Virus record (IMG/VR): IMGVR_UViG_3300033143_001371
Coordinates: 1 to 52,365 of that record
DNA length: 52,365 nucleotides
Direction: 5' to 3' (one strand)
From: a virus
This document shows positions 1 through 52,365 of the stretch, one piece after another. Each line of letters opens with the position of its first letter. Position 1 is the first letter of the stretch. The position numbers and the translations under genes are program-made. Under the pieces are notes generated by a model. It worked only from the letters and a program-made list of their open reading frames with translations. It had not been told where the DNA came from and did no database searches.

Positions 1-19
1 CTATACTCGGATTGTAAAT

Positions 20-97
20 TGGTCGGAGACACAGGATTCGAACCTGCAAGTACCGGCATCCAAGGCCGGGCGAGTACCTGATTATCGCAAATCTCCG
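20..97 (-). tRNA. trnP: tRNA-Pro(UGG)
   Basis: A full cloverleaf folds on the minus strand. The 7-bp acceptor starts CGGAGAT, the D stem is GCGA/TCGC, the anticodon stem is CCGGC/GCCGG with loop CTTGGAT (anticodon UGG), and the T loop is TTCGAAT. The 3' CCA is encoded. It is the last member seen of a tRNA array at the window edge. Confidence 0.96.
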
Positions 98-103
98 TTT
101 GTT

Positions 104-181
104 TGGTACTCCTGACGAGAATCGAACTCGCAAATTCTGGATTGAAAGTCCAGTGACTTTAACCTATTTGTCTACAGGAGT
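104..181 (-). tRNA. trnE: tRNA-Glu(UUC)
   Basis: The cloverleaf has a perfect 7-bp acceptor (ACTCCTG/CAGGAGT), anticodon stem CTGGA/TCCAG with loop CTTTCAA (anticodon UUC), T loop TTCGATT and an encoded CCA. It lies 6 nt from tRNA-Pro in the same orientation, so the two are probably cotranscribed. Confidence 0.96.
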
Positions 182-253
182 GTTGTTCTTTTGTAAATTA
201 GTTTTGATACTGTCTTACATATTGCAGTATTCAAACACCTTCTTTACGATGTT

Positions 254-328
254 TGGTGGGAGTACAGGGAATCGAACCCTGATCGAATGGTTAAAAGCCA
301 CATGTTCTAGCCGTTGAACTACACTCCC
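254..328 (-). tRNA. trnK: tRNA-Lys(UUU)
   Basis: Acceptor GGGAGTG pairs with TACTCCC, the D arm is GTTC/GAAC, the anticodon loop CTTTTAA gives UUU, the T loop is TTCGATT and CCA is encoded. The outer anticodon-stem pairs are weak. One base separates it from the second Lys tRNA. Confidence 0.93.
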
Positions 329-329
329 T

Positions 330-406
330 TGGTTGGCCGCATGGGACTTGAACCCACATCTTTCTGAGTAAGAGTCAGATATAATACCAATTATACTAAC
401 GACCAA
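330..406 (-). tRNA. trnK: tRNA-Lys(CUU)
   Basis: Acceptor TTGGTCG pairs with CGGCCAA, the anticodon stem is TCTGA/TCAGA with loop CTCTTAC (CUU), the T loop is TTCAAGT and CCA is encoded. The array therefore carries isoacceptors for both lysine codons. The D stem is weakly paired but the D loop keeps GG. Confidence 0.93.
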
Positions 407-504
407 TTGTTTTCAAATTCATCACATTCCGTTTTTGATTTAAGCCCGGAACCAAATGCAAAGCATAACCGGTACTACTTGTATGTACATCACTGTACAA
501 TATT

Positions 505-580
505 TGGCGATAGTGACGAGAATCGAACTCGCCTAAATCTCGCAGACAACGAGATGCAATACCCAGATCGCTACACTACC
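505..580 (-). tRNA. trnD: tRNA-Asp(GUC)
   Basis: Acceptor GGTAGTG pairs with CACTATC with one G-U pair. The anticodon stem TCTCG/CGAGA carries loop TTGTCTG (anticodon GUC). The T loop is TTCGATT, the discriminator is G and CCA is encoded. Confidence 0.95.
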
Positions 581-783
581 ATTTTGTTTGGCGCCGAAAC
601 TTATCTTCGATTAACATACGACAGGTTTACTACTTTCTGATATCGTGTGAGCGGTTAACTCTATTGTCTCAAGTTAAGAAGTCTTATCAGCACATCGACA
701 GGAACCACCCCGCCTTGTTTACTTCAATTCTTTCTTCATAGCATTTACCAGAGAGATCGTAACACTCGGGTTTCAGCATTGTT

Positions 784-872
784 TGGTGGACGCACTTGGA
801 ATCGAACCAAGAATCTCCGCAGAGATACGGGGTTACAGCCCGCGGAACTCACCACATCTGTTCAATACGTCC
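784..872 (-). tRNA. trnY: tRNA-Tyr(GUA)
   Basis: An 89-nt type II tRNA. Acceptor GGACGTA pairs with TGCGTCC, the anticodon loop CTGTAAC gives GUA, and the long variable arm (ATCTC/GAGAT) is typical of bacterial tRNA-Tyr. The T loop is TTCGATT and CCA is encoded. The 200-nt gap between this gene and tRNA-Asp has nested inverted repeats (637-642/685-690 and 655-660/672-677) but no gene I can support. Confidence 0.95.
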
Positions 873-889
873 TTTGTTTAAAACTTTAT

Positions 890-966
890 TGGCTCTCTAC
901 ACTGGATTCGAACCAGCCGCATCGTGATTAACAGTCACGTTCCCACACCCAGCGGGACCATAGAGA
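890..966 (-). tRNA. trnN: tRNA-Asn(GUU)
   Basis: Acceptor TCTCTAT pairs with GTAGAGA, the D arm carries a GG-containing loop, anticodon stem CGTGA/TCACG has loop CTGTTAA (GUU), and the T loop is TTCGAAT with discriminator G and an encoded CCA. It is the promoter-proximal member of the main tRNA array. Confidence 0.94.
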
Positions 967-1060
967 CCAATAAAGTCTTTGTATCGGAGGGGACTTATTT
1001 CCCCTCTCACATACAACAATTCTAAATTTTTAAAGAGCATGGGTTTTGAGAAAACCCTAA

Positions 1061-1097
1061 ACAATAAAAAACCCCGTTTCTTTCGATTCGGGGTTTT
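1061..1097 (-). terminator. Rho-independent terminator
   Basis: A 9-bp stem AAAACCCCG/CGGGGTTTT (1068-1076 with 1089-1097) is followed on the minus strand by a T run. It closes the short unit formed by the promoter at 1317-1344 and the 47-codon gene. A second hairpin (GGGTTTT/AAAACCC) lies just beyond it at about 1041-1056. Confidence 0.85.
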
Positions 1098-1127
1098 CGT
1101 AAATTCAATTTTTGATATTATCTCAAA

Positions 1128-1271
1128 TCATTTAGGAAAACCCCTAACGCGATCATAATTGCGAATATTCGCAAAGAGTTCTTGATGCGTACTTTCTAGG
1201 CACACAGGAGACCACGAAGCGACTAACGCCATCGGTTTCTCTGTTGTGTGTATATAAAGTGTAGTCATCAT
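1128..1271 (-). CDS. Small hypothetical protein, 47 aa
   Basis: I do not recognise this protein. The ORF starts MMTTLYIHTTEKP and ends at TGA (1128-1130). Two ATG codons in tandem follow a weak GAGAA ribosome site. Support comes from context: a sigma70-like promoter lies upstream at 1317-1344, an exact late-promoter octamer at 1380-1387, and a strong terminator 30 nt after the stop, which makes a self-contained single-gene unit at the head of the tRNA array. It has no obvious membrane segment or motif. The alternative is a noncoding RNA with a fortuitous ORF. Confidence 0.6.
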   Translation of the reverse strand: MMTTLYIHTTEKPMALVASWSPVCLESTHQELFANIRNYDRVRGFPK

Positions 1272-1316
1272 TTTCTCGTTTCGTTTAATATTCGTCTTTC
1301 TTAATTTCTGTAACCA

Positions 1317-1344
1317 TTATTACATATTCGGTTCACATAGTCAA
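1317..1344 (-). promoter_or_regulatory. Sigma70 promoter
   Basis: TTGACT (1344-1339), a 16-bp spacer and TAATAA (1322-1317) on the minus strand, reading into the 47-codon gene. Confidence 0.65.
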
Positions 1345-1379
1345 GAACATTTTGTTTCTTTTTAAATCTTATTTGTATT

Positions 1380-1387
1380 TATTTATA
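1380..1387 (-). promoter_or_regulatory. T4-type late promoter TATAAATA
   Basis: Exact late-promoter octamer on the minus strand. Between it and the tRNA-Gly lies a structured stretch (about 1405-1500) with a repeated GTGGCGCCGT (1409-1418 and 1435-1444) and a hairpin at 1459-1483. Confidence 0.5.
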
Positions 1388-1530
1388 CAAATCAGATCTT
1401 TTTAATCTGTGGCGCCGTGTTTAAAGACTAGCTGGTGGCGCCGTAAGTCTATCGTGTGTATGGACTGATAAACAATCTGTCCATGACCTAGGTCATCGTG
1501 TTAATTCACTACCTACACATAATTCTAATT

Positions 1531-1617
1531 TGGAGCGGATAGTCAGAATCGAACTGACGAAGCCATTACAGCGCCTGCTTGGAAGGCAGGGGGAATACCA
1601 TTCTCCTTCATACCCGC
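1531..1617 (-). tRNA. trnG: tRNA-Gly(UCC), unusual D and variable regions
   Basis: Acceptor GCGGGTA pairs with TATCCGC, the anticodon stem CCTGC/GCAGG has loop CTTCCAA (UCC), the T arm GTCAG/CTGAC has loop TTCGATT, U73 is the usual discriminator for Gly, and CCA is encoded. Two oddities: four rather than two bases separate the acceptor from the D stem, and the variable region is 15 nt where Gly tRNAs normally have 4-5. A late promoter lies about 32 nt upstream. Confidence 0.88.
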
Positions 1618-1648
1618 ATTGTAGAGAATAATCTCCACATCGTAACTC

Positions 1649-1656
1649 TATTTATA
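1649..1656 (-). promoter_or_regulatory. Late promoter for tRNA-Gly
   Basis: TATAAATAGAGT on the minus strand, followed within the transcript by a hairpin GTGGAGA/TCTCTAC and then the 5' end of tRNA-Gly. The same arrangement of late promoter and 5' hairpin recurs at 22141 and, on the plus strand, at 48322. Confidence 0.65.
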
Positions 1657-1702
1657 CATCTTTTTCACAACTTTTTCATAAAAATGAAAAATATTTTCAA
1701 AT

Positions 1703-1812
1703 TGGTGTCAGGTAGGTATCGTTCTGACTTATGGGATAGGACGGCGAACCCATAACCTTCACACATCAACGAGCCGTCATAGCTTCACTGGGCGGACCTT
1801 TGTGAAGTCTCG
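1703..1812 (-). ncRNA. Structured RNA with predicted pseudoknot and 3' ACCA
   Basis: No tRNA or ORF is supported here, but the complementarity is dense. TTATGGG (1729-1735) pairs with CCCATAA (1749-1755), and its loop segment GACGGC (1740-1745) pairs with GCCGTC (1773-1778), which gives an H-type pseudoknot. CTTCAC (1783-1788) pairs with GTGAAG (1802-1807), and GTCAG (1707-1711) pairs with CTGAC (1724-1728). In the minus-strand RNA this last hairpin is followed directly by ACCA. It would be cotranscribed with the tRNA-like elements upstream. Function unknown. Confidence 0.5.
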
Positions 1813-1852
1813 AATGTCTGATGCCGAAGCAGAGCAGAAACTCTTCTATGTT

Positions 1853-1926
1853 TGGAGCGTAAATCAAGTTTTGCACCTTGAATCTCACGGTTGGACACCG
1901 GCGTTGTTCTTTACAACTATCTACGC
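1853..1926 (-). ncRNA. Degenerate tRNA-Gly(UCC)-like element 1
   Basis: A cloverleaf can be drawn: acceptor GCGTAGA/TTTACGC, D stem GTTG/CAAC, T stem TCAAG/CTTGA, discriminator U and encoded CCA. The anticodon loop TGTCCAA would present UCC. It departs from a working tRNA in several ways: a 3-bp anticodon stem, no U33, no GG in the D loop, and an 8-nt T loop without TTC. It is either a decaying tRNA-Gly or an RNA that uses a tRNA-like shape for another purpose. One base separates it from element 2. Confidence 0.6.
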
Positions 1927-1927
1927 A

Positions 1928-2021
1928 TGGAGCGGAATCCTAGGAAACGAGCCTAGTACCTTCTGGTTGGAATCTCCTAAGAGACTGGGACCAGATGTGC
2001 TACCTTTAACACCAATTCCGC
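1928..2021 (-). ncRNA. Degenerate tRNA-Gly-like element 2 with extended anticodon arm
   Basis: Acceptor GCGGAAT/ATTCCGC is perfect, the D stem is GTGT/GCAC, the T stem CTAGG/CCTAG has a CTCGTTT loop, the discriminator is U and CCA is encoded. The anticodon stem TCTGG/CCAGA closes a 24-nt loop with its own hairpin (AGTCTC/GAGATT). The end of that loop reads TTCCAA, as in a normal UCC loop, so the element looks like tRNA-Gly with about 17 extra bases. The T loop is non-canonical. Confidence 0.6.
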
Positions 2022-2022
2022 A

Positions 2023-2088
2023 TTGTGACAAGACATTAGACTTCGGGATTAGTCTTGTCGATATGTTTGTTCCCTGTTGAAGTCACAA
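2023..2088 (-). ncRNA. Predicted H-type pseudoknot in the leader of the tRNA-like RNA
   Basis: Two interleaved perfect stems are visible. GACAAGAC (2027-2034) pairs with GTCTTGTC (2052-2059). GACTTC-GGGA (2039-2048) pairs with TCCC (2071-2074) and GAAGTC (2079-2084). The block sits between the strong promoter at 2109-2137 and the 5' end of tRNA-like element 2, so it would be the first structure in that transcript. A mutually exclusive outer stem TTGTGAC/GTCACAA (2023-2029/2082-2088) is also possible. Confidence 0.6.
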
Positions 2089-2108
2089 ATTCTTTACTCT
2101 ATGTATCC

Positions 2109-2137
2109 ATTCTATCAAATTCAAATAACATTGTCAA
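2109..2137 (-). promoter_or_regulatory. Strong sigma70 promoter for the tRNA-like RNA
   Basis: TTGACA (2137-2132), 17-bp spacer, TAGAAT (2114-2109). The sequence just after the -10 box, GGATACATAGAGTAAAG, is the same as after the promoter at 2342-2370, so the two RNAs should begin almost identically. Confidence 0.8.
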
Positions 2138-2175
2138 GAACATTTACAAATTAATTTTCGTAGAAAGTACAAAAC

Positions 2176-2335
2176 TTCTCAACTCGTCACAGAGATCAAC
2201 CTGTGGGTCTGTTGTTTTATATCTCCCGGTGGAAAACCGGGCATATTAGATATTATATTGTTGTGTTGCGTCCAACACACTCACATACCAATTATACGAA
2301 CTTTCTCGAAAACTAACTCGTTTTCTTTACTCTAT
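2176..2335 (-). ncRNA. Structured leader-like RNA of unknown function
   Basis: The stretch after the consensus promoter at 2342-2370 lacks a supportable ORF and contains three hairpins: GTGTTG/CAACAC (2263-2268/2273-2278), an extended CCCGG/CCGGG hairpin reinforced by ATATCT/AGATAT (2219-2253), and CACAG/CTGTG (2188-2192/2201-2205). The 7-nt loop of the middle hairpin and the 8-nt loop of the last are reminiscent of tRNA arms, but no acceptor stem can be drawn. Confidence 0.4.
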
Positions 2336-2341
2336 GTATCC

Positions 2342-2370
2342 ATTATAATGGACCACGTTCGTTCTGTCAA
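2342..2370 (-). promoter_or_regulatory. Consensus sigma70 promoter
   Basis: Perfect TTGACA (2370-2365), 17-bp spacer and TATAAT (2347-2342) on the minus strand. It lies just downstream of the 2377-2580 gene and directs transcription into the noncoding block. Confidence 0.85.
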
Positions 2371-2376
2371 GAACTT

Positions 2377-2580
2377 TTAAAAATACTTTTGGTCGATAAT
2401 CTGTTTCATTGTCTCAAACATATTTATATCGCTGCCGGAAACATCTTCCCAATCAAGGCCGACATATGAACGGCCGGTTGGATATTCAAGATGTTTACCT
2501 TCAAATCGACCATCATATCTTTTAACCAACATTTGTAGATATGGCAATTTGTCTGTTCTACACCAAAAAGATTGTTTCAT
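2377..2580 (-). CDS. Hypothetical protein, 67 aa
   Basis: I do not recognise this protein. The start chosen (MKQSFWCR) follows the stop of the upstream gene by 1 nt, which suggests translational coupling; an earlier in-frame ATG would overlap that gene by 23 nt. It is rich in aromatic residues and charged, with no membrane segment. It is the last protein gene of the early operon before the RNA region. Confidence 0.65.
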   Translation of the reverse strand: MKQSFWCRTDKLPYLQMLVKRYDGRFEGKHLEYPTGRSYVGLDWEDVSGSDINMFETMKQIIDQKYF

Positions 2581-2581
2581 C

Positions 2582-2923
2582 TCAATGCCTATTAACGTCT
2601 GCATCGAATCTAGTAATCATACAACGATGTTTCGTTCCGTGATGGGCAGGTCTACAAGACTTCTTCACTTTGTCTCCATTCAGAGCACCAAACTTAATCA
2701 CCGCTCTGGTTAATCCTGATTTCTCAAATTCGATATCAGCACTACAATCATAGTGTGTTCCGAACTTATTACGGAATGTTGTACAACCATTCTCAACAAC
2801 TGTACCAACATCAACAGTAGAATAACCTGGATCTGTATAGTCTGAATAAATTCCAAGGGAAAGAGTAGAAATAATAAAAACAGTCATTACTCTTCCGAAT
2901 GTAAAAGGATTCTTCATCTTCAA
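2582..2923 (-). CDS. Small protein with N-terminal signal/anchor segment, 113 aa
   Basis: The N-terminus is basic and followed by a hydrophobic stretch (about residues 9-27), then a polar Cys-containing domain (Cys near 47, 60, 90 and 101). That is consistent with an exported or membrane-anchored phage protein. The TTG start overlaps the upstream stop (TTGA) and has AAGAGG 7 nt before it; an ATG two codons later is the alternative. Function unknown. Confidence 0.6.
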   Translation of the reverse strand: MKMKNPFTFGRVMTVFIISTLSLGIYSDYTDPGYSTVDVGTVVENGCTTFRNKFGTHYDCSADIEFEKSGLTRAVIKFGALNGDKVKKSCRPAHHGTKHRCMITRFDADVNRH

Positions 2924-3126
2924 AGTGTTACCTCTTCCTTATCAGGAAGGTCAACACCAAGAATTCTAGCAACGTCCATTAGTGCATCACTATATCCACT
3001 GTCTTCACCCATTTCAAATGTGTCATCAAAGTTGCCGGTTTCCCAGTAACCTTGGCCGTTGTTAGACGCAGAATATCTCGCGGTGACAAGTTCTTTCAGT
3101 GCTTCAATCTTTTCAGAATCGGTCAT
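2920..3126 (-). CDS. Hypothetical acidic protein, 68 aa
   Basis: A short acidic protein with a Gly/Asp-rich centre (GNFDDTFEMGEDSGYSDAL). I see no catalytic motif. The start at the second of two tandem ATGs follows an AGAGAG ribosome site and the promoter at 3160-3187, so it is the first gene of this unit. Function unknown. Confidence 0.7.
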   Translation of the reverse strand: MTDSEKIEALKELVTARYSASNNGQGYWETGNFDDTFEMGEDSGYSDALMDVARILGVDLPDKEEVTL

Positions 3127-3159
3127 CATATCTCTCTCTTTTCTCAATCGGTACGGATC

Positions 3160-3187
3160 ATTATACAGGTATACCAGCCCAAATCAA
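3160..3187 (-). promoter_or_regulatory. Early sigma70 promoter
   Basis: TTGATT, 16-bp spacer, TATAAT. It belongs to the repeated early-promoter cassette family; the flank at about 3203-3222 matches the one upstream of the promoter at 18132. Confidence 0.8.
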
Positions 3188-3229
3188 GACTTATTTCACA
3201 TTTATGCACATAAGTTTTCTATATGGTCA

Positions 3230-3634
3230 TTAACTGGACTTATTCTTGATATATTCTGCGTACTTCTTGTCCGTTTTACCTATATGTGATATCCACCAGT
3301 GAATCAAGAAGTTTACCAGTTTATCAAGTTCAATATCATTTTTCAATATTGTTCCTGTGTTAAGTCGGTTAATCCTTAGTTCAAATGCCTGATGTAACTC
3401 AATATGTTTAACAAGTTCATCCTCTGGATAACCAATCTCACGCATTATGTTTTCTTCGTGAGCGAAATGTGTTTTAGTATAGTCTATGAGATCTCCAACA
3501 ATTCTTGATATTGCCGGAAGTGATATTTTGATACGTGAGCCAACTACCAACTCATTAATCATATTTAGAATTGTGTAGTGTTCTGCATCACACCGAACAT
3601 TACCTACACTATACTTTTCGTCCCATTTTAACAT
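3230..3634 (-). CDS. Bacteriohemerythrin (non-heme diiron O2-binding protein)
   Basis: The 134-aa protein has the bacteriohemerythrin layout and length. All seven diiron ligands of the family are present in order: His19 (CDAEH), His56 and Glu60 (HFAHEE), His77 and His81 (HIELH), His117 and Asp122 (HIGKTD). The usual W...VG...D..H opening and WW..H segment are also intact. Such proteins bind O2 reversibly and in bacteria serve in O2 storage, delivery or sensing; the protein is cytoplasmic and single-domain here. A ribosome site AAAGG precedes the ATG. It is encoded directly downstream of the tmRNA gene. Confidence 0.9.
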   Translation of the reverse strand: MLKWDEKYSVGNVRCDAEHYTILNMINELVVGSRIKISLPAISRIVGDLIDYTKTHFAHEENIMREIGYPEDELVKHIELHQAFELRINRLNTGTILKNDIELDKLVNFLIHWWISHIGKTDKKYAEYIKNKSS

Positions 3635-3654
3635 TTAATACCTTTATAATTTGG

Positions 3655-3960
3655 GAGGTTTGATTCTGTTGCCAAGACAAACCTCTGGAAAAACTCCGTT
3701 CAAGGCCTGCGGTTAAGCAGCTTGAGCGTATGCGAACTCATCGTTTGCGTTTACTTTAGTTTCTTCCATTTTTGCGAGCGGTTGCTTTCTCGTACAATCC
3801 ACTTATCGTCTGCCCTCTGTCGAAACCAGGACATCCCCAAATAAGCACTCAATATAACATTTCGACTCCGATTGTCTGGTGTGAGTGAGTAAGCGCTTAT
3901 TTGGAGATGGGGAGAATCGAACTCCCGTCCAAAGTAACTTATTGTCAGCTTCGTATTGTA
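3655..3960 (-). ncRNA. ssrA: Circularly permuted two-piece tmRNA
   Basis: On the minus strand the acceptor piece comes first: T arm GGGAG-TTCGATT-CTCCC, acceptor strand CATCTCC and A73 (ending at 3902; CCA not encoded). A 63-nt spacer follows (3839-3901) whose ends AAATAAGC/GCTTATTT prolong the acceptor stem. The coding piece starts at 3838 with GGGGATG and the conserved GGTTTCGAC. GGGGATG pairs with CATCTCC and gives a G3-U70 pair, the alanine identity element. The tag frame reads ANDEFAYAQAA then TAA, with the stop in the loop of a CTGC/GCAG hairpin as in bacterial tmRNA helix 5. The outer ends are approximate. The role is rescue of stalled ribosomes with SmpB and tagging for proteolysis. 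Confidence 0.92.
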
Positions 3961-3977
3961 ATATAAACCTATTTATG

Positions 3978-4253
3978 TTAGTAAGAATTAAAAACTCTTA
4001 CAATTTTAACATCTTTTGGAAGTTTTGTGATATCAACGTCATATCCTTCACACATATCATATTTATATTCCGAACAGGCCGATTTGATATTAACAGGCAT
4101 TCCATCACCTTCTGGATATTCGCTCTCAAAGAAATCATAGACTTCTTCTGGTACCTCTATCTTTGCCTTTGTACACATATCCCAAATCTCTTTCATCTGG
4201 AACCATCTTTCATCAGCTGGTTTTAAACCAACTACGTGTGTTGACATACCCAT
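3978..4253 (-). CDS. Conserved phage protein of unknown function, 91 aa
   Basis: It begins MGMSTHVVGLKPADERW and continues with KEIWDMC..A.IEVPEEVYDFF, a pattern I recall from small uncharacterised proteins of many phages, but no function is established. AGGAA precedes the ATG by 6 nt. It is the last gene before the tmRNA. Confidence 0.8.
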   Translation of the reverse strand: MGMSTHVVGLKPADERWFQMKEIWDMCTKAKIEVPEEVYDFFESEYPEGDGMPVNIKSACSEYKYDMCEGYDVDITKLPKDVKIVRVFNSY

Positions 4254-4255
4254 AG

Positions 4256-4450
4256 TTATTTCCTATTGTAATACTTACCAGTTATAAAGTACATGTTGTT
4301 TAGTCCAACATATCTCCAAGTATCAATCATTTTCTGAGAAATATCAATCTGTTTGCCATTCTCAAAAAGTTCTAGTTCGGATACCGACACAGAATTTATT
4401 TTATCTATTTCGGATTGCAATTCTTTGACTCTCTCTATATCAACTCTCAT
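4256..4450 (-). CDS. Hypothetical protein, 64 aa
   Basis: The start (MRVDIERVKEL) has GGGAG 6 nt upstream. The N-terminal half is helical and charged and could form a short coiled coil; the C-terminal half is aromatic. I do not recognise it. It lies in an operon with the conserved gene downstream and a membrane protein upstream. Confidence 0.7.
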   Translation of the reverse strand: MRVDIERVKELQSEIDKINSVSVSELELFENGKQIDISQKMIDTWRYVGLNNMYFITGKYYNRK

Positions 4451-4460
4451 TAGTATCTCC

Positions 4461-4691
4461 CTATCGTTCAAAGATATCGGCAATAACGTCACGACCGAAA
4501 CAGAAATTACTTATATGTTTAACACCAAACAATCCATATGCAATTGATGCTGGTACCATTAACCAATATCCAGCGATAGGCATAGTAATTGTTGTAATAG
4601 TAACACTACCAATCAAGAACATGGAGATGAACAATACCCAACGTACAAATGTTGGAACCTTATATTCTGTTGATTCGTTTAACTCACTCAT
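4461..4691 (-). CDS. Small membrane protein, 76 aa
   Basis: Two hydrophobic segments (about residues 15-36 and 41-55) follow a short charged N-terminus, so this is likely a two-pass inner-membrane protein. A GAGGAA ribosome site lies 7 nt before the ATG. Function unknown. Confidence 0.72.
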   Translation of the reverse strand: MSELNESTEYKVPTFVRWVLFISMFLIGSVTITTITMPIAGYWLMVPASIAYGLFGVKHISNFCFGRDVIADIFER

Positions 4692-4695
4692 TTAA

Positions 4696-4908
4696 TTATT
4701 CCTCAATGAAAGTCTTCTTGCACTTAGGACAAGCACACAACTCTGCCTTACGGGATCCGTCATTGTGCCAGTCGTGGCCGACGTTACGTTCCATCTTAAC
4801 AGCCAACTCCCAGAAAGGACCGGCGTCTCCCTTGGTTTCAACGTAGTCATCTACGTTATCACCTTCCCAGTTCCAACCGTCTTTGTAGTCGCAATGTGGA
4901 CACTTCAT
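4696..4908 (-). CDS. Zinc-ribbon protein, 70 aa
   Basis: It starts MKCPHCDYK and ends with CACPKCKKTF, so two CxxC knuckles separated by about 55 residues could bind one zinc ion. The intervening part is rich in Trp, Asp and His. TAGGAG precedes the start, and the promoter at 4938-4965 makes it the first gene of the operon. Function unknown; nucleic-acid binding is possible. Confidence 0.78.
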   Translation of the reverse strand: MKCPHCDYKDGWNWEGDNVDDYVETKGDAGPFWELAVKMERNVGHDWHNDGSRKAELCACPKCKKTFIEE

Positions 4909-4937
4909 ATCTGTCTCCTAACTCAATTTATGGTCCC

Positions 4938-4965
4938 ATTATACAGGTGTTGGAGGTAGAGTCAA
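4938..4965 (-). promoter_or_regulatory. Early sigma70 promoter
   Basis: TTGACT, 16-bp spacer, TATAAT, followed by GGGACCATAAATTGAG. Upstream cassette type A (a TTATTGATATGAAAAG block at about 4980). Confidence 0.85.
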
Positions 4966-5018
4966 CCATTAATGTAAGTTATTGATATGAAAAGATTTTA
5001 TGACGGTATAAGCAGGAC

Positions 5019-5246
5019 CTATCCGGTATAATCGTTGGGTTCATCTATGTATGCCCATTGAGTGACAGTTCCTAGTTCGGCCTGTTTTCTAGCAAATATA
5101 GGATTGCTTGTCATGATAGAATGTCCAGGATAATCATCAGAGCCTTCAAGATGTGGCATATAAATCAACAAAGGAATTCCATTCATTAGTTCTGGGTCAT
5201 CCATATCACACGGAGGCATCTCATCGGCAACATTAATCCACTTCAT
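5019..5246 (-). CDS. DUF551-like protein, 75 aa
   Basis: The opening MKWINVADEMPP and the closing Trp/Tyr-rich segment resemble DUF551 proteins, short phage and bacterial proteins without known function. The central region is less typical. The stop of the upstream gene overlaps the ATG. Confidence 0.65.
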   Translation of the reverse strand: MKWINVADEMPPCDMDDPELMNGIPLLIYMPHLEGSDDYPGHSIMTSNPIFARKQAELGTVTQWAYIDEPNDYTG

Positions 5247-5473
5247 CGTTTTGGTTGACTTATGAGTATACGAATATCCGAACCGAATCTCTCGAATGAC
5301 ATATTGCTGTCAATAAAACCGATAAGATTGTTAGCGAGTTGTTTTCTCATCTCAACTTCAATATCTTGTAAGGCTCTCTGTATGATTGGTTCGGCCGCTT
5401 TGGTCATACTTTCGTTTAACTTTGAACCAAGTTCTTTGATAAACGCATCTGTGTTAATTATTCCACTAGCCAT
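5243..5473 (-). CDS. Hypothetical protein, 76 aa
   Basis: A predicted mostly alpha-helical protein with alternating charged residues through its first 60 positions. No motif is recognised. It overlaps both neighbours by 1-4 nt, so translation is probably coupled. Confidence 0.7.
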   Translation of the reverse strand: MASGIINTDAFIKELGSKLNESMTKAAEPIIQRALQDIEVEMRKQLANNLIGFIDSNMSFERFGSDIRILISQPKR

Positions 5474-5673
5474 TATTCACCACCATTATATAAATTTAAT
5501 CGTCTTGCGATCTCTTCTGCATACCGAATCTTGTCAGACATACAACCAAAATCGCCGTTAACTATCAGAGCAACATCATGGGTAAAGTCTGAACTCATTA
5601 GAACCACCTTTGTGGGACTCCATTGTTCAACAGTCCATTCACCATCTTCTTTTACTACATACTCTTCGGTCAT
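5473..5673 (-). CDS. Hypothetical protein, 66 aa
   Basis: The ATG start (MTEEYVV) was chosen because it overlaps the upstream stop (ATGA), with AGGT about 8 nt before it; a GTG three codons earlier is also possible. An acidic, beta-rich opening is followed by an amphipathic C-terminal helix. Function unknown. Confidence 0.68.
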   Translation of the reverse strand: MTEEYVVKEDGEWTVEQWSPTKVVLMSSDFTHDVALIVNGDFGCMSDKIRYAEEIARRLNLYNGGE

Positions 5674-5888
5674 AATACACACCTACATTTTACACAAGTA
5701 CCACAATTGTTTCCGATTTCTTTGGCACCTTTACAGATAGCCTCGCCGGTGTTCATTGCATCAGCAAGTTCATTGGCTCTTTCTTCATCTTTACAAGGCC
5801 ACATCAATCTCAAGATTCTTGATGTTTCTCTTTGATATAGACACCAACAAGCATGTTTATTGCTATATTGTGCTTCATACTTTTTCAT
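5670..5888 (-). CDS. Cys-rich hypothetical protein, 72 aa
   Basis: The C-terminus has four cysteines in CGTCVKCRC, after an earlier pair (CWC at 14-16), so metal binding is plausible. The middle is a charged helix. Not otherwise recognised. It sits directly below the NADAR gene in the same operon. Confidence 0.68.
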   Translation of the reverse strand: MKKYEAQYSNKHACWCLYQRETSRILRLMWPCKDEERANELADAMNTGEAICKGAKEIGNNCGTCVKCRCVL

Positions 5889-5891
5889 CAG

Positions 5892-6380
5892 TTACCACCT
5901 CGTAGAAACGATTATACATTGATTAACAATCTGGTCAATATCAAGTCCGCCTTTAATCAAGTCTCTGATAAGCATAAACACTTCGCCTAGTCTATTACGA
6001 CCGGTACCATCTACTCCACAGCCCCAATAGTAATCGGTTGGACTATCTTCGATGATATCTTGTTGTTCTGTTTCCATTAACAGGTTAAGAATGTATTCGT
6101 TTTGCATCAACTTTAGAGAAACAGCAAGGCACATCACATCAAACTTGATTTCATCCCAGTCTTCACGAAGTTCTCTTGTTTCTTCACGGCCTGTATCAGC
6201 TGCACATCGAGCAGTATTGCAATCAATCACAGCACGACGGTCTACGCCATTTCTAAACTTCAATGATTGATAGAGGTGTTCCGAGGTTCTATATGTTACT
6301 CCACCATACTCAATCGGGTCTTTCGAGAAGTTTGAAAAACACCCATAGGTTCCTTTTGCAGCCCAAAATTTAATTGTCAT
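5892..6380 (-). CDS. NADAR-domain N-glycosidase (YbiA/DUF1768 family)
   Basis: The 162-aa protein covers the whole family. It has GCFSNF near residue 13, Y-x-T-S-E-H-x-Y-Q-S near 31-41, a central W..IKFDVM helix, and the D-x-Y-W-G-x-G-x-D-G-x-G-R-N block near 117-131. Family members act on N-glycosidic bonds of ribosylated substrates: riboflavin intermediates in plants and bacteria, and, for NADAR proteins, removal of ADP-ribose from guanine in DNA. In a phage this suggests reversal of a DarT-like ADP-ribosylation defence or help in NAD/ADP-ribose turnover; both are inference. Confidence 0.88.
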   Translation of the reverse strand: MTIKFWAAKGTYGCFSNFSKDPIEYGGVTYRTSEHLYQSLKFRNGVDRRAVIDCNTARCAADTGREETRELREDWDEIKFDVMCLAVSLKLMQNEYILNLLMETEQQDIIEDSPTDYYWGCGVDGTGRNRLGEVFMLIRDLIKGGLDIDQIVNQCIIVSTRW

Positions 6381-6691
6381 TAATATTTACCTTCATAATC
6401 ATGATTATATTCGGATTTTGTGTAATCCAATATTCTTTCTTTTCCATACAACTCAACAAACTCATCAATGATAATATAGTCATCTCCAATCCATACCATA
6501 TAACCATATAAGAAATTATGTATAGTGTCGCCAAAATAGTTCCAATATTCGGAGTCTTCTTTTGATGTATATTTCATTTTAAAGAGGCCGACGGCAGGTT
6601 CTGTCATTGGTTGTACACCAACAATATCAGTAGCTCTGAGTCTCGGCATCGTTTTTCTCATCATAGTAATCAACACAGGGTCAATTTTCAT
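6380..6691 (-). CDS. Small protein with a gp23-like N-terminal segment, 103 aa
   Basis: The first 40 residues (PVLITMMRKTMPRLRATD, then IVGVQPMTEP) match a conserved stretch of T4-family major capsid proteins, where R..IP...A.DI.GVQPMTGPTG..FA occurs. The rest does not resemble capsid protein, and the length is only 103 aa against about 450-520 for gp23. It overlaps the NADAR gene by 1 nt and is in an early-type operon, so it is probably not structural. It may be a capsid-derived or capsid-interacting protein. Confidence 0.75.
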   Translation of the reverse strand: MKIDPVLITMMRKTMPRLRATDIVGVQPMTEPAVGLFKMKYTSKEDSEYWNYFGDTIHNFLYGYMVWIGDDYIIIDEFVELYGKERILDYTKSEYNHDYEGKY

Positions 6692-6696
6692 ATTCT

Positions 6697-6858
6697 CTAT
6701 TTACCAATCCATTCTAAATTACTGTGTATTGTTCCATTCTTTCTATGTTGAAAGTGTGCTTCTGTCTTCTCTGAATCCATATAAAACTTCATGTACATTG
6801 GATTTATATGAAAATAAAACCATCTAACATTAACAAGAAACATAATCAAATACTTCAT
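6697..6858 (-). CDS. Small hypothetical protein, 53 aa
   Basis: The ORF starts MKYLIMFLVNVRWFYF and ends at TAG (6697-6699). Its ATG overlaps the upstream stop (ATGA), typical of this operon. The N-terminal 17 residues are hydrophobic and aromatic and could anchor it in the membrane; the rest is basic. Not recognised. Confidence 0.62.
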   Translation of the reverse strand: MKYLIMFLVNVRWFYFHINPMYMKFYMDSEKTEAHFQHRKNGTIHSNLEWIGK

Positions 6859-7019
6859 ATCGTATATTCTCTATTCAAAAACTCATTAGTTAATCGACTA
6901 GCCTTTTCCCAACGTTCATACTCTTTGGCACGTTCTTTCACACGTTGTTCGAAGGCCGCATAATCCTCATCTGTCCATACACGTTCTTTGGACAGTTTTA
7001 TGAATTCATCAATCTCCAT
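6855..7019 (-). CDS. Hypothetical charged helical protein, 54 aa
   Basis: The start MEIDEFIKL overlaps the end of thyX by 11 nt. Longer in-frame versions would run far into thyX and are less likely. The protein is almost entirely charged helix (ERVKERAKEYERWEKA). Function unknown. Confidence 0.6.
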   Translation of the reverse strand: MEIDEFIKLSKERVWTDEDYAAFEQRVKERAKEYERWEKASRLTNEFLNREYTI

Positions 7020-7971
7020 TGTTCTGCCAAAAGATTTGGCGATACTGAATCCACGGCGAACGGAAGTTGCCTGACCAAAGTCGTCTATCTCTATCCATGT
7101 GAGTGTAACCTTCGGGCCATGGCATATCCATAGATGATACACAACCAACAGAGTTAACAGTCGCTTGATGTTCCAATGGTGATAGGTGAACGGGGTCGTC
7201 TACTCCAAGAATGTGGCCGTTTCCACTATCAAATGGACGAACGGCCAACATATTGTATAACATCAAATCATCCTCAATAGAAGGCGAGGACTTATCATGT
7301 TTCATATACGAAACTCTGGCACATCTTGCGGCGCTTGCTTTAACAAGGTCTTCCATCTCAACACTTGATTGATAATCGACCTCTGTAATATATGGTAGGT
7401 GCCAATGTTCATCTTGTAAAATTGTTGGTTCTGCTTGTTCGTTTGCCTGAATCATCATTCGCGCAAGTTCAGCAATCTCTGGTTGTGCATCCTTATGGTC
7501 ACGCAAGGCATACCAGTTAGACCACTCTGTTGAAGTGACAACGACATTGATGAATTGGAAAGGTTCACAAATACGATTCGCGACCTGTTTATGAATTCCC
7601 ATTTCTGACATCTGGCGACCATGAACAACAGCACTCTTTGCAGCAGCACGCCATTCGTATTGAGGATTCCATTCTCCACCATCATCAAAGTCCCACTCTT
7701 CCGCCGCCTGCATTCCGGCCTTGTTCATGCCCCAATGAATAGGCATTGCGGGTTGTTCTTCAATCTGTTTCATTATTGTTTCAACAGGAATTGCGCGAGA
7801 GCTTGAGGCGTTACGGGAGAAAACCCGATGAGTCATTAGTTCAGCATGGATCAGTCTCGGGTACCTCAATTCGAATGTAATCAAAGGTGTATCTTCAAAT
7901 CCTTTTAAAACCGACTTTTCTACGACTCTTGCTCTGATGTTTCCTTTTCCTACTACTTCTGATAGATACAT
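7009..7971 (-). CDS. thyX: Flavin-dependent thymidylate synthase ThyX
   Basis: It makes dTMP from dUMP with FAD, NADPH and methylene-tetrahydrofolate, feeding phage DNA synthesis. The ThyX signature appears as THRVFSRNASSSRAIP near residues 47-62; a second dUMP/FAD-contacting stretch is near CARVSYM. At 320 aa it is longer than typical bacterial ThyX (about 220-250 aa), as in other large phages. No thyA homologue is seen in the window. The start is 15 nt from the upstream gene. Confidence 0.95.
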   Translation of the reverse strand: MYLSEVVGKGNIRARVVEKSVLKGFEDTPLITFELRYPRLIHAELMTHRVFSRNASSSRAIPVETIMKQIEEQPAMPIHWGMNKAGMQAAEEWDFDDGGEWNPQYEWRAAAKSAVVHGRQMSEMGIHKQVANRICEPFQFINVVVTSTEWSNWYALRDHKDAQPEIAELARMMIQANEQAEPTILQDEHWHLPYITEVDYQSSVEMEDLVKASAARCARVSYMKHDKSSPSIEDDLMLYNMLAVRPFDSGNGHILGVDDPVHLSPLEHQATVNSVGCVSSMDMPWPEGYTHMDRDRRLWSGNFRSPWIQYRQIFWQNNGD

Positions 7972-7985
7972 ATAATTCTTTTCCT

Positions 7986-8897
7986 CTATGCGATTGGGTC
8001 AAATTTTATAATTGCGTTTGGGTCTCTAAGAACCGGACCATCATAACTTGTTCTGAATTTTGGCATTTTTACTTTATGTTCTTCTGGTATCGGTTCTGTC
8101 CATTCGCCAAGATATTGTTGTTTGAATATACTTTCAGAGACATTGGCGCTAATATCGGCACCCGAAAGATACTGACCCCAAGGTGTATTTCCGTCGGCGG
8201 TGATGCCATCAAATTTATCGGTTGTTCTTAGTCCAAGTTCTTCACAACGTTCGCGTACCTTGAACAATTGTGTCTCTGTACATTTATCAGGAAACACATT
8301 ACAGTGTCTACGGCCTAAAAGATTATGCACATGCTGACTAGACTCAGGAACAATACGAAGCGCTCCTTTGTATATTTCATAATATATTCTAGCTAGGTCT
8401 GAACCCGAACTATCGTTAATAAGATTACCAATACTATCATCGACAAAGATAAGGTCAATTTCTAACATCTCCGACTTAAATGTTTGAGGTGCAATAGGAA
8501 TATGCGGAGATGTTATGTCCGGTACAGGTGTTTTAATAGCAACACGAATATCACTTGACGTAACCTTTATACGTTTATACTGGTTCTCTATCCTATAATA
8601 ATCATCAAATTTGAAGTCATCAGCCTCGTCCTGGTGGTCGGACTCATAGATAGTTCCTATACTGGCCAATTTACGTTTGAAGTCCCATCCAAAATTGCTG
8701 ACCGGTGAAACGGCCAAGTTATCTTGATTTGTAATATTATACGTTCTAGGACCCAACACAAATATATCAATGTCACGCCATTGCACATTTTTGAATACTT
8801 TCGACACAGCATAACTTCCACCGACGAACATCTTGCCGCCGTGTTCCGTTATGGCATTGTCGAGTTTAAGTATTAAATCTCCCAAATTGTAATTCAT
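7986..8897 (-). CDS. Nucleotidyltransferase-fold protein
   Basis: About 303 aa. It has the pol-beta type nucleotidyltransferase signature: GGSYAVSK near residue 26, the paired aspartates of RDIDIFV (D42, D44), and a third candidate in EIDLIFVD near 170. Such enzymes transfer a nucleotide or act in RNA/tRNA or antibiotic modification; the substrate here is unknown. A TTG start nine codons upstream is possible, but the ATG avoids a longer overlap with the preceding 47-codon gene. Confidence 0.72.
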   Translation of the reverse strand: MNYNLGDLILKLDNAITEHGGKMFVGGSYAVSKVFKNVQWRDIDIFVLGPRTYNITNQDNLAVSPVSNFGWDFKRKLASIGTIYESDHQDEADDFKFDDYYRIENQYKRIKVTSSDIRVAIKTPVPDITSPHIPIAPQTFKSEMLEIDLIFVDDSIGNLINDSSGSDLARIYYEIYKGALRIVPESSQHVHNLLGRRHCNVFPDKCTETQLFKVRERCEELGLRTTDKFDGITADGNTPWGQYLSGADISANVSESIFKQQYLGEWTEPIPEEHKVKMPKFRTSYDGPVLRDPNAIIKFDPIA

Positions 8898-8913
8898 AAT
8901 ATAGTGTCTCGGT

Positions 8914-9057
8914 TTAAACTTCAATCCAACTTAATGGGAACCTCTTCAAAAATCCTTTCATCATCGACCAAGGCACACTATCGATAATTTCTGATACCGT
9001 AAATCTGTAACCATCATCTCTTACTACGTGTAATTTGATGTACTTTGTTTTTACCAC
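8914..9057 (-). CDS. Small hypothetical protein, 47 aa
   Basis: The ORF starts with GTG overlapping the stop of the upstream gene and ends at TA A 8914-8916. It reads VKTKYIKLHVVRDDGYRF and later PWSMMKGFLKRF, with an even, protein-like composition and perfect packing between its neighbours. Not recognised. Confidence 0.6.
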   Translation of the reverse strand: MVKTKYIKLHVVRDDGYRFTVSEIIDSVPWSMMKGFLKRFPLSWIEV

Positions 9058-9212
9058 TCTTGGCCACCATGGCGTAGAATAGATGGTTCGTCATAGTGAT
9101 TGAGTTGTTCAATCTCATCTTCAAGCGAATCCATTTCGTTAATTTCTTCTTCGGTTGGATTCTCGATTTGCTGTAAGAAAGCAAGTCGGTCGATAATTGT
9201 CACAATGGACAT
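9051..9212 (-). CDS. Small acidic hypothetical protein, 53 aa
   Basis: AGGAG lies 7 nt before the ATG (MSIVTIIDRLAFLQQI). The rest is an acidic helix (EEEINEMDSLEDEIEQL). It is in an operon with a Cys-rich protein upstream and the 47-codon gene downstream. Function unknown. Confidence 0.68.
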   Translation of the reverse strand: MSIVTIIDRLAFLQQIENPTEEEINEMDSLEDEIEQLNHYDEPSILRHGGQEW

Positions 9213-9230
9213 TTTGTTTACTCCTAGGGG

Positions 9231-9371
9231 TTAGATATCCATAGCACATTGGCGCTGGCATTCGTTACAACAGTTACATGTTGCATCCGAACCGTATATT
9301 TCCTCTTTAAAAGGACAACGGTGTTCCGGTTCAGCATCTTCTGTTTTACAGGATTGACATTTCTCACTCAT
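9231..9371 (-). CDS. Small Cys-rich protein, 46 aa
   Basis: It starts MSEKCQSCKTED and carries eight cysteines in pairs (CQSC, C at 19, CNCC, C, C), enough for one or two zinc sites. It opens the operon upstream of the nucleotidyltransferase gene. Function unknown. Confidence 0.65.
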   Translation of the reverse strand: MSEKCQSCKTEDAEPEHRCPFKEEIYGSDATCNCCNECQRQCAMDI

Positions 9372-9430
9372 AATGATATCTCTTATATAAAGTTACATTC
9401 TCTAGGATATAGTAATCCGTAGGTAATGGC

Positions 9431-9454
9431 AAGACCTACATCTCTGTAGGTCTT
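9431..9454. terminator. Bidirectional-type terminator hairpin
   Basis: A perfect 10-bp stem AAGACCTACA/TGTAGGTCTT with a 4-nt loop, just after the phosphoesterase gene stop. The T-rich side is better for plus-strand reading, but the hairpin would also end the minus-strand operon. Confidence 0.7.
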
Positions 9455-9462
9455 TATTTATG

Positions 9463-10038
9463 TTAGATTAGTTGTTCCATGCTTGCCTTAAACACAGTTC
9501 CGTTGTCCCATTTGTCTTTCTTGGTCTTCTTCACAACTGATTCATAGTAGTCAACAATCTCCGACCATTCAACAGGACGACGATTATGGTCCCAACACAC
9601 GTTAATGTATCGAACATCAGGGATAATCGTGTCATGAAGATGTCCGTGAATATTAACGGCATATCGTGAACCAAGTTGTTGCGGATGAACAGGATAGTGT
9701 GAACAGATAGACATATGATGTCCAAACTCTCGGTATCCTTCCACAGTCTTGAATACACGAAGATATTCTTCCATATTACTACGAACATAGTCATGGTTGC
9801 CGATGATTAGGTGCTTGTTTCCATTGACCTTTTCCATCCAATGTAGATTCTTCACACCACCAAGGCAAACGTCACCAAGAACAAACAGGGTGTCATCTGG
9901 TTTAATATATTCGTTCATTGTGTTCACAATGTCCATATTCATATCCTCAAGGGATTGATATGGACGAGTCTCTGGACAATATGCCAGAATATTCTTGTGT
10001 TCAAAATGTAGGTCGCTTGTTAGCCATCTCTTATTCAT
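9463..10038 (-). CDS. Calcineurin-like metallophosphoesterase
   Basis: About 191 aa. The motif series of the superfamily is complete: SDLHFEH near the N-terminus (here D-x-H), FVLGDVC (GD), IIGNHD (GNHD), CSHYP (H) and NIHGHLHD (GHxH). These bind two metal ions and hydrolyse phosphoesters; substrates of phage members are mostly unknown. The start MNKRWLT has AGGAGG 6 nt before it, which rules out the longer in-frame version. It overlaps the upstream zinc-ribbon gene by 8 nt. Confidence 0.85.
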   Translation of the reverse strand: MNKRWLTSDLHFEHKNILAYCPETRPYQSLEDMNMDIVNTMNEYIKPDDTLFVLGDVCLGGVKNLHWMEKVNGNKHLIIGNHDYVRSNMEEYLRVFKTVEGYREFGHHMSICSHYPVHPQQLGSRYAVNIHGHLHDTIIPDVRYINVCWDHNRRPVEWSEIVDYYESVVKKTKKDKWDNGTVFKASMEQLI

Positions 10039-10147
10039 CTGCATCCTCCTCATCAGGATAAGCATATTCAATATGTCCACATTCAGGACATTTCTCATCA
10101 CCATAACCTAGTGATTCCATCATGGTGTCACATTCTGGGCATATCAT
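10031..10147 (-). CDS. Mini zinc-ribbon protein, 38 aa
   Basis: MICPEC at the start and CPECG in the middle form a two-knuckle zinc ribbon, followed by an acidic tail. The ORF ends inside the start region of the phosphoesterase gene and carries that gene's AGGAGG in its last codons, so the two are translationally linked. Function unknown. Confidence 0.65.
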   Translation of the reverse strand: MICPECDTMMESLGYGDEKCPECGHIEYAYPDEEDADE

Positions 10148-10153
10148 ATTTTA

Positions 10154-10345
10154 TTACTCATAAAAGGTATAACATTGTATGAATGATTCAATCTCAAGTC
10201 TTTGGTCCGTAAAGAGGTTTTTACTAACATCATATCTAACCCAACCATCTCTAACATCTGTTACTAGTACAGGTTCAATATCGGTTCTAGGCCAAGGACT
10301 ATCATCTTTTAATACCCATTTTTCATTAGGAAATGGTTTTCTCAT
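10154..10345 (-). CDS. Hypothetical protein, 63 aa
   Basis: AGGAG is 6 nt before the ATG. A proline/tryptophan-rich opening (WVLKDDSPWPR) is followed by a beta-like middle. It may be a small beta-barrel, but no family is recognised. Confidence 0.68.
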   Translation of the reverse strand: MRKPFPNEKWVLKDDSPWPRTDIEPVLVTDVRDGWVRYDVSKNLFTDQRLEIESFIQCYTFYE

Positions 10346-10354
10346 AAATTTCTC

Positions 10355-10792
10355 CTACTGTACAATCTCACAATAAACATCTTCTGGCGAGTAAGTAATA
10401 ACACCACTCTCAAATACGCGAGAGTAGTAATATTCAGAACCTCCCATCAGTGCATAATTTAATTCACTACACATACCTACCAAATCTTCGTCTTTGGTTT
10501 TATCAAAGGACCATTTTTCTGGGTCAAACGACTCACAAACTTTAGGATGATTTTTCATATACTCAAGCATAATGGGACTTGCTAGTTCATATTCATCATC
10601 CATCATATTACCAATACCACCAACGCCGTTATTACAACTAACAAAAATGGACTTACACATATCCAACACAGCAAGAGCAACATCTTTGTCGTTAAATGTC
10701 ATAGATTGTGTGCGATAATTGTCAGCATCATTCTCCCAAGATGTTACCTCAAGGGTATAACCTTTCTTCAATACAAGTTTCTTATCGTTCAT
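10355..10792 (-). CDS. Hypothetical protein, 145 aa
   Basis: An acidic protein with a glycine run (CNNGVGGIGNMM) and conserved-looking aromatic residues towards the C-terminus. I recall similar proteins in other large phages but no function. An earlier TTG is possible; the ATG (MNDKK) was preferred. Confidence 0.7.
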   Translation of the reverse strand: MNDKKLVLKKGYTLEVTSWENDADNYRTQSMTFNDKDVALAVLDMCKSIFVSCNNGVGGIGNMMDDEYELASPIMLEYMKNHPKVCESFDPEKWSFDKTKDEDLVGMCSELNYALMGGSEYYYSRVFESGVITYSPEDVYCEIVQ

Positions 10793-10804
10793 CAATTTTA
10801 TCCC

Positions 10805-11074
10805 TCATACATTATAATCCTGTAAATTCATTTCGTAAACAGCATCCTCTACAACGTTAGTAATATCAACATCATATGTATCGGAAATAACCGTTACGAT
10901 TTTAGAAAGTTTGATTTCTTCTTCGCGTTGTTCTGGCGTCAACGACTCATAGAAAGCTTCAGGAGAACTAATATCAATGTTCTCGTTTTCTGCCGCATCT
11001 TCGCCACCTATTCTCATATAGTAGGCGAGGTTCTCAATCGCTTGGGAATAACCCTTTAGTTCTTTTTTATCCAT
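10805..11074 (-). CDS. Hypothetical acidic protein, 89 aa
   Basis: The ATG overlaps the stop of the upstream gene (ATGA). The protein is acidic and mostly helical, with a central PEAFYESLTPEQREE stretch. Function unknown. Confidence 0.68.
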   Translation of the reverse strand: MDKKELKGYSQAIENLAYYMRIGGEDAAENENIDISSPEAFYESLTPEQREEEIKLSKIVTVISDTYDVDITNVVEDAVYEMNLQDYNV

Positions 11075-11664
11075 CAAATAACGACCTTTAAAAGTTCAAC
11101 CACAACAGCTTCGTGTTGTTCAAGATATTCAATCATCGCATCTCTGGATTCTGGAAGATCTTGATATAGTTCGAATGGATTTCCATTCTGACCACCGAAT
11201 ACATACAAATCTTGTCCAGTTTGAACTACAGTGACATATTGATCACCATCGAGCTCGAACGATGCGCCAGCCTTGAAATTTGCACGTATGTAATTCTGTT
11301 CTCTGTTGAGTCCATCTGCTGGGTTTTCTGGTCCTTTTAATTGTTCAACATCTCGTTTTAGTTTGTTGTAGTTCTGTTCTAACAGATGGATACGGTCCAA
11401 CAGGTCTTTTTCAGTATTACTAGGAACATTAACTCGTTTGCCGGCGAAATATTCCTTAGCACTTATAAGTTCTGCCTCTGTAAAATATTCAGATTCGCCT
11501 GTTCTGTCATTTCGTACACAATAATCATAACGTTCGAATGGTCCGGTGCCATCATTGACAATATGATCAATGGTGAAAAAGTCTTCATCGATGTCATAAC
11601 TACTAAAAGCACCTAAGTCAGAATCAATAGCAAATTTTACAACATCTTTCTTTTTAAATTTCAT
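11074..11664 (-). CDS. Hypothetical protein with central coiled coil, 196 aa
   Basis: An N-terminal beta-rich, aromatic domain (about 1-75) leads into a coiled-coil-like segment (about 88-112: LLDRIHLLEQNYNKLKRDVE), then a second globular part with a Gly/Asn turn near 160. The coiled coil suggests self-association. Function unknown. Confidence 0.7.
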   Translation of the reverse strand: MKFKKKDVVKFAIDSDLGAFSSYDIDEDFFTIDHIVNDGTGPFERYDYCVRNDRTGESEYFTEAELISAKEYFAGKRVNVPSNTEKDLLDRIHLLEQNYNKLKRDVEQLKGPENPADGLNREQNYIRANFKAGASFELDGDQYVTVVQTGQDLYVFGGQNGNPFELYQDLPESRDAMIEYLEQHEAVVVELLKVVI

Positions 11665-11673
11665 AATAATCTC

Positions 11674-11997
11674 TTATAGATATGCAGGACCATAAGGACC
11701 AATTGAACCGAGGCCATTATCTTTGTCGAAAATGTTCCCTCTTGCGTGTTTAGCTGGTGCGCGCCACGATGCTGGCTTCAATACGTCACCATTAGTAGTA
11801 TCGACAAACGCCCAAACAGACTCAGCATCACCTGTGACATAACAGGTCACAATCTTGGCATACTTTCGGCCACCGGCGATATAGATAGTTTTGTTCAGGT
11901 CAGGAAACTGTTCGTTCTTTCGGTCATTCTCGACCATAGTCTTACAAGACTCAAACCAAGATTTAAACGCAGCATCAAACTCTTTTGAAATAATCAT
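11674..11997 (-). CDS. Conserved phage protein, 107 aa
   Basis: The C-terminal half (KPASWRAPAKHARGNIFD, then a YGPAYL ending) matches a pattern I recall in many unrelated phages, where the protein is uncharacterised. It is about the usual length. It overlaps the upstream gene by 1 nt. Confidence 0.75.
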   Translation of the reverse strand: MIISKEFDAAFKSWFESCKTMVENDRKNEQFPDLNKTIYIAGGRKYAKIVTCYVTGDAESVWAFVDTTNGDVLKPASWRAPAKHARGNIFDKDNGLGSIGPYGPAYL

Positions 11998-12353
11998 TAT
12001 GCAACCTCTTTCAGATAACCGTATGGCAAATCCATACAGTATTCAAAATAACCAGTCGTTTCACCCACAGCATTCTCGGCCTCTTTCAACCAAGAGATTG
12101 CGGTGTAACGGTCTCCGGCACCAGACTCAATGAGTTCTGATACCTTTGATTCAAAAACAGCCTTGGATTCTTCTTGACGGAGAATCTCCGCTTCTCCGTT
12201 CTCATCACAAACGAGTTGAAGATGATTAAACTCTTCCTCAAACTGTTCAACAGTCCAATCAGAAGTATCAACATGACGGGGACGGAAACCCATAGCGTCT
12301 TTATAAAAGTCGCTGTATATATCTCGATAATCTTCAAGTTTCATATCGTTCAT
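11997..12353 (-). CDS. Conserved phage protein, 118 aa
   Basis: The YRDIYSDFYKDAMGFRPR opening resembles small uncharacterised proteins of other large phages. The next gene upstream starts with the same six codons (MNDMKL), so the translation start was probably duplicated. Function unknown. Confidence 0.72.
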   Translation of the reverse strand: MNDMKLEDYRDIYSDFYKDAMGFRPRHVDTSDWTVEQFEEEFNHLQLVCDENGEAEILRQEESKAVFESKVSELIESGAGDRYTAISWLKEAENAVGETTGYFEYCMDLPYGYLKEVA

Positions 12354-12354
12354 A

Positions 12355-12537
12355 TTAATTAATTTTCTCTACACGAAATACGATTTCCGCATGTTGCCCG
12401 GTATGTGATGTTTTACCATCAGACCATACCATTGGTTTATCATGAGGAGTGCCTGCGTAATGAGCAGTCTTCTTCATTTTACCGGTCATATCGAATACAT
12501 GAACTGGGTCATCTAATTTAAGTTTCATATCGTTCAT
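12355..12537 (-). CDS. Hypothetical protein, 60 aa
   Basis: It shares its first six codons (MNDMKL) with the next gene downstream, then diverges into a small beta-type domain (DPVHVFDMTGK...HYAGTPHDK). Not recognised. Confidence 0.68.
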   Translation of the reverse strand: MNDMKLKLDDPVHVFDMTGKMKKTAHYAGTPHDKPMVWSDGKTSHTGQHAEIVFRVEKIN

Positions 12538-12546
12538 AATAACTCT

Positions 12547-12708
12547 CTAAAGTGAAGCAGGGTCAACAGGAACATCACAAAGCACAACATTCACATCGTA
12601 ACTTTTCTTTGCTTTGAAAATCTCAGCAGCTTTGCACTGAGCAGAATAAATAGTCTCGGCCGACACTTCGATCTTTTTGTTCTTGTAAAACGCGATATAT
12701 TCTCTCAT
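12547..12708 (-). CDS. Conserved small phage protein, 53 aa
   Basis: MREYIAFYKNKKIEV followed by A..IYSAQCKAAEIFKAKK is a compact beta-hairpin plus helix that I recall from other phage genomes, without known function. AGAGAG lies just before the ATG, and the promoter at 12744-12771 makes it the first gene of the unit. Confidence 0.72.
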   Translation of the reverse strand: MREYIAFYKNKKIEVSAETIYSAQCKAAEIFKAKKSYDVNVVLCDVPVDPASL

Positions 12709-12743
12709 GATTTCTCTCTCTCTTTTCTCAATCGGTACGGATC

Positions 12744-12771
12744 ATTATACAGGTCTTGGTACCACCGTCAA
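12744..12771 (-). promoter_or_regulatory. Early sigma70 promoter
   Basis: TTGACG, 16-bp spacer, TATAAT. Upstream cassette type B (GTAAGTATTTGAAATGATTG at about 12781) and an ATAAG/CTTAT inverted repeat behind it. Confidence 0.85.
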
Positions 12772-12827
12772 CCAGCTAACGTAAGTATTTGAAATGATTG
12801 TGCTTATAGACATATAAGCAGGACTTA

Positions 12828-13055
12828 TCACTTAGGAGTAAGTTCGTGTAGATATGTGGCGTAACTCTCAGGATAGAAACGAGAACCCCATGCCATGATG
12901 TTACGGATATCGTCTTCCTCGGTGTTTCCGTTCTTGCAGACACCAATGTAGTGTTTGGTACCGCCGGTGACGACCTCCTGTACGGTGACGATGCCTACAT
13001 TGTTGTACCACTTAACATCAACAAAGGTCATGCCGTTTAATCGAATTTCTTTCAT
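12828..13055 (-). CDS. Hypothetical protein, 75 aa
   Basis: The start MKEIRLNG overlaps the upstream stop (ATGA). The sequence looks like an all-beta domain (MTFVDVKWYNNVGIVTVQEV) with a charged tail. Not recognised. Confidence 0.68.
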   Translation of the reverse strand: MKEIRLNGMTFVDVKWYNNVGIVTVQEVVTGGTKHYIGVCKNGNTEEDDIRNIMAWGSRFYPESYATYLHELTPK

Positions 13056-13243
13056 TTTACTATCAATTCCTCTTCGGAGAACCACGCTGAGACTGTGCCT
13101 TGATAAGGCATATTCAGATTGGTCACCCACCATTTTTTGCTTGCGGGGTCGTAACCTCTGATTACACCCTCTTCGTTGTACTGGTCACCAATATACTTTT
13201 TAATAGTGACAGTCTTATGCATTAAACGTTTTTCTTCTTCCAT
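13052..13243 (-). CDS. Hypothetical protein, 63 aa
   Basis: GGAGGTGCGTA precedes the ATG (MEEEKRL), which excludes a longer reading. The protein has a beta-strand pattern with several Trp residues (KKWWVTNL, VSAWF), like small OB- or SH3-type folds, but no family is assigned. Confidence 0.68.
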   Translation of the reverse strand: MEEEKRLMHKTVTIKKYIGDQYNEEGVIRGYDPASKKWWVTNLNMPYQGTVSAWFSEEELIVK

Positions 13244-13446
13244 TACGCACCTCCTTGGTGGCCGAGTTGACCATCTATTGCCCAACTCATATCACTACGT
13301 TCCTTTTCTGAAATCTGTAGTTCGGTTCGCAGACGGTCAATCTCATTCGCTGCAGCGACCATAGAAGTAACGGCCTCTATCATATCAAACGTTGAAGGAG
13401 AGTCACGGAGCGATAGTGCTTGGTCTCTTAGTTTTGCGGTATTCAT
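13243..13446 (-). CDS. Hypothetical helical protein, 67 aa
   Basis: Predicted two helices with a coiled-coil-like second half (ANEIDRLRTELQISEKER). Its stop overlaps the next start (TAATG). Function unknown. Confidence 0.66.
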   Translation of the reverse strand: MNTAKLRDQALSLRDSPSTFDMIEAVTSMVAAANEIDRLRTELQISEKERSDMSWAIDGQLGHQGGA

Positions 13447-13447
13447 A

Positions 13448-13585
13448 TTAAGACTCCAGAAGACGATACAGATTATCTAGTTCGTTGTAGAGTTCTTCGA
13501 GTTCTGATTCGTTATCGGACTCTTGTGCCCAATAAATGCGTTCTTGTGCTTCATCGATTGCTGATTGTATATCCGACTTCTTCAT
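13448..13585 (-). CDS. Small helical protein, 45 aa
   Basis: The ORF starts MKKSDIQSAIDEAQERI and stops at TAA 13448-13450, two bases before the next ATG. It is almost wholly an acidic helix with heptad-like leucines (ELEELYNELDNLYRLLE). Packing between neighbours and composition support it as a gene. Confidence 0.65.
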   Translation of the reverse strand: MKKSDIQSAIDEAQERIYWAQESDNESELEELYNELDNLYRLLES

Positions 13586-13587
13586 AA

Positions 13588-13839
13588 TTATGCCCCGAAA
13601 TTCTTAATGTTGCCAGTGAGTTTCAAGTCTTTGATAAATTTTCGTTGTTTTATCTTCGAAAACAAAGACTTATCACAATCGAGAATAGTAATTGAAATAG
13701 TAGGTCGGCCAGTCCGAGTATCAAACCATTTATCACCGTTTAAAATAACAGTCTTTTCGGGAACAGTTTGCGCTACGAGCTCACGTAAAAAATTCGAACC
13801 CATGTTGTCAATAAAACAATTAATCGTCTTGTTCATCAT
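13588..13839 (-). CDS. Hypothetical protein, 83 aa
   Basis: A lysine-rich protein with mixed alpha/beta pattern. An AGAGAGAA ribosome site precedes tandem ATGs. It is the first gene after the promoter at 13867-13894. Function unknown. Confidence 0.66.
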   Translation of the reverse strand: MMNKTINCFIDNMGSNFLRELVAQTVPEKTVILNGDKWFDTRTGRPTISITILDCDKSLFSKIKQRKFIKDLKLTGNIKNFGA

Positions 13840-13866
13840 TTCTCTCTCAACTCAATTTATACGTCC

Positions 13867-13894
13867 ATTATACAGGAATCGGAGGCACCGTCAA
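13867..13894 (-). promoter_or_regulatory. Early sigma70 promoter
   Basis: TTGACG, 16-bp spacer, TATAAT. Upstream cassette type C (GATTTAGCACTGAATGTTTC at about 13918). Confidence 0.85.
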
Positions 13895-13957
13895 CCACTT
13901 TCGTCAATTAAATCAACGATTTAGCACTGAATGTTTCTATATGGGTATAAGCGAGGC

Positions 13958-14164
13958 TTATGAGTCGTGAGCTTCAACCACTAGGTCGATGTACATATCG
14001 TAGACGTATTCAGCAGATTCACCGTCAACCAGTTCTTCCGCAGAGTCTCCTTCGTACATATCACGAATCATAGAGTAACGTGACTCCAGTTCTTCAAAAG
14101 AATTGTAGGTAGTTGTGGTCGAACCCTCAACGTACTTTTCGTAGTGTGTAACAGTAAATTTCAT
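13958..14164 (-). CDS. Acidic hypothetical protein, 68 aa
   Basis: A strongly acidic protein (EELVDGESAEYVYDMYIDLVVE) with a Thr-rich turn near residue 18. GGAGAAATATT precedes the ATG and the gene has its own promoter (14188-14216). Small acidic early proteins of phages often mimic DNA or bind host enzymes, but nothing specific is shown here. Confidence 0.68.
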   Translation of the reverse strand: MKFTVTHYEKYVEGSTTTTYNSFEELESRYSMIRDMYEGDSAEELVDGESAEYVYDMYIDLVVEAHDS

Positions 14165-14187
14165 AATATTTCTCCAATCTATACCAC

Positions 14188-14216
14188 CATCCTATCAGCT
14201 GACGCTGGAGATGTCA
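14188..14216 (-). promoter_or_regulatory. Sigma70 promoter
   Basis: TTGACA, 17-bp spacer, TAGGAT on the minus strand, 24 nt before the 14164 start. Confidence 0.7.
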
Positions 14217-14223
14217 AGAGTTT

Positions 14224-15114
14224 CTACGACCACCAGATGGTAGAGGTGTCTTTCGTCATAGGTATATTTGTTGTGATCCACTGCCATAGTTGCAGTTTGA
14301 TTCTTGCTGAGGTTTCAGCCTTCTTTCCCGGTTTCTTGTAGACGAGATATTTGAAGTCTTTAATGATCGTCTTTCCTGAACCAGAACCTTTTCGGACTTC
14401 TGTTGAATCATCATCTTTCGACTTGCGATAATCCTTTGTATCATCTTTCTTGAAGAATATAGTATTCTGTTTGTTGTTTAGAATGACATAGATGCCGCCG
14501 TTAAGACCTTTTGGTAAATTTCCTTTGCCGATAATATCCCACATTGACTTTGCAGCACCTTCATGTGTATTAAGAAGTATATCATCAAGTACAACACGTT
14601 CTCTTTCTCTGTTCTGTTGTACAGCAATCTTATAATCAGTTAGAACCCATACAAGATGAATGTTCTCTGGTTTATAACCTTGTTCAATTAGTTGAGGCAA
14701 AACCTTATTCGCATATGATGGTCTCTTCAATGTTATATCAAACAGTATATTAGGAAGAGTCTCAGGGTTTGACATCTGCTGTATCATATTACCCATTGTC
14801 TTATTCTTCCAATCCATCTTAACAATAAAGTCATGTAATTTGCTTACATCTTTAGGATTCTTGAGGTTCAGGCCTTTCAATTCTGGATACTTGTTCTTCT
14901 CTTTGGCGATTTTTAGGAACAATCTCTTGACTTCATCAACATCACGTACCTTGTAGTCGTGAATGTTCATAAAGTTGGAAGAAGCAAACCCTTTACCTGA
15001 ACCAGCACCGCCGGCAAGGAACACAACCTGACCGTAACGTTTGCCTTGATTTATTAATAATAACTTTTCGTCAAGTTGTTCAGGAGTTGTGATGTATTCT
15101 TCGAAACTATGCAC
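14224..15114 (-). CDS. P-loop kinase (zeta-toxin/AAA_33-like)
   Basis: 296 aa with Walker A GGAGSGKG at residues 35-42 after a strand VVFLA, and downstream elements expected of zeta-toxin or polynucleotide-kinase-like NTPases (VWVLTDYKIAVQQNRERERV near 180). The last 60 residues are Lys/Ser-rich. The N-terminus MHSFEEYITT loosely resembles the capsid-targeting peptide of the genes upstream but lacks the Glu cleavage position. It ends the putative packaged-protein operon. The substrate is unknown. Confidence 0.75.
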   Translation of the reverse strand: MHSFEEYITTPEQLDEKLLLINQGKRYGQVVFLAGGAGSGKGFASSNFMNIHDYKVRDVDEVKRLFLKIAKEKNKYPELKGLNLKNPKDVSKLHDFIVKMDWKNKTMGNMIQQMSNPETLPNILFDITLKRPSYANKVLPQLIEQGYKPENIHLVWVLTDYKIAVQQNRERERVVLDDILLNTHEGAAKSMWDIIGKGNLPKGLNGGIYVILNNKQNTIFFKKDDTKDYRKSKDDDSTEVRKGSGSGKTIIKDFKYLVYKKPGKKAETSARIKLQLWQWITTNIPMTKDTSTIWWS

Positions 15115-15614
15115 TATTTAATTCCTTTTAGAACCTTTTCAAAATCAATGGCACCTTTACCAAGTAGAACACCTGCTTCGCCATGAATCCATTTGCCCAT
15201 CTTGTTCTTCTTACTAACAACATATCCGTTGTCATCAAAAGCCACAGAAACCTTTTTGTTCTTCTTCATATAAACAGGTTCACCCATTACAAACTCTAGT
15301 TCCCATCCCTTTACATCGTATGCAACGGATAGTTTACTTTTGGCCTCATTTATACCAGATTTCTGATATTTCTTTATTGCTGATTGTGCAGCTGATTTTG
15401 TTTTGAAATATCCTGTACTGTGTCTTGCATTTGCGCCGAAATGTTCTTTTCCGTCTGTATGTAGATACCATAAACCATCATCATCTAAGGGAACAAAAAT
15501 ATCAGATCCATCAACTTTAACAACAAGTTTCTTTTTAGTCTTTAGTGGATTATTTTTCTCTCCGCCGCTGATGCCATCAAATTTGGCCTCGTTATACTGT
15601 TTGAATGATTTCAT
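15114..15614 (-). CDS. Putative packaged internal head protein, 166 aa
   Basis: The N-terminus MKSFKQYNEAK has the form of the T4 capsid-targeting sequence (MKTYQEFIAE/A), which is cut by the gp21 prohead protease after Glu. A second gp21-type site, INEA, occurs near residue 90. Outside this the protein is Lys-rich with two similar beta modules, suiting a DNA-associated internal protein. It overlaps the kinase gene by 1 nt. Assignment rests on the N-terminal motif and its repetition in neighbours. Confidence 0.68.
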   Translation of the reverse strand: MKSFKQYNEAKFDGISGGEKNNPLKTKKKLVVKVDGSDIFVPLDDDGLWYLHTDGKEHFGANARHSTGYFKTKSAAQSAIKKYQKSGINEAKSKLSVAYDVKGWELEFVMGEPVYMKKNKKVSVAFDDNGYVVSKKNKMGKWIHGEAGVLLGKGAIDFEKVLKGIK

Positions 15615-15905
15615 TTATTTGATACTCCTTTCCAAGATACCAAGCGCCATTACAATGCCAACAGGCATATTTGCTCCGTTCTTAATCTTTAGTGTTTTTG
15701 GTAATGACCCATCAGAATCAAAATATATTGATTTTCCTTTCGCCTTGAATTCTACCTCAAACAACTTTGAAGACTTTTTAACTATATTCACAATCTTGTA
15801 TTTTCCTGGCGATACACTCAAACCGGGATGATTTTTCCCTACGAATAGGTATACAACATCCTCTTTAGTTTCAGCTTCTGATAGAAATTCTTTTACTGTT
15901 TTCAT
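15615..15905 (-). CDS. Putative packaged internal head protein, 96 aa
   Basis: It starts MKTVKEFLSEAE, matching the consensus of the T4 capsid-targeting peptide with the predicted cut after Glu10. The mature part would be a small basic beta-rich domain. It is adjacent to and overlaps other members of the same family. Confidence 0.68.
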   Translation of the reverse strand: MKTVKEFLSEAETKEDVVYLFVGKNHPGLSVSPGKYKIVNIVKKSSKLFEVEFKAKGKSIYFDSDGSLPKTLKIKNGANMPVGIVMALGILERSIK

Positions 15906-16150
15906 TTGTATGCCTTTACTATATCGTCAATTGTTTCATATGATGTCTGACCTTTCTTTGTTTTGTCTGTTACCCAAAACGAATCACTACCAGAGTCGAA
16001 AGCAAATGTCGCTACTTCTTTTCCATTCTTAACAATGGAGTGTACGTCATTATCATTAACAACAAGTTCTAGTTTACCTACCTTGATAGGTTTTCTTTTC
16101 CATTGTTGTTGATATTTGCCTTCGGCCAAGAATTCTTTAACTGTTTTCAT
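15902..16150 (-). CDS. Putative packaged internal head protein, 82 aa
   Basis: It starts MKTVKEFLAEGK, nearly identical in its first ten residues to the gene downstream although the bodies differ. The predicted cut is after Glu10. The mature domain is basic with beta pattern (VGKLELVVNDNDVHSI). Confidence 0.68.
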   Translation of the reverse strand: MKTVKEFLAEGKYQQQWKRKPIKVGKLELVVNDNDVHSIVKNGKEVATFAFDSGSDSFWVTDKTKKGQTSYETIDDIVKAYK

Positions 16151-16159
16151 CGTGATATC

Positions 16160-16462
16160 CTATGAAATGTAAGCGTTGAGTTCGTAGGTATTGTTGTTGG
16201 TACCACGATTATAGACTTGGAAATGAATCGCCTTGCGTTGTTCTTTACCATTCTTGTATAGAGTCAATGTGTACTTGTTTGTCTTACCTTTAGAAGGTTT
16301 ACGTGGACCTAGACCAATTCTCTCAGCGGCTTCTTCATCGTCCATAGAGAACCCTTTACGTTGCACAAATCGTTCAACTTCTTGAACAGCGGACGTGAGA
16401 CTATCATGATATAGACTATATTCGTCCTTTGCAGCCTCATTGAATGTTTTAAATGACTTCAT
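16160..16462 (-). CDS. Putative packaged internal head protein, 100 aa
   Basis: The start MKSFKTFNEAAK overlaps the upstream stop (ATGA). After the predicted cut (Glu9) comes a helical part (about 15-45) and a basic C-terminal half ending in FQVYNRG...YELNAYIS, a pattern I recall from T4-like phages of marine bacteria. Function unknown. Confidence 0.7.
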   Translation of the reverse strand: MKSFKTFNEAAKDEYSLYHDSLTSAVQEVERFVQRKGFSMDDEEAAERIGLGPRKPSKGKTNKYTLTLYKNGKEQRKAIHFQVYNRGTNNNTYELNAYIS

Positions 16463-17085
16463 TTCTTTTCTCTTTGTTTTTCTTTCCAATCATAGAATGA
16501 CTTAATACTTTTAAGGGCATTGTATAAATCTTTGTATGTATTTATCTTATCCTTGGTAAACTTCTGAAACTTGTTACCACGGTCTATGTTATTCAAGACC
16601 CAACCAATATCAATCAAATAGTATTCTTTACCATCAAAGATTATTTCCATATCGTTAACAGATTTCAGAGTTTTCTGGTACGTCTTTGCGATAGTATTGA
16701 TATCATCATCGGTATCTCTGAATCCGGATAACAGGTCGCTGTGGGATTTTGATTGATATGCAGAGAATTTGCCAGAGGGTACCAAGATGTAGACAGAACC
16801 AAACATACCCGCTTTGAGTTTGCTGCGGGTCGCGAAGTATGGATTCTTAACACCGAGTTGTTTAAGTAATTGTTTTGCGTTGTCATCAAGTGAGCCATAG
16901 AATCCCTCTCGTTCATTGGTAACCTTCATCATTCCGCCAGCGCCGGATGTAGAAAAACCCCTATATATAATAGAGGTTGTACCGAGTTTCTTTGAAGCAT
17001 CAACTATCTCACCCATAAGGACACTATAGTCCATATTGTGTGAGTTGTATATCTTCTCAGAGATGTACTGTTTAAATTTTAACAC
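16459..17085 (-). CDS. Putative packaged ADP-ribosyltransferase-like protein, 208 aa
   Basis: It starts MLKFKQYISEKI, a capsid-targeting-like peptide. The body has IIYRGFSTS near residue 40, FATRSKLKAGMFGSVYILVP near 92-111, and an EIIFDGKEYYLIDI segment near 158-171. These resemble the Arg, Ser-Thr-Ser and Glu regions of mono-ADP-ribosyltransferases, though the last Glu motif is not canonical. T4 Alt is a packaged ADP-ribosyltransferase that modifies host RNA polymerase; an Alt-like role is an inference from this parallel. Confidence 0.58.
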   Translation of the reverse strand: MLKFKQYISEKIYNSHNMDYSVLMGEIVDASKKLGTTSIIYRGFSTSGAGGMMKVTNEREGFYGSLDDNAKQLLKQLGVKNPYFATRSKLKAGMFGSVYILVPSGKFSAYQSKSHSDLLSGFRDTDDDINTIAKTYQKTLKSVNDMEIIFDGKEYYLIDIGWVLNNIDRGNKFQKFTKDKINTYKDLYNALKSIKSFYDWKEKQREKK

Positions 17086-17378
17086 TAGTAATATCTATCC
17101 TCTACAGCCTTCATTGCCTTTTTATAGGTTGTGAATGTTGTAGCCATACCAGGTTTCTTATTCTCGTTATCCCACACCATCCAATAAGTTCTTTTATCGT
17201 TTGGTTTATGCACACCTGTAGGGGAATCGCCGGATATGGTAATATCGAATCTACCATCAGGAGAATGATAAGAGTATATCTTTTGTGGTTTAGGAGAATG
17301 GACATTAGTGTACATGTGTTTGTACCACTTCTGTTCCCACTTCATCTTTTCATTGAGATGTTGTTTGAATGATTTCAC
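17085..17378 (-). CDS. Putative packaged internal head protein, 97 aa
   Basis: The GTG start (read MKSFKQHLNEKM) overlaps the upstream stop. It has the capsid-targeting-like N-terminus with Lys rather than Ala after Glu10. The mature part is basic and aromatic (WEQKWYKHMY; TYWMVWDNENK). Function unknown. Confidence 0.65.
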   Translation of the reverse strand: MKSFKQHLNEKMKWEQKWYKHMYTNVHSPKPQKIYSYHSPDGRFDITISGDSPTGVHKPNDKRTYWMVWDNENKKPGMATTFTTYKKAMKAVEDRYY

Positions 17379-17584
17379 TACAGAACGATTTCGTCATCGA
17401 TGTATTTTAGTAGTTCTTTGATTTCTTTACCCTTGATCATATGAAAGCCAAGGATATCACCTTTCTTGTCTTTGATGGTGAACATTAGTGAACGGACAGT
17501 CGAGTTGACTTCCATTGTTGTATCTTTACCTTTGAACTTGACATCGTATGCCTCGTTCAAATATTCTTGAATTGTTTTACTCAT
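17378..17584 (-). CDS. Putative packaged internal head protein, 68 aa
   Basis: The start MSKTIQEYLNEAY fits the same N-terminal motif with cut after Glu11. It is the first gene of the block; a late-promoter-like AATAAATA lies at 17609-17616. The small mature domain is mixed alpha/beta. Confidence 0.66.
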   Translation of the reverse strand: MSKTIQEYLNEAYDVKFKGKDTTMEVNSTVRSLMFTIKDKKGDILGFHMIKGKEIKELLKYIDDEIVL

Positions 17585-17608
17585 AGATATACCCTTAATA
17601 GTTATATC

Positions 17609-17616
17609 TATTTATT
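17609..17616 (-). promoter_or_regulatory. Late-promoter-like octamer AATAAATA
   Basis: One mismatch from TATAAATA, 25 nt upstream of the first gene of the packaged-protein block. It is the best candidate for late expression of that block. Confidence 0.4.
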
Positions 17617-18103
17617 TATTCAGTAATTTATCGATAGTCTTGGCATTTGCGCTGAAAGACTTTGCCTTATATAGGATCACGTTGCCGCCTTTCTTCTCAA
17701 AAGGGACAACACACTTGATACGGTCATCAACAAGAAGAGTGTCTTCCGAGGCCCATCTGGCCTTGTCATTACTCTTAGTCACGTAGTTGAATTTTGACAC
17801 TAATTGTGGGAAGTGCTTCTTGAGCCACATTACTTTGTCAACCGATACATCTTTTGAGTTGAATTTGCCAACCGAGGTTAGAATCTCGATATTGACATCA
17901 TATGTCTCAAGAAGTTTCACAAGTTTCTTAGCGTTCGGCATCAAAGGCAAGAAACGGAAGAAGTTGTCCTTTGCGAACCCCTCTTTGAAATCGTCACTCA
18001 CCACATCGCCTTCCTTGAACGTACCATAAATGTTGTTATATCCGGCAACAAAGTCAGCCAGAACGCCGTCCATATCAAGGTACACAGTTTTAATTTTCGT
18101 CAT
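17612..18103 (-). CDS. HAD-family 5'(3')-deoxyribonucleotidase
   Basis: 163 aa with HAD motif I DMDGV (D10, D12), motif II in LTSVG near residue 76, a lysine in NDKARWA, and the paired acids of LLVDD near 125. This is the small deoxyribonucleotidase arrangement; the enzyme would remove 5' or 3' phosphate from dNMPs and tune the nucleotide pool. Both an early promoter (18132-18159) and an exact late octamer (18199-18206) precede it. Confidence 0.85.
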   Translation of the reverse strand: MTKIKTVYLDMDGVLADFVAGYNNIYGTFKEGDVVSDDFKEGFAKDNFFRFLPLMPNAKKLVKLLETYDVNIEILTSVGKFNSKDVSVDKVMWLKKHFPQLVSKFNYVTKSNDKARWASEDTLLVDDRIKCVVPFEKKGGNVILYKAKSFSANAKTIDKLLNK

Positions 18104-18131
18104 TTGTTCTTGTTCTCACAGTTAAGTACCA

Positions 18132-18159
18132 ATTATACAGGTATGACCAATGGAGTCAA
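18132..18159 (-). promoter_or_regulatory. Early sigma70 promoter
   Basis: TTGACT, 16-bp spacer, TATAAT. Upstream cassette type D (GCACATAAGTTTTCTATATGG at about 18167). Confidence 0.85.
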
Positions 18160-18198
18160 CCACTTAAGCACATAAGTTTTCTATATGGGTATAAGTTA

Positions 18199-18206
18199 TA
18201 TTTATA
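18199..18206 (-). promoter_or_regulatory. Late promoter TATAAATA
   Basis: Exact late octamer upstream of the early promoter of the deoxyribonucleotidase gene. Confidence 0.5.
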
Positions 18207-18210
18207 CAGT

Positions 18211-18245
18211 ACAAACAAAAATGCCCCCAATAAAGGGAGCATTTT
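18211..18245 (-). terminator. Rho-independent terminator after the RlmN-like genes
   Basis: The stem AAAATGC...GCATTTT with an inner CCC/GGG lies 2 nt after the stop of the 46-codon gene, and a T run follows on the minus strand. Confidence 0.85.
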
Positions 18246-18247
18246 AA

Positions 18248-18388
18248 CTACAAGTTTTCTTCGATAATAGACAATTGGCCACAGGCAGCACCAGCATCAA
18301 TCTCTGCTTGGGTGGCAATCGCCACAGCGTAGTCATATCCTTCTCCATCAAGTTGATTCTTGATGTGTTGTTCTACAGAATTTTCCAT
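18248..18388 (-). CDS. RlmN C-terminal fragment with catalytic Cys motif, 46 aa
   Basis: The ORF has AGGAG before its ATG and ends just before a terminator. Residues 22-39 (AIATQAEIDAGAACGQLS) match the C-terminal motif of RlmN (R-T-R-G-x-D-I-x-AACGQL), which holds the methyl-carrying catalytic cysteine. The adjacent upstream gene encodes the radical SAM core but stops before this motif, so this looks like the missing C-terminal piece made as a separate polypeptide. It is in a different frame (offset 13 nt). The two parts may assemble, or the enzyme may be broken. Confidence 0.75.
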   Translation of the reverse strand: MENSVEQHIKNQLDGEGYDYAVAIATQAEIDAGAACGQLSIIEENL

Positions 18389-18398
18389 AGTTGTTCTC

Positions 18399-19193
18399 CT
18401 ATACAAGGTTTTGTTGAGTTATAATTCCATCCGAGATGCCATTCTCTTCAGCAACATCGTTTGGGTTCACAGGACTAATCTTAATAAAGAACTCTTTGGG
18501 GTCAAAGTATTGCTTCATCTTGACAATATCAAAGTCCTCTTCTCTAAGCATAGTCATATTCAAGGTGGTCTTTAGTTTACTATCAGTTCTGACATCACCC
18601 ATTTCAGAAACTTTCATCTTTTTACGATAAGGAATTAACCAATCACGATACTCTTCATCAAAGGAGTGTACACTGAATTGAAGGGTTACATTCTCTTTAA
18701 TCCAACTAAAGTCGGCACCTTCGATACCAATAGTGCTGACATAGTGATGAACATTCTCAGCACCATATCGTTCATCGATGATATCGATTGCTTGTTTAAC
18801 TGCCTCGATATTCAAGAAAGGTTCTCCCATGCGGGTATAGTTAATCTTGAACTCTTTAGCATCAGAAGGAATCTTACAGAAATTCTTATCCAAAACGAAC
18901 TCGACTTGTCTGACAATCTCACCAGCGGTCAACATTCTCGATTTTCTGAGTTTGCCTGTGGCACAGAACTTGCATCGTACAGGACAACCGCTCATAGTAG
19001 AAACACCTACCATCCATCGTTCATCTCTTGAACCAAGGTCATAATCTTCCAAGGCGTTCTGATTCTTTCCTACAGCATCCTTTGTGTAGAAAGGTAGAAA
19101 CGTATCGGTAACTTCGATAGGGTAACCCTGCTCATCCTTAAGCAGGTATACTTTACCGTTAGCGAATGACTTACTTGTACATTCTTCAAACAT
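18399..19193 (-). CDS. RlmN-like radical SAM methyltransferase, core domain
   Basis: 264 aa. The CxxxCxxC [4Fe-4S] motif is C70-x3-C74-x2-C77 (CPVRCKFC), and the family's G-M-G-E-P appears as RMGEP near residue 122. RlmN methylates A2503 of 23S rRNA and A37 of some tRNAs using two SAM molecules. The protein is about 100 aa short of RlmN and ends at PVNPNDV...QQNLV; the catalytic C-terminal Cys lies in the next small ORF. Its stop TAG overlaps that ORF's AGGAG, so translation is coupled. Confidence 0.82.
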   Translation of the reverse strand: MFEECTSKSFANGKVYLLKDEQGYPIEVTDTFLPFYTKDAVGKNQNALEDYDLGSRDERWMVGVSTMSGCPVRCKFCATGKLRKSRMLTAGEIVRQVEFVLDKNFCKIPSDAKEFKINYTRMGEPFLNIEAVKQAIDIIDERYGAENVHHYVSTIGIEGADFSWIKENVTLQFSVHSFDEEYRDWLIPYRKKMKVSEMGDVRTDSKLKTTLNMTMLREEDFDIVKMKQYFDPKEFFIKISPVNPNDVAEENGISDGIITQQNLV

Positions 19194-19202
19194 AATAATC
19201 TC

Positions 19203-19403
19203 CTATCGAACAGATACAGTAATGTCTTTCTTGCACTTCGGACAGTTAATGAAACTATATGTATCACTAGAACCGGTGTAATCCATTCTTGATTCCTTTG
19301 TAACATCATCTGGAGTATACTCCAATTTGATACCACAGTTATTACAAATGACTCTCTTGATAACACTATAGTCAGGTTTTTCGTCCACAATTACAACAGT
19401 CAT
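19203..19403 (-). CDS. Zinc-ribbon protein, 66 aa
   Basis: CNNCG near residue 20 and CPKC near 54 form a classic zinc ribbon. It lies between the NAMPT and RlmN-like genes in one operon. Function unknown. Confidence 0.72.
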   Translation of the reverse strand: MTVVIVDEKPDYSVIKRVICNNCGIKLEYTPDDVTKESRMDYTGSSDTYSFINCPKCKKDITVSVR

Positions 19404-19414
19404 ACTATTCTCTC

Positions 19415-20800
19415 CTATTTGTTTGAATTTGCGCGAACTTCGTCAAAGTCATATTCACGAATCAGTTCACCATTACGGAATACTGTTTTCAGCTGGTCGC
19501 CTTCGGCACCAACGGAGTATGGAAGTGTTTGATACTTGCCATCGTTGAGGTTCAGAGAAAGAATACCTTTCTTAGATGCCTTACTCTGGTCACCAACAGG
19601 TGTCTTGAATACATCTCTCCATTCATCACCAACCTTGATAGCGGAACACTTCATAGCAAACTGTTGAGTATCACGGTCTACTTGTTGCAGAAGACCGCCA
19701 CCCATACCAAAAGCAACGTTGTCGATAGAGAAACCATTCTCGATAACTGCATCAACAATCTGACCAAGAGAGGTAGGGTTGATACCATCGCCTTGAATAA
19801 CGCGAACATTATCAAGCACCTTGTATCCTTTGTTGTTGATTTCTCCGCCGTATGATTTCCACAGCGATTTGAGAATGTCGATAACAACCTCAACAGGGTC
19901 ACCACTATCAGGTCGAGCAACGAACATAGAACCAGATTGCAGAATCATTTCCTTCATTCTGTTTCCGATGATATTATCAACAGCGTTTCGGTCATTGTAT
20001 GAATCAATAACACAAGCAATGATAGGGTATGTTCCACCATATTGTTCTACAAAGTTTCTGTATGCTTTCTCTTCGCCATCCTTACCCCATGAGGTAATGG
20101 TACTGTGTTCAGTCGCAGGGATAGAGAATCCAGCCATAGGTGCATTGTAGAATCTACGTCCTGCAATCAGAGCGGAGATAGTATCAGTGCCCATGAAGTT
20201 CACAAGGTGAGCAAGACCACCGATAGCGGCGCTCTCCATTGAACTAACACCGCGAGCACCAAAGTCGTGCAGTTTGAAGGCAAGACCTGCTTTCTCGATG
20301 TCATCAGAAGAGATGTCCATTGCGATAGAGATTTTGTTCTTCACAATCTTTGACTGTGTTGCTACAGTTGTTGGATACCAAATCGCACGTAGAATAGCAG
20401 TCTCAAAGTATGAGGTCACCCAGAAACATTTTGGGTCTGTATTCACAACGGTCGCAAGTACATTCTTGGTGTCAACAACAGTTCCTTCCGGTACTGCTTT
20501 GATTTCAAGAGGAATCTTACCATCAAGTTCATTGACGATATATTCCCAGCCTTCTCTGTTGAATGGAATGCCGTGTGCTTTGAACATCTCAGCGGCCTCT
20601 TCAATCATCCATGGTTTAATCTGAACAGACAGATATTGCTTGATGAACATCTGTAGTCCAAAGAATACAGTTTTATCGTATTCTCCACCACGACTCTCAA
20701 CGTATGAGTAGATGTATTCTGTTCCTGGAGGATATTGAAGCCATTGTGATGGCTTGTAAGAATCGGTATCCGCTATTGGGTTGTAATTTTGTGTATTCAT
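19415..20800 (-). CDS. nadV: Nicotinamide phosphoribosyltransferase (NAMPT/NadV)
   Basis: It converts nicotinamide and PRPP to NMN, the first salvage step to NAD+. The 461-aa protein spans the family and shows DTDSYKPSQWLQYPPGTE at the start, SRGGEYDKTVFFGLQ, HDFGARGVSS near residue 180, and the VARPDSGDP and VIQGDGI active-site stretches. The partner for the second step (NadM-Nudix) is encoded just upstream in the same operon. Phage NAD reconstitution of this type counters NAD-depleting defences. Confidence 0.96.
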   Translation of the reverse strand: MNTQNYNPIADTDSYKPSQWLQYPPGTEYIYSYVESRGGEYDKTVFFGLQMFIKQYLSVQIKPWMIEEAAEMFKAHGIPFNREGWEYIVNELDGKIPLEIKAVPEGTVVDTKNVLATVVNTDPKCFWVTSYFETAILRAIWYPTTVATQSKIVKNKISIAMDISSDDIEKAGLAFKLHDFGARGVSSMESAAIGGLAHLVNFMGTDTISALIAGRRFYNAPMAGFSIPATEHSTITSWGKDGEEKAYRNFVEQYGGTYPIIACVIDSYNDRNAVDNIIGNRMKEMILQSGSMFVARPDSGDPVEVVIDILKSLWKSYGGEINNKGYKVLDNVRVIQGDGINPTSLGQIVDAVIENGFSIDNVAFGMGGGLLQQVDRDTQQFAMKCSAIKVGDEWRDVFKTPVGDQSKASKKGILSLNLNDGKYQTLPYSVGAEGDQLKTVFRNGELIREYDFDEVRANSNK

Positions 20801-20843
20801 ATCATAGTACCCCTATGTTATAGTTTAAAATAAAGACCGTCTA

Positions 20844-21086
20844 TCAGTCTTTTTGGTTGTTGCCATAGTTCATGGTGATATTAACACCATCGGAGTCAAC
20901 AAGTCTCCGTTCATACTTGGTTGTTATGTCGTGAATTTGTTGAATAGCAAAGGACATACCTACAGCATCAAATTCACATACTTCATTTTTAATAAACTGT
21001 TGTTCGCTCAGCATCTGTCTTTCAAGAGATTGTAAACGTTTAACAGTTTGTCGAATTAGAGAATCGGTATTCATATTGTTAATCAT
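20844..21086 (-). CDS. Hypothetical helical protein, 80 aa
   Basis: GGAGGT precedes the ATG. The protein is mostly helix (RQTVKRLQSLERQMLSEQQF) and lies between the two NAD salvage genes, so it may be linked to them, but no domain is recognised. The hairpin AAGAC/GTCTT near its 3' end could act as a weak terminator or attenuator before nadV. Confidence 0.66.
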   Translation of the reverse strand: MINNMNTDSLIRQTVKRLQSLERQMLSEQQFIKNEVCEFDAVGMSFAIQQIHDITTKYERRLVDSDGVNITMNYGNNQKD

Positions 21087-21087
21087 A

Positions 21088-22086
21088 TCAGATACCTCCA
21101 GTCATTTTAATAATAATATCAGCATGGTCTTCGTATAGACGATTACGCATATTGAATACATCGTTCAATGGAGTCCACTTTGCCTTTTCTGCATCATCAG
21201 AACCAACAACCTTTGGAAGTTTTCCCGGCGGCAGTTCAATGAGATAAGCAGTTGTAATTGTACGACCTCTAAGTGAACGTTCAGGAGAATCAAACACTTG
21301 AGAAAACCTAATGTGTCCCTCAAGAACAGGTACAGGTACCTTGATCTTTGTTTCTTCTCTAAGTTCACGAATCATAGAATCTTGTAGTGTCTCATCCTGA
21401 TTAACGAATCCGCCAGGAAGTGCCCATAGGCCTTTGCCGGGATTCGCCTTGCGTTTAACAAGTAGAATGTGACCCGATTGAATGACAACAGCATCGGTAG
21501 TAACGAATGTAGGTGCGTATGGTGCTTTAGACCAAGCTGACTTGTAAGACTGTATGAATTGTTGTTCTTCGCACAGATTTTTGTAGTCGTCTGTATCTTT
21601 GAATTTCTTTAGGAAAGAACGAACAGCACTTGGCAGTACGACAGAGATTGTACCGAATTCAAAATACTCGGTACGAATAGAGGTGGAATTCAGGTCATCT
21701 ACATTTGGAAACTCATCTGTTGCCATTTCTGGAAACATATCAAGGTAGAATGAACTTTCATCTTTGTGGTGTCCAACAAGAACAACTTTACCGGTAGTAT
21801 TCGTATCGATAACTTTACGAACGGCCGTCAGCCATTGTTGAATGTTGTATGAACGGTCTTCGATACCACGATAGGTGATACTTGGACGTTGAACAGACCC
21901 ATCGAGCATCATAACTCGTTCGGCGTATGTGAAAGGATTTTTGAATGTACGCGGTTGGTTTGTTGAACCAATAAGGACTAAAACCTCATCAGCAACTTCA
22001 CTTGCGTATTTGATTAGTTCGGCGTGTGCTTTGTGCGGTATCTGAAATCTACCGATCACCACAGCGGTGTTAAATTTTTTGTTCAT
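21088..22086 (-). CDS. nadM: Bifunctional NMN adenylyltransferase / Nudix hydrolase
   Basis: 332 aa. The N-terminal NadM domain has GRFQIPHKAH (residues 12-21, the nucleotidyl-transfer HxGH-type motif) and makes NAD+ from NMN and ATP. The C-terminal half is a Nudix domain with a full box (GGFVNQDETLQDSMIREL, then REETKI), which in such fusions hydrolyses ADP-ribose. Together with nadV it gives the route Nam to NMN to NAD+. The fusion is known from cyanobacteria and T4-like phages such as KVP40. A late promoter and 5' hairpin precede it. Confidence 0.95.
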   Translation of the reverse strand: MNKKFNTAVVIGRFQIPHKAHAELIKYASEVADEVLVLIGSTNQPRTFKNPFTYAERVMMLDGSVQRPSITYRGIEDRSYNIQQWLTAVRKVIDTNTTGKVVLVGHHKDESSFYLDMFPEMATDEFPNVDDLNSTSIRTEYFEFGTISVVLPSAVRSFLKKFKDTDDYKNLCEEQQFIQSYKSAWSKAPYAPTFVTTDAVVIQSGHILLVKRKANPGKGLWALPGGFVNQDETLQDSMIRELREETKIKVPVPVLEGHIRFSQVFDSPERSLRGRTITTAYLIELPPGKLPKVVGSDDAEKAKWTPLNDVFNMRNRLYEDHADIIIKMTGGI

Positions 22087-22140
22087 TGGAAACCCTCCGT
22101 GAACGTGTTTGTGGTTGGGAAAGTCTATCTTTCCTAACTC

Positions 22141-22148
22141 TATTTATA
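22141..22148 (-). promoter_or_regulatory. Late promoter with 5' hairpin, upstream of nadM
   Basis: TATAAATAGAGT on the minus strand; the transcript then folds GGAAAG/CTTTCC (22118-22134) about 5 nt from the expected start. This places the NAD module under late as well as possible read-through early control. Confidence 0.65.
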
Positions 22149-22184
22149 GATCTTAGACTAAATGGCCTGGAATGTCAAGACATT

Positions 22185-22505
22185 TTAGTAAGTGCGACCA
22201 TGGCGTGGTCTATCGGGGTCGTACATGCGATATTTCCAGTTCTTTCGAATCATTGGAGGTTCGGAATTGTCTGGTCTGCACACCCAACGACCTCTATCAC
22301 AATCATAACCAGCATAACCGGTATATCTTCGTGTTAGATGGAAGTGCGAATTTTCGTGACGATATGTTGAAAATAGACAACCATATGTCTCATCGAAGAT
22401 TCTCCAGTACCATAACTTACGTTTGAACTTCTTATGTGTGCGAACCCTCTTTGTTCTAGGTCCGTCATTACGCCAGTTATTGTTTGGTCTTGGACTGTTG
22501 TTCAT
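22185..22505 (-). CDS. Basic hypothetical protein, 106 aa
   Basis: The start MNNSPRPNNN was chosen because GGTGGAAAG precedes it; longer in-frame versions would overlap the upstream gene more. It is Arg/Lys/Tyr/Trp-rich (KRVRTHKKFKRKLWYWRI), which suggests nucleic-acid binding. It resembles in composition the 22876-23169 protein. Confidence 0.62.
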   Translation of the reverse strand: MNNSPRPNNNWRNDGPRTKRVRTHKKFKRKLWYWRIFDETYGCLFSTYRHENSHFHLTRRYTGYAGYDCDRGRWVCRPDNSEPPMIRKNWKYRMYDPDRPRHGRTY

Positions 22506-22629
22506 CTTTCCACCCATCATATAGATATTCAAAAAGTTGTTTCGGCGAGAAACAAGGTTTATCAACATCTTCAACAAAGATGTTACCAGACTCATCGAGT
22601 TCAAATTTTAAATTATCAAACCAATTCAT
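22477..22629 (-). CDS. Small acidic protein, 50 aa
   Basis: The ORF starts MNWFDNLKFELDESGN and ends at TAA 22477-22479, overlapping the next gene by 29 nt. Its acidic, aromatic composition and its position right after the FmdB-like gene support it as coding. Function unknown. Confidence 0.62.
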   Translation of the reverse strand: MNWFDNLKFELDESGNIFVEDVDKPCFSPKQLFEYLYDGWKDEQQSKTKQ

Positions 22630-22630
22630 A

Positions 22631-22864
22631 TTAATCGCCAGACTTCTTTGTTCCAAAACGGCGGCGTTTAGACAACATCGAATTTGTCAACGGAACACTT
22701 GTACCATCTTTGAAGATTGATACAGGCGCGCCGTCAATGAATCTTTCCATAGGATGTGTACACTCAGTACACAATAGTTCATCATCAGCTTCATCATATT
22801 TCCGAATGGACTCGGTTGTATGGTCACATTCTTCATTTGTACAGCGATAAGCATAAATTGGCAT
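22631..22864 (-). CDS. FmdB-type zinc-ribbon protein, 77 aa
   Basis: MPIYAYRC..EEC near the start and CTEC near residue 39 match the FmdB family of putative regulatory zinc ribbons. GAGGAATATT precedes the ATG. The C-terminus is basic. The role in phages is unknown. Confidence 0.78.
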   Translation of the reverse strand: MPIYAYRCTNEECDHTTESIRKYDEADDELLCTECTHPMERFIDGAPVSIFKDGTSVPLTNSMLSKRRRFGTKKSGD

Positions 22865-22875
22865 AATATTCCTCA

Positions 22876-23169
22876 TTACCAGTATCCCCAAGAATTGTTG
22901 TCTTTGCAGTTCCACATAGAACATTGTTCGGGGTAGTCTTCAAAGTTAATCGCCTTATAGATTTCGTGACGGTCAACTCTTCTTCTTTTTCTATTTACAG
23001 AATTACGGAACCCTTTTGGAAGATTGTAACTGAACCACTTATCAGATCTCGTCTTATAACGGTATCTTCTTTCGTTTAGTTCTGTTTCGTCATCCCAAAG
23101 ACCAGCATCGAACCAATATGAATAATATGATTCAAACGTTTCCGCACGTTTACGGTATGTACGCGACAT
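22876..23169 (-). CDS. Basic, aromatic hypothetical protein, 97 aa
   Basis: AAAGGAGTAAATCT precedes the ATG. It is rich in Arg, Tyr and Trp (NRKRRRVDRHEIYKA; SYYSYWFDAGLW). Together with the 22185-22505 gene it forms a pair of similar composition, perhaps nucleic-acid binding. Not recognised. Confidence 0.66.
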   Translation of the reverse strand: MSRTYRKRAETFESYYSYWFDAGLWDDETELNERRYRYKTRSDKWFSYNLPKGFRNSVNRKRRRVDRHEIYKAINFEDYPEQCSMWNCKDNNSWGYW

Positions 23170-23327
23170 AGATTTACTCCTTTGTAGTTATCTAATGTTG
23201 CATAATACTATCTCCTATTCTGTTGTTGTAGCGCTGCCATGATGAAAGTCACGACCCCTATAGAGGTCTTAGTCTTGCGACTCGGAGTAAAGGTCCTTTG
23301 TCTCTAACATCTCAGCTATTTCTAATT

Positions 23328-23405
23328 TGGTGCCCGGTATCGGATTCGAACCGCTGTCATCTGTCTTTAAAAGACAGCTGGAAAAGCAGGAATTCCTAAC
23401 AAGGC
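23328..23405 (-). tRNA. tRNA with anticodon UUA (possible ochre suppressor)
   Basis: On the minus strand the anticodon stem CTGTC/GACAG encloses TTTTAAA, which puts UUA at positions 34-36; this reads UAA, and UAG by wobble. The T loop is canonical TTCGAAT, CCA is encoded and A73 is present. Weak points: one mismatch in the acceptor (GCCTTGT/ACCGGGC), one in the T stem, and no GG in the D loop. The 3' flank and acceptor strand nearly match those of tRNA-Thr next door, which suggests a tandem duplication. It could be a decaying copy. Confidence 0.7.
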
Positions 23406-23417
23406 GTATTTCTAATT

Positions 23418-23491
23418 TGGTGCCCAGTGGAAGAATCGAACTTCCGACAAATGCTTACAAGGCAATTGTTATACCACTTAACTAACCGGGC
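23418..23491 (-). tRNA. trnT: tRNA-Thr(UGU)
   Basis: Acceptor GCCCGGT/ACTGGGC, D arm GTTA/TAAC with a GG loop, anticodon stem ATTGC/GCATT with loop CTTGTAA (UGU), T arm GGAAG/CTTCC with TTCGATT, and encoded CCA. Confidence 0.95.
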
Positions 23492-23497
23492 ATATTT

Positions 23498-23710
23498 CTA
23501 AAACTTTTTCAAAATCTTTGATGGGTCAGCCTTATTCAGTTTGACCTCTTTCTCTTTCTTACCTTTTTCATCTATAACGTAACCGAACTCATCAAACAAA
23601 ACAGATACATTGCCTTTGGTGTATCTTGCGCCGGTGTTGAAAACAGAAACTTTCCAACCTTTTACATCAGGCCATTTTGCTTCTGTTAATAAATCTTTTA
23701 TTGTTTTCAT
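23498..23710 (-). CDS. Putative packaged internal head protein, 70 aa
   Basis: It starts MKTIKDLLTEAKW, the same capsid-targeting-like motif as in the 15.1-17.6 kb block, here as a lone member next to tRNAs. It resembles the second module of the 15114-15614 protein (WKVSVFNTGARYTKGNVSVL; FDEFGYVIDEKGK). An exact late promoter lies 32 nt upstream. Confidence 0.7.
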   Translation of the reverse strand: MKTIKDLLTEAKWPDVKGWKVSVFNTGARYTKGNVSVLFDEFGYVIDEKGKKEKEVKLNKADPSKILKKF

Positions 23711-23741
23711 CGGTATACCTAGTATCGTTTAAGTGTGATAC

Positions 23742-23749
23742 TATTTATA
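23742..23749 (-). promoter_or_regulatory. Late promoter TATAAATA
   Basis: Exact octamer upstream of the lone packaged-protein-like gene, which supports late synthesis of that family. Confidence 0.7.
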
Positions 23750-24041
23750 GTTCTGTCCTAGGACATGGCACCGCGCGAGAGATGATACCCTCTTTATCTC
23801 CTTTAGAGTCATATACCTCTTTTGATACCTCTAAGAAATACTTTTTACCGATAGGCTTAACAAAGTATGATGTCTTTTTCTTTGATTCTTTCATTTTGTG
23901 TTCCTTATATAATCTTCTTATCTCTTTACAATCTAAACCCGGAAGTAGTCCAAATACACATACCGCAAGCCATGCCACAAGAACATAAAAAGCGGCAAAT
24001 GCAATTACTGTTACGAGAGCTACTATTAAAAATTCAATCAT
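23745..24041 (-). CDS. Single-pass membrane protein, 98 aa
   Basis: A long hydrophobic N-terminal segment (about residues 3-37, possibly two short passes) is followed by a basic tail with lysine clusters (KEHKMKESKKKT). AAGGA precedes the ATG. Function unknown. Confidence 0.7.
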   Translation of the reverse strand: MIEFLIVALVTVIAFAAFYVLVAWLAVCVFGLLPGLDCKEIRRLYKEHKMKESKKKTSYFVKPIGKKYFLEVSKEVYDSKGDKEGIISRAVPCPRTEL

Positions 24042-24265
24042 TTCATATTCCTTACATCATAAAGCGCTGCTTCTATACGAGCTCGCATTTCTTCGCTTGG
24101 ATTAACACCGTTTAACGTTGCCATATATGGAATATCATCCTTTATATCGTATAACAATTCAGACATTCTCTTATTATGGTCAACTACGCGCTGGTGATTT
24201 TCCATTAATTGGTATACAAGTTGGTCACGTTTAAAGAAATTTACAAACTTAATAAATCGCATCAT
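24038..24265 (-). CDS. Hypothetical helical protein, 75 aa
   Basis: A charged, mostly helical protein (QLVYQLMENHQRVVDHNKRM) that overlaps both neighbours by 4 nt. Not recognised. Confidence 0.68.
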   Translation of the reverse strand: MMRFIKFVNFFKRDQLVYQLMENHQRVVDHNKRMSELLYDIKDDIPYMATLNGVNPSEEMRARIEAALYDVRNMK

Positions 24266-24705
24266 TCTCTCACATATAAATCTTGTAATTGTTTGGTAAC
24301 CATATCACCATAGGTCTCAATAGTCAACATATTGTTCATATTCCATCCGACCATAGAACCAAAGTCTTTTCCATACTCAACATAATTGCTGCGGTCCATC
24401 GGTTCCATTAATCTGGCATTTTCGTTATCATATCCCCTTAGAGGTACAACAACGAATAACAGAATATCAACATTCAAACATTTATTCAATTGATTCTGTT
24501 TAACAGTCAAAAGATTCTTCGTGTAGTATGGTACTTGAGTCTTCACCTCAACGTTGGTGACACCATTAATAATCAAGTCTTTCTGACTATCGTACATATC
24601 CTCAGAGAACATCACACCGGCGCCTTGACCATTATAGTAGTTGGCAACCAGACGTTCGCCTAGATTTCCCATACATTGATTCTTGTACATCGTTTCCCAA
24701 TTCAT
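24262..24705 (-). CDS. Putative PD-(D/E)XK-type nuclease, 147 aa
   Basis: The segment GNLGERLVANYY, followed by D near 34, DLII and VEVKTQ near 55-60, has the E...D...ExK spacing of PD-(D/E)XK nucleases (compare holliday-junction and restriction folds). The start MNWETMYK overlaps the upstream stop (ATGA) with GGGA before it. Fold assignment is tentative. Confidence 0.6.
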   Translation of the reverse strand: MNWETMYKNQCMGNLGERLVANYYNGQGAGVMFSEDMYDSQKDLIINGVTNVEVKTQVPYYTKNLLTVKQNQLNKCLNVDILLFVVVPLRGYDNENARLMEPMDRSNYVEYGKDFGSMVGWNMNNMLTIETYGDMVTKQLQDLYVRE

Positions 24706-25007
24706 TTTGTTTCCCATCCTAGTAGAATGGTAAGAAGTTTGTCTTGGGTATCATGAAATCCTGCTGGCCAATGGTCAAGTTTGCCGCGGCTATCGACAGG
24801 AAGTTCTTCTCCTCGGAATTTGATAACAATATCTTCACTAGATACTTTTCCCTGTTTCACCGCAGCACGAAAAGCATCAATGATAAGTCCGGTAGAGGTG
24901 ACAATATTACAAGAACCATCCTCAATCCAGTCGTCAACAATCTTTACAACCATACCATCAGCAAAAGAGTCACCAATGGTGGCGTTATAATCTATAATAT
25001 ACTTCAT
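24702..25007 (-). CDS. Hypothetical protein, 101 aa
   Basis: A mixed alpha/beta protein whose C-terminus (PVDSRGKLDHWPAGFHDTQD) loosely recalls a segment in some large SMC/RecF-like ATPases, but no ATPase motif is present. GAGG precedes the ATG. Function unknown. Confidence 0.66.
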   Translation of the reverse strand: MKYIIDYNATIGDSFADGMVVKIVDDWIEDGSCNIVTSTGLIIDAFRAAVKQGKVSSEDIVIKFRGEELPVDSRGKLDHWPAGFHDTQDKLLTILLGWETK

Positions 25008-25023
25008 TTTAAATACCTCAATA

Positions 25024-25458
25024 TTACTTTTCGTTCAGCGGCCGGCCGACTTGTTTAAATCCTATGTCACCTTTTGCAGCGCGTTCAGCTTTCATGAACT
25101 TATTCATTTCTGTACTATGGACACTCCATACTTTATTTTTAAGCACCATTGGAATAGCATTTACTTCTGATGAATATTTACTAGTAAACTCTTCGTCATC
25201 GCTAACAGAACTGTATTCAATCCAGTAAGCATTAGTGTCAAATGTTCCTGTATCCAAGTAGTGTTGAAAATGGTTAAGCCATTTTTCTATTTCAAAATGA
25301 CATCGGTACATCTCTACACCGAATAGTTTATCCCCTTTGATGTACTTGATTATTGTTTTGGACTTGTCATGAAAGAAGAATATTTTTGTTTCATTAAATC
25401 CGTTGAGTAACTTTACCCACACTTTTTCAAAAGCTTTAGGTCCATAATCCTTATTCAT
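25024..25458 (-). CDS. Hypothetical protein, 144 aa
   Basis: AAGGA precedes the ATG. It is an aromatic, mixed-fold protein with Lys-rich ends and no recognised motif. An 18-codon ORF (25468-25524) lies between it and the upstream gene. Confidence 0.68.
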   Translation of the reverse strand: MNKDYGPKAFEKVWVKLLNGFNETKIFFFHDKSKTIIKYIKGDKLFGVEMYRCHFEIEKWLNHFQHYLDTGTFDTNAYWIEYSSVSDDEEFTSKYSSEVNAIPMVLKNKVWSVHSTEMNKFMKAERAAKGDIGFKQVGRPLNEK

Positions 25459-25523
25459 TATAAATCCTTATACCATTCTGTAATCATTTTTACCGGTAGC
25501 AGGAATTGTTTGTTTGATAAACA

Positions 25524-25775
25524 TTATTTTTCTTCTACCTTAATGTTAGATTTTATAAGTGCCTTGTAAACAGATTTAGCAACTAAACCTTGATACATAT
25601 CAGTGTGTCTTCCGCAGGCAGATTTTATTGTAAGAAATTCATTATCATATGTAATGAATGTTGGTTCGGTGTAATACTTTCCTATTACAATACCAAATAC
25701 GTACCATACATCATTCTTGTGTGCGACATAAAACCACAAGGCAATTAGTCCAATTATGTGTAAGAGTAAAATCAT
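25524..25775 (-). CDS. Membrane-anchored hypothetical protein, 83 aa
   Basis: One N-terminal hydrophobic segment (residues 1-18) and perhaps a second (24-33), then a soluble Lys-rich tail. The start overlaps the kinase gene stop. Function unknown. Confidence 0.66.
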   Translation of the reverse strand: MILLLHIIGLIALWFYVAHKNDVWYVFGIVIGKYYTEPTFITYDNEFLTIKSACGRHTDMYQGLVAKSVYKALIKSNIKVEEK

Positions 25776-26170
25776 AGCTGTACCGAAAATCTATCACGCA
25801 TCTTTTCCATTGTCTCATCAGGTACGCCGTGTACAGATTTGCATCCGTGGCGATTCTCAACAATCATTGTAGTTACACGATAACCAAACTCTTCAGCAAA
25901 TTTAAGATAAGGTTTCATTTCCTTATCGGTAGTGAATGTGTTATGAATCACAATATTCTTAATACCAACAAACATAGCGTTCTTGCATCGAACCTGACAA
26001 TCTTGGTGAGCGTGATGCAATAGGCTAGCGTCAAACTCATATACACCATCACGGTAGAAGAAGTCATCAGCGGCCATTGCTGCAACGTCACGTAGAGCTG
26101 CTAGAGTTTCTGCCAAGGTGGTCTTTCCTGAACCAGGAAGACCACGAATCATATATAAATTTTTATCCAT
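25772..26170 (-). CDS. PNK-like P-loop kinase (AAA_33)
   Basis: 132 aa with Walker A GLPGSGKTT (residues 10-18), the DD of AADDFF near 35, and the downstream pattern HNTFT, KPYLKFA, GYRV and HGCKSVHGVP typical of small polynucleotide/nucleotide kinases found in phages. It may phosphorylate nucleotides or nucleic-acid ends, for example in RNA repair; the substrate is not shown. Confidence 0.82.
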   Translation of the reverse strand: MDKNLYMIRGLPGSGKTTLAETLAALRDVAAMAADDFFYRDGVYEFDASLLHHAHQDCQVRCKNAMFVGIKNIVIHNTFTTDKEMKPYLKFAEEFGYRVTTMIVENRHGCKSVHGVPDETMEKMRDRFSVQL

Positions 26171-26354
26171 TTTTCTCGGATTCCTCTTTCATCATGTTCA
26201 TGAGATTTCCCATGACTGTACCGAATACATCATCTTTATCATCTGGGTCGGTGACACCATCAAAGATCTTTTCTTTTAGTTGCTCTTGTTCTTCGATATG
26301 TTGATTGACTTCATCCATATCAATGTCAATAGAAACACCAACTGAATTAGGCAT
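26163..26354 (-). CDS. Hypothetical acidic protein, 63 aa
   Basis: The start MPNSVGVSIDID overlaps the upstream stop, with GGTGG nearby. It is an acidic helix (EVNQHIEEQEQLKEKI) with a Met-rich end. Function unknown. Confidence 0.64.
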   Translation of the reverse strand: MPNSVGVSIDIDMDEVNQHIEEQEQLKEKIFDGVTDPDDKDDVFGTVMGNLMNMMKEESEKNG

Positions 26355-26610
26355 AGTAACGTTCACCACCATCATTCTCATAACCATCAACAAACTCAGG
26401 ATAAGCAAAGTACAGATTGTAGGCAGAAAAACCACAACGTTCCTCAGAAACGAGCAAACCTTCGCCCCACATCAACTGTTTCCATTCAGGAACAGTGGCC
26501 GAAGAAACGTTCTCGACCAATGAGTAATCTTTTACTCGGTCTTTTTGAATCTCATAGAGATCCTCATAGAACTCACGGATATCGGAAGCTTGTAAATTAA
26601 TTTCAGACAT
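26347..26610 (-). CDS. Hypothetical protein, 87 aa
   Basis: AAAGG precedes the ATG (MSEINLQ). Acidic and aromatic with a C-terminal FVDGYENDGGERYYA. Not recognised. Confidence 0.66.
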   Translation of the reverse strand: MSEINLQASDIREFYEDLYEIQKDRVKDYSLVENVSSATVPEWKQLMWGEGLLVSEERCGFSAYNLYFAYPEFVDGYENDGGERYYA

Positions 26611-26611
26611 T

Positions 26612-26707
26612 TTATTGACCTTTAATTTTATCAAAAAGAGAAGTACCACATACATCTTTAAATAAGACGATGGTCGCAATTAAAACCACAAATATAACTG
26701 TATTCAT
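26612..26707 (-). CDS. Mini membrane protein, 31 aa
   Basis: The ORF starts MNTVIFVVLIATIVLF, a single transmembrane helix, with a short basic tail. Its ATG overlaps the upstream stop (TAATG) with GAGG 7 nt before it, and it ends 2 nt before the next gene. Spacing and hydrophobic bias support a real small protein. Confidence 0.62.
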   Translation of the reverse strand: MNTVIFVVLIATIVLFKDVCGTSLFDKIKGQ

Positions 26708-27249
26708 TATGATGCCTCTTTAGGAGTATATTCATCAACTTTCTTGGAGTAGAATTCAATATATTCAGAATAATCTTTATAAGGTTGAGAATCAACATCG
26801 TAGTTTTCTCGCGCTTCGGTAAAGTATCTAACAGAGTGACGCAGTTCAGGAAGAAAAACAGAACCCTCAAGGATGCCATGATCTTTAGCAATAACATTAG
26901 AATCAAGTACAAAATAATTCCATTGGCCATCAATATAAAGATAGGCGAACTCACAACCATTATTCTTTACAGCACGTTCCAAGAAGTCACCTTCGGTCTT
27001 GAAATACTCTGCTGAATCAGAATTCGCGTGTTGGTCTTTAGGGGAACCAAGTTCCTTCAACGACTCAACGATTCCAGAGAAATAACCGTGTGACGCTAAG
27101 GCATATGCCTGATCACCGTTCCAGTTCTCTAGGAGAGTCATTCCAACGCCTGATAGATATCCGTCATAGTGACAGTAAGAACCAACGATTTCGTCAGAAC
27201 CAACCACTTCCTTGTCGTATTTCGCGCCGATGTAACATGAAGTACCCAT
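26707..27249 (-). CDS. Conserved phage protein, 180 aa
   Basis: It begins MGTSCYIGAKYDKEV and continues GSYCHYDGYLSGVG, related in style to the family that starts MGTRNL (see 27907-28476) in which HYDGY/QWDGYP motifs recur. Function unknown; these proteins are widespread in phage early regions. Confidence 0.72.
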   Translation of the reverse strand: MGTSCYIGAKYDKEVVGSDEIVGSYCHYDGYLSGVGMTLLENWNGDQAYALASHGYFSGIVESLKELGSPKDQHANSDSAEYFKTEGDFLERAVKNNGCEFAYLYIDGQWNYFVLDSNVIAKDHGILEGSVFLPELRHSVRYFTEARENYDVDSQPYKDYSEYIEFYSKKVDEYTPKEAS

Positions 27250-27251
27250 GA

Positions 27252-27380
27252 TTATTCGTCCTCCGAGATAGTAACTACACCACCATACGCAAGGGAATAC
27301 TCACCCTGCAAGTACATAGCATCAGTAAAATCATCGGTTTCATCGATAACTTCATCGTTCCAAACAAGTAAATAAGTCAT
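27252..27380 (-). CDS. Small acidic protein, 42 aa
   Basis: The ORF starts MTYLLVWNDEVIDETDD and ends in ISEDE. It is the first gene after the early promoter at 27414-27441 and is preceded by AGAGAGAA. Strongly acidic; function unknown. Confidence 0.68.
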   Translation of the reverse strand: MTYLLVWNDEVIDETDDFTDAMYLQGEYSLAYGGVVTISEDE

Positions 27381-27413
27381 AAATTCTCTCTCAATTCATC
27401 AATTTATGGTACC

Positions 27414-27441
27414 ATTATACAGGTATGGGTACCACCGTCAA
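27414..27441 (-). promoter_or_regulatory. Early sigma70 promoter
   Basis: TTGACG, 16-bp spacer, TATAAT. Upstream cassette type A (about 27450). Confidence 0.85.
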
Positions 27442-27500
27442 GCGTTATCGTAACTTATTGATATGAAAAGATTTTATGGGTGTATAAGCAGGGTTTATTT

Positions 27501-27710
27501 CTAGTCGTTAGATTCATTAAATACAACTCCCCAATACACACCCATTGTAGCGTATACAAGTATTAGGGTGCCGAGGTATTCAAACGTCCAGTAATCAGCA
27601 CCGATATCGTGATACTGTTGGTATATGCTTAATGATATCGCGTTTAAGATGATGCCGACAAAGAGCAAACCAATAAATTTCAATTCTTTCATAATTTTCA
27701 TAATTTTCAT
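27501..27710 (-). CDS. Small membrane protein, 69 aa
   Basis: AGGTAACGTT precedes the ATG (MKIMKIMKEL). Two hydrophobic segments (about 13-28 and 45-63) suggest a two-pass inner-membrane protein. It ends the operon. Function unknown. Confidence 0.7.
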   Translation of the reverse strand: MKIMKIMKELKFIGLLFVGIILNAISLSIYQQYHDIGADYWTFEYLGTLILVYATMGVYWGVVFNESND

Positions 27711-27718
27711 AACGTTAC

Positions 27719-27907
27719 CTAGCAAATTTCTCTATCATCTTCAACCCACTCACAAAAATAGTTAATGTGATCTGGAGCTAACTTGTTGTGTTTTCTCAAC
27801 CATTCATTAGCATCATCTTCATTAGCAAATTTGGTGAAGACTCCATTGAAATTGTGGACGAAACAACAAATGTCCCATCCACTATCATTTCGTTTAACGT
27901 GCCACAT
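27719..27907 (-). CDS. Hypothetical protein, 62 aa
   Basis: Trp/Cys/Asn-rich (GWDICCFVHNFNGVF; EDDANEWLRKHNK), a small alpha/beta domain. Its ATG touches the upstream stop. Not recognised. Confidence 0.66.
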   Translation of the reverse strand: MWHVKRNDSGWDICCFVHNFNGVFTKFANEDDANEWLRKHNKLAPDHINYFCEWVEDDREIC

Positions 27908-28476
27908 TACTCATCTTCTTCTGGCATAAGGTCAGAAAGAAACTGTTCATCTGTCGGTAGACATTCGAGGTCGTATTTCTTGAGTATCTTGATTGGACCA
28001 TATTCATCAGAACCCATGGCGTCATCAGGAATATCTTTGGTTAACCATCGACCTTCTGTGATTACGTCTTCCTTCTTGGTGAAACCTTTATAGACCTCAA
28101 GGGTGTCATTATCAAGATTAATAAGATATGCCCATTCACAAAACAATCCTTCATAAGCGAATTCTAGGTCGAGAACAACATCAATCTTTCCTTCAAACTT
28201 GACAACCATATCAAGAATATCGGCACCACAATCACGATCCAACTGAGGATATCCATCCCGCCAGTCTTTTTCGTGATATTTGTTAATTTGTTCGATTTCG
28301 TCTCCGGTCAGACTATGTACAAGTTTTGATTGGTCTTTGAATGATGACAGGTCTACATTGCGTAGAAATTCAAGTACTTGTACTCCATTACCATCAGGAT
28401 ATCCATCCCACTGGCCATATTGTGAAACTTTTGTTTTTCCATCAACAACCACGATAGTTAGATTTCGTGTACCCAC
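27907..28476 (-). CDS. Conserved phage protein of the MGTRNL family, 189 aa
   Basis: The GTG start preceded by GGAGAGAGAA gives MGTRNLTIVVVDGKTK then QYGQWDGYP, the hallmark of a family found in many tailed phages, typically near the 5' end of early operons. Function is not established. The early promoter 28508-28535 lies just upstream. Confidence 0.8.
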   Translation of the reverse strand: MGTRNLTIVVVDGKTKVSQYGQWDGYPDGNGVQVLEFLRNVDLSSFKDQSKLVHSLTGDEIEQINKYHEKDWRDGYPQLDRDCGADILDMVVKFEGKIDVVLDLEFAYEGLFCEWAYLINLDNDTLEVYKGFTKKEDVITEGRWLTKDIPDDAMGSDEYGPIKILKKYDLECLPTDEQFLSDLMPEEDE

Positions 28477-28507
28477 TTCTCTCTCCAATTCATCAATTTA
28501 TAGTTCC

Positions 28508-28535
28508 ATTATACAGGTGATTGTGGGAGTGTCAA
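28508..28535 (-). promoter_or_regulatory. Early sigma70 promoter
   Basis: TTGACA, 16-bp spacer, TATAAT. Upstream cassette type A (about 28549). Confidence 0.85.
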
Positions 28536-28590
28536 GACTCCCACAAGCTATTGATATGAAAAGATTTTATTTGGTTATAAGCAGAACTTA

Positions 28591-29364
28591 TTAGAAACCG
28601 GCGTCTTCCGATGCCACTATGAAGTCTTTCACGAAACCAGACCTAACTATATCATCTCGGTCGAATTCAACGATACCGAACGATTCCATTAGTTCCAATA
28701 CCTGTTGGAGATTGCCCAAGGCGCATCTATCAGATTGTTTATGATGGTCGCTCTGTTTAGTATCACCACAAATGATATAGGAGGTGTTCTCCCCTGCTCT
28801 GGTCATTGTTGAACTGATTTCATCCCAAGTCATATTTTGGGCTTCATCCATTATAACAATAGAATCGTGTAGAGTAATACCACGTATGAATGATGTGGAT
28901 ATAAACTCTATATATTCCGACTTCTTCATGTTGTCGTAACTATTTCTGAACTCAAATAGTTCATCACATAGTCCACGATATGGTGCCTCGTACTGTTCTA
29001 TCTTCTCATCAGCTGTACCCGGAAGAAAACCTATGTCTCTAACAGGAAGAGTTGAACGAACGATAACGACTTTTTTGTAGAGAGAATCTTGTCTGAAAAC
29101 CTCTTGTAGTGCGAGGTATAGAGCGATGAAGGTCTTGCCCGTACCGGCGGACCCTTTTAGTAGAAGATTGTTGCCTTGGAAGAAATGCTGGAACGCATCT
29201 CGTTGGTGGTCTGTTTTTGGTCTAACATTTCCAATGTCTTTGACCGAGAATGTTTTTTTAAGTGAGCCGTCATTATAGGCTTGTTGAGTGTCTTGGTTAT
29301 TTTGAATCTGTTCCAGTTCGCGTTGCTGACGAGCTTTGCGTGAAACTCTTTTTTTCTTCGTCAT
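28591..29364 (-). CDS. phoH: PhoH-like ATPase
   Basis: 257 aa with Walker A GSAGTGKT (71-78), Walker B-type IMDEAQN near 171, and ICGDTKQSD (sensor/motif III). PhoH proteins are P-loop ATPases related to superfamily 1 helicases and common in marine phages; the cellular role is unclear (phosphate-starvation link, RNA metabolism). The N-terminus is basic (KKKRVSRKARQQR). The ribosome site AAGGAT lies inside an 8-bp hairpin (29371-29378/29389-29396). Confidence 0.93.
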   Translation of the reverse strand: MTKKKRVSRKARQQRELEQIQNNQDTQQAYNDGSLKKTFSVKDIGNVRPKTDHQRDAFQHFFQGNNLLLKGSAGTGKTFIALYLALQEVFRQDSLYKKVVIVRSTLPVRDIGFLPGTADEKIEQYEAPYRGLCDELFEFRNSYDNMKKSEYIEFISTSFIRGITLHDSIVIMDEAQNMTWDEISSTMTRAGENTSYIICGDTKQSDHHKQSDRCALGNLQQVLELMESFGIVEFDRDDIVRSGFVKDFIVASEDAGF

Positions 29365-29370
29365 TCGGTA

Positions 29371-29396
29371 ATCCTTATGTTATAGAAGATAAGGAT
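29371..29396 (-). promoter_or_regulatory. Hairpin masking the phoH ribosome site
   Basis: ATCCTTAT/ATAAGGAT, 8 perfect pairs with a 10-nt loop in the mRNA leader; the 3' arm contains the Shine-Dalgarno AAGGAT located 6 nt before the start ATG. It could lower or regulate translation. Confidence 0.5.
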
Positions 29397-29437
29397 ATTT
29401 ATGACCGAAGACGTTCCTATTTTAGTTTATATTACTC

Positions 29438-30175
29438 CTATTGTGGATATGTCTTCGCAAGAACCTTTTCAAAGTCCCACTTACCATCAACAAGTTTCAT
29501 GTAATGTTTCGCGGCAATCTTATGGCCATATACCATTACGTGTGTTGCAATACCTCTTTCACACATCTCAGGAGTACTTAACCAGAAATCTTTACCAAGA
29601 CACATCTGTTTGAATTCTTTCTTAGTCATGTAACCTTCGTCAACCAACATACTGTAGAAATATGGTTGTAGGTTTGTTTCAGAGTGACGATGCGCCTCTC
29701 CAATGTCTCCAGATTTGCCCCAATATACTGTCGAGTATGTATGGAACATTAATTCAGAAGATTCATAAACAACACGTTCATCACCCATAAGGAACATAAT
29801 AGCACCAGCAGAGAATCCACACGAATCAAGAACAGTCATGGTCTTGCCGTTGAACATATCAGTGACCATGTTGTGATAAACTTTCAATTCGTTAACATAT
29901 CCACCATTACTATTGATAGATAATTCAAGAGTATCAGCACTGTCTGTAGACTGACGGAGTTTATCGATGATAGCGTGTGTACCACGTCCATCTTCTCCAA
30001 AATCTCCTACATATAACTTGAAATGTTTTCTTGCGGGTATCATTCCAAATAGACCTTCTTCGCCTACAGGTACCTTCTGTTCAGGTACTTCCGTGACAAC
30101 AAGAGTATGATACTTGCTATTGACAATATTATCATTCTGTTCTTCTTGTTTTTCTTGTTTTTGTTTTTTGCTCAT
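29438..30175 (-). CDS. ClpP-like serine protease (S14)
   Basis: About 245 aa. After a Gln/Lys-rich N-terminal tail, the ClpP fold is marked by INSNGGYV near residue 87, the nucleophile in GFSAGAIMFLMG (Ser122) and His145 in MFHTYS. The third catalytic residue is not certain from sequence. ClpP-like phage proteins serve as prohead or processing proteases or replace host ClpP; here it lies between phoH and gene 43. TAGGAG precedes the ATG. Confidence 0.82.
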   Translation of the reverse strand: MSKKQKQEKQEEQNDNIVNSKYHTLVVTEVPEQKVPVGEEGLFGMIPARKHFKLYVGDFGEDGRGTHAIIDKLRQSTDSADTLELSINSNGGYVNELKVYHNMVTDMFNGKTMTVLDSCGFSAGAIMFLMGDERVVYESSELMFHTYSTVYWGKSGDIGEAHRHSETNLQPYFYSMLVDEGYMTKKEFKQMCLGKDFWLSTPEMCERGIATHVMVYGHKIAAKHYMKLVDGKWDFEKVLAKTYPQ

Positions 30176-30190
30176 CAAATCTCCTAATAT

Positions 30191-30252
30191 GCTATTACAA
30201 TAGCATGTTTCATGTTCATTTCATTAATAACGTGCCATTACAACAGCATGTT
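30191..30252 (-). repeat. Two imperfect 19-bp direct repeats after gene 43
   Basis: Plus-strand copies at 30191-30209 and 30234-30252 differ at 3 positions; the first is also a near-perfect inverted repeat (GCTATT/AATAGC). They lie between the gene 43 stop and the ClpP-like gene start. They may be an operator or RNA-binding site. Confidence 0.45.
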
Positions 30253-32848
30253 ATCCAAATAGGTCTTCAAGTGTAGCTTCTTCTTTGTGTTTCAAATTCA
30301 GTGGGTCGAGAACAGTTCGAGCGGGGTCAAGAAACCCTTTTTCAAACATCAAATCACGATTAATATATTGTTCAAGGTCAAACTCATCAGGTAAGTGATT
30401 CTTAAATCCAATCACCTCTGAACCTATAGGGTTGGGAGATTTCAACTCGATAAACTTAATCTTGTCGCCATCAGAGATAGGTTCAATGGTATTTAGTCCA
30501 AGTTTTTTAATGAGTCTATTGTGAGCAAGGGCAGACTTAACATGTTTCGGTGCGCCCTTAATCGGCATACCGTTCTGGTCAGAGTATTTCTTAACGCCAT
30601 TGATTCCTTTTGGTATTGCAATGTCATCAATAGATATATTATTCCACTCTTTGTTAAACTCCTCAATGTACTTGATAATAGTTTTATTATCGGACTCCAT
30701 TACCAATTTATATAACTCTACAAGTTTTGGCCTGCTGAATGTATTTGTAGCAGAAGATTTCGCAGATAGTCCCATGTACTTCATCTTTGGTTTCTCATAA
30801 CGAACACCCTCAGAGTCCCATACATTCAAAGCGTATCGTTTCTTGCCAGTCCAGAATCCCTTAGAGGCAATAACTTCTCTTTCCATTACCATCTTGTTTT
30901 CATATGCGTTCATATAGTCAGCAAGTTCATCATAGATATTTGAAATCTTTGGTTCAACAATCTTTTTCATAAAGCCATCAAGCGCATCGACAATTTTAAT
31001 TTCATCATCGTTGTTCTTAAATGCGGTCTTCACAAGTTCATTGAGTGTGATGTATAGACTATCTGTGTCCGCTGCCACGATATAATCTTTACCTTCGGTC
31101 TTCAATATCTCATTAAAGAAAATGTTCAGTCTATCGCCAGCCCATCTGGTTGATAATTGTCCTGATAGGGTAACTGCCTCGGCATTTTGAATATTGAAAT
31201 ATCTAAAGTACGGTGCACCAAGGGCACCATAAAGAGAGTTCAGCAGTACCTTCTTTGCCAATTGGTTGTTGTTGAACTTTGAAATGTTCGCCTTACAATT
31301 TTTGACAAACTCTGCATCTGTCTTATCGCCTGCCTCAAGGATAGATTCCCAACGAAGCATCTCTTTCTTGTCTGCCTTACGAACTTTGTATAAACTCTCC
31401 ATAAGTTCTGGGAACAATCCTTTCTTGTCTCTACGATAACATGCGCCGTTGGCAGCCATTGAAATGTTGTACTCTTTCAACAGGTCTATGTTCTTCTCTT
31501 TGTTGAGAATCTCCATAGGCATCATCTTGTTACCTTTTTCATCATTCATAAATTTGATTGATGCGATAAGTGCCTTGATTTCTTGTGGCAAATCATCAGA
31601 GGTAATTAATGTTTCTGGTGAAATGTTATACTGAATCAACAGGTGAGGATATAGGGAATTCAAATCGACAGAGACCAACCAATCATAGATATTAGGTATA
31701 GGTTCTTTTACATAACCTCCACCAAATGATTCTTTATGATAGTACTCTTTAGGAGGAACGATAATGTTTCTCTCAAGTAGAGTATAATGAATGATAGAGT
31801 CCCAAGTTTTTACAGTTGCAAACACATCATTGTGGTTAATCTTTGGATAGTATGATAGACTGTATACCAGTTCTATGAATTTATTCTTCTCTTCAATTCT
31901 TTGTACAAGTCTAACGTCTTTGATGTTATAGTCTATCCATGTTTGGAAGTTGGTCTTGTAGATTGTGTGAATAGAACCAAGGTCACTATAGTCCAGTTTC
32001 TTCTCACCAAGTTCATGGTTCGCTACAGAGTCAAGTGAATATGAATCTAATGTGGCGCGAGAGTAGTATTGGTACAGTTCGATGTAATCAAGTATCGATA
32101 CACCGTAGATGTCGTAAGTGATGGTCTCTTTACCAAACTTGCCTTTGCTGTTCTTCTCTTGGATGATTCCCCAAGGAGATAATTTGTTTACAATCTTTTC
32201 ACCAACGATCTTACGACCACGATTAATGATGTATGGTATATCGAAGTTGTTAATGTTCCAACCTGTGAACACCACATACTGTTTGGTATGGAAATGGTTG
32301 ATGAAACGAATGAATAGGTCTGCTTCATCTTTACAATGGACATACTCAACATTGTCGTAGGTAATAAAATCTAGTTCAGTATCTTTTAGTTGCCACTCAC
32401 CAAGACCCCACACGTAGTAGGTGTCATCAATGTTATCATATAGAGTGATGGCGTTTACTTCATAGTTCGCCTCGTCAGCGTAAGGGAATCCACCCTCAGA
32501 GGCGGTTTCGATATCGACATTAGCTACACGAATCTTTGAAGAGTCGAATTCAATTTCATCAGGATATTCTTCAGCAAGGTATTGTAGTACATAGTCCTGT
32601 TGTCCGTGAATACGGTAACCAGGAACATCTTTGTACGATTTCACAAAGTCAGTGGCATCAGACATAGAACCAAAATCAACAGGCGCGACATTCTCGCCTA
32701 AGAATCCTTTGTACTCGGATGGTTTGTCTGTCTCTACATACAGTGTTGGTTTATATGGATGCTTGTAATTTATAACCTCTCCGTTGTTATATTCTCTAAC
32801 TAGGAGATTGCGACCATATCTTTTTACATTTAAGTAAAATCTACTCAT
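30251..32848 (-). CDS. 43: DNA polymerase (family B), gp43
   Basis: The 865-aa replicative polymerase. The 3'-5' exonuclease has D112-x-E114 (VDIET), FTGWNINNFD and the IKDV motif; the polymerase has SVDLNSLYP, KVLLNSLYGALG and AADTDSLY. The length is close to T4 gp43 (898 aa). The C-terminus TLEDLFG fits the hydrophobic tail that binds the gp45 clamp. Upstream, the promoter -10 box lies in the loop of a 10-bp perfect inverted repeat (32869-32895), a possible control site; T4 gp43 represses its own translation through a leader hairpin. Confidence 0.98.
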   Translation of the reverse strand: MSRFYLNVKRYGRNLLVREYNNGEVINYKHPYKPTLYVETDKPSEYKGFLGENVAPVDFGSMSDATDFVKSYKDVPGYRIHGQQDYVLQYLAEEYPDEIEFDSSKIRVANVDIETASEGGFPYADEANYEVNAITLYDNIDDTYYVWGLGEWQLKDTELDFITYDNVEYVHCKDEADLFIRFINHFHTKQYVVFTGWNINNFDIPYIINRGRKIVGEKIVNKLSPWGIIQEKNSKGKFGKETITYDIYGVSILDYIELYQYYSRATLDSYSLDSVANHELGEKKLDYSDLGSIHTIYKTNFQTWIDYNIKDVRLVQRIEEKNKFIELVYSLSYYPKINHNDVFATVKTWDSIIHYTLLERNIIVPPKEYYHKESFGGGYVKEPIPNIYDWLVSVDLNSLYPHLLIQYNISPETLITSDDLPQEIKALIASIKFMNDEKGNKMMPMEILNKEKNIDLLKEYNISMAANGACYRRDKKGLFPELMESLYKVRKADKKEMLRWESILEAGDKTDAEFVKNCKANISKFNNNQLAKKVLLNSLYGALGAPYFRYFNIQNAEAVTLSGQLSTRWAGDRLNIFFNEILKTEGKDYIVAADTDSLYITLNELVKTAFKNNDDEIKIVDALDGFMKKIVEPKISNIYDELADYMNAYENKMVMEREVIASKGFWTGKKRYALNVWDSEGVRYEKPKMKYMGLSAKSSATNTFSRPKLVELYKLVMESDNKTIIKYIEEFNKEWNNISIDDIAIPKGINGVKKYSDQNGMPIKGAPKHVKSALAHNRLIKKLGLNTIEPISDGDKIKFIELKSPNPIGSEVIGFKNHLPDEFDLEQYINRDLMFEKGFLDPARTVLDPLNLKHKEEATLEDLFG

Positions 32849-32868
32849 TTATTGTTCTCATAATTTAA

Positions 32869-32895
32869 ACCGATGGTACATTATATACCATCGGT
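32869..32895 (-). promoter_or_regulatory. Inverted repeat around the gene 43 promoter -10 box
   Basis: ACCGATGGTA/TACCATCGGT, 10 perfect pairs with a 7-nt loop that contains TATAAT. It lies 21 nt before the gene 43 start and 18 nt after the stop of the preceding gene. As RNA it is a hairpin that could be terminator, gp43 operator, or both. Confidence 0.6.
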
Positions 32896-32909
32896 TGGGT
32901 GTAGGTCAA
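32880..32909 (-). promoter_or_regulatory. Sigma70 promoter of gene 43
   Basis: TTGACC (32909-32904), an 18-bp spacer, and TATAAT (32885-32880). Confidence 0.65.
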
Positions 32910-32912
32910 GAC

Positions 32913-33488
32913 TTATACAAACAGTTCTTCTAAACTTTGATTAAGTAATAACTCTTGTGAACTATAACTATATGGATCTTTATTAGAATCTCTGTCAAGA
33001 TTTCCTAAAGGAGTCTTGCCCCACTTCATAATATATTCGGCGATTTGGCGAGACTCTTCATACATAACCCACGTCTTCATAAATCCGTCTTGATGCCAAT
33101 CTGGATTAGGAACAATTAATGCTAACCATAAAGGTTTATCTGTTAATGTTCCATTTAACATATCTTCTCCATAACCATACATTTCAATAATACGATTATG
33201 CGATTCGGAACCGTTGTCACCAGTTGTTAGTGGTTTATGGTGCTGGGTCATCCTTTTATGTATATGGCTTCTAGGTCTTTGATTATGACCATGTTGTTTA
33301 TCAATATAATGTCCAGCTGATTCACCTATATATACACACTCCTCAAATTCATAAGGATATTGATATGATTCGGGCATATTTTCATTAAATACTAATCCGT
33401 AACAACCACCATAAAAAGCAAGTTGGTCACAAAATTTGTGATAATCTGAAAATCTGCACCAATGTATTTTGTACGTTTCTAAATTCAT
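32913..33488 (-). CDS. GIY-YIG-like nuclease-fold protein with clamp-binding tail
   Basis: 191 aa. YGLVF near residue 30 and CVYIGES near 51 resemble the GIY...YIG strand pair, followed by a helix with R (SHIHKRM) and a later Glu (MYEESRQ). The assignment is moderate because the spacing differs from classical members. The C-terminus ends SLEELFV, like gp43 and gp55, suggesting tethering to the gp45 clamp. It lies just upstream of gene 43. Confidence 0.6.
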   Translation of the reverse strand: MNLETYKIHWCRFSDYHKFCDQLAFYGGCYGLVFNENMPESYQYPYEFEECVYIGESAGHYIDKQHGHNQRPRSHIHKRMTQHHKPLTTGDNGSESHNRIIEMYGYGEDMLNGTLTDKPLWLALIVPNPDWHQDGFMKTWVMYEESRQIAEYIMKWGKTPLGNLDRDSNKDPYSYSSQELLLNQSLEELFV

Positions 33489-34054
33489 AGATCCAGATCA
33501 TACACTTTCTCAATCAGATCCTCAAGAGTTCCGTTGTTATCAATCATAATATCGTCCATGTGTCTTGCAATACCAACCTCAGAGGTATGTCCTGTGTCTC
33601 CTACTTCGTCTGGTACATCATCTCTATCAACGTGTATAATGGTGCCGTATTTACGTATCAAGTCTGCCTCGTTACAGTATCGAACATCTGGTATAACAAT
33701 CAGACTCACCGGTGCGTATTGTTCATTCTCAGAAATTTCTTTAATGCGTTCGAACTCACACTCCGCTTTCTTAATCCAAAAATCTTCACCAAAATGACCA
33801 CGCATACATTCTGTGCCGAATCGTTGCATGATTTGACGAATAGATAGTCCGTGTTCTGGTAAAATTAGTTCTCTATTACCACTATAGAACATTTGAATAT
33901 TGATACCAAACAATTCTGAACAAGCCTTTTTTATTGGGTCTGCAAATGAATACTTGTGAGTGATGCCGCTCTGTTCGGCATATTTTGCCATTAACAAATC
34001 AGCGACAGTATCTTTTCCGCTTCTGGCTTTGCCAGATATTCCAACTACTTTCAT
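33485..34054 (-). CDS. 1: Deoxynucleoside monophosphate kinase (T4 gp1-like)
   Basis: The start MKVVGISG overlaps the upstream stop (ATGA). The P-loop is GKARSGKD near residue 9; the pattern TDVLADL, YSFADPIKKAC and QRFGTECMRG follows gp1-type dNMP kinases, which phosphorylate dTMP, dGMP and (in T4) hydroxymethyl-dCMP for DNA synthesis. About 189 aa, shorter than T4 gp1 (241 aa). Confidence 0.85.
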   Translation of the reverse strand: MKVVGISGKARSGKDTVADLLMAKYAEQSGITHKYSFADPIKKACSELFGINIQMFYSGNRELILPEHGLSIRQIMQRFGTECMRGHFGEDFWIKKAECEFERIKEISENEQYAPVSLIVIPDVRYCNEADLIRKYGTIIHVDRDDVPDEVGDTGHTSEVGIARHMDDIMIDNNGTLEDLIEKVYDLDL

Positions 34055-34308
34055 TTTGAACTTTTTCTCCAATTAATAATACCGCGTATATTCATAAGCA
34101 CTACCATAATCTCCATTGTAATCAAAGATGGAAGTTCTGACGCATATCCAAATTGGGTTGCAATGCCTACAACTAACCATGCCAAGGCACCGATTGTTCC
34201 GTAGATGTATGCTTGTAATACTTTGCCAGAACCTACTAACCAGTAAAACAATCCAAGGCCAGCAAATCCAACCCAACCTATCAAATCTAAAATTGGTAAT
34301 TCGTTCAT
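34051..34308 (-). CDS. Small membrane protein, 85 aa
   Basis: Three hydrophobic segments (about 7-24, 31-49 and 58-75) end in NIRGIINWRKSSK. The ending loosely recalls small solute-transporter-like phage membrane proteins, but no transport function is shown. Overlaps neighbours on both sides. Confidence 0.68.
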   Translation of the reverse strand: MNELPILDLIGWVGFAGLGLFYWLVGSGKVLQAYIYGTIGALAWLVVGIATQFGYASELPSLITMEIMVVLMNIRGIINWRKSSK

Positions 34309-34586
34309 TTAAAACCTCCTTTTTTAAAATAGTACCACTCGGCCTGTAACCACTCAGCGATAAGATGAATCTTTTTGGTTGTGAACATTCTTCTCCAGAA
34401 ATAACTACGAACAAATGTTATAACGGTAAAGATACTTGTGATGATAAGGGAGTCATCTATAGAAAGATAACCTTTTTCTATCAATGGAATGATTACGAAT
34501 AACCATGTTGAATAAGCAAGTATAAAACCTGAACCAATGTTTAGAGAAGTCTCTATAGTTGATTCAAGTTTTGATTGTTCATACAT
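34305..34586 (-). CDS. Small conserved phage membrane protein, 93 aa
   Basis: The pattern SLNIGSGFILAYSTWL, then IFTVITFVRSYFWRRMF matches a family of short phage membrane proteins with two hydrophobic segments and an RSY..RR motif. No function is known. It overlaps the DUF1937-like gene by 8 nt. Confidence 0.72.
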   Translation of the reverse strand: MYEQSKLESTIETSLNIGSGFILAYSTWLFVIIPLIEKGYLSIDDSLIITSIFTVITFVRSYFWRRMFTTKKIHLIAEWLQAEWYYFKKGGFK

Positions 34587-34902
34587 ATTCTATTTCAATA
34601 CCACATAGTTCAGCAAATTCAATTTCGCCTTGCACACCAACACTTTCTTTCCAACCATCAAGACACAACACAATCATCTTAGAAGCGGTCGCTAACATTG
34701 CGCGATTATATCCACCCCAAAATTCAAAATCTTTTGGCAACTCTTCGTCAGCGGCAATTTCATGACAATGTACAATCGGAGAATATACAAATTGTCTATT
34801 TCTCAAACATTTTGCTGTGAACTTCTCTACCGCTTTAAATCTTGACAGAACAATATCGTCATCATCATGACTGTAAGGACTTGCTATGTATGTCCAACTC
34901 AT
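34579..34902 (-). CDS. DUF1937-like (nucleoside deoxyribosyltransferase fold), 107 aa
   Basis: TYIASPYSHDD at the N-terminus, VYSPIVHCHEIA, FWGGYNRAML, CLDGWKESVGVQGEIE and the following A-rich stretch match DUF1937, related to nucleoside 2-deoxyribosyltransferases. It may act in nucleotide salvage; the substrate is unknown. It sits among nucleotide metabolism genes (MazG-like, dNMP kinase). Confidence 0.78.
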   Translation of the reverse strand: MSWTYIASPYSHDDDDIVLSRFKAVEKFTAKCLRNRQFVYSPIVHCHEIAADEELPKDFEFWGGYNRAMLATASKMIVLCLDGWKESVGVQGEIEFAELCGIEIEYV

Positions 34903-35435
34903 TATCCGTTCTCTAAGATGGTACGTTCGGTATCGGTGTCTCGGTTAATAGCGTCTTCTGTAGTGAACTTGCCGGGGTATCTTGCGCGGAGTTTGTCGAT
35001 GTTGATTTGTTTTGCGACTTCTGGATATGTTTCAAGTGAACGATACAACATTGCGAGATACCATTCCATATCACCAATCTCTTCGACCATGTTCACATCG
35101 TCCATCTTCTGATACATTTCGTGTGTTGGTGGATGTTCCATTGTCTTGAGTACTGCTTCGATCATTTCTACCGACTCGGTGAAGACACCAAGAACGCCGT
35201 GTAGAATATCAATGTCTACGTTATCAACGATAGAATTATTAAGTACAGTACCATCATCTCCGGTGGAGATGTTACAATGTTTTCCGTAATACAGACCTTT
35301 CTTGATTTTGTCAACCTCTTGGCCATACTTCACAGCATTCTCAAGAGTACCAATAATAGTCTGGTCATCAAAGATGCGGTGTAGTGACGATGCCGCGGTA
35401 CGAGCAGATTGTTCCAAGTATTCAGTGTTATTCAT
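34902..35435 (-). CDS. MazG-like nucleotide pyrophosphohydrolase
   Basis: About 177 aa, mostly helical. EEIGDMEWYLAML carries the E..E..D metal-binding helix of the all-alpha NTP-PPase superfamily, and the ending RARYPGKFTTEDAINRD is typical of a phage subgroup. It would hydrolyse dNTPs or non-canonical NTPs to NMP and PPi. The ATG start (MNNTEYL) avoids an upstream TTG. Confidence 0.83.
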   Translation of the reverse strand: MNNTEYLEQSARTAASSLHRIFDDQTIIGTLENAVKYGQEVDKIKKGLYYGKHCNISTGDDGTVLNNSIVDNVDIDILHGVLGVFTESVEMIEAVLKTMEHPPTHEMYQKMDDVNMVEEIGDMEWYLAMLYRSLETYPEVAKQINIDKLRARYPGKFTTEDAINRDTDTERTILENG

Positions 35436-35465
35436 TATATAGTTTTGCCTCAAGTTATTTCATAA

Positions 35466-35906
35466 TTAAGAACCTATCGTATATTTCGGCTTTAGGTCCC
35501 AGTTCTTCTTGTCAGAATATTTTACTACTTTGACATTATATCTGGTTCTGTCGTGGTTGTCGAGACTATTTTCAATCTTTAATAGTCCCCATTCATTTAA
35601 CATACGTGCTATGGTAGTTCTTCGTCCAATGTCTTCAACAGAGATGGTATGTTCGCCTTGAGGATAATCAAGGGCATATAACTCTTTGAAGTGGACAATA
35701 AAATAACGACCACGTTTATGTAATATATGACAGGATTGGTATAGAGACTTTGTTCTGTTGTTTGGTATGCCGATTCTGGTTAGTGTTTCCATAATCTTTA
35801 AGAAGTCGTCTTCCTTTTGAAGGGAGACCTCTAACATCATATCAATGTTCCAGTCTACAAATTCATCTTGTTCAAGAATATTACCATTCATATTAAGTTC
35901 CATCAT
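35466..35906 (-). CDS. regA: RegA translational repressor
   Basis: From residue 24 (MLEVSLQKEDDFLKIMETLT) to the C-terminal KPKYTIGS it follows T4 RegA closely, including YQSCHIL and IVHFKE. RegA binds translation starts of early mRNAs, including its own. T4 RegA has 122 aa; here an extra 23 N-terminal residues are open, with candidate starts at codons 1, 6 and 23/24. A 9-bp hairpin (35895-35903/35922-35930) covers the first start region and the GGAA ribosome site of the second. Confidence 0.92.
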   Translation of the reverse strand: MMELNMNGNILEQDEFVDWNIDMMLEVSLQKEDDFLKIMETLTRIGIPNNRTKSLYQSCHILHKRGRYFIVHFKELYALDYPQGEHTISVEDIGRRTTIARMLNEWGLLKIENSLDNHDRTRYNVKVVKYSDKKNWDLKPKYTIGS

Positions 35907-35930
35907 TTTTGTTATTATAATATGGAACTT
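35895..35930 (-). promoter_or_regulatory. Hairpin over the regA translation start
   Basis: AAGTTCCAT/ATGGAACTT, nine perfect pairs with an 18-nt loop. Its 3' arm contains an ATG and the GGAA that serves the next ATG, so it should hide the initiation region. RegA autoregulation in T4 acts at the same point of the mRNA. Confidence 0.6.
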
Positions 35931-35942
35931 ATTTATTAAATG

Positions 35943-36437
35943 TTACTTTTTACCACCTTTGTCCAGTCGTTTTTTCATATCTTTAATGTCTTCCTTTGTG
36001 TACAAGTCAACTACCATACTAGCAGCGCGCCTTGAGTAACCAAGAAACTCCATCACAACATCAATGTTCTCCTGTTTCTTAGGTTTGCCCCACTTAGCGA
36101 ACCTCTTCTTCCTTTTGATACCATAGAAGTAGAAGTTGTATAAAGCGATAGGGTCAATGGCGCCAGCCTGATTCATCTCATTTGCCCATAGAATTGTGTC
36201 TGGGTATTGGGAGAATATACGGTTAATCATAAAGAGATTATTCTTTAGATTCTTTACACACTCTTCCGAATAACCCTCACTCTCTAAGATGTTTCTCTTG
36301 GTGAATGACAGGTCATTACCAAAATCAAATGGTGAGTATTTGTTCTTTTGTAGTTTCTTGTAGTTTTCGGCCCATTCTTCTTCATCGAATGTTTCTTCCT
36401 CTACAATCTCATCACCAAACAGGTCGAATTCAATCAT
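35943..36437 (-). CDS. 62: Clamp loader small subunit gp62
   Basis: 164 aa. Synteny (44 then 62 then regA then 43, as in T4) and the GIKRKKRFAKWGKP stretch (T4: RGKRYGKWAK) identify it. gp62 joins four gp44 subunits to load the gp45 clamp. Similarity to T4 is weak outside this region. The start overlaps the upstream gene by 8 nt. Confidence 0.85.
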   Translation of the reverse strand: MIEFDLFGDEIVEEETFDEEEWAENYKKLQKNKYSPFDFGNDLSFTKRNILESEGYSEECVKNLKNNLFMINRIFSQYPDTILWANEMNQAGAIDPIALYNFYFYGIKRKKRFAKWGKPKKQENIDVVMEFLGYSRRAASMVVDLYTKEDIKDMKKRLDKGGKK

Positions 36438-36765
36438 CAATACCAAATCTCAACTTTAGTCCGCAATTTACCTCGGCATCACCGGTATTGAAATGACACA
36501 TCGTTTGATAAGAATACAGATAGATAGAATTAACATCATCACCATCAAGAACTTTGTGAATAACATCAATTATTTGTTCAGTTATAAATTCATTATTATT
36601 CTGTTCTTCTAATATAGGAATTAATATTGTCTGTGCCGCTATCGGTTTATTATCAACAGACAGACAAACAGGACCATTCATAAAATATACATTCAATCCT
36701 TCCGATTCTGAAAGTATTTTATTTACCAATAATAAATCATCGGTTATAAGTTTATATTCGTTCAT
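36430..36765 (-). CDS. Hypothetical protein between genes 44 and 62, 111 aa
   Basis: An acidic alpha/beta protein (PIAAQTILIPILEEQNNNEF) without a recognised motif. In T4, genes 44 and 62 are directly adjacent and coupled; here this gene separates them. It overlaps gene 62 by 8 nt. Function unknown. Confidence 0.68.
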   Translation of the reverse strand: MNEYKLITDDLLLVNKILSESEGLNVYFMNGPVCLSVDNKPIAAQTILIPILEEQNNNEFITEQIIDVIHKVLDGDDVNSIYLYSYQTMCHFNTGDAEVNCGLKLRFGIDD

Positions 36766-36766
36766 A

Positions 36767-37726
36767 TTATTTCCACACCACGTTAGACATTATCTCTGTC
36801 AACATTGCAACAGTATTGATTTCTTGGTCAGCAACAAAGGCAGACTTGTATGAGTATTCATTCATGATAAGAATCGACTGTGGTACCGAAGACGGTTCCA
36901 TAATAGAGACACCTTTCATATAGATGTAACGATTCAGTTCGGTCAAATCAGGTGAATTCTCAGACACCCACTTTCGCATATCTCCAAACTGATTACCTTT
37001 CAAGTAACTAATAAGGTCGTCATATGTCTCCGAGGTTTCATTAAAGATTGAACTACCAATTTCACCAGTAGTGGAGAATCGTTGAAGGTCGTTGATAATC
37101 TTTCTGTTGTCTGGAAAGTTTCGTTTGATAAACTCAGCAATAACACCGTTATCAAATTCAACATTCTCATTCTTCAAAATGAATTGAACACGTTTCATCA
37201 ACTGCGCCATCATTAATGGAGCATCTTTTGCACCAACTTTAAACTCGATATTGGTTAAACGAGATTCGCGAAGAGGTGCAATAATCTTGTGTGGGTAGTT
37301 ACAAGTCAGAATGAATCTGGCTGAACCCATAAGATTATCAAAGATGTTTCTAAGCGCAGGTTGTACAAACTGTGGATTCAGATAGTCGGCCTCATCGATG
37401 ATGATGACCTTCATTGAGTTTGGATTATCAAGCGACATAGATGTAGCGAATGGCACCACCATGTTTCGTATGGCATCGATACCCGATTCGCTCGACTCAG
37501 AACCGTTGAGAATGATGTAGTCCCATCCTAACTCATTACACATCGCCTTGGCCATGGTTGTCTTACCGGTACCAGGACCGCCAGACAATAATAGATTAGG
37601 GAAGTCTCCGTCTTCAACGAACTTCCTGAACATCGTCTTTTGAGATTCAGGAAGTATAACATCATCAATGGAATTTGGACGATATTTCTCAATCCATATT
37701 TTATGCTTTTCATTGATTTCTTTCAC
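36767..37726 (-). CDS. 44: Clamp loader ATPase gp44
   Basis: 319 aa, the same length as T4 gp44. EKYRPNSIDDVILP at the start, Walker A GGPGTGKTT (49-57), Walker B IIIDEAD, the arginine-finger region LRESRLTNIEF and sensor residues are present. It loads gp45 at primer-template junctions. GTG start with GGAG 8 nt upstream. Confidence 0.97.
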   Translation of the reverse strand: MKEINEKHKIWIEKYRPNSIDDVILPESQKTMFRKFVEDGDFPNLLLSGGPGTGKTTMAKAMCNELGWDYIILNGSESSESGIDAIRNMVVPFATSMSLDNPNSMKVIIIDEADYLNPQFVQPALRNIFDNLMGSARFILTCNYPHKIIAPLRESRLTNIEFKVGAKDAPLMMAQLMKRVQFILKNENVEFDNGVIAEFIKRNFPDNRKIINDLQRFSTTGEIGSSIFNETSETYDDLISYLKGNQFGDMRKWVSENSPDLTELNRYIYMKGVSIMEPSSVPQSILIMNEYSYKSAFVADQEINTVAMLTEIMSNVVWK

Positions 37727-37729
37727 GTA

Positions 37730-38425
37730 TTACTCTCCAGAACCGAGTACAGAATCCCTTTCAATAGCAATGAAATATTCGATAACATCGTCCTTAGATT
37801 TAAGGAAGATAAGAGGTTTGCCGTCGGCAATAGAAAGAGTATAATCCTTGTCAGTCATAATCTTCAAGTTCTCAATCTTCAACTGCAACTCAAACTGAAA
37901 GCCAGCATCAACATCACCAAGATTCATTTCATAAGTTGAACCGTTCGGAACTTTCTTGTCGTAAACAATAACATCGATTGAACCATCATTGTTTTTGATT
38001 TGAATATCAGGTGCGCCAAGTACAGATGCAGCCTTCATGATACCAGAGATGTCATCTTTGGTCAGGTCGAATGATACATTGTAATCATCGATAACAAGGT
38101 CTTTGTCAGGATACGAAAGTAATTCTTTCTCGGTATATGCGTATTTGATTTTGCTGGTGCCGCCGTCAGAGATTACCGCATAGGTATCTTTGAGGTCGAT
38201 TAGAGTGTTTGCCCCGTCTTTGTAGAAGTCCACAACAGATAGTAACTCATTGAGGTCATAGATGGGTAACTCGGATGGAATTGCTTCGTCAAGATTGGCC
38301 TTAGCGAAAATGTTCTTCTTGATTGTCCAGGTCTTAATCTCTTTGGTGTCACCAGGAGAGAAAAAGTTCCCGTTGATTGCTGCGAAGTTCTTTAAAATCG
38401 CTACTGTATCTTTACTTAGGTTCAT
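37730..38425 (-). CDS. 45: Sliding clamp gp45
   Basis: 231 aa (T4: 228). MNLSKDTVAILKNFAAIN closely matches the T4 N-terminus, and IYDLNELLSVVDF the T4 IYDLNGFL stretch. gp45 is the trimeric processivity clamp and, with gp33 and gp55, the mobile enhancer of late transcription. It has its own promoter (38459-38487). Confidence 0.97.
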   Translation of the reverse strand: MNLSKDTVAILKNFAAINGNFFSPGDTKEIKTWTIKKNIFAKANLDEAIPSELPIYDLNELLSVVDFYKDGANTLIDLKDTYAVISDGGTSKIKYAYTEKELLSYPDKDLVIDDYNVSFDLTKDDISGIMKAASVLGAPDIQIKNNDGSIDVIVYDKKVPNGSTYEMNLGDVDAGFQFELQLKIENLKIMTDKDYTLSIADGKPLIFLKSKDDVIEYFIAIERDSVLGSGE

Positions 38426-38458
38426 ATTTTATCCTTCATTATGTAAAATTGTTTAACC

Positions 38459-38487
38459 AGTATAACCTATATTGATGTCGGTGTCAA
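38459..38487 (-). promoter_or_regulatory. Sigma70 promoter of gene 45
   Basis: TTGACA (38487-38482), 17-bp spacer, TATACT (38464-38459). It lies just after a terminator, so the 45-44-62-regA-43 unit is transcribed independently. Confidence 0.8.
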
Positions 38488-38504
38488 TACATTTTATACG
38501 GTAT

Positions 38505-38539
38505 CATATAAAAAAAGAGAAGACCGAAGTCTTCTCTTT
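38505..38539 (-). terminator. Strong rho-independent terminator
   Basis: AGAGAAGAC/GTCTTCTCT with a TTCG tetraloop on the minus strand, followed by seven T residues. Confidence 0.92.
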
Positions 38540-38550
38540 AGAAACTGCGA

Positions 38551-38612
38551 GGTCCCGAAGGACCCCGTTGGTCAACCTTGCTTTAAATTGAGAGAGATGT
38601 CACAAGGTTGAC
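38551..38612 (-). repeat. Inverted repeats downstream of the 38620-38850 gene
   Basis: GTCAACCTTG (38571-38580) pairs perfectly with CAAGGTTGAC (38603-38612) over a 22-nt loop, and GGTCC/GGACC with a CGAA loop follows at 38551-38564. With the adjacent terminator these make three consecutive hairpins at the 3' end of one transcript. Confidence 0.6.
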
Positions 38613-38619
38613 AGTGTTT

Positions 38620-38850
38620 TTATTTAGCTTTGTTGGCGATAATGATACAAGAAGGATTATCTCCATAATCATCTTGCATTGCACAATTAGCAGCGATTGG
38701 GTCAACTCCATTCTCAACAATCATCGTGACCATCTTTGTATTGTAATCTTTCCAATATGATGTTCCATATCCGATTGTACCGAGAAACGCGGTCAACATA
38801 ATAAACCAAAATCCCAACCAATAACCATTTTCATTCACTTCAATTTTCAT
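38620..38850 (-). CDS. Small membrane protein, 76 aa
   Basis: One hydrophobic segment (about residues 10-28) follows a short acidic N-terminus, and a soluble domain with two Cys (CAMQDDYGDNPSC) comes after; the cysteines could form a disulfide in the periplasm. Function unknown. Confidence 0.66.
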   Translation of the reverse strand: MKIEVNENGYWLGFWFIMLTAFLGTIGYGTSYWKDYNTKMVTMIVENGVDPIAANCAMQDDYGDNPSCIIIANKAK

Positions 38851-38944
38851 ACTATCTATATTTCCTTTGTTGTTCTCTCATTTGTTTAAATTATCGACAC
38901 GGCCCTAATTGAGAGAGAGAGGGTAAGGACCGTGTCTATGTTAT

Positions 38945-40174
38945 TTAGAAGTTAGGAGATTTCCATGGTTCGCCATTGTCACCAGCATCTTCATCTGGAA
39001 CAGTAGCACTCTCAACATCATCAGAAGCAATTTTGTACCAATTCATCATTGTCTCGGCAACATCACTATCGAAACGATTCACAGCTTTCTGAACTGACTT
39101 GAGTTTATCATTAAAGATGGTGTAAGCAGTGATAATCATTACAAGACGGCGAGTAGTGATAACATCGTCCATATCAGAACCTTCAGCGAAGAAAGCAGTA
39201 CGAATACTATCTGCCCAAGTAACAAGCGAGTCGATAAAATCAGTTGACTCGGTAGTTGGAGTCATTTTAGACTTGAGCACGTTACCAAGAATCTTCTTTT
39301 CTACAGACTTTGAAGGATATTCTTGTTCAATCCACAGTGGGAAACGTTCAAGGAATGCCTCATTCATAACACGAGCATTGACAAACTTACCTGTCGAGTC
39401 GCCTTGACCCTTGGTGTTCGCGGTAGCGATGATATTGAAACCTTCTTTAGGTTCGATATACTCGCCGGTCTTTTTGATGTAGTAACCAGAACCTTCCATG
39501 ATTGATTGCATACACATCACAGCGTCACCGCCAAGGTCGACCTCATCAAGAACACAGATAGCGCCTTGTTTCATCGCCTCAATCACAGGACCATAGACAA
39601 ACACAGTGTCGCCGTCAATCAAACGGAAACCACCAATCAGGTCGTCTTCATCAGTCTCAACAGTAAAGTTAACACGGACAAGAGGACGATTAAGTTTTGC
39701 GGCCGCTTGGGTGATACCCATAGTTTTACCATTACCAGATAGACCAGTAACAAAAATAGGGAAGAACTGTTTTGAGCGCATCACTTTGATGATATCTGAA
39801 TACTCACCAAAAGGAACATACAGAGGATCTTTGTGGGGAACTACAATCTTATTAGAATTCTCTGCTTGACGCAGGGAAAGTGCGGGTTTCGCAGCTGCAA
39901 CTGGTACAGGCGCCTCATTTGCAGCAGGGACAGTCGCAGGAGTCGCAGGAGTCGATGCGGCAGGCATAGAGACAACATTATCTACATCGCCGAAATTTCG
40001 GCGTCCCTTCTCGCCCTGAGCGTAAGGACCGTCAGCGCGGTCAATGATACAAGGCAGTGAAACGTTATTGTCGCGAGCGAACTGTTGAACCTCACCACGA
40101 CCAAAATCGGTACGACCAGTAGCGCTGACGATCAAATCAACAAACTCTTGCTCTGTAACTCTTTGTTTAGACAT
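38945..40174 (-). CDS. cobS: CobS-like MoxR-family AAA+ ATPase
   Basis: 409 aa. The AAA+ core has Walker A GLSGNGKT near residue 144, the ETDEDDLIGGF stretch, Walker B CVLDEVDLG and the sensor region IIATANT. An Ala/Pro-rich linker (about 68-100) follows a small N-terminal domain. The family includes CobS, the ATPase of aerobic cobaltochelatase, and general MoxR chaperone ATPases that pair with VWA proteins; the VWA partner is encoded right upstream. In T4-like phages of marine bacteria the role is unproved. Confidence 0.88.
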   Translation of the reverse strand: MSKQRVTEQEFVDLIVSATGRTDFGRGEVQQFARDNNVSLPCIIDRADGPYAQGEKGRRNFGDVDNVVSMPAASTPATPATVPAANEAPVPVAAAKPALSLRQAENSNKIVVPHKDPLYVPFGEYSDIIKVMRSKQFFPIFVTGLSGNGKTMGITQAAAKLNRPLVRVNFTVETDEDDLIGGFRLIDGDTVFVYGPVIEAMKQGAICVLDEVDLGGDAVMCMQSIMEGSGYYIKKTGEYIEPKEGFNIIATANTKGQGDSTGKFVNARVMNEAFLERFPLWIEQEYPSKSVEKKILGNVLKSKMTPTTESTDFIDSLVTWADSIRTAFFAEGSDMDDVITTRRLVMIITAYTIFNDKLKSVQKAVNRFDSDVAETMMNWYKIASDDVESATVPDEDAGDNGEPWKSPNF

Positions 40175-40210
40175 AATTTCTTTTCTCTCTCAATCTCAAT
40201 TTATGGTACC

Positions 40211-40238
40211 ATTATACAGGTCTGGGTGCCTCGGTCAA
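40211..40238 (-). promoter_or_regulatory. Early sigma70 promoter of the cobS-like gene
   Basis: TTGACC, 16-bp spacer, TATAAT. Upstream cassette type B (about 40255). Confidence 0.85.
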
Positions 40239-40311
40239 CCATTTTCGCAACTATTTTGTAAGTATTTGAAATGATTGTGCTTATTGGGTCATAAGCAGAA
40301 CTAATGACCCT

Positions 40312-42825
40312 CTAAGCTGCGGTTGAAATGACCTCAACAACTTTCTTGACCAGATTCTTTGAAGAGTTTCCAGTCTGGAGTTGTTGCATAAGGAGTTGCT
40401 TGTATTTGTAAGAACCCTTTTTAACACCTTCAAGTTGGTCTTCAATATCAGCAGACTCATCTTCAAGACTAACGCCGTAAATGATGAACATCTCATCATA
40501 ACCAATCGCGTTACCAGCGAGAACACCGCTTTTCTTGATGTTGCCCATTGTAACTTTCTCGGTAGTAGTATTGAAACACTTTTTGAAGTCTTGTGTATCT
40601 CTCTTAGTAGCAACAATGAAATAACCAATCAGGTTGATTTCAGGAACACGTTGCTTAAGAATTTCAAGGGCAACATGATAACGACTAAAGGTATCAACAT
40701 AACGTTGGGTGTGTCCCCATCGGTCGCTTTTCACAATCTCTTTGTTAATATCTGAAATCTTGTAGGTCTTATTAGTATCAATGTCCACAACACTAGAAAT
40801 GATATCATAAGAGTTAACATGTTCGGTAATATTCCAATCGTAACCAATCTTAGGACTAGTACCAGCACCGTCAGTCATTAACAGAAGTGATGGAATCTGT
40901 ACATTGTATCTCTCGATAAAACGTTCAACGATAGAAATAGACATCATCGATGCTTGATAAAGAGGAGTACCACCAAGTTCATAGAAATCACTGTTAGCAA
41001 ATTCATCTTTAGTAAGTACTTTTGTTTCGAAACCAAACATATAGAGTTGAAACAGTGCATCATTCCAATCTTTATTGTTCATCTCGGAAGAAAGAACTTG
41101 GGCTACTCTACCACGAACATAATTACCAGACATATGATAGAGACCTTTTTTACTAATCTCTTCATAACCTTCATCGATAGGTTCAACAGGCAATTCAGGA
41201 GTAGTGAAAGTATATGCCTCAAAAGGAATATTAACCTTTCTAGCAAATAACGCGGTAGTGATTACCTGTTTCATCATCTCTTGAATTTTGTCACGCATTG
41301 AAATAGAAGCATCAATCATCATAACGATACCGTGATTCTTGCCTTCTTTCACAGTCTCACGTTTCAGGAAAATGTTATCAGAAACTTTGTGGTTGTGAAG
41401 GCGAGTAACATCAAGCTTACCAGTCTTGTGAACTTTAGTACGACTACGAACATCGGCAGTCTTTGAACGTTCAAATTCATTAACCATTTGAGCGACAGTA
41501 CTTTTAAGTGAAGATTTAAAAGGAACAAAAGCCTCAGAAAGACGATTGTATTCATCTTTAATATAAGTAATAGTGTAATCACTAATTTTATAATTTGAAT
41601 CGATTTGTTCTTTGGTAGGAGCTGGGTGACCTTTAGAAGGACACCAGTTTGCATTGATAACATCTTTATATTCTACAATGTTACCAGAGGCAACAAATTC
41701 TTTATAAGAAGGAATTCGAGTATGAACAGTGAATCGTTTCGGTTCATTTGAATTTTCTTCAAAGTCAATCGCCTCATCAAAATTCTCATCGTATGATTCT
41801 TGAGACTCGCCAGTACCGATATCAACCGAACCTTCACGGCCATCATTTAACTCATCAGCCTTGTGTTCGTCTTCAAGTTCGTCTTCCTCAGACTCATCAT
41901 CACTATCACCTTCGGTCTTATCAAGTTCAGACTCTTCATCGGTAGTTTCGTCTTCGGCATCAGAATCATCAACCTTTGCCGAATCATCGTCCTCATCAGG
42001 AGATTCATCATCGACAGAATCACCAGAATCATCCGAATCTGATTCACCGTCTTCACACTCATCAGAATCATCATCATCGACAGAATCACCAGAATCATCC
42101 GAATCATCTTCTTCATCATCAGTAGGAAAATCAGGCATTGATTGATTTTCTTCTGGTTCATCTGTATCAGAATCATCATCATCTTGAGAATCATCTTCTA
42201 ACTGGTCGTCTTCGTTCTCTTCATCCTCAGCGCGCATTGGCTCTTGAGGTTGTTCTTGTTCTTTCTCTTTTTCGTATTGTTCAACAAACGCTTCACAAGT
42301 GTCTTCAAGATCATCCATAGTGTCCATGTTTTCAACTAACTTGATGAGTTCATTACCTGACTCAGGAAGTTTGATAGTTGACATAGGACCAACTTTGTAG
42401 TGAACATTGATCAGATCAAGGAGACCGTAATCAGCAACCATCTCAGGAGTACCGAACCAGTCATTGTCGAAAAGTTCTTTGTTAGTCTTGTATAAGAAAG
42501 ACGCAGCACCCTTAAACTTCGCACGAATCTTTTTCTCAATTCGAACATCTTCAAGAATGTTACACAACATACGAGCATGTGGGAATCGTTTCTGAATTGA
42601 AGAACCAATCTCCATGTAACGATCTAGATCCGTATAAAGGGCATGACCAACTTCGTGAAGAATCATAGCAATCTGTGCATAGTCTTCAAAAAAGTCTTTA
42701 GTGTTAGGGATAGTAAGAACACGATTTAAAAGGTCGAAACTTGCTGTCTTACAATTCTTGCGAGTAACAGTAATGTTCTCCTCAGCAAGGATAGTCGCGA
42801 GCAAATCTAAATTCATTTTTGACAT
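40312..42825 (-). CDS. CobT-like protein with HExxH motif and VWA domain
   Basis: About 837 aa. An N-terminal domain carries HEVGHALYTD (residues 57-66) with a later EDVR.E, like a zinc metallopeptidase. A long Asp/Ser/Glu-rich segment (about 205-355) separates it from a C-terminal von Willebrand A domain with MIDAS residues in MMIDASISM and later LLLMTDGAG. This matches CobT organisation, the MoxR partner. The HExxH is intact. It may remodel or cleave a target together with the ATPase. Confidence 0.85.
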   Translation of the reverse strand: MSKMNLDLLATILAEENITVTRKNCKTASFDLLNRVLTIPNTKDFFEDYAQIAMILHEVGHALYTDLDRYMEIGSSIQKRFPHARMLCNILEDVRIEKKIRAKFKGAASFLYKTNKELFDNDWFGTPEMVADYGLLDLINVHYKVGPMSTIKLPESGNELIKLVENMDTMDDLEDTCEAFVEQYEKEKEQEQPQEPMRAEDEENEDDQLEDDSQDDDDSDTDEPEENQSMPDFPTDDEEDDSDDSGDSVDDDDSDECEDGESDSDDSGDSVDDESPDEDDDSAKVDDSDAEDETTDEESELDKTEGDSDDESEEDELEDEHKADELNDGREGSVDIGTGESQESYDENFDEAIDFEENSNEPKRFTVHTRIPSYKEFVASGNIVEYKDVINANWCPSKGHPAPTKEQIDSNYKISDYTITYIKDEYNRLSEAFVPFKSSLKSTVAQMVNEFERSKTADVRSRTKVHKTGKLDVTRLHNHKVSDNIFLKRETVKEGKNHGIVMMIDASISMRDKIQEMMKQVITTALFARKVNIPFEAYTFTTPELPVEPIDEGYEEISKKGLYHMSGNYVRGRVAQVLSSEMNNKDWNDALFQLYMFGFETKVLTKDEFANSDFYELGGTPLYQASMMSISIVERFIERYNVQIPSLLLMTDGAGTSPKIGYDWNITEHVNSYDIISSVVDIDTNKTYKISDINKEIVKSDRWGHTQRYVDTFSRYHVALEILKQRVPEINLIGYFIVATKRDTQDFKKCFNTTTEKVTMGNIKKSGVLAGNAIGYDEMFIIYGVSLEDESADIEDQLEGVKKGSYKYKQLLMQQLQTGNSSKNLVKKVVEVISTAA

Positions 42826-42858
42826 CTTTTTCTCTCTCAATCTCAATCAATATGGATC

Positions 42859-42886
42859 ATTATACAGGTATTGGTACCACCGTCAA
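42859..42886 (-). promoter_or_regulatory. Early sigma70 promoter of the cobT-like gene
   Basis: TTGACG, 16-bp spacer, TATAAT. Upstream cassette type B (about 42903). The MoxR and VWA genes thus have separate but near-identical promoters. Confidence 0.85.
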
Positions 42887-42949
42887 CCACTAAAAGCACT
42901 ATTTCGTAAGTATTTGAAATGATTGTGCTTATTAGCATATAAGCCAGAC

Positions 42950-43339
42950 TTATGACAAGTCGATGTGATTGCAGTTATTGAACCATTCTTTTGCGACACG
43001 TTCAACGGCCTCGCGTGTAAGAGTCACAAATGAACGAATGTGGCCATCGGCAACATAAATCATTACCTCAATCTCAGCAGGCATCTCTTTGTAACCAGTA
43101 TGGTCTACGACATTAACACTCACAAGTTCGCCCTTATCGGTGAACTGTACTATGATGTCATCGACAGAAGTTGAACGATAACCCTCTTTGGCACCCTTCA
43201 CAACACCCTCATTCTCCCACCAAGGGCGAGAAATGGTATTGGTCTTCTCATAGACTTGTTCACAGTGGGTCGCCGTTACAAACGCGACAGGTTCACACAA
43301 GTCACCAAAGGCACTGTGAATTACGACATATTTACTCAT
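42950..43339 (-). CDS. Hypothetical protein, 129 aa
   Basis: GAGGAG precedes the ATG (MSKYVVIHSAFG). It looks like a beta-rich domain (EIEVMIYVADGHIRSFVTL) with a helical C-terminus. No family is recognised. It is a single-gene unit with its own promoter. Confidence 0.68.
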   Translation of the reverse strand: MSKYVVIHSAFGDLCEPVAFVTATHCEQVYEKTNTISRPWWENEGVVKGAKEGYRSTSVDDIIVQFTDKGELVSVNVVDHTGYKEMPAEIEVMIYVADGHIRSFVTLTREAVERVAKEWFNNCNHIDLS

Positions 43340-43368
43340 TTTAGAACTCCTCTCAATCAATATGGATC

Positions 43369-43396
43369 ATTATACAGGCATTGCACCTAATGACAA
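43369..43396 (-). promoter_or_regulatory. Early sigma70 promoter
   Basis: TTGTCA, 16-bp spacer, TATAAT. Upstream cassette type C (about 43412). Confidence 0.75.
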
Positions 43397-43470
43397 CCAT
43401 TATTTTCTGATTTAGCACTGAATGTTTCTATGGGCGCATAAGTCCAGTTTATGACTTAGAAATCAATATG

Positions 43471-44211
43471 TTACGCGAATAGTTCGGCCAGGGGATTAGT
43501 TGATTCTATACGGTCTTGGGAGATATTGAAATAGTCTTGGTCGAGTTCTATACCAATAAAATCTCTATCAAGATTCTTGGATGCGACTCCTGTTGTACCA
43601 GATCCCATAGTGAAATCAAGTACAGTTTCTCCCTCAAGAGTATATGTCTTGATCAAATATTCCATCAACGCGACAGGTTTTTGTGTTGGGTGCACTCTGT
43701 TCTTTGGGTCTTCCGCGGCAATCTTTATGATGTTTGTAGGCATTCTCGTTGTGTCTCCGCCTTTATAGTCTCTCTTATTTGTTCCATGCCATAGTACACC
43801 GTTAGAACTACCTTTAGCACTCTGGGTCGGTTTATGTCCTTCTGTCTTTATAGGATAATAGAAACTAGTTCCAGGATGCCACACGACCACATCTTCTGTT
43901 TTTCTTAGAGGCTGACGTTTAGCATGTAAAAAGTTTGTAGAGAAATTCTTTTCCCAAACCCAACAATATTTAAACATATCCATATTGGAAGAAATTAGTG
44001 TTGTTGTAAATGGTTGAGAAGCGGTCATAACAATAACACCACTGTCTTTAATAATACGTTTAAGTTGTTCCCACATCGGTTCCAATGGTATTATAGAATC
44101 CCATTTACACGCGGTAGTTCCGTACGGAGGGTCGGTAAGGACCATATCAATAGAATTGTCTGGTATGTTCTTCATAATGTCAAGACAATCGCCATTATAT
44201 AACTTTATCAC
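43471..44211 (-). CDS. DNA methyltransferase (beta-class, N6-adenine or N4-cytosine)
   Basis: 246 aa. The catalytic motif DPPY (27-30) comes first and the SAM-binding FTMGSGTTG near residue 214 last, the beta-class order. The HPTQKP motif near 181 is also typical. No specificity partner or restriction enzyme is adjacent, so it is probably a solitary protective methylase; target unknown. The C-terminus PLAELFA resembles the clamp-binding tails of gp43 and gp55. Confidence 0.9.
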   Translation of the reverse strand: MIKLYNGDCLDIMKNIPDNSIDMVLTDPPYGTTACKWDSIIPLEPMWEQLKRIIKDSGVIVMTASQPFTTTLISSNMDMFKYCWVWEKNFSTNFLHAKRQPLRKTEDVVVWHPGTSFYYPIKTEGHKPTQSAKGSSNGVLWHGTNKRDYKGGDTTRMPTNIIKIAAEDPKNRVHPTQKPVALMEYLIKTYTLEGETVLDFTMGSGTTGVASKNLDRDFIGIELDQDYFNISQDRIESTNPLAELFA

Positions 44212-45941
44212 TTATACTCCCCTACAAACGTCATTTCTGTGAAGTTATTTTTTAACTCAAAACGTACGGTATTCTTAAACATCTCACCCATGTTATCATT
44301 ATGAGAGATAACAAAGATGTTAGAGTCTTCGGCACTGCTGTTCAAGATACGCATCAGAGCATCAAATCCTTCTTGGTCGAGAGAACTATCTCCAATCTCA
44401 TCAAAGATCAATAGATTGGTTGATGAACTATTCTTGAGTCTCGACACCTCTCTAAAGGTGAACAATATTGCCAAATCGATTCTCAGTTTTTGTCCTTCAC
44501 TGAAATTACCATACGAGAACATATCTCTACCACGACTCTTTATGGTTTCATTAAATTGTTCATCGAAAATAAACTCAATATTGAAATCAAGTATATCTAG
44601 GTACTTCTGTATATACTTGTTAATGACAGGAATATAACTCTTAATGATTTTGGTTTTTATACCACCATCTTTCAACAGTTCAATAACTGTAGTATAATAT
44701 CTCAATTCATCAGTCAGTTCATTCTTTGTCTTTCGAATACCATCAAGTTCCTTCTTGTCTATCGCTAATTGTTTTTCTGATTCAGAAGTATCAACTGTTT
44801 CTGATAATTCAATATTCTGTTTCTTGATGCTGGCAATAACACCTTCTAAAAGTTCTACACGATGGTCGATAGTTTTCATCTGGGAAACATAATCAGAAAA
44901 TGAATCAATGATAGACTGTGCAACTTCTATATCGTTGTTAAACTCACCAAGTTTCTCCTCAGCCTTAACGATACCATTATCAAACTTGATTATCTTATCC
45001 TCGTTGTGGGATATGATACGGTGTTTATGGTCGTCTTCTACATTTTGTAGACAGGTAGGACAATCTGTTATATCATCAAAGAAATCAATCTCTTTTTGTG
45101 ATTTGTTTCTATTGGTTTGAATTTGTCTTTTAAGAGAAGACAATTCATTTCCTTGTTTAACAAGTTTACCTAGGTTGGCCTTAGAACCCTCAAAGTCAAT
45201 CTCTTTTGTTTTCGCATAGAGGTCAGACTTTTGTGTTTCAAGACCCAATAGGTCTACAGAATGTTTGGAGATTTCTTCTTCGTTCTTACCAATAACATTA
45301 TCGTTATGGTCATTTAATTCTTCAATCTTAGAAGCAGTAACCTCAACCCTTGTATCAAGTTGATTAATCTTTGATGTAAGGTCACCAATATCTTCACGCA
45401 TTGATACAACACGTTTCTTTGCCAGTTCTGACATAATGGTGAAGTATTGAATATCAAGTAGGTCCTCGATTACATCTCTACGGTCCTTTGCAGACAGACG
45501 CATAAAGGGAACGTATGCAGTAGAACCAAGAATAACAATTTGTTTGAAAGTCTTTGAAGTCATCTTCAAAATGTTTGTTTCTAGGAACTTTTGATAGTCC
45601 TTGATGTTGGCATCTTGTTCTTTTTTTGTGCCATTAATCCATATCTGAAATATGTTTGGTTTCAGGCCTCGAACAACTTTGTATTCATTTTTGCCGATTG
45701 AGAACTCAACCTCAACAACCAATTTCTTCTGATTGAGGGAGTTAATCATTTGAGCAAGAACTAATCCTTTAGAGAACACCTTACCATATAGAGCATAGTA
45801 AAGAGCGATGTAGTTTTGTGACTTACCATGGCCGTTCTTACCTGTTAGTAGTGTCTTATCGAATCTGTCAAGGTATAATTCGATTGGAGTATTACCAACC
45901 GACATAAAATTTTTATATTTTAAGATCTTAAAGTGGATCAT
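44208..45941 (-). CDS. 46: Recombination nuclease ATPase subunit gp46 (SbcC/Rad50-like)
   Basis: 577 aa (T4: 560). Walker A GKNGHGKS (34-41), a central coiled coil with a zinc-hook-like CPTC near residue 293, the ABC signature FSEGQKLRIDLA and Walker B LLIFDEIGD. With gp47 it resects DNA ends for recombination-dependent replication. Its stop overlaps the methyltransferase ATG. Confidence 0.97.
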   Translation of the reverse strand: MIHFKILKYKNFMSVGNTPIELYLDRFDKTLLTGKNGHGKSQNYIALYYALYGKVFSKGLVLAQMINSLNQKKLVVEVEFSIGKNEYKVVRGLKPNIFQIWINGTKKEQDANIKDYQKFLETNILKMTSKTFKQIVILGSTAYVPFMRLSAKDRRDVIEDLLDIQYFTIMSELAKKRVVSMREDIGDLTSKINQLDTRVEVTASKIEELNDHNDNVIGKNEEEISKHSVDLLGLETQKSDLYAKTKEIDFEGSKANLGKLVKQGNELSSLKRQIQTNRNKSQKEIDFFDDITDCPTCLQNVEDDHKHRIISHNEDKIIKFDNGIVKAEEKLGEFNNDIEVAQSIIDSFSDYVSQMKTIDHRVELLEGVIASIKKQNIELSETVDTSESEKQLAIDKKELDGIRKTKNELTDELRYYTTVIELLKDGGIKTKIIKSYIPVINKYIQKYLDILDFNIEFIFDEQFNETIKSRGRDMFSYGNFSEGQKLRIDLAILFTFREVSRLKNSSSTNLLIFDEIGDSSLDQEGFDALMRILNSSAEDSNIFVISHNDNMGEMFKNTVRFELKNNFTEMTFVGEYK

Positions 45942-46141
45942 TAGTTATGGTATAGTCCAAGTTCTTTCTTTAAATCGTTAGGTGTCATTGAGTAATAGGC
46001 AATCTTTTTATCTATAATGGATACAGACTTCTTTATTCCAATATTATAACGTTCATACCATTCATCACAAGAAGTATATATCTCTCTTAACATCTCTTCC
46101 TTTACTTCCTCAAGAAGTTTAACTATTTCTGTATTAATCAT
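45941..46141 (-). CDS. Hypothetical protein, 66 aa
   Basis: A helical protein (LLEEVKEEMLREIYTSCDEW) lying with one other small gene between gene 47 and gene 46. Its stop overlaps the gene 46 start. Function unknown. Confidence 0.68.
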   Translation of the reverse strand: MINTEIVKLLEEVKEEMLREIYTSCDEWYERYNIGIKKSVSIIDKKIAYYSMTPNDLKKELGLYHN

Positions 46142-46144
46142 AAT

Positions 46145-46345
46145 CTACTCATTAAGTAATTGAGGAGAATCAGTGTCACCAAAATGGAATGATAGACTTT
46201 CAGGCAACCAATACTCTGTTGTATTATATTGAATCGATTTAAACTTCAATGTATTCTGGCCATAATATGTATCTGTTCCCAAATACTCTACCATACCGTG
46301 CGTTAAACTCTGATATAATGAACCTTTTTCAAATACAGGCAACAT
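46145..46345 (-). CDS. Hypothetical protein, 66 aa
   Basis: A beta-rich, aromatic small protein (GTDTYYGQNTLKFKS), preceded by AGGAG. It starts the operon containing gene 46, from the promoter at 46369-46397. Not recognised. Confidence 0.68.
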   Translation of the reverse strand: MLPVFEKGSLYQSLTHGMVEYLGTDTYYGQNTLKFKSIQYNTTEYWLPESLSFHFGDTDSPQLLNE

Positions 46346-46368
46346 ATTATTCTCCTTTTCGTGTGACC

Positions 46369-46397
46369 ATTATAAACGAACCCATCTTATGTGTCAA
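46369..46397 (-). promoter_or_regulatory. Sigma70 promoter for the gene 46 operon
   Basis: TTGACA (46397-46392), 17-bp spacer, TATAAT (46374-46369). It overlaps the 3' end of gene 47. Confidence 0.85.
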
Positions 46398-47442
46398 GAG
46401 AAATGGCTTCCGTATATAATTCACGGATTAGTTTAGATAATACATTATTATCAATACTATCATCATTAACACTATCAGCACTACGTAACAAGACACTCAT
46501 GCTATCCTCTACATCAAGTTCATCATCGGATATATCATTTGTATAATCGATATGTTCTGTTATGGAAATATCATACGGAGCACACTGATAGACCATGTCC
46601 AAAAACTTGTCAAATTTCTTACCATCTTCTTTTTCAGTGACGAGAATTTTAACGAACTTGTTGTTAAAATATTCCACTTCAAAACTGTCCAGTTCCACAT
46701 TGTTATCATAAATCACCTTTGTGTGTAGTGTATATGGATTCTCAATAAATTCTATACTCAAATCATTGGTATCGAATACATAGAATCCTTTTGTGTCGTC
46801 ATAATCAGACCAAGTAAGTTCATAAGGAGTACCAAGATATTTGATATTGCCTCTTTCTGATTTTGTGTGATAGTGGCCAGAGAACACCTTTTCATAATCA
46901 CCAAGTACATCTTTATTCATACCGTGGTCAATCATATGACCTTTCATCATCTCGAAACCAGACATCTCAAAGTGTCCGAAACAAACATCAGCATGTGATT
47001 CAGAAATGAATCTTAGAAATCCTTCTGTGTCATCCTCATTCAACCAAGGTATAATATCAACACTTAATCCGTCAATGGTAACATTTGTATTGTTATCATA
47101 AAAAGAAATGTTATTGTATTGGTTGCCAATCACTTCTCTAAGGGAGTTTAATTCGCGGGTGTTGCGATAGAATTGGTCATGGTTGCCCATCAACACGTTT
47201 AATTTAACATTATGTGTCTCAAAGAAATTAAAGAAGTCTCTCTGTACTGTAGACAAGGTCATGATGTTGACCTGTTTTCTCTTATCGAATAGGTCACCGA
47301 ATTGCCATACAATATCAATCTCATTCTCTACAAGATAATTAAAGAATATCTCTTGAAAGAATTTTAATTGAAAGTCTCGGAATATATTGGAGTCCCCGCG
47401 GACACCCCAATGAGTATCCCCAAGTAATACTATTTTCGCCAT
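46387..47442 (-). CDS. 47: Recombination nuclease subunit gp47 (SbcD/Mre11-like)
   Basis: 351 aa (T4: 339). Phosphoesterase motifs: GDTHWG at the N-terminus, FGDLFD, MGNHDQF, and the later GHFEMSG and SGHYHTK. It is the nuclease partner of gp46. Confidence 0.97.
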   Translation of the reverse strand: MAKIVLLGDTHWGVRGDSNIFRDFQLKFFQEIFFNYLVENEIDIVWQFGDLFDKRKQVNIMTLSTVQRDFFNFFETHNVKLNVLMGNHDQFYRNTRELNSLREVIGNQYNNISFYDNNTNVTIDGLSVDIIPWLNEDDTEGFLRFISESHADVCFGHFEMSGFEMMKGHMIDHGMNKDVLGDYEKVFSGHYHTKSERGNIKYLGTPYELTWSDYDDTKGFYVFDTNDLSIEFIENPYTLHTKVIYDNNVELDSFEVEYFNNKFVKILVTEKEDGKKFDKFLDMVYQCAPYDISITEHIDYTNDISDDELDVEDSMSVLLRSADSVNDDSIDNNVLSKLIRELYTEAISLDT

Positions 47443-47443
47443 A

Positions 47444-47644
47444 TTAATCTACCGAGTAAATATGTTGTGACTCTCTTACATATTGAGTAATGTTATATAT
47501 ACAATCTGTCAATAAGTCTTCGATATGTTTCAAACACTGTTCATTATCCATATCCAATGTTCTCATATCATACTCAAGGCCTAATAAAGTATCAGCGGTA
47601 TCGGTTAATAGAAACGTATTTCCTATAGGATTAGTATTAGTCAC
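47444..47644 (-). CDS. Hypothetical protein between genes 55 and 47, 66 aa
   Basis: The GTG start lies in the last codons of gene 55, with AGAGGG upstream inside that gene. It is acidic with two Cys. In T4 a small gene also lies near 55 and 47, but I cannot show homology. Function unknown. Confidence 0.62.
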   Translation of the reverse strand: MTNTNPIGNTFLLTDTADTLLGLEYDMRTLDMDNEQCLKHIEDLLTDCIYNITQYVRESQHIYSVD

Positions 47645-48215
47645 CAAACAAACCCTCTAAACTCTCTGTGGAGTCTTTCTTGGTTTTCTTTTTCTTCTTT
47701 TCTACAGTCAGGTCTATATCTTTTGTATCATAGATTTTCTGCATGAAATCAATATAGTCGTTATCAAAGTTTTTGCCTGTATCATGTTCTTGTAGTTCCG
47801 ACATAACATCATCAATACCAGCATTCATAATATAACGCATCTTCGTTTTCCACTGTTTGTCTTCCTTTTGGATCCTACGAACGGCGGCCTGCCAGGCAAT
47901 GAATGAGAAATATGCAAATGGGGAATTATATTTGATGTAGTCGAAACGATGCGCGTACTTGATACAATTCTCAATAGCATCACCTTCGAATTCAGCTCTA
48001 AAGGTATATCCAATGAAATTTGGTCGGCGCATCACACCTTCACACACTTTAATTATTTTCAGACCGATGGAATCTGAGATTCGTGGTCTTTGTTGGGGGT
48101 CTCTTATATCTGCCCCTTTCTTTTCTAGTTCTTCACACTGTTGAACGTATTCTTTAACTTCTGTATAGAACACTTTGTTATCAACATAGTGATTGCTTTT
48201 CTTTTTTCCGGCCAT
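47637..48215 (-). CDS. 55: Late transcription sigma factor gp55
   Basis: 192 aa (T4: 185). FAYFSFIAWQAAVRRIQKE is the region 2-like signature of gp55, which directs RNA polymerase to TATAAATA late promoters. The C-terminus SLEGLFGD is the clamp-binding tail that couples late transcription to gp45. The ATG (MAGKKK) follows GGGTGA; an upstream TTG is less likely. Confidence 0.95.
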   Translation of the reverse strand: MAGKKKSNHYVDNKVFYTEVKEYVQQCEELEKKGADIRDPQQRPRISDSIGLKIIKVCEGVMRRPNFIGYTFRAEFEGDAIENCIKYAHRFDYIKYNSPFAYFSFIAWQAAVRRIQKEDKQWKTKMRYIMNAGIDDVMSELQEHDTGKNFDNDYIDFMQKIYDTKDIDLTVEKKKKKTKKDSTESLEGLFGD

Positions 48216-48244
48216 ATATTCACCCGTTATCAATTAATATTACC

Positions 48245-48273
48245 ATTATATACATATCAATCACTTATGGCAA
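48245..48273 (-). promoter_or_regulatory. Sigma70 promoter of gene 55
   Basis: TTGCCA, 17-bp spacer, TATAAT, 30 nt before the gene 55 start. Confidence 0.75.
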
Positions 48274-48321
48274 GAACATAAGCGACCTAATGTGATTGTT
48301 GAATTTTTAGGTCACCGTTTG

Positions 48322-48329
48322 TATAAATA
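48322..48329 (+). promoter_or_regulatory. Plus-strand late promoter TATAAATA
   Basis: TATAAATAGAGT on the plus strand, followed by a hairpin GGAAAGA..TCTTTCC (48342-48361). Arrangement as at 1649 and 22141. It points into a 700-nt block without genes. Confidence 0.65.
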
Positions 48330-48334
48330 GAGTC

Positions 48335-49040
48335 AAGCAAAGGAAAGATAGCTGTCTTTCCTCCACTCTAATCAGCACTTACACAGAGGTAAGATTTGAC
48401 TGTATCTATTTATCATCGAAAAAATGTCTTGACAGGTAGCTGTCTGGTGTAGTATTATCCCTAAACAAGTTTTGTCTGTAGGTAATATCTAACTCACCAC
48501 CTCTTGGGGTCATCTACAGTATATGAGGTAATCAGTTCGAAACCCACAAGGTCCCTCAACTAGATTCACAAACTCTTATCCCTCTTGGATTCGAGCAAGT
48601 GTCATAACAATGGTACACAATCTACTATAAGTTATGACGGCAACTCAGTTGTCGTGAAGGAGAAGCATGAAGCAACTCTCTTAATCATACTCAGTGTTAA
48701 AAGGAACATCAAGCGTTTAGCTAACATTAATTATTGTATGATTCGGCCACAATCTCTAATAGAGGTTTACTAATTCCCAGGTAGGCAATTCCAAAAACGT
48801 AATGGAATATAGGGATAGTTATGTGTGTTCACCATAGGTATAACTAAAGAATCATTAGAGAACCGCTAAAAAACAACAAAGACCGGACGAACGAAGTGAG
48901 GACTTGAGCGAAGCGAAATACACTATTGTACAATTAGAGATACAATTAAGACTTGCTTCGCAAGACTCGTTCGCTGCGCTCTCTCCTAACATATTGGTTA
49001 CAATAGATTTGATTCCTATGTTGAGCGGGATTGGATTGGT
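48335..49040 (+). ncRNA. Candidate large noncoding RNA locus
   Basis: About 700 nt between genes 55 and uvsW contain no supportable gene but have a late promoter (48322) and a sigma70 promoter (48429-48458) on the plus strand. Inverted repeats are dense: CTGTAG/CTACAG (about 48475-48518), GTCATAAC/GTTATGAC (48601-48638), CGGCAAC/GTTGTCG (48638-48654), and an imperfect GC-rich repeat of GAGCGAAGCGAA near 48907 against TTCGCTGCGCTC near 48970. It runs convergent to uvsW. The longest plus ORF (62 codons from TTG) is not convincing. Confidence 0.45.
48429..48458 (+). promoter_or_regulatory. Plus-strand sigma70 promoter
   Basis: TTGACA (48429-48434), 18-bp spacer, TATTAT (48453-48458). One of very few plus-strand promoters in the window. 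Confidence 0.65.
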
Positions 49041-49045
49041 AGGTC

Positions 49046-50527
49046 TTATAGATTAATCTTGATAAGCTCTGTATCAAACGCTTCTTTTTGGTACATGTTC
49101 CACCGCTCTATACTATGTTTCAACACAAAGTTCTTATACTTCTTAATAGATAAATCATCAATAAAATCCCAAAGTATAACGGAATCTTTTCGGTCAGACT
49201 TTCTAAGGCCTCTACCTAAACTCTGTAATACTCGTATCTCTGACTTACTTGGAGAACCAAATATAACGTGGTTGAGATTTCTTATCGATACCCCTGTTGA
49301 ACTGGTACCGTATGAGAATATACATATCGAATCATATAGTTCATCAATCTGGTGACGCATTTCTTCTCTGACAGCCTTAGGTGTATTACCATCCACATAG
49401 AAAATCTTCTTGTCGGGATATAGTTTCTGTGCTAATTTAACAAGAACCTTGCCGTGTGACCTCTTATTGAACAGTATCAACTTGTTTCCTTTCATAGAAC
49501 CAAGAGACTTCATCATTATACGGTTTCGTTTGTCATGAGCAATGATGAAGTCAATCTCTTCATGATAGGTCTTGCTCTTACACTCTTTAGCATCAATCTC
49601 TGGATATATCATTGAGACACACTTGATGGTCATCTTCGCAACCTGTCCACGATTCATAAGTTCTTCGGTAGTGATAATCTTCTTGATTGGTCCAAGTGTG
49701 CCTTGAATCACCATCTCATTAACAATCTTAGAACCTGTGGTACCTGTTGTGCCTATTCTATAAGGACAGTCAACAAGACCGGCGCCAATAGTCTGTAAAG
49801 AATTTCCTTTAACAAGGTGTGCCTCATCGAAGTATGCCATTCCAAATTGCGCGAACCAAGTCTTAGGCATTTTCCATATAGACTGCCATGTAGAGATAAC
49901 AATATTTTTATCTGTCATTTTGGTAATACCGGCAGTAATGCAATGTACATTATCTTCCGTACTCCATCCATTTATAGAGGAATAGTCAATAAAATCGTTG
50001 TGCATCTGGGAAACAAGACCAACACTAGGAACTACTAGGAGAACTTTCCTTGGTTCATGGTCAAGATACCATCTGATTGTACTATAGATTTGTAAACTCT
50101 TACCACCAGAAGTTGGAACAATTACAGTGGCGCGTTTGTTTGTAATGCTGTGCCAGATTGAGTAATATTGATAGTCTCTTGGTTTTATTCTTTCTCCGTG
50201 CGCGGCCAAATCAAGACTATCTACATATTCGCCAATTGCCTTTGGAGAAATTTCATTCTTTGTATCGACTCTACTATCTATGGTGATGGAGTAATCCCAC
50301 TGTTTACAGAAGTTTTTGAGTTTACTTAATAAACCAGCTGGTAATACTCTACGGTATGGACTGAACAATTTAATGTCTCCATTCCACATACCTGCTTTGA
50401 ATTTTGGATGAAATCTATATCCTGGTGCTTTGAATGTGAAGTATTCTTGTATCTCCATACCAATACCAAGGTCACATAGAACCTCAACATTCACATCATT
50501 GATATAATTTACTTCTACATCTATCAC
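49046..50527 (-). CDS. uvsW: UvsW helicase
   Basis: 493 aa (T4: 503). Superfamily 2 motifs: PTSGGKS (138-144), FDEAH near 231, GTTGT, and the C-terminal IFSYGTSSTG and QSLGRGLRK. UvsW unwinds branched DNA and R-loops, turning off origin-dependent replication late and aiding recombination. It overlaps uvsY by 4 nt. Confidence 0.95.
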   Translation of the reverse strand: MIDVEVNYINDVNVEVLCDLGIGMEIQEYFTFKAPGYRFHPKFKAGMWNGDIKLFSPYRRVLPAGLLSKLKNFCKQWDYSITIDSRVDTKNEISPKAIGEYVDSLDLAAHGERIKPRDYQYYSIWHSITNKRATVIVPTSGGKSLQIYSTIRWYLDHEPRKVLLVVPSVGLVSQMHNDFIDYSSINGWSTEDNVHCITAGITKMTDKNIVISTWQSIWKMPKTWFAQFGMAYFDEAHLVKGNSLQTIGAGLVDCPYRIGTTGTTGSKIVNEMVIQGTLGPIKKIITTEELMNRGQVAKMTIKCVSMIYPEIDAKECKSKTYHEEIDFIIAHDKRNRIMMKSLGSMKGNKLILFNKRSHGKVLVKLAQKLYPDKKIFYVDGNTPKAVREEMRHQIDELYDSICIFSYGTSSTGVSIRNLNHVIFGSPSKSEIRVLQSLGRGLRKSDRKDSVILWDFIDDLSIKKYKNFVLKHSIERWNMYQKEAFDTELIKINL

Positions 50528-50949
50528 AGGTAACTTCCGCCTTCCATCTTTTTAGCTTCTAATGCGTTACGAATATTGAATGAAATCTTTTCTAACATCT
50601 TGGTTAACTGTTCAAGATGGTCCATTATTATTTTACTTTTGTTTAGTTTCTTTTTAAACGCAATGATATCCTCATCACCATTGATAAACACATCACATTC
50701 TGCCTTATTATTAAAGACATACTTGTAGTTATAACGGTAATATTCGTATTTGTCGCGGTACAGTTTGTCCCACTCAGCTTTTAGTTCTTGTTGTCTTAAT
50801 GCTTCGTCATAGGATAGACGTATAAATTCGGCATGTACACTAGGCACATTTCTTGATACAGATTCGTAATCGTTTCTATCACCAAGGTCGGTGATTAACT
50901 TCTTATCAAGAGCCTCAACGATTTTTTGAGTAGATGGATAGTTTGACAT
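50524..50949 (-). CDS. uvsY: Recombination mediator UvsY
   Basis: 141 aa (T4: 137). WDKLYRDKYEYYRYNYKYVF and the FINGDEDI segment match UvsY of T4-like phages, and the order with uvsW matches T4. It loads UvsX recombinase on gp32-covered ssDNA. A late-promoter-like GATAAATA lies at 50983-50990. Confidence 0.85.
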   Translation of the reverse strand: MSNYPSTQKIVEALDKKLITDLGDRNDYESVSRNVPSVHAEFIRLSYDEALRQQELKAEWDKLYRDKYEYYRYNYKYVFNNKAECDVFINGDEDIIAFKKKLNKSKIIMDHLEQLTKMLEKISFNIRNALEAKKMEGGSYL

Positions 50950-50982
50950 AATAAAAACATAATATAATAAATTCAGTAATAC

Positions 50983-50990
50983 TATTTATC
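50983..50990 (-). promoter_or_regulatory. Late-promoter-like GATAAATA before uvsY
   Basis: One mismatch from the late consensus, 34 nt before the uvsY start. Confidence 0.45.
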
Positions 50991-51453
50991 ACCGTAAATT
51001 TTCGAGTACAAAATTTGAATATGTGAGTGTAACCGTACAAGTGATTATTTCAGAAGCTTGTGTGGTTAATTGAACATCACCAAGAGAAGTAGGCCACACA
51101 TCTTTGAAATGTACATTGATAATAGGATTGTTCTGGTTGTTTAGAATTGTTAATGTTGCGTCTGACATCATATCCTTATCATCAGGAATATCATCCCTAT
51201 AGTCAGGATTGGCCATCTCCATCATCCAGTCATATATTTCAAGGTAGTTAACATAGTTTTCGTCAACGTTGAATTCATATGAGAATGGTTCGAAAGTAAT
51301 CTTTTCTCCTGGAATAGGATAGTCTAATACAGGACTAGGTACATTGGCCTCACCAACCGTCATTGTTGGTATAGTTGTTGTGTGTGTATAATATGTTACG
51401 TTTGGTAGTTTTCCAAAGGACAACAGAAAATTATTTTGTCTAGTTTCATTCAT
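50989..51453 (-). CDS. Probable virion protein of tail-tube-like type, 154 aa
   Basis: A beta-rich protein: LSFGKLPNVTYYTHTTTIPT, PIPGEKITFEPFSYEFNVDE, then DVWPTSLGDVQL. I recall the same pattern in structural proteins of T4-like cyanophages and related marine phages that adopt a tail-tube-like fold; a T4 equivalent at this position is not clear. It has a late promoter (51528-51535) and lies downstream of gene 23. Confidence 0.65.
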   Translation of the reverse strand: MNETRQNNFLLSFGKLPNVTYYTHTTTIPTMTVGEANVPSPVLDYPIPGEKITFEPFSYEFNVDENYVNYLEIYDWMMEMANPDYRDDIPDDKDMMSDATLTILNNQNNPIINVHFKDVWPTSLGDVQLTTQASEIITCTVTLTYSNFVLENLR

Positions 51454-51457
51454 TACA

Positions 51458-51482
51458 GATCAAAAAGGTGCTGAAACACCTT
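51458..51482 (-). terminator. Terminator-like hairpin before the virion gene
   Basis: AAGGTG/CACCTT with a TTTCAG loop and T run on the minus strand. It lies between the late promoter at 51528 and the gene start at 51453, so it may be a 5' hairpin or attenuator. Confidence 0.65.
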
Positions 51483-51516
51483 CTCAATCCTAACATTAAC
51501 ATATTGGAGTATGACA

Positions 51517-52155
51517 ATGCTTACATCTATTTATACCAAAACAAACTATCGTAAAAATCTTGAGATTTATTGGAGACAATTCTATCCAGAATGGTCTATT
51601 CCTGAAGGTTATCACGTTCATCATATTAAACCAATATCTTGTGGTGGTTCTCACCATCCTTCCAATCTTATCGCTTTGCATCCTGACGACCACCAATCTA
51701 TACACCGCTGTCGTGGTGACGGTGTGTGTGTCGGATATATGGGAATATTGGGACGTAAACACTCCGAAGTAACAAAAGAGAAGATGTCTATATCAAAGAA
51801 GGGCAAGCTTGCTGAGGATATTTGGGGTAGAGAAAGAACTATAGAGTTGAAACAACAGGCATCGAAACTAGGAGAATCTTGGAAAGGAAAGAAACGTTCG
51901 GCCGATAATAAAAAGAAAATATCTTCATCTAAAAAGAAATTTAATAAAGAAAACAATCAGGTTAACTTCTATGAAGTAGAATGGAATAATGGAAATAAGG
52001 AGATTGTTAGTTTTGATTATATAGTTGATATTGTCGGAAGAAAAGATACAACTATAATGTGCTATATGTCAGAACTTAAAAATGGTATAAACAGATTTGA
52101 GAAATTTGGAATAAAAAATATTATCAAGTCTCATAGAGAATATATAAAACGATAG
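51517..52155 (+). CDS. HNH homing endonuclease with NUMOD-like DNA-binding tail
   Basis: About 212 aa, the only confident plus-strand gene. The HNH core is HVHHIKPISCGGSHHPSN followed by LIALHPDDHQSIHR; then come NUMOD3-like repeats (GRKHSEVTKEKMSISKKG and GKKRSADNKKKISSSKK). GGAG lies 7 nt before the ATG chosen (MLTSIYT). It is free-standing, inserted next to gene 23, with hairpins on both sides. It would cut and copy itself into cognate phage genomes. Confidence 0.92.
   Translation: MLTSIYTKTNYRKNLEIYWRQFYPEWSIPEGYHVHHIKPISCGGSHHPSNLIALHPDDHQSIHRCRGDGVCVGYMGILGRKHSEVTKEKMSISKKGKLAEDIWGRERTIELKQQASKLGESWKGKKRSADNKKKISSSKKKFNKENNQVNFYEVEWNNGNKEIVSFDYIVDIVGRKDTTIMCYMSELKNGINRFEKFGIKNIIKSHREYIKR
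51528..51535 (-). promoter_or_regulatory. Late promoter inside the HNH gene start
   Basis: Exact TATAAATA on the minus strand, inside codons 4-7 of the oppositely oriented HNH gene, driving the virion gene at 50989-51453. Confidence 0.65.
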
Positions 52156-52157
52156 GC

Positions 52158-52190
52158 GAAAAAAAAGGAACCCGAAGGTTCCTTTTAATC
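52158..52190. terminator. Bidirectional terminator between gene 23 and the HNH gene
   Basis: AAGGAACC/GGTTCCTT with a CGAA/TTCG tetraloop and A/T runs on both sides. It would end both the gene 23 transcript and the HNH transcript. Confidence 0.92.
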
Positions 52191-52217
52191 TTAGAATAAA
52201 TTCTAATTTCGGATGGT

Positions 52218-52365
52218 TTACAATCCTAGAACGGTGAACTTACGGAAGTAAGGGTTAGCGTGATAGCCAACATTACCTGCACTAGTAGCATCAGAGATGC
52301 TGATGTTGTTACGAGAACCTTTCGCAACTGCCATTGGGTTAACAGCAAGACCATAACGGGTTTTG
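52218..52365 (-). CDS. 23: Major capsid protein gp23, C-terminal end (partial)
   Basis: The last 48 codons read KTRYGLAVNPMA and end NPYFRKFTVLGL-stop. T4 gp23 has TRYGIGINPFAE and NAYFRRVYVKGI at the same place. The gene continues beyond the window edge. It forms the hexamers of the prolate head. Confidence 0.93.
   Translation of the reverse strand, partial: KTRYGLAVNPMAVAKGSRNNISISDATSAGNVGYHANPYFRKFTVLGL

Follow-up and report, generated by a model that had tools for sequence, protein, structure and literature searches.

A beta-like, circularly permuted two-piece tmRNA gene in a T4-type phage genome from IMG/VR

The IMG/VR virus record IMGVR_UViG_3300033143_001371, analyzed here over its whole stretch of 52,365 nucleotides (hereafter, the window), is confirmed on sequence grounds to encode a circularly permuted two-piece tmRNA (Table 1). 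The reading that we favor, with a probability of roughly 0.8, is that this gene provides a working two-piece tmRNA to a T4-type phage and belongs to a beta-like lineage that is common in viral contigs. Permuted order, an intact tRNA-like domain with its G3-U70 pair, and an open tag frame ending in -AA can all be read directly in the window.

Anatomy of the gene and of its junction

A permuted tmRNA in a phage had been proposed in a first-pass annotation and is confirmed by covariance models. The Rfam model RF04321 matched positions 3713-3960 over its full length (213/213 model positions), with 94.3 bits and an E-value of 4.6e-17, exceeding its gathering score of 47, and ARAGORN independently made a permuted tmRNA call on the same gene. 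Along the minus strand, from 5' to 3', the T arm and the acceptor 3' strand precede the acceptor 5' strand and the tag. Other structural claims of that annotation were likewise borne out: CATCTCC and GGGGATG pair over 7 bp, including the G3-U70 alanine identity pair, the tag that ARAGORN reports is the one previously read (ANDEFAYAQAA-stop), and the stop codon lies in the predicted loop of a hairpin (3725-3700). We take the conserved segment TGGTTTCGAC at 3819-3828 to play a D-arm-like role. The predicted precursor fold reached -103.8 kcal/mol (z -4.43), with 0/100 shuffles as good. Chance resemblance, or a tRNA false positive, is refuted by this fold z, by the E-value, and by the agreement of two independent programs (RF04321 search and ARAGORN), and its probability is practically negligible.

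Table 1. Features of the window discussed in the text.
Feature	Position	Strand	Basis or remark
Permuted tmRNA gene	3652..4005	(-)	Span of the beta_tmRNA model match; RF04321, ARAGORN; ends approximate
T arm GGGAG-TTCGATT-CTCCC, first piece	3910..3926	(-)	Sequence, RF04321
Acceptor 3' strand CATCTCC; U70 opposite G3	3903..3909	(-)	Sequence, RF04321
Discriminator A73 (3902) and spacer (3901-3839), without CCA	3839..3902	(-)	Fold, junction parsing
Acceptor 5' strand GGGGATG, start of second piece	3832..3838	(-)	Sequence, RF04321
TGGTTTCGAC, conserved segment, presumably D-arm-like	3819..3828	(-)	Sequence, RF04321
Helix 2 (long-range), first-piece strand TACAAT	3955..3960	(-)	Model pairs, RF04321 and beta_tmRNA
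Helix 2 (long-range), second-piece strand ATTGTA	3793..3798	(-)	Model pairs, RF04321 and beta_tmRNA
Tag frame ANDEFAYAQAA-stop, GCA...TAA	3713..3748	(-)	ARAGORN
Hairpin with tag stop codon in loop	3700..3725	(-)	Fold
3' hairpin of the mRNA-like piece	3655..3685	(-)	beta_tmRNA model, fold
Mini-frame ATG TTA TAT TGA in spacer, GGAG at 3869-3866	3849..3860	(-)	Function doubtful
ClpP-like protease	29438..30178	(-)	PHROGs; between polymerase and phoH genes

The gene was compared with viral and bacterial permuted genes. The viral set started from 104 permuted ARAGORN calls, of which eight were excluded (four from a genome-contig scan, the window's own copy L081, and L264, L273, and L278, which had implausible tag frames) and one (L250) was unparsable; collapsing repeats gave 77 viral genes including the window's (76 others, from IMG/VR scans), among which near-copies remain. 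The viral scan patterns demand TTCGA and CTCC, and other kinds of viral gene are consequently under-counted. For the bacterial set, 398 Pseudomonadota genomes were searched and RF04321 matched above its cut-off in 157; 70 loci were taken, of which 60 had ARAGORN calls and 58 were parsed, a non-random sample leaning to high scores. The tag end -AA was common to 69/77 viral and 58/58 bacterial permuted genes, with -AQAA in 6/58 bacterial tags. G3-U70 was present in 77/77 viral genes, where U70 is imposed by the search patterns and position 3 is restricted to G or A.

Counting A73, the spacer has 64 bases; its two ends pair with each other over 13 bp, which together with the 7-bp acceptor gives 20 uninterrupted pairs in the predicted fold, G-U counted. 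The extension of the acceptor stem by AAATAAGC/GCTTATTT, as previously described, is thus real and longer than was claimed, and the precursor of two pieces is supported by RF04321, ARAGORN, and the fold, the cutting itself being predicted. The 20-bp helix is predicted to hold the tmRNA precursor together. No CCA is encoded after A73, where AAT stands instead; CCA is encoded by 9/9 tRNAs of the same window and in 71/77 parsed viral permuted genes (window included). In 67/77 viral genes (window included), the spacer forms a stem of 7 bp or more, allowing G-U pairs and a stem start up to 7 bases from either end. What usually separates the acceptor and spacer stems is either a small internal loop or a mismatch, often C74 opposite the A of TGAT, and pairing from the first base over at least 7 bp was restricted, among the 77 viral genes, to the window and L288. 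The same fused junction occurred in 2/58 bacterial genes, the beta-like L352 and the alpha-type L349, both with ACCC. Hence, the spacer stem is general among viral permuted genes, and the fused form lacking CCA is the unusual part.

This junction raises the rival reading of a decaying tmRNA copy, in which the tRNA-like domain and the tag would still be readable while CCA loss and the fused helix would block maturation. CC after A73 is missing in only 1/76 other viral genes (L308) and in 0/58 bacterial genes, and the window gene has a long branch in the tree described below, all of which would suit decay; however, the paired parts, G3-U70, and the tag frame are all intact, a CCA-less, fully paired junction is also present in the bacterial gene L352, which scores high (158 bits), and pairing is likewise complete in L288, whose helix contains the CCA. 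We consider decay unlikely. In T4, tRNAs without an encoded CCA are matured via RNase BN and CCA addition, so a route exists. As for the mini-frame of the spacer, a Shine-Dalgarno-ATG-stop motif of this type appeared in 52/5000 shuffles (about 1%), and since the motif was sought after the fact it was given no weight as evidence.

Lineage and genomic setting

The first-pass annotation took the gene as a sign of an alphaproteobacterial host or donor and suggested searches with the alpha_tmRNA and cyano_tmRNA models. Both scored below their cut-offs: alpha_tmRNA (RF01849) reached 45.1 bits against a gathering score of 50, the gene also lacking the T loop of GGGCRGTA kind and the ANDN tag, and cyano_tmRNA (RF01851) reached 40.9 bits against 70, covering model positions 54-122 only. 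The best of the clan was beta_tmRNA (RF01850), with 66.5 bits over 331/331 positions, below its gathering score of 84, which makes the gene beta-like and not a member of the family. Among 20 sources scanned, the beta_tmRNA cut-off was reached by 15, the window's copy being among the other five, and none was listed as alpha or cyano.

The bacterial permuted genes differ accordingly, with 57/58 lacking a TTCGA T loop (nearly all had GGGCRGTA) and 53/58 carrying ANDN tags. L352 was alone among the parsed bacterial genes in combining TTCGATT with an ANDE tag (ANDERFALAA), and its CCA-less spacer helix runs on from the acceptor as in the window, a property that is all that the alpha-type L349 shares with the window gene. 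In a quick tree of 129 genes with SH-aLRT support, for which the tool warns that the placement of long rows is unsure, the window gene fell into a viral set of 13 rows (e.g., L100, L242, L319, and L332), the smallest well-supported set (SH-aLRT 99), on a long branch (0.6) that leaves its placement unsure. Bacterial rows formed one set apart from the window (56/57, SH-aLRT 100), with L352 on the viral side. The highest identity of the window gene was 68%, to L290. From the subtype scores, the contrast in T loop and tag with bacterial genes, and the tree, the alphaproteobacterial attribution is unsupported, and a better fit is a host or donor among the betaproteobacteria, or else descent within viruses.

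A comparison of the tag with those of candidate hosts, also suggested earlier, returned no identical tag followed by TAA in a genome collection of 84,980 species (one genome each, contigs of at least 3 kb) or in viral contigs. Searching for the host by the T-arm pattern in genome contigs gave mostly Actinomycetes among the matches listed and was uninformative, and blastn of the tmRNA gene against 50,697 phage records produced no match.

Two-piece tmRNAs of phages are already published (PMC9004378), and the window gene is a divergent addition to them. According to the accessible text of that paper, tmRNA was found in 402/18,146 phage genomes, in 133 unique forms; marine or aquatic samples account for 50 of the 53 two-piece forms, and Melnitz is the worked example. 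The accessible parts of other sources give the RF04321 model and a count of 79 phage entries for the tmRNA database (PMC11915505), an earlier list of phages with tmRNA (PMC4131195), and mentions in other phages (PMC12656738, PMC7162821). Melnitz resembles the window in having a permuted two-piece ssrA in a T4-like phage; by its description in the text available, its gene is of an alphaproteobacterial, SAR11-like type and has a 3' domain in which a glutamine riboswitch is predicted (PMC9004378), whereas the window gene is beta-like and lacks CCA, and Rfam reported no riboswitch match in the window. With the betaproteobacterial RF01850 the gene shares all 331 model positions, the TTCGAUU T loop, and the lack of CCA after the acceptor, where the consensus has ACCC, not ACCA, but it scores 66.5 bits against 84, carries the tag ANDEFAYAQAA, and has AAT after A73. 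The viral permuted tmRNAs of IMG/VR (L100, L242, L319, and L332) share the well-supported set of 13 rows, and spacer stems are the rule in them; viral genes of this type differ in encoding CCA (71/77), in usually having their stems parted, and in identity to the window gene of 68% at most.

A PHROGs scan of 30 minus-strand frames identified DNA polymerase, processivity clamp, clamp loader, SbcC-like and SbcD-like proteins, and helicase, which are presumably equivalent to the T4 genes, as well as PhoH, thymidylate synthase, and NAD-salvage genes. These core replication genes of T4 kind, together with the polymerase comparison, agree with the previous assignment to a T4-type phage. The polymerase was at best about 43-44% identical to those of named phages, the nearest among phage records being cyanophages, and in IMG/VR it matched a near-twin (L001) at 100% and the next best contig at 50%; judging by the distance from the polymerase, the L001 contig stops before the expected tmRNA place. 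A tmRNA search covering 34 of the 80 polymerase relatives gave one match above the cut-off (in the record of L016) and one weak match (19.3 bits, in that of L002), and for this reason the permuted tmRNA gene seems dispensable and to come and go in this phage group. Upstream of the gene no promoter stood out clearly, a scan having given 36 sites in 9 kb versus a mean of 27.8 (sd 4.7), and PHROGs had no match for 8/10 frames nearest to it.

Other features of the window were also observed. Directly downstream of the tmRNA, at 3230-3634 (-), lies a hemerythrin gene (PF01814, 8.3e-12) whose nearest PDB relative is DcrH, with no close relative in IMG/VR and three weak matches in 50,697 phage records. 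A NAD salvage pair at 19415-22086 (-) comprises nicotinamide phosphoribosyltransferase and a cytidyltransferase/NUDIX protein. At 1928-2021 (-), a cloverleaf (z -3.65) has a Gly-like acceptor (by eye), CCA, and a 12-bp arm with an internal loop in the place of the anticodon arm; it had no Rfam match at E 1 and no ARAGORN call.

No SmpB was found in the window, nor in any of the 33 viral records that have a permuted tmRNA and measure at least 30 kb, records that may be fragments. This lack would suit a rival reading in which the phage molecule mainly competes with the host tmRNA or serves as its decoy, either by titrating SmpB or AlaRS or by adding a less degradable tag. The absence of the exact tag with TAA from the genome collection and the viral contigs also speaks for this reading, as does the inhibition by a DS6A-like molecule reported in the accessible text of PMC4131195 and PMC11915505; a decoy role has been proposed for the tag-less DS6A tmRNA. 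However, DS6A is without a tag frame, whereas the frame in the window is open and has the -AQAA end of those six bacterial tags, and we hold the decoy to be very unlikely.

Linked clpP and spacer-nested genes among the relatives

ClpP was encoded in 17/33 viral records (at least 30 kb) with permuted tmRNA, and in 16 of these 17 the tmRNA is followed on its own strand by clpP at a distance of 0.9-3.1 kb (L095, L236, L244, L258, L260, L262, L269, L281, L288, L296, L300, L303, L314, L317, L325, and L342; L258, L262, L281, and L300 look like one virus). The exception, L308, has its clpP 36 kb away on the other strand. Among comparison records of at least 24 kb (17 polymerase relatives and 14 viruses with one-piece tmRNA, unmatched by lineage or length), ClpP occurred in 3/31, namely the window's near-twin G001 and the records of L254 and L330, the latter with ClpP about 3 kb from a one-piece tmRNA on the other strand, as computed from coordinates. 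Since the linked cases are mostly in one tmRNA clade, with L095 and L317 outside it, the conservation of this linkage may be explained by descent. The nearest named clpP carriers, BUCT-ZZ01 and Sinorhizobium phage Phosso, have no annotated tmRNA within about 6 kb, on annotation only. Phage ClpP is mentioned without a tmRNA link in the accessible text of PMC5964084, PMC6536676, and PMC10013915, and among the papers listed in our literature search none dealt with linkage between phage clpP and tmRNA.

The linked arrangement was rejected for the window itself, where the ClpP-like gene is about 25 kb off, on the upstream side, and its product is 20-27% identical to those compared (L419, L420, L421, and L423, the last from phage BUCT-ZZ01). 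The match of this protein to PDB ClpP is weak (E 0.008), with the Ser/His/Asp triad residues aligned, and it is a possible partner of the tmRNA.

Spacers were longer in viral genes (median 87.5, n=76) versus bacterial ones (34.5, n=58). Among viral spacers of at least 150 bases, 4/5 contain a near-filling frame of 49-64 codons, matched in 0-0.3% of 300 shuffles; most shorter spacers have no such frame, with L238, L280, and L306 having 22-24 codons at 2-3% of shuffles. A crude count of Shine-Dalgarno-led frames of at least 8 codons, allowed to run on past the spacer, gave 11/77, not above shuffles (mean 6.7, maximum 14), so that frame length, homologues, and dN/dS are what support nested genes. 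In the clear cases, ATG stands at about spacer base 14-19 and AAGGA is mostly found shortly after the CCA, while in several the TGA stop lies within the TGAT preceding the acceptor. In the predicted folds of two spacers, AAGGA is in a stem. A scan with the pattern CCANAAGGA, which itself selects for nested frames, gave 33 loci, of which 28 were parsed and 18 had an ATG frame of at least 22 codons, many of them copies or already known.

The nested genes (L291, L094, L295, L332, L238, L280, L451, L459, L462, and L466, with relatives L426-L434 and L438-L443) belong to several unrelated families, two of them with homologues and one of these also free-standing. A 50-residue family has 12 loci, 10 of them nested (by eye, automatic flags having missed several), with at least six near-copies and one locus (L436) truncated at its contig end; of the other two, L437 is not nested and L435 has no more than an acceptor-like remnant. 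A 64-residue family has 11 loci, six nested (by eye) within differing tmRNAs, one with an alpha-type T loop, and five free-standing, of which the four uncut by a contig end lack the VSL ending that the spacer stem dictates. Nei-Gojobori dN/dS was 0.06-0.46 among 13 nested pairs from three families of short sequences, which points to selection acting on the putative proteins. Neither the 50- nor the 64-residue family had a match in named phages, seven nested products had none in PHROGs, and a weak search of openly licensed papers showed no case of genes nested in tmRNA spacers among the titles and abstract openings listed. Both the clpP linkage and the nested genes of the relatives look new; a linked clpP and a nested protein gene are absent from the window.

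Some further loci were unusual. In L460, all that a 56-base spacer retains of the nested 64-residue family is its final codons (LSESIPLFKVSL), and this spacer looks like a deletion remnant. In L088 (533-1580), a frame resembling a GIY-YIG homing endonuclease (by eye only) interrupts one permuted tmRNA, and a second, complete permuted tmRNA with the tag ANDELFALAA (by eye) follows; L087 has two tmRNA matches too.

Proposed role and significance

Trans-translation, that is, ribosome rescue with tagging for proteolysis, is the most likely role of the window gene, each step being proposed from sequence. Host RNase P would cut the precursor at the GGGG end and another nuclease downstream of A73; for a fully paired end without CCA, RNase Z/BN or RNase III would be suitable candidates. 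The host CCA-adding enzyme would finish the 3' end. Host AlaRS would then charge the phage tmRNA and host SmpB, presumed to be present, would deliver it to ribosomes that had stalled during takeover on mRNA that was cut or degraded; these ribosomes would be freed, and the tagged fragments would pass to proteolysis of ClpXP type, by a host or possibly a phage protease. Against a working tmRNA we counted the lack of CCA, the beta score below cut-off, the long branch, the lack of SmpB, the patchy occurrence, and the lack of a clear promoter.

In the relatives, clpP near the permuted tmRNA in 16 of the 17 ClpP records fits tag and protease as one function. In this context, a doubtful extension is that a virus-specific two-piece tmRNA lineage has turned into a takeover module, in which the phage tag would direct proteins to phage ClpP and the spacer would express small proteins, released or silenced by the maturation cuts; the window would then be a reduced form, with its distant ClpP-like gene and a three-codon frame behind GGAG.

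In brief, the gene described here is a beta-like, CCA-less form in a T4-type phage, and it raises the question of how a fully paired precursor without CCA is matured. In the accessible text of earlier reports on phage two-piece tmRNAs, roles were proposed without tests. If the patterns of the relatives hold, the tag, the protease, and the nested gene would be directly testable in cultured carrier phages.
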